A DNA stretch of 14,227 nucleotides, from contig PKXB01000138.1 in assembly GCA_003133345.1 (NCBI GenBank), positions 1-14,227 on the forward strand, given 5' to 3'. Origin of the DNA: Hyphomicrobiales bacterium (lineage in GTDB: Bacteria > Pseudomonadota > Alphaproteobacteria > Rhizobiales > Xanthobacteraceae). Shown one piece after another: positions 1-14,227 of the stretch; positions within the stretch are counted from its first letter, which is position 1; each line of letters opens with the position of its first letter. A program made the translations under genes and the position numbers. Under the pieces are notes generated by a model. The model made no database searches. It was not told where the DNA came from and saw only the letters and a list, made by a program, of their open reading frames with translations.

Positions 1-7
1 AGGCTGG

Positions 8-22
8 TGGAGGCCACGGCCG
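8..22 (+). repeat. Distal att site (copy of tRNA-Cys 3' end)
   Basis: This is an exact 15-bp copy of the tRNA-Cys 3' end: four bases of the T-stem, the seven-base acceptor strand, the discriminator U and CCA, read on the minus strand. The match stops cleanly on both sides. It would be the displaced original end of the tRNA gene, marking the left boundary of the element. Confidence 0.75.
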
Positions 23-93
23 TTATGCCCTTTTTGGGCAGCGCCAGCACTTAGCTTGTCCAACCGCCCTTAAAGCACCTTCCGGGCGCAAAA

Positions 94-112
94 GACAATT
101 CCCAGAATTGTC
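94..112. promoter_or_regulatory. Perfect 19-bp palindrome, candidate operator
   Basis: GACAATTC-CCA-GAATTGTC has perfect 8-bp arms around a 3-bp spacer, about 100 bp upstream of the DUF3102 gene. Its right arm overlaps the second copy of a 10-bp direct repeat, TTGTCCAACC, at 56-65 and 108-117. The geometry suits a dimeric repressor, or accessory binding sites for a recombinase near the att end. No convincing -35/-10 pair is visible beside it. Confidence 0.4.
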
Positions 113-207
113 CAACCTTCCGCAGGCGATCTCGGTCGCCACCCCCACCACCTCAAACAGAAACCCCGCAGCCGGCGTGACCCAGCTACGGGGCATTGGA
201 GAATGCT

Positions 208-1110
208 GTGCAAAAGCAGAATACGCATACACCCATCGCCGCTGACACACAAACGGCACCAGGCCAAGACCTTGATCGATCCAATTCCCTCGCCGATCTC
301 GCCGCGCGGATCAGGGCCTTTCACGAAGCGGCAGCCGAAGGACTCAGGCGCAGCGTCGAAAACGCGATGGCCGCCGGCGACCTCCTGATCGAGGCCAAGG
401 CACAGCTCAAGCACGGCCAGTGGCTGCCGTGGCTCCGCGACCACTGCGCAATGTCCGAGCGCACCGCGCAGCTTTACATGCGCTGCGCGAAGAACCGGGC
501 CGCCATCGAAGAGCAAGCCAAATCCGCAACGGTTGCGGATTTGACCCTGAACGAGGCCGCCGCCGTTCTGATGCTCAGTTCGGATGTCCGCAAGCTATTG
601 GAAATGACCAAGACGATGGAGAGGTTGCACGGCGAGGATTTGATCAAGTTCTGCGCCGACAACGACATAGCAACGATCTCGGGCAACATTTTCAACGCAC
701 CAGAACCGACTGATCAGGAATGCGTGGAATGGCAGTTGTTTGTTCTCTTTCTGGCGCGTGAGTTTGGTTACAGCGTAGAAGGCGCTACCTGCCATGTTGA
801 TTGGGTACAGAGCCGGGGCACGCTCCTTCCGGACTGGATGAAGCCCAATCCAATACGCGACGCATGGATGCCCATTCTCCAAGCAACCTTCGACGCTTGG
901 AATGCCTTCCTTGTAGCCAACCGAGGCAGATCGCTCGACGATGTGACAGCCGAGATTAATCGGCTGAATGAGGCGCAGATCGAGCAGCTCACGACACGTA
1001 CCAAGCCTGCCCCGCGTCGGACGGTGAACAACCGCGGGCAGCGCCATCCCACAACAAACGCACACACGAACGAAGGAACACATGGGTTTCGGAAAATTCA
1101 ACGTCATTGA
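208..1110 (+). CDS. DUF3102 domain protein (phage/island type)
   Basis: A protein of 300 residues. Residues about 28-123 match DUF3102 as seen in alphaproteobacterial phages and islands: a helical stretch with the pattern AGDLLIEAK, then HGQWLPWL and MSERTAQLYM, the last of which looks like a recognition helix. The rest has no recognised domain and ends in a polar, basic tail. The GTG at 208 is chosen because GGAG at 198-201 lies 6 nt upstream; an in-frame TTG at 196 would add four residues but lacks a clear ribosome site. The 3' end overlaps the next gene by 29 nt, so the two are probably translated together. DUF3102 has no assigned biochemical role; DNA binding is an inference from the helical pattern and phage context. 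Confidence 0.8.
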   Translation: MQKQNTHTPIAADTQTAPGQDLDRSNSLADLAARIRAFHEAAAEGLRRSVENAMAAGDLLIEAKAQLKHGQWLPWLRDHCAMSERTAQLYMRCAKNRAAIEEQAKSATVADLTLNEAAAVLMLSSDVRKLLEMTKTMERLHGEDLIKFCADNDIATISGNIFNAPEPTDQECVEWQLFVLFLAREFGYSVEGATCHVDWVQSRGTLLPDWMKPNPIRDAWMPILQATFDAWNAFLVANRGRSLDDVTAEINRLNEAQIEQLTTRTKPAPRRTVNNRGQRHPTTNAHTNEGTHGFRKIQRH

Positions 1111-1639
1111 AAACGGCGAGGTGATCGCGCGCCGGATTACGAAAGCAGAGGCGACGGCGATGGTCGAAAGCGCACCGGCCCCGGCCACACAATCGCCGCC
1201 GATCCTGTCCGCGCCGAACGTGGGGTGGCGTTTGATTTCGCGCCGCCGTTTTTCTGCCGGGGGCAATGTCTATGATAGGGGCGCGGCGGTTCCCGTCGAA
1301 GCGCTCGGAAAGAACTACCAGCAACTCCTCGACAATGGCGTGATCGGTTGGACGCCACCGAGCAAGGTCAACGCCGCCGTGGTGGTGCGCGCCGCGCCAG
1401 CGCCACCACCGCCGCGAACGGGAAGTCTGATCGTCGTATTCGTCGACGATCCGAATCCGATTATCGCCTTCAAAAAAACAGTCGCCGCGACAGCCGAGCG
1501 CAATTCCCTCGATCACGAACTCGCGCGCAACTTGATTTTCGGAACCGATAAAGGCTCGCGTCTTTTTCAATTAGCCACCCGCGTTGCGAGCGAGCGCGAA
1601 AACAAAATGCACGGAAGGCGCGTCGCCGTCGCGCTTTGA
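1082..1639 (+). CDS. Hypothetical protein in the phage-like cluster
   Basis: A protein of 185 residues that I do not recognise. It starts at an ATG with GAAGGA 4 nt upstream, inside the end of the DUF3102 gene (29-nt overlap, different frame), which suggests coupled translation. The N-terminal half has short beta-like segments (MGFGKFNVIENGEVIARR, then VGWRLISRRRFSAGG). The middle has proline/alanine-rich linkers near residues 50-60 and 100-115. The C-terminus is charged and helical. There is no signal peptide or membrane segment. It is followed after 25 nt by the next gene. Confidence 0.65.
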   Translation: MGFGKFNVIENGEVIARRITKAEATAMVESAPAPATQSPPILSAPNVGWRLISRRRFSAGGNVYDRGAAVPVEALGKNYQQLLDNGVIGWTPPSKVNAAVVVRAAPAPPPPRTGSLIVVFVDDPNPIIAFKKTVAATAERNSLDHELARNLIFGTDKGSRLFQLATRVASERENKMHGRRVAVAL

Positions 1640-1664
1640 ACTGAAATGCAACCGGAGAACTGAC

Positions 1665-2345
1665 ATGGGCAGCCCAAGACTTCTAAAAGAACTTTCCATA
1701 AATGATGTGTCATCCGTCGACGTCGGAGCTGGGCGCGGGGTGAGGGTAATGCTGATGAAGTCTACCAACCACGAAGGAAAAAACATGGCCAATCTCACAA
1801 TCGAAAATATCCGCAAGGGCGCAGCGGACGGCGTAATTTCACGGGCCACCGTCGGCGCATTACTGGAAGCCGCAGTAGCCGAGCGCGGCGTCAGCCTATT
1901 GAAACTGCATGAACAGCGAGATCCATTCGTGTGCGGCCTGTTAATTCTCGATGACGAAATGGGCCGACTGACCGGCTTCTCCGAACCCGATCACTACGTT
2001 GCCAAGGCTGGCATCGACATAAATGGGGCAGGCGGCCTGCCTCCAACCAACCGCGCGCCGCCCACCAACAGCCGGGCCGGTACGTCATACGAGGTCGACG
2101 ACGAAGATCACGCGGCGGCGCTGGGAAAATTGGTCGACGCACACCAAGAAGCGAACAAAAACGCGATCCCGAAAATGTCGCGGTCCAAAAGTTATCATGC
2201 GATCATGCGAACAGCGCGCGGCGCAGCGACGGCAACGAAGGCGATTGGACAAGGCCAGAGCGGTTACAGAACGCGCCAGCAACGCACTCACGGAATCGGC
2301 GTCGGAAGCAATCTCCAGCCGGATTTGAGCAGACGGACACGGTGA
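1665..2345 (+). CDS. Phage morphogenesis-like protein, possibly frameshifted
   Basis: A protein of 226 residues. The first 32 (LLKELSINDVSSVDVGAGRG, then VRVMLMK) resemble the N-terminal signature of phage head/prohead-associated proteins (XkdF-like: INEISxVDxGA...VxLMK). The following MANLTIENIRKGAADG resembles the second block of such proteins. The ATG at 1665 has GGAGA 6 nt upstream; an in-frame ATG at 1785 has its own AAGGA, also 6 nt upstream, so two products are possible. After about position 2244 the +1 frame looks more coding-like and ends at 2328, which suggests a 1-nt frameshift near the 3' end. The XkdF-like assignment is a motif-level judgement. Confidence 0.6.
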   Translation: MGSPRLLKELSINDVSSVDVGAGRGVRVMLMKSTNHEGKNMANLTIENIRKGAADGVISRATVGALLEAAVAERGVSLLKLHEQRDPFVCGLLILDDEMGRLTGFSEPDHYVAKAGIDINGAGGLPPTNRAPPTNSRAGTSYEVDDEDHAAALGKLVDAHQEANKNAIPKMSRSKSYHAIMRTARGAATATKAIGQGQSGYRTRQQRTHGIGVGSNLQPDLSRRTR

Positions 2346-2348
2346 GCA

Positions 2349-2435
2349 GTGCGCTTCGCCCCCGCGCTCACGCCGAACCTCGCCCTGGCGGTGCTGCTGA
2401 TCGGCACCGCCATCATCATGCTGGCGAATGGGTGA
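2349..2435 (+). CDS. Small single-pass membrane peptide
   Basis: A 28-residue ORF with a GTG start 3 nt after the stop of the preceding gene and in the same frame. Residues about 9-26 (NLALAVLLIGTAIIMLAN) form one uninterrupted hydrophobic segment after a short N-terminus holding one arginine. The stop is 3 nt before the ATG of the HTH gene, so it sits tightly within the cluster. The ribosome site is weak (GGTGA close to the GTG), so it may depend on reinitiation. Phages often encode such peptides, some as holins, but there is no specific evidence for that here. Confidence 0.45.
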   Translation: MRFAPALTPNLALAVLLIGTAIIMLANG

Positions 2436-2438
2436 CAC

Positions 2439-2888
2439 ATGACGACGCCCTGGGTGTACACGCCGGATCGCATCGACAAGATCAAAGCGATGCTGGGCCG
2501 CGTGGCTGTCCCGGAAATTGCCGAAGCGGTTGGCGTCTCCGTTCCGTCTCTGAAGACTTGGCTGAGGGACAAACGGTTGACGGCGGCGCGAGCTGTCAGC
2601 GACACGATCTGCGCAGAGTATAATCGGCTGCGCCAGCGTGCCTTCCGATGCGGCTTGCGACTGAGCAGCCAGAACGGTTGCATTTCGCTTTGGGTTTCGG
2701 TGAAGGAAAATTTGTCATACGCGGAAGCTGATCTCTATCTGCGATTTACGAACCAGAGACAGCGGCTGATCGACATGGAGGCGGAGTTTTCGAAATTTGC
2801 CGGTTCCATAAAACCAACCGGCAATGCGGTTGGCGTCTCCGATTGGGTAGGTGAACTCCATCGCCCAGCGGAGACGCCGCCGCTCTAA
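2439..2888 (+). CDS. Helix-turn-helix protein of the phage-like cluster
   Basis: A protein of 149 residues. Residues about 22-46 (VAVPEIAEAVGVSVPSLKTW, then LRDKR) form a clear helix-turn-helix with the usual A-x-x-x-G-V-S turn and a basic recognition-helix end. The rest is helical and basic, with two nearby cysteines, and has no recognised domain. It begins 3 nt after the small membrane peptide. It could be a regulator of the element or a small-terminase-like DNA-binding protein; the sequence does not decide. The bases encoding AVGVS occur twice, exactly 300 bp apart and in frame. Confidence 0.65.
   Translation: MTTPWVYTPDRIDKIKAMLGRVAVPEIAEAVGVSVPSLKTWLRDKRLTAARAVSDTICAEYNRLRQRAFRCGLRLSSQNGCISLWVSVKENLSYAEADLYLRFTNQRQRLIDMEAEFSKFAGSIKPTGNAVGVSDWVGELHRPAETPPL
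2526..2841 (+). repeat. Two 16-bp direct repeats 300 bp apart
   Basis: GCGGTTGGCGTCTCCG is present at 2526-2541 and 2826-2841. Both copies lie inside the HTH gene in the same codon phase and encode AVGVS. The bases between them are unrelated. Confidence 0.7.
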
Positions 2889-2910
2889 TTTGCGATTGCG
2901 ATCATCGAAC

Positions 2911-2940
2911 GCAAAAGGAAAGACCGCCTCGCGGCGGTCT
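2911..2940 (-). terminator. Rho-independent terminator of the PEP-CTERM gene
   Basis: AGACCGCC-TCGC-GGCGGTCT (2921-2940) is a perfect 8-bp stem with a 4-nt loop. Read on the minus strand it is followed by TTCCTTTT, giving the usual U-rich tail. It lies 27 bp past the stop codon of the leftward gene at 2967. On the plus strand there is no T-tract, so termination of the HTH transcript is less likely. Confidence 0.75.
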
Positions 2941-2966
2941 CTCCGAAATCCAATCAGGTGTTTTGA

Positions 2967-3533
2967 TCAGGCTGTGATGGCGGCGTTCTTCCGCTTCCTG
3001 CGCGAGCCGAGCAGACCCAACGCGCCGAGGCCGCTGGCGAAGAGCGGGAGAGCGGCGGGAAGCGGAGTGGAGCCCAAATCAGTTGATACCGCTAATATCG
3101 TTCCGCCCTCCCCTTGGGGGAGTCCATTATTACAACCATTTGCATTTGAGCACGGATAGTTCTGAACAAACCAAGTTGTAATATTACCACCAGTAAACCC
3201 GGTCAAAGAATCGAGAACAACACGAGTGAAAGTGAATAGGATGCTCGTCTGATGATTAAGGCTCGAATTAGCTACGTCTAATTCCCAACCATTTAAATTT
3301 AGCACTGTATTATCTAAAGTTGAATAAGGGGATGAATTTACGATTATATCGAATGTCCCAAAGCCGCTAACATTGAGGAGAGCTGACGTAAACGCTGGCG
3401 GGAGCAAAGTCCCGTCAAAATTTATACTCCCGGATAACGCGGTGCCTGAACTAACGTCGAATGTTTGAGCGTTCGCGTATCCAGCTGTCAGTGCTACCAT
3501 TATTGTTGCAGCCAGACATCTTAAACGCAGCAT
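2967..3533 (-). CDS. Secreted VPLPA/PEP-CTERM sorted protein
   Basis: A protein of 188 residues with a signal peptide at the N-terminus (MLRLRCLAATIMVALTAGYA, cleavage probably after ANA near residue 22) and a C-terminal tripartite sorting signal. That signal is TPLPA at residues 156-160, a hydrophobic helix to about 176, and the basic RRKRK at 178-182. This matches the VPLPA variant of PEP-CTERM, which is recognised by an exosortase in the inner membrane during export to the surface. The middle is rich in Asn, Ser and Thr and probably beta-stranded, with two cysteines. The ATG at 3533 is chosen because GGAGG lies 5 nt upstream; an ATG 10 codons earlier lacks this. No exosortase gene is in the window, so processing would need one elsewhere. 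Base composition is very AT-rich: 33% GC in 3301-3360. Confidence 0.85.
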   Translation of the reverse strand: MLRLRCLAATIMVALTAGYANAQTFDVSSGTALSGSINFDGTLLPPAFTSALLNVSGFGTFDIIVNSSPYSTLDNTVLNLNGWELDVANSSLNHQTSILFTFTRVVLDSLTGFTGGNITTWFVQNYPCSNANGCNNGLPQGEGGTILAVSTDLGSTPLPAALPLFASGLGALGLLGSRRKRKNAAITA

Positions 3534-3758
3534 CTTAGCCTCCGTTACCCACGGCCTCACCAATTACCCATTATGGTCATTATCGAAGGCACCAATTGTG
3601 GCCGTCCTGAAGCTTCCACAGTTTTTTTGCATCTGTGACGATGTGCCGATTTAGCGACACTCTCGGAATGAACTCTGGAACGGCGTGGTACGACAGCAGA
3701 GCGGCAGCGCTTCAGCTTTCATCGGCGCTGCATAGGGCCTACCGGCAGCATTGACCGG

Positions 3759-4424
3759 TCACATCATCATCTTCAAGAGCCAATCCAAGGCGGCACCGGC
3801 AAGTTTGCTAATAAATTCCGACCCCGCTTTCTCCATGAGGTATTTGAGCGGCTTCACTAACAACAATTCGATCAAACCGCGTGGGGGTTTTGGCGCGTTT
3901 AGGATTTCCCGGCCTGCCTTCATATCGGCAAGTAACTGATCTCGAACCTCGCCCGAGATCTCATTCGACCGACGGAGTTCATCAAGCAGCTTCTCCATGT
4001 TCGCGTTGAACTGTTTGAATGGCTCGCTCTGAATATTTATCGTTATGGAGTTCTGAACGATCATCGCTGCTTGCGGGTTTGCGGGATAAGCAGATGGCGT
4101 GATCAATATTGATGCGGGGACAGTGGCGGCTTGTGTTCTCTCTACTGCCGTAATCATGGTGTCGATCGACTCCACGAGTCCGTCTCGATGAGCAGCCAAA
4201 ACGTTTACATCGGTCGTATTTTCGTCACCAATCCATCGCTGTGACATTGGATTCCAAATCGACGCGGGCGAACCTAATACTTGACCGGCGGCTAGAATGG
4301 CGCTCCTGCTTTTGGTGCGCCATGCCGCTAAAATTGCAAAAGTTAAATCCTGCTTTTGGATTGCAAGCAGTTCACTGCGTGCATCGCGGAGACCCTTAAT
4401 TGCGCTTTCCTGTAAAACGGACAT
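3759..4424 (-). CDS. Unknown protein beside the tRNA, hydrophobic C-terminus
   Basis: A protein of 221 residues that I do not recognise. Its start is 122 bp downstream of the tRNA-Cys 3' end and it reads away from the tRNA. The ATG at 4424 is the first possible start, since a stop codon lies immediately upstream; no good ribosome site is seen. Residues about 1-50 are helical. Residues about 100-135 look beta-rich (SITINIQSEPF). Residues about 135-175 are a charged helix with ELRRSNEISGEVRDQLLADM. The last 44 residues after PKPPR are hydrophobic/amphipathic helices (GLIELLLVKPLKYLMEKAGS and on), suggesting membrane contact. There is no signal peptide. Its place at the tRNA end of an island is where cargo such as defence genes is often found, but no defence family is recognised. 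Confidence 0.65.
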   Translation of the reverse strand: MSVLQESAIKGLRDARSELLAIQKQDLTFAILAAWRTKSRSAILAAGQVLGSPASIWNPMSQRWIGDENTTDVNVLAAHRDGLVESIDTMITAVERTQAATVPASILITPSAYPANPQAAMIVQNSITINIQSEPFKQFNANMEKLLDELRRSNEISGEVRDQLLADMKAGREILNAPKPPRGLIELLLVKPLKYLMEKAGSEFISKLAGAALDWLLKMMM

Positions 4425-4546
4425 TTACATTTTACATCCGATTGACCCATGCGGGCATGGCTAGGTCGGCGCGGGGACTTCTGCTGACTTATCACTGACG
4501 TAAAAGAGGGGCTGTTTTTCTGGTTGAGCTAAGTTCCTGATTTTGT

Positions 4547-4561
4547 TGGAGGCCACGGCCG
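4547..4561 (+). repeat. tRNA-side att site
   Basis: The 15 bp identical to 8-22. It is the 3' end of tRNA-Cys and the right boundary of the putative element. Because it is part of the functional tRNA, it is restored by the incoming element. Confidence 0.75.
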
Positions 4562-4620
4562 GAATCGAACCGGCGTGCACGGATTTGCAGTCCGCTGCGT
4601 AACCACTCCGCCACGTGGCC
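4547..4620 (-). tRNA. tRNA-Cys (GCA)
   Basis: A 74-nt tRNA with CCA encoded. The acceptor stem GGCCACG pairs with CGTGGCC, and the discriminator is U, as expected for tRNA-Cys. The anticodon stem GCGGA/TCCGT holds the loop CTGCAAA with anticodon GCA at 4588-4586. The T-loop region GGTTCGATTCC is canonical. It is the integration target of the element to its left and should be functional. Confidence 0.97.
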
Positions 4621-4674
4621 GTCCGAAGGTACGCCCGGCATGTCAGCAGGCCGCGCGATTCCCCAGAGTGCAAG

Positions 4675-4703
4675 CCTATATAGGAGCCGACGCCTATCGA
4701 CAA
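4675..4703 (-). promoter_or_regulatory. Likely tRNA-Cys promoter
   Basis: On the minus strand TTGTCG (4703-4698) and TATAGG (4680-4675) are separated by exactly 17 bp. The -10 lies 54 nt upstream of the mature tRNA 5' end, implying a leader that is processed off. The -10 is part of the palindrome CCTATATAGG, so a weak rightward promoter for the methyltransferase gene is also possible. Confidence 0.45.
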
Positions 4704-4781
4704 CGCCGCCGGCTCGCTTGCCTTTTGCCAAGGCTTGCCGCACAAAAGCCGCGTATTCTTCTGCTTTTGCCGAGGATAATG

Positions 4782-5429
4782 ATGACTGATTTCGCAGCCG
4801 CGCGCCGCCACATGGTGGACGGCCAGGTCCGTACTACCGACGTCACCGATCTGCGCGTGATTTCGGCCCTGCTGGAGGTTCCGCGTGAGCGGTTCATGCC
4901 GCCGGCTTCGGCCTCGCTCGCCTATCTTGATCTTGACGTGCCGGTGGGTGCATCCCGCCGACTGCTCAAGCCGATGGTGCTCGCCAAGTTGATCCAGGCC
5001 GCCGAACTTGTGGCCACCGACCGCGTGCTCGATGCCGGCTGCGCCACCGGCTACACCGCCGCCGTGCTCGCCCGCATCGTGGGCCAGGTGGTGGCGCTCG
5101 AACAGGACGCCGGCCTCGTCAAGGCGGCGCGTGAGGCGTTGTCGTCGCAGCCAAATGTCGACGTGGTTAACGGAGCGCTCGCCGAGGGCTGGCCGCAAGG
5201 CGCGCCTTACGACGTGGTGGTGCTTGAGGGGGCCACCGAGGCTGTGCCGCACGCGCTCTGCCAGCAGCTCAAGGACGGCGGCCGTTTGGTCTGCGTGCTG
5301 GGCTCAGGTCCCGGCTCCAAGGCCATGCTGTATCGCCGCAGCGGCGGGGAGGTGGGCGGCCGGCCGGTCTTCGACGCCTCGGCGGCGCTGCTCCCGGGCT
5401 TCGCAAAAACGCCGGTTTTCGCGTTCTGA
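4782..5429 (+). CDS. Protein-L-isoaspartate O-methyltransferase family protein
   Basis: A protein of 215 residues with an SAM-dependent methyltransferase fold. Motif I is VLDAGCATGY at about residue 83, followed by VVALEQD as the acidic strand-2 motif and APYDVVVLEG as strand 4. The N-terminal pattern DGQVRTTDVTDLRVI with VPRERFMP is typical of the alphaproteobacterial Pcm-like group next to tolC. The classical family repairs isoaspartyl residues in the cytoplasm using SAM. Two Pcm signatures are altered here: the TISQP region reads RRLLKP and the VTAAPP strand reads VLEGATE, so repair activity is uncertain. The ATG at 4782 is used because GAGG lies 6 nt upstream; ATG at 4779 is also possible. 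Confidence 0.85.
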   Translation: MTDFAAARRHMVDGQVRTTDVTDLRVISALLEVPRERFMPPASASLAYLDLDVPVGASRRLLKPMVLAKLIQAAELVATDRVLDAGCATGYTAAVLARIVGQVVALEQDAGLVKAAREALSSQPNVDVVNGALAEGWPQGAPYDVVVLEGATEAVPHALCQQLKDGGRLVCVLGSGPGSKAMLYRRSGGEVGGRPVFDASAALLPGFAKTPVFAF

Positions 5430-5466
5430 GACTGCCGTCTTTACCAAAAGTGGCTAAAATGCCTCA

Positions 5467-5495
5467 GGTCGCCGCCTTTTCGGTGGGCGGTGGCC
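5467..5495 (+). terminator. Stem-loop after the methyltransferase gene
   Basis: GGTCGCCGCC (5467-5476) pairs with GGCGGTGGCC (5486-5495) as a 10-bp stem with two G-U pairs and a 9-nt loop, 38 bp past the stop codon. No T-tract follows, so it may only stabilise the 3' end or attenuate transcription. Confidence 0.35.
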
Positions 5496-5556
5496 GTTAG
5501 GGGGTTTCAACCTCCCGCAGGTCCGCATATGATTCCAAGTTAAGCTTTGGGGGAGT

Positions 5557-5581
5557 GCGATCGGTGCTTTGCGCCGATCGC
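5557..5581 (+). promoter_or_regulatory. Strong hairpin at the tolC translation start
   Basis: GCGATCGGTGC (5557-5567) and GCGCCGATCGC (5571-5581) form an 11-bp stem with one G-U pair and a TTT loop. It directly follows GGGGGAG at 5549-5555, the best ribosome site in this leader, and precedes the ATG at 5600. It contains an alternative GTG start at 5564. Confidence 0.5.
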
Positions 5582-5599
5582 GCGTGGCTGGGTTGTGAA

Positions 5600-7021
5600 A
5601 TGTCTCGTGGTGGACGTAGCAGTTGGTTGGGTGGGGTTGCGGTCGGTGTGATCGCATGCGCGGCATTGCCGCTGGCTGCGCCGGCGCAGGGCGAAACGCT
5701 CGAATCCGCCCTGGTCAAGGCCTATCAGAACAACCCCACGCTCAATTCGCAGCGTGCCGCCACGCGCGCCACCGACGAAGGCGTGCCGCAAGCGCTGTCC
5801 GGCTATCGCCCGAAAGTCACGATCGTCGGGACCGGCGGCGAGCAGACGTCGTCGACAACGACAAAATCGGTAACGGGCGGCGTGCCGAGTTACGACACAG
5901 TCGCCGGCTACAACGGGCCGGCCTCGATCGGCGGCACCATCACGCAGACGCTATACAACGGCTTCCAGACCGCCAACAAAACGCGCCAAGCCGAGAGCGC
6001 GGTGTTGGCCTCGCGCGCGACGCTGCGCGTCGCCGAGCAGACCGTGCTGCTCAACGCCGCGACCGCCTACATGAATCTCCTACGCGACACCGCCATCTTC
6101 GATCTGCAGCGGCGCAACGTCGAAGTGCTGCAAGAGCAACTGAAGCAGACCCGCGATCGCTTCAATGTCGGCGAGGTGACGCGCACCGACGTGGCGCAGG
6201 CGGAGTCCAGTGTTGCTGCCGGCCGCTCGCAGGTGCTCCTCGCCGAAGCCAATTATACCGCCTCGCGCGCGACCTATCGGCAGGTGATCGGCAATGAACC
6301 GGGCAAGCTCACACCGGCCACGCCGGTCGACCGCTTCTCGCCGCATAACCTGCCGGGCGCGGTCGCGGTAGGCAGCGCCAACAATCCGGCGGTCAACACG
6401 GCGCAATACAATGTGGACGTGGCGCTGCAGCAGGTGAAAGTGGCCGAAGGCGCGCTCTATCCGACGGTGTCGGTACAGGGCGCTTTCACCAATAACTGGC
6501 TGAGCCCGCAGAGCCTCAGTATCATGAATGGCTACAACGCCTCGGTGTTGGGCACCCTGAGCGTGCCAATCTATCAGGGCGGCGCCGAATATTCCGCCAT
6601 CCGCCAGGCCAAGGAAGTGCTCGGGCAGAAGCGCCTCGACCTCGATACCGCGCGCGATCAAGTGCGCCAGACCGTGGTGCAGTCCTGGGGCCAGCTCGAC
6701 GCGGCCAAAGGCAATATCGAGGCGACACGCGCGCAGGTGCAAGCCGCCGAAATCGCGCTCAACGGCGTGCGCGAGGAAGCCCGCGTCGGCCAGCGCACCA
6801 CCCTCGACGTGCTCAATGCCCAGCAAGCCCTGGTGAATGCGCGGGTGGCGTTGGTCACCGCCCAGCACGACCGGGTGGTGGCGTCCTACACCTTGCTGTC
6901 CTCGGTCGGCCGGCTGTCGCCGCAAGTGCTCGGGCTGAGTGTTCCGGACTATAACCCCACGGTGCACTACCAGCAGGTGCGCGATAGCTGGGCGGGCGTG
7001 CGCACGCCGGACGGGCGCTGA
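5600..7021 (+). CDS. tolC: TolC-family outer-membrane efflux/secretion channel
   Basis: A protein of 473 residues, the usual TolC length. An N-terminal signal peptide (residues 1-31, ending near APAQG) is followed by two outer-membrane efflux protein repeats. Each has the long alternating helices of the periplasmic barrel: ETLESALVKAYQNNPTLNSQ opens the first and NNPAVNTAQYNVDVALQQVK the second. Trimers form the outer-membrane duct for type I secretion and RND/MFS drug efflux with partners encoded elsewhere. The conserved VLNAQQALVNARVALV segment near the end fits the type I secretion group. The start is uncertain: the ATG at 5600 begins a compact signal peptide but has a poor ribosome site, whereas the GTG at 5564 has GGGGGAG at 8-nt spacing. 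Confidence 0.93.
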   Translation: MSRGGRSSWLGGVAVGVIACAALPLAAPAQGETLESALVKAYQNNPTLNSQRAATRATDEGVPQALSGYRPKVTIVGTGGEQTSSTTTKSVTGGVPSYDTVAGYNGPASIGGTITQTLYNGFQTANKTRQAESAVLASRATLRVAEQTVLLNAATAYMNLLRDTAIFDLQRRNVEVLQEQLKQTRDRFNVGEVTRTDVAQAESSVAAGRSQVLLAEANYTASRATYRQVIGNEPGKLTPATPVDRFSPHNLPGAVAVGSANNPAVNTAQYNVDVALQQVKVAEGALYPTVSVQGAFTNNWLSPQSLSIMNGYNASVLGTLSVPIYQGGAEYSAIRQAKEVLGQKRLDLDTARDQVRQTVVQSWGQLDAAKGNIEATRAQVQAAEIALNGVREEARVGQRTTLDVLNAQQALVNARVALVTAQHDRVVASYTLLSSVGRLSPQVLGLSVPDYNPTVHYQQVRDSWAGVRTPDGR

Positions 7022-7155
7022 CCCTTAATCCAGGCCGGCGTCGAGCCGCCATCCACGATCACGTCGAGGACGAGCTTTTCGCGATCATGCACCTGTGTCC
7101 ACAGGTCATTGCGCTCAGCCGACTTGCCACCTGCCACACTTACATCCCACTGGCG

Positions 7156-7186
7156 TATAAAAGGGACTCGAGCGACGATTCGCTCG
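7156..7186 (+). promoter_or_regulatory. Candidate leader with -10 and hairpin for popZ-like gene
   Basis: TATAAA at 7156-7161 is the best -10-like hexamer upstream of the DUF2497 gene, but a matching -35 at normal spacing is not clear. It is followed by CGAGCGA-CGAT-TCGCTCG (7169-7186), a perfect 7-bp hairpin in the presumed 5' leader. Confidence 0.3.
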
Positions 7187-7249
7187 CGCCGATGCCGGTC
7201 GGGCGTATCGACGGGTAGGGTTGCGAAAGCTGCGGTCGGGAATACGGGA

Positions 7250-7939
7250 ATGAGCCAAACGGCAAAGGTCCAAGAGCCCTCGATGGAGGAAATTCTGGCC
7301 TCGATCCGGCGCATTATTGCCGATGACGACGCCAGCAAGGCGACGAAGCCGCCCGACCCGGTCGCCGCCGCTCCAAGTCGGCCGGCTCCTCCGCCGCGCG
7401 CGTCCGGGCTGCCGCCGGCGCCGCCACCACCGGCCGTCGCCAACAGCCAGGACGACATCGATGCCATGCTCGCCAATCTCGATACGCCGGCCGCTGCGCC
7501 GGCCTCCGACGTGCTCGATCTGACCGAGGCGATGGCTGCGCCGGCGCCCGCCGCGGACGCCGGCCCGGCGGCGACCTTCCGCACCATCGATGCCGCGTCC
7601 GATGTCATATTCACCGACCGGGCACCCGACCCGCCGGCCGAGCCGGCGGTGCGCATCATCGAGGAGCCGCGCCGGCCAGCCACGCCAGCGCCCGCGCCAG
7701 CCGCTCCCGCCCCCGTGCTCGACCGCGGGCTGGTCTCGACCTCGACCATGGCGGCGGTGGACAGCGCGTTCAATTCGCTGGCGCAAACCGTGATCGGCCA
7801 GAACGCGCGCACGCTCGAGGATCTGGTGAAGGAGATGCTGCGCCCGCTGCTCAAGTCCTGGCTCGACGATAACCTGCCCGGCGTGGTCGATCGCATCGTG
7901 CGGGCCGAGATCGAACGCGTGTCGCGTGGGCGGCCTTAG
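7250..7939 (+). CDS. popZ: PopZ-type DUF2497 polar organising protein
   Basis: A protein of 229 residues. The N-terminus has the family signature SMEEILASIRRIIADDD (residues about 11-27), the short helix that binds client proteins. Residues about 30-165 are Pro/Ala/Asp-rich and disordered, like the PED linker of PopZ. The C-terminal 60 residues (LEDLVKEMLRPLLKSWLDDN onward) are the oligomerisation helices. In Caulobacter PopZ self-assembles at cell poles and anchors the ParB-parS centromere; the same role is inferred here from sequence. The ATG at 7250 is chosen because the signature starts soon after it. valS lies beyond one transporter gene. Confidence 0.88.
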   Translation: MSQTAKVQEPSMEEILASIRRIIADDDASKATKPPDPVAAAPSRPAPPPRASGLPPAPPPPAVANSQDDIDAMLANLDTPAAAPASDVLDLTEAMAAPAPAADAGPAATFRTIDAASDVIFTDRAPDPPAEPAVRIIEEPRRPATPAPAPAAPAPVLDRGLVSTSTMAAVDSAFNSLAQTVIGQNARTLEDLVKEMLRPLLKSWLDDNLPGVVDRIVRAEIERVSRGRP

Positions 7940-7950
7940 CTTTTTGGCTT

Positions 7951-7993
7951 ATGATCTTATCCAAAAACGGTTCCCACTTTTCGGGGTCATGCG
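7951..7993. repeat. Rhizobial intergenic palindromic repeat copy
   Basis: The segment from ATGATCTTATCC through ACGGTTCCCACTTTTCGGGG to TCATGCG resembles the short palindromic repeat scattered between genes in Bradyrhizobium and relatives (core GGTTCCCACTTTTCGG flanked by ATGATC/GATCAT). It lies between the convergent popZ-like and MFS genes. The palindrome GCGCTAGCGC follows at 7991-8000. The family match is from memory, not a search. Confidence 0.55.
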
Positions 7994-8006
7994 CTAGCGC
8001 CAATCC

Positions 8007-9224
8007 TCACATCGTCTGCGAGCGCCGCCGCTTGAGTTGGCGCGCGAACCACAGCGCGAGCGCCAGCAGCACGGCCGCCGCGATCAGAAACACCGGCACC
8101 GCAGTGAAGCGGTCAAATATCACGCCGCCGGCGGCGACTCCCGCGGTCTGCCCGAGATAAAGCGACGCGGAGAAGATCGCGACCGCGGTGCCGCGGGCTT
8201 GCGGCGTCATCTGGGTGGCGTTGGTCTGCAGCGTGTTGTGCAGCATGTAGAAGCCGAGCCCGATGGTGAGGATGGCGGCGGGCGCCATCCAGTAATGCGG
8301 CTCGAACGCGAGCGTGAGGTAGGCGAGCGCCAGCAGCGCGCCGCCGCCGGCGGCGAGGCCGGTCTGGCCGAAGCGGCTGACCAGCGCACGCACCGACAGG
8401 CTATAGATCAAGCCGCCGATCGCGAAGGCGCCGACGAACAGGCCGACCAGCGTGAAGCCGACGCCGAAGCGCAAATGCAGATCGGCGCCGACATAGGTGA
8501 AGGCGCCGAACATCGCGGCGGCTTCGATGAAGGCGATGGCGATCACCGCGCGCGCCCAGGGCGAGCGCAGCACGGCGGAATAGTCGGCGATAAAGCCGCG
8601 TCCGCGATGCTGCGGCGTGGCGTTCGCATGGGTGATCGGGTTGCGCCACAGTTCGTAGAACAGCCCGAGCGTGGCGGCCGCGAGCAGCGCGGCGAGAATG
8701 AAGAACACGTTGCGCCAGCCGAAATAATCGCCGAGCACGCCGCCGGCGGCCTGGCCGAACAGTTGCCCAAGGATTTGCCCGGACAGGAAGCGACCGATCA
8801 CCTGCTGGCGGCGCTCGTAGGGGATCACGTCGCCGACGAAGGCGAGCGCGAACGGAATGATCCAGCCGGTGGCCAGCCCGCAGGCCAGCCGCGCCGCCAC
8901 CAGCACCGGCAGCGAGGGCGCCAGTCCGCAGGCCACCACCATCGCGGTCGATCCAGCGGCGGCGATGGAAACGCACAGATATTTGCCGAAGCGGTCGCCT
9001 ATCGGGCCGATCACCAGTTGCACCGAGCCGTGCGCCAGCAGATAGGCGGTGACCACGATCGAGGTCGCGCCGACGCTGACATTGAGGTCGGCGGCGATCT
9101 GCGGCAGCAGCGAATCGGTGACCCGCACCATGGCCTGGGCGGCGAAGGAGGCGAGCGCCAACAGCGTGATGGCGCTGGTGGCGCTGCCGCTCGTTTGACT
9201 TGAGGATTCCGGCAAAGTTGACAC
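8007..9224 (-). CDS. MFS transporter (12-TM, DHA1-like)
   Basis: A protein of about 405 residues with the twelve hydrophobic segments of the major facilitator superfamily. Motif A is seen between segments 2 and 3 as GPIGDRFGKY. A second characteristic stretch, GWIIPFALAFVGDVIPYERR, covers segment 4 and the following loop. It should be an inner-membrane proton-coupled exporter, probably of drugs or metabolites; the substrate cannot be inferred. The start is uncertain: GTG at 9224 keeps clear of the divergent valS start, while TTG at 9269 would add 15 residues. No ATG lies near. It reads leftward between the popZ-like gene and valS. Confidence 0.88.
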   Translation of the reverse strand: MSTLPESSSQTSGSATSAITLLALASFAAQAMVRVTDSLLPQIAADLNVSVGATSIVVTAYLLAHGSVQLVIGPIGDRFGKYLCVSIAAAGSTAMVVACGLAPSLPVLVAARLACGLATGWIIPFALAFVGDVIPYERRQQVIGRFLSGQILGQLFGQAAGGVLGDYFGWRNVFFILAALLAAATLGLFYELWRNPITHANATPQHRGRGFIADYSAVLRSPWARAVIAIAFIEAAAMFGAFTYVGADLHLRFGVGFTLVGLFVGAFAIGGLIYSLSVRALVSRFGQTGLAAGGGALLALAYLTLAFEPHYWMAPAAILTIGLGFYMLHNTLQTNATQMTPQARGTAVAIFSASLYLGQTAGVAAGGVIFDRFTAVPVFLIAAAVLLALALWFARQLKRRRSQTM

Positions 9225-9275
9225 TCGGTGGCGTGGCGGGTTTTGTACCGCGCCACATGATGAAGACAAACGACA

Positions 9276-12047
9276 ATGATCGATAAGACCTATCAGCCCT
9301 CCGAGGTCGAGGGCCGCATCTACCGGACGTGGGAAGCGGCGGGCGCCTTCCGCGCCGGCCGGCCCGAGCGCGCGGGCGCGCAGCCGTACTCTATCGTCAT
9401 TCCGCCGCCCAACGTCACCGGCTCATTGCATATGGGTCATGCGCTCAATAACACGCTGCAGGACGTGCTGTGCCGGTTCGAGCGCATGCGCGGGCGCGAC
9501 GTGCTGTGGCAGCCGGGCACCGACCATGCCGGCATCGCGACGCAAATGGTGGTCGAGCGGCAACTGATGGAGCGCCAGCAGCCCTCCCGCCGCGAGATGG
9601 GACGCGAGGCCTTTCTCAAGCGGGTGTGGGAATGGAAGGCGGAGTCGGGCGGCACCATCGTCAATCAGCTCAAGCGGCTGGGCGCGTCGTGCGACTGGTC
9701 GCGTGAGCGCTTCACCATGGACGAAGGCCTGTCCAAGGCGGTGATCAAAGTCTTTGTACAGCTTTTCAATGAAAAGCTCATTTACAAAGACAAGCGGCTG
9801 GTCAACTGGGACCCTAAGCTGCTCACGGCGATTTCCGATCTGGAAGTGGTGCAGGTTGAGACCAAGGGCCACCTCTGGCACCTGCGCTATCCGATTGAGG
9901 GCAAGACGTTCAACGCTGAGGATCCTTCGACCTTCATCGTGGTCGCCACCACGCGGCCGGAAACTATGCTGGGCGACACCGCGGTGGCGGTGCATCCCGA
10001 CGACGAGCGCTACAAGGCGCTGGTCGGCAAGAATGTCGTGCTGCCGCTGGTCGGCCGCAAGATTCCGATCATCGCGGATGAATACTCCGATCCCGAGAAG
10101 GGTAGCGGCGCGGTGAAGATCACCCCGGCGCACGACTTCAACGATTTCGAGGTCGGCAAGCGGCATGGGCTGCCGCAGATCAGCGTCCTTGATCCGGAGG
10201 GACGAATAATTTCTGGACCATCCACTGCGGCGGGGCCACTTCGCTATCCTGTCGCAGGGCACCCGAAACTTGTGCAAAGCGATCCGGCAGGATCAGCGGA
10301 ATTAAGCCGCTACTTAGAAATTCCGGAAAACTTGCGAGGGCTCGATCGTTTTAAGGCTCGCAAAATCATTGTTGAGCAACTGGAAGAAAAAGGATTAGTC
10401 GAGAAAATCGAGCCGCATGCGAATGTCGTTCCGCATGGCGACCGCTCGAACGTCGTGATCGAGCCGTTCCTCACCGACCAGTGGTACGTCAATGCCAAAG
10501 AACTGGCGAAGCCAGCGATTGCCGCCGTGCGCGAAGGCAAGACGAGCTTTGTCCCGAAAAACTGGGAGAGCACATATTTCAACTGGATGGAGAACATCCA
10601 GCCGTGGTGCATCTCGCGCCAACTCTGGTGGGGTCACCAAATTCCGGCGTGGTATGGGCCGGACGGCAAAGTTTTCGTCGCGTTGAATGAAGCCGAAGCG
10701 CAAAGCCAAGCCGACAAGCATTACGGCAAGCCGACCGCGCTCATGCGCGACCCTGACGTCCTCGACACCTGGTTCTCCTCCGCGCTGTGGCCGTTCTCGA
10801 CTTTGGGCTGGCCGGATAAGACAGCCGAGCTCACGCGGTTCTATCCGACCAGCGCGCTGGTCACCGGCTTCGACATCATCTTCTTCTGGGTCGCGCGCAT
10901 GATGATGATGGGGCTGCACTTCCAGAAAGAAGTGCCGTTTCGCGACGTCTACATCCATCGCCTCGTGCGCGACGTCACCGGCGCCAAGATGTCGAAGTCG
11001 AAGGGCAACGTCGTCGACCCGCTCGGCGTCATCGACGACTTTGGCGCCGATGCGCTGCGCTTCACGCTGGCGCGCGGCGCGGCGCAAGGTCACGACATTA
11101 GACTTGGGCCCCAGGACGTCGAGAACAACCGCAACTTCGCGACCAAACTGTGGAACGCCGCGCGTTTTGCTGAGATGAACGGCTGCGCTGTGGCCAAAGA
11201 TTTCGATCCGGGAACAATCAAAGAGACCGTAAATAAATGGATCATTGATCAGTTGGGCGTAACACTAGGCCAAATCGAACTCGCTCTGGACGACTATCGC
11301 TTTAATGATGCGGCGCAACGGGCGTACCAATTTGTTTGGAATTTTTATTGCGATTGGTATGTGGAATTCACCAAACCAATTCTTCTCGGCGGTGACGGAG
11401 AAATAAAGCGAGAGACGCAGTCAACTGTTGCATACGTTCGCGACGAAATTCTAAAAATTCTGCATCCGTTTATGCCATTCATTACCGAAGAGCTTTGGCA
11501 TGTGACCGCGATCGACTCTCGACCAACGTTGTTGGCTCTCACTTCTTGGCCTAGTGAACCGCCCACTTATGTTGATGCACAAGAAGAGGTGGGCTGGGTT
11601 ATTGATCTGATCACCGCCATCCGTTCCATCCGCGCCGAGATGAACATCACCGCGGCGATCCCCTTGGTGCTGGCCGGCGCATCGAAAGAGACACAAATGC
11701 GCGCCGAGCGCTGGGCGGAATTCATCAAGCGGCTGGCGCGCGTGTCGGAGATTTCGTCGGCCGCGAGCGCGCCGCAGGGGTCGGTGCAGCTGGTGGTGCG
11801 CGGCGAAGTGGCGGCGCTGCCGCTCAAGGGCGTAATCGATCTCGCCGCCGAGCGCGCGCGGCTGGCCAAGGAAATGCAAAAGGCCGAGGCCGACATCGCC
11901 CGCGTCGACGCCAAGCTCGGCAACGCCAATTTCGTCGCGCGCGCGCCGGAAGAGGTGGTCGAGGAAGAAAAAGAGAAGCGCGAAGAGGCGCTCGGGCGCA
12001 AGGAAAAGATCGCGGAGGCGCTGGAACGGCTCAAAGGCGCGACATGA
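9276..12047 (+). CDS. valS: Valyl-tRNA synthetase
   Basis: A protein of 923 residues, full length for ValRS. It charges tRNA-Val with valine using ATP in the cytoplasm. The class I HIGH signature is HMGH at residues 52-55 in PPNVTGSLHMGHALNN, and KMSKS is at 571-575. The editing domain carries TTRPET at 225-230, and WWGHQIPAWY near 451 is a conserved catalytic-core element. The C-terminal 70 residues are the charged tRNA-binding coiled coil. The ATG at 9276 has only a weak GAAGA upstream. Two stretches, roughly 10200-10440 and 11160-11600, have clearly lower GC and more AT-ending codons than the rest, without breaking the frame. The stop overlaps the next start by 4 nt. Confidence 0.98.
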   Translation: MIDKTYQPSEVEGRIYRTWEAAGAFRAGRPERAGAQPYSIVIPPPNVTGSLHMGHALNNTLQDVLCRFERMRGRDVLWQPGTDHAGIATQMVVERQLMERQQPSRREMGREAFLKRVWEWKAESGGTIVNQLKRLGASCDWSRERFTMDEGLSKAVIKVFVQLFNEKLIYKDKRLVNWDPKLLTAISDLEVVQVETKGHLWHLRYPIEGKTFNAEDPSTFIVVATTRPETMLGDTAVAVHPDDERYKALVGKNVVLPLVGRKIPIIADEYSDPEKGSGAVKITPAHDFNDFEVGKRHGLPQISVLDPEGRIISGPSTAAGPLRYPVAGHPKLVQSDPAGSAELSRYLEIPENLRGLDRFKARKIIVEQLEEKGLVEKIEPHANVVPHGDRSNVVIEPFLTDQWYVNAKELAKPAIAAVREGKTSFVPKNWESTYFNWMENIQPWCISRQLWWGHQIPAWYGPDGKVFVALNEAEAQSQADKHYGKPTALMRDPDVLDTWFSSALWPFSTLGWPDKTAELTRFYPTSALVTGFDIIFFWVARMMMMGLHFQKEVPFRDVYIHRLVRDVTGAKMSKSKGNVVDPLGVIDDFGADALRFTLARGAAQGHDIRLGPQDVENNRNFATKLWNAARFAEMNGCAVAKDFDPGTIKETVNKWIIDQLGVTLGQIELALDDYRFNDAAQRAYQFVWNFYCDWYVEFTKPILLGGDGEIKRETQSTVAYVRDEILKILHPFMPFITEELWHVTAIDSRPTLLALTSWPSEPPTYVDAQEEVGWVIDLITAIRSIRAEMNITAAIPLVLAGASKETQMRAERWAEFIKRLARVSEISSAASAPQGSVQLVVRGEVAALPLKGVIDLAAERARLAKEMQKAEADIARVDAKLGNANFVARAPEEVVEEEKEKREEALGRKEKIAEALERLKGAT

Positions 12048-13000
12048 TCGACCCCAACAACCGCCCGGGCGGGCCGAATTTGATTCTGACCGCCAAGAGC
12101 GCCAACAAAATTCAGTTCTTCGACGCCATGACGCTGGCGAAAACCGGCGAAATCGACATGCCGGCGTCCACCCATGAGATGATCCGCTCGCCGGACGGCG
12201 GCAAGATTTACGCGTCGGTTTATGGCGGCGGCATCTTCGGCAAGAACAAGGATCCCGACTGCCGCATCGCGGTCATCGATCTCGCGTCGAAAAAGCTCGA
12301 ACGCACAATCGATGTGGGCGACAATCTCGCGCCGCATTCGGTGATGATGGACGGGCGCGGCACGCTGTGGTCGACAGCCGAGCTCGGCAACGCGGTGCTG
12401 GCGATCGATCCGGCAACGGACAAGGTCGAGCGCATCGATGTCGGCGGCGCGCCGCACTGGATCGCGGTCAGTCACCTGACCGCTAAACTGTTCGCCTCGT
12501 TCAAGACCACGGAGACGGTCGCGGTGGTGGATACGGCCTCGCGCCGCATGACCAGCAAGATTGCGATCCCGCACGGCGCCGAAGGCATCGCGGTCTCGCC
12601 CGACGGTGCGACGCTGTTCGCCTGCGCGCACCGCAAGGGCCTGGTGCATGTCATCGACGCGCACAGCCATGAGCTTCGCCGCACGCTTCCCATTGAAGGC
12701 GCGCCGGGCGAGGCCAACCAGCTCCGCCGCGTGCGGGTATCGCCGGACGGCCGCTACGTCTGCGCGTCATCGCACGTGGATAATTTCGCCGCGGTCTACG
12801 ACGCCGACACGCTCAAGCAGATCGGTGGCTTCGCCACGCCGAAGGCGCCCATGGGCTTCGGCTTCGCCGCCGACGGCAAGCACGCCTATCTGTGCTGCCA
12901 CGACGCCGCGATCACATTGGAGTTCGAGTTGGACAACGGCCGCATCACGCGGCAATTCCCGACCGCGGCCGGTTGCGAGTTCGTTATTTCCTATTCCTGA
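12044..13000 (+). CDS. YVTN-type beta-propeller repeat protein
   Basis: A protein of 318 residues made of repeated blades. Recurrent units such as IAVIDLASKKLERTIDVG, VLAIDPATDKVERIDVGG, VAVVDTASRRMTSKIAIP and VHVIDAHSHELRRTLPIEG, with interspersed SPDG turns, give about seven blades. These are typical of YVTN/40-residue propellers. There is no signal peptide, so a cytoplasmic place is likely unless export is non-classical. The function is unknown; such folds bind proteins or small ligands. Its ATG overlaps the valS stop (ATGA), which indicates translational coupling in the valS transcript. Confidence 0.85.
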   Translation: MIDPNNRPGGPNLILTAKSANKIQFFDAMTLAKTGEIDMPASTHEMIRSPDGGKIYASVYGGGIFGKNKDPDCRIAVIDLASKKLERTIDVGDNLAPHSVMMDGRGTLWSTAELGNAVLAIDPATDKVERIDVGGAPHWIAVSHLTAKLFASFKTTETVAVVDTASRRMTSKIAIPHGAEGIAVSPDGATLFACAHRKGLVHVIDAHSHELRRTLPIEGAPGEANQLRRVRVSPDGRYVCASSHVDNFAAVYDADTLKQIGGFATPKAPMGFGFAADGKHAYLCCHDAAITLEFELDNGRITRQFPTAAGCEFVISYS

Positions 13001-13011
13001 AGGTGCATCGC

Positions 13012-13734
13012 ATGAAGATATTTCTCGCCGGGGCGGGCGGGGCGATCGGTCGCCGGCTGACGCCGCTGCTGCGCGCCGCCGGCCATGACGTGGTGGGCAC
13101 CACGCGTTCGCCCGACAAGGCCGTGGCTGTCGCTGCGCTCGGCGCCGAGCCGGTGGTGGTCGATGTGTTCGATGCCGCAGCACTCACGCGCGCGGTGCAG
13201 GCCGCCGCGCCGCAGGTCGTCATCCACCAGCTCACCGATCTGCCGCACGCGCCCGGCACGCCTGGCTATGAAGCTGGGCTTGAACGCAATGCGCGGCTGC
13301 GCATCGAGGGAACGCGCAATCTGGTCGCCGCCGCCAAGGCCGCCGGCGTGAGACGACTGATCGCGCAGAGCATCGCCTTCGTCTATGCGCCGGGCGATGG
13401 CGTGCGCGTCGAAACGGATCCGCTCGATCTTGCCGCGACCGGCGCGCGCAAACGCACGGTCGACGGCGTGGCGGCATTGGAAGACGCGACGCTGCAAATG
13501 CCGGAAGGCATCGTGCTGCGTTACGGCCTGCTCTATGGCCCGGGCACCTGGTTCGAGCATGAGAAGCGCGGCGCACCGGGCTTGCATGTCGATGCCGCGG
13601 TTCACGCTGCGCTACTCGCCGTTAGCAAGGGCAAGCCCGGCATCTACAATATCGCCGAAGATGACGGCGCGATTTCAAACGAGAAGGCCAAGCGCGAGTT
13701 CGGCTTCGATGCGGCATTCCGCATCACGTCTTGA
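13012..13734 (+). CDS. Compact NAD-dependent epimerase/dehydratase-like protein
   Basis: A protein of 240 residues. The Rossmann signature GAGGAIG lies at about residues 7-13. The core then follows the extended SDR pattern: VVHQL-like strand ([10 protein letters not shown]), [18 protein letters not shown], and [13 protein letters not shown]. The usual catalytic YxxxK is not visible after the SIAFVY strand, and the chain is about 60 residues shorter than typical family members, with the C-terminal substrate domain reduced. It may be an atypical SDR with redox or binding function; the substrate is unknown. It starts 11 nt after the propeller gene, with AGG 8 nt upstream of the ATG. Confidence 0.82.
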
Positions 13735-14227
13735 ACGGCTTGCTGAGAAACTTCGACCCCTTCAGTCCGTAGCGCCAGGGATGCGCCACCGCCTTGGTGA
13801 TGCCGATGCGCGAGCCCACCACGATTGCGGGCGGCGCTGCCCGCGCACGCAGCTCGAAAGGCGCCCGATCGAGCGGCAGACCGTTGCGGCGGTCGGTCAC
13901 GGCCAGCGCCTCGCACAGTTTGCCAGGCCCCGAGCACAGCGCCCGCTCATCCGACGCCCCGCGCCTTCGCCGCATTGCAGCAATTCCCGCCACCGGCTCC
14001 AGCGCTCGGATCAGCACGGCGCTGGCGCTGTCTTCTTGCTCGCACACGAAATTCAGGCACCAGTGGATGCCATAGGAGCGGTAGACGTAAGCCACCCCAG
14101 GCGGACCAAACATGACGGCGTTACGGGGCGTCCGCCCCCGGTAGCTGTGCGCGGCCGGGTCGGTGTGATGATAGGCCTCGACCTCGACGATCCGCCCGCC
14201 GACCCCATTAACCAGCAGGGTGGCCCC
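13724..14227 (-). CDS. mpg: 3-methyladenine DNA glycosylase (partial, 5' end outside)
   Basis: The reading frame is open to the window edge, so the N-terminus is missing; 167 codons remain. [17 protein letters not shown] contains the family motif with the catalytic glutamate of alkyladenine glycosylases (IVExEAY). [20 protein letters not shown] and [12 protein letters not shown] are the other strong signatures, and [10 protein letters not shown] follows as expected. The enzyme removes alkylated purines, such as 3-methyladenine, from DNA in base excision repair. Its stop overlaps the end of the convergent epimerase-like gene by 11 nt. Confidence 0.95.

Follow-up and report, generated by a model that had tools for sequence, protein, structure and literature searches.

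What kind of element lies between two copies of a tRNA gene end and carries no integrase? The question is raised by positions 8-4561 of a 14,227-nucleotide stretch of Hyphomicrobiales DNA (the window), which an earlier note had described, from its letters alone, as an integrase-less insertion bounded by copies of the tRNA-Cys 3′ end. The direct repeat behind that description, TGGAGGCCACGGCCG, is exact, with copies at 8-22 and 4547-4561 (both plus strand), and 15 bp is the longest run common to both. An intact tRNA-Cys (gca) was predicted by ARAGORN on the minus strand at 4547-4620. As had been claimed, the right copy therefore forms the last 15 nucleotides of the gene; read from the sequence, it covers the CCA, U73, seven nucleotides of the acceptor stem and four of the T stem. 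The layout is that of a tRNA genomic island, with the tRNA intact and a displaced 3′ fragment downstream in the same orientation. The proximal attachment (att) copy is thus the one within tRNA-Cys, and the distal copy is the displaced tRNA-Cys 3′ end at 8-22.

Relatives indicate that 8-4561 is an insertion. Among 39 loci of the same genus, 37 have only 56-241 bp between tRNA-Cys and tRNA-Asn and represent the empty site that the earlier note had proposed to look for; the other two are G012, which is occupied by another element (gap of 9801 bp), and G021, whose contig ends before the tRNA. The empty loci include G035, in which the contig start cuts the tRNA-Asn, and the locus count leaves out G036, G038 and G041, which lack the orthologous neighbor gene. 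In other genera of the same family, two of three genomes are empty, and the third (G046) has no tRNA-Asn within the 2.1 kb examined. The claim of an inserted element is therefore borne out by the empty sites together with the integrase-bearing element of G012 at the same site.

In the 3.43-Mb draft genome the exact 15-mer occurs three times, as the two window copies and at positions 1-15 of contig C194. The last of these and window 8-22 are one physical place, so the 15-mer is not common away from tRNA-Cys; the earlier note had named a 15-mer common elsewhere as an outcome that would speak against its reading. Three further places (L004-L006) match with one mismatch, and none has a tRNA within its 3-kb stretch. 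It is very improbable that assembly or chance created the structure: although the draft genome is fragmented and a contig ends at the repeat, the repeat is unique to this site in the genome, the contig runs unbroken across the tRNA-side junction, and G012 is an independent occupied site.

The window begins at a contig end, and from the window alone it could not be decided whether a tandem island is present, with the element as its proximal unit and the integrase further left, one of three options the earlier note had raised. The starts of C194 and of the window contig (C197) overlap head-to-head by 22 bp, corresponding to window 1-22, and C194 carries tRNA-Asn at 165-239 followed by the next chromosomal gene, an arrangement as in the relatives. 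The left flank is therefore ordinary chromosome rather than a second island, and positions 1-7 are chromosomal flank between tRNA-Cys and tRNA-Asn that runs on into C194. The tandem option is rejected on this basis, barring a misjoin of C194 and C197, and we regard it as barely credible. The suggested search to the left for an integrase and a third att copy did yield a third 15-mer, C194:1-15, but this is the copy at 8-22 itself and the flank is chromosome. The first base of C194 coincides with that of the repeat, and one other contig pair is also joined by 22 bp; therefore, the assembly graph probably forks at the repeat. On the other side of the element, a chromosomal neighbor at 4779-5429 (plus strand), which we take to be a Pcm-like methyltransferase, is conserved in the relatives.

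The absence of a recognized integrase was confirmed by two kinds of search. No integrase domain was matched among the six element open reading frames in Pfam and PHROG family scans, and tblastn against the element found nothing significant with the G012 integrase or with PF00589 frames of the genome itself. The latter search effectively covered six of the seven PF00589 places, because L051 was represented by a shadow frame. The absence stands, but the expected location does not: the note had looked for the integrase next to the tRNA, whereas that of G012 sits at the end away from it, so the tRNA-adjacent spot is the wrong place to search in elements of the G012 type. Relaxase and transfer families were likewise missing among the six frames in the family scans, and neither these scans nor tblastn detected a significant replication or packaging gene in the element.

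The occupied relative provides the closest comparison. The G012 element is 9.7 kb long, has a 44-bp att instead of 15 bp, and encodes an integrase (PF00589, 1.9e-21; Arm-DNA-bind_3, 2.7e-18), a D5_N (D5-type) primase and TerL (phrog_2, 6e-22); capsid families had no match in ten of its proteins. Two adjacent window genes have homologs there in the same order, downstream of TerL. W2 (1082-1639, plus strand, 185 aa) is homologous to the gene after TerL (41% over 132 aa, 1.4e-27), and W3 (1665-2345, plus strand) shares with the next G012 gene an N-terminal motif around VSSVD (40% over 47 aa, 1.3e-6), its start being taken from the alignment in place of the listed start at 1584. All other matches were at chance level when 11 G012 element proteins were compared with the element by tblastn. 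For W2 there was no match in viral contigs or, at E 0.1, in annotated phages. A W2 profile across 397 genomes of the order, including the one studied here, found only that genome itself and one weak match (2.8e-4), around which BLAST at E 0.05 detected nothing similar to proteins of the window or of G012. Eleven contigs are listed for the W2 protein itself (P0001), the longest of 72,419 bases. The large W2 protein search scored only the 7996 candidates with most words in common, and the W2 structure model was too weak for use (mean pLDDT 70.9, pTM 0.37).

W1 (196-1110, plus strand) encodes a 304-aa DUF3102 protein of phage type (PF11300, 4.5e-11; phrog_15609, 1.2e-13). It has two relatives in viral contigs and no match in annotated phages at E 1e-5, and within the genus it occurs in 2 of 43 genomes, its own and G002 with a 34% match. 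In a comparison with eleven proteins of G012, W1, W4, W5 and W6 gave no significant match; therefore, the window element is no plain subset of that of G012.

The ends of the two elements were also compared. A candidate arm-type motif, CTGACTTATCACTGAC, lies at 4484-4499 (plus strand), with 47 bases separating it from the 3′ end of the tRNA, and the G012 motif and spacing are equal. The motif CTGACNNNNCACTGAC is present in both ends of G012 and in the right end of the window, at equal distance to the tRNA end; judged from sequence, it may be an arm site bound by the integrase. The similarity between the left and right ends of G012 was matched in none of 5000 shuffles and that between the window right end and the G012 left end in 1 of 5000, whereas the best local alignment of the window right end with the G012 right end is weak (209 of 5000). 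The left end of the window element (23-195, plus strand) has no arm-type motif, and shuffles did as well in 2006 of 5000 comparisons with the G012 left end and in 4803 of 5000 with the right. Thus, the tRNA-side end retains core and motif, and the distal end has 15 bp without the motif. Extended by GT, the motif has one match in G033, lying in 3 kb of sequence that has neither a tRNA nor an apparent integrase; the backward control likewise gave one match. The right-arm pattern had no match in viral contigs.

We consider it probable, with appreciable room for doubt, that 8-4561 is what is left of an island specific for the tRNA-Cys site and akin to the G012 element, and that the integrase-side end of this island was lost, probably through deletion. 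The two elements are alike in site, orientation, the W2 and W3 homologs and their order, and the right-end motif with its spacing; the window element differs in lacking integrase, primase, terminase, the 44-bp core and the second motif copy, as well as in its other genes. Under this scenario, the ancestor would have entered the 3′ part of tRNA-Cys by means of a tyrosine integrase that had an arm-binding domain; the element end would have made the gene complete again, and the 3′ end originally there would have been pushed toward tRNA-Asn. A later loss at the integrase side would have removed most of the attachment core, the arm site, integrase, primase and terminase, leaving the outermost 15 bp of the tRNA end that had been displaced, the DUF3102 gene, W2 and W3, the cargo genes W4-W6, and, next to the tRNA, the element end and its arm. 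The ancestor would thus have had the missing genes, and the remnant presumably no longer excises. No intact ancestor of the element was found. Of the three options in the earlier note, the decayed element is the best supported.

The short repeat permits another reading, in which the element is the decayed remainder of another island, of T-stem type, whose own integrase was lost, and its likeness to G012 reflects gene sharing at a common site. T-stem sites are common, with 1836 islands at the T-stem region vs. 2083 at anticodon sites in the Islander data (PMC4383910); a 15-bp T-stem repeat is a usual att type and therefore not necessarily a truncated 44-bp site, and G012 has no counterpart of W1 or W4-W6. 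We find this unlikely given the motif at identical distance and the two adjacent homologous genes in equal order.

Less likely than decay, yet deserving some weight, is the remaining option of the earlier note, mobilization in trans: a nonautonomous element that is still mobile, with a T-stem-type 15-bp core, both ends functional and the integrase elsewhere in the cell. The right arm is retained with the spacing of G012, the genome has seven PF00589 places, and the other path of the probable assembly fork might represent cells whose site is empty. The fork is equally explicable by a longer element in the population, however, and the tRNA side shows none. The left end lacks the arm motif, and no integrase in the genome, which is only 83% complete, is near that of G012 (best 27%). 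Circle-junction and flank-junction patterns had no match in viral contigs, a weak test because the collection holds viral contigs only.

The remnant belongs to a known kind, the integrase-less tRNA island. Like the islands in the Islander description (PMC4383910), it combines an intact tRNA with a displaced 3′ fragment whose order and orientation are correct. It encodes no integrase, unlike those islands; Islander rejects such candidates, so its listing does not contain this class. Integrase-based finders such as Islander (PMC4383910) filter them out, so they are undercounted. A cis-mobilizable element (CIME), as defined in PMC5704250, comes from a conjugative or mobilizable element and keeps both attL and attR. 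It is similarly an integrated remnant without integration genes and with att sequences at its borders, and no integration gene was recognized in the window element. In contrast to a CIME, however, the window element has one damaged-looking att end and no partner in tandem, and its ancestor looks phage-like. The case illustrates how an integrase-less tRNA island can be understood when its two ends are set against those of a full-length relative, here with one end intact and the other damaged-looking.

The G012 element resembles phage satellites in its integrase, primase and terminase and in having no capsid family in ten proteins, whereas the window element has no recognized replication or packaging gene. 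G012 hints at terminase-bearing islands without recognized capsid genes, which may merit study. It is a doubtful speculation that the two represent an undescribed Hyphomicrobiales family of islands that lack a capsid and carry an integrase, a primase, a small protein and TerL, the 4.5-kb form being a miniature that parasitizes the integrase of its full-size kin via the remaining attachment end; if true, there would be two layers of dependence, island on phage and miniature on island.

The putative cargo comprises W4-W6. W4 (2439-2888, plus strand, 149 aa) has weak helix-turn-helix matches in Pfam, all under the cut-off, and reaches only E 0.13 against a terminase-small-subunit family; its sole database match, P0017, is W4 itself beginning further downstream. 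W6 (3759-4424, minus strand, 221 aa) has 11 database relatives spanning 44-68% of the protein, none with a Pfam domain or informative name. W5 (2967-3563, minus strand) has a PEP-CTERM-like tail (PF07589, 0.0027; 18.1 bits vs. a cut-off of 20.7) and is followed by a strong terminator-like hairpin at 2917-2944 on the minus strand (z -5.11, window 2885-2950), and its 3′ part is found again elsewhere in the genome.

The exact 15-bp repeat bounding the element lies at 8-22 and 4547-4561 of the window, and its right copy coincides with the 3' end of the tRNA-Cys gene (4547-4620, minus strand). Three occurrences of the 15-mer were found in a search of the own genome: both window copies and one on the opposite strand at positions 1-15 of C194, the contig adjoining the left end. 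C194 (3,799 b) carries tRNA-Asn at 165-239, followed by a reading frame that we take to be pncB, encoding nicotinate phosphoribosyltransferase. The window forms the first 14,227 bases, up to an NN gap, of contig C197 (42,612 b) in a draft genome of 238 contigs and 3.43 Mb that is 83% complete. G+C content, measured in 500-base windows, is lower overall in the element (0.48-0.63) than to its right (0.52-0.73), the two ranges overlapping.

The chromosomal neighbor of tRNA-Cys, a Pcm-like methyltransferase (4779-5429, plus strand), was matched at the protein level in 78 of 80 genomes, own genome included. The genus is represented by 43 genomes, again including the own; three of the 42 relatives have no orthologous neighbor gene (no match or a weak paralogue), which leaves 39. 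The distance between tRNA-Cys and tRNA-Asn is 56-241 bp in 37 of these, and 9,801 bp in G012; in the last, G021, the contig stops before the tRNA is reached. In G018, the closest relative by the Pcm-like protein (86%), the tRNA-Cys, compared by eye, shows no difference from the one in the window, and the 135-bp gap can be aligned to the C194 flank, best close to tRNA-Asn. In a genome of another genus (G046, L066:1-2145), tRNA-Asn is absent after tRNA-Cys within the 2.1 kb fetched, and methyltransferase-like and regulator-like genes were seen there by eye instead.

The occupied site of G012 (contig C17, L054) is bounded by a 44-bp repeat, at 575 and 10287, that extends into the anticodon loop. 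Adjoining the tRNA-Asn-side end is a tyrosine integrase that has an arm-binding domain. The proteins encoded after it are one of 133 aa, a D5-type primase or helicase, one of 104 aa and the large subunit of a terminase (PHROG, 6e-22; no match in Pfam). After the terminase come homologues of W2 and W3, the second and third ORFs of the window element, and then four ORFs on the minus strand. None of the ten G012 element proteins scanned matched a capsid family. W2 (1082-1639) is 41% identical to its G012 counterpart over 132 aa (1.4e-27) and W3 40% to the next gene over 47 aa (1.3e-6). For W1, W4, W5 and W6, nothing significant was found among the eleven G012 proteins compared. W2 is rare: a large search, with 7996 candidates scored, returned five proteins, including the window's own (listed with 11 contigs), a 99%-identical fragment and one that, judged by length and contig, is the G012 copy. 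For both a 35% W2 homologue (P0005) and P0017, which is identical to W4 over most of its length, the longest contig listed has 3,288 bases; the two may share one contig, as a possible mosaic relative, or this may be a coincidence. Two viral contigs hold relatives of W1, at 51% over 71 aa (86-kb contig) and 31% (8-kb contig).

The attachment ends were compared as G012 left (tRNA-Asn side; CTGACTAAACACTGACGTGAA), G012 right (tRNA-Cys side; CTGACGAAACACTGACTTGAA) and window right (GCTGACTTATCACTGACGTAAAA). None of 5000 dinucleotide shuffles matched the similarity of the two G012 ends, and one of 5000 did so for window right against G012 left. The best alignment of the two right ends is a different, weak short stretch (209/5000). 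From the end of CTGACNNNNCACTGAC to the first repeat base there are 47 bases both in the window (4499, 4547) and in G012 (10239, 10287). The exact motif occurs in 7 of 121 loci compared, all overlapping copies of the window and G012 places. Extended by GT, it has three occurrences among the 43 genomes of the genus, namely in the window, at G012 left and in a 3-kb stretch of G033 without a tRNA or an apparent integrase. The motif by itself is not diagnostic, because a backward control pattern also occurs once in these genomes. From their place and repetition, we infer that the copies are putative integrase arm sites. The window left end has neither a site of this type nor similarity to either G012 end.

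The common site, right end and two genes, with the integrase side absent, fit a loss of the integrase-side end, and the short repeat fits a deletion extending into the displaced tRNA fragment. The integrase may, however, have been a different one, since T-stem-type cores occur commonly in tRNA islands (Islander: 1836, against 2083 at anticodon sites; PMC4383910). Candidates that lack an integrase are rejected by Islander (PMC4383910). CIMEs are defined as retaining attL and attR and having lost integration and transfer genes (PMC5704250). A literature search, not exhaustive, found no description of the window element or of a G012-type element.

The contig break falls exactly on the first base of the repeat: C194 begins with the reverse complement of the window start (C194:1-22, window 1-22; computed overlap 22). 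A comparison of 63 contig ends gave one further pair with an overlap of exactly 22 (C196 start and C157 end), so this looks like the assembler's overlap length. No second copy of the last 22 bases of C194 was found in the own genome. The start of C194 at the repeat suggests an assembly-graph fork there, with population variants at the site. The other branch could come from cells whose site is empty, or from a longer element that keeps the whole tRNA half, two options that are indistinguishable because the same base would precede the repeat in both. A simple mixture of empty and filled sites is disfavored, as no contig break is seen on the tRNA side of the element. Elsewhere in this assembly, contigs C7 and C13 share a self-complementary 100-base start, probably an assembly artefact.

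Across 397 genomes of the order, relatives of the G012 terminase were found in 10 (E up to 1e-30); within the genus, 3 of 43 genomes have one, G012 counted (E up to 1e-20). Ten stretches were examined, nine around terminase matches (eight genomes, seven genera) and one around a weak W2 match. Eight contain a tRNA and four an ORF resembling the integrase of G012 (E below 1e-10); W2 and W3 were found in none (BLAST, E 0.05). One 15.2-kb viral contig carries a 53% relative, and in annotated phages the terminase has only relatives of 25-28%, in six records. The stretches with terminase relatives (L086-L093, L095, L119, L198, L199) often include a tRNA and, directly before the terminase, a small gene with a shared motif, seen by eye. 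The hairpin that follows W5 (window 2900-3068), sometimes with the coding tail, recurs at five further genome places with 83-92% DNA identity, and two of the contigs concerned (C236 and C25) have a match to a tyrosine recombinase no more than ~3 kb away.
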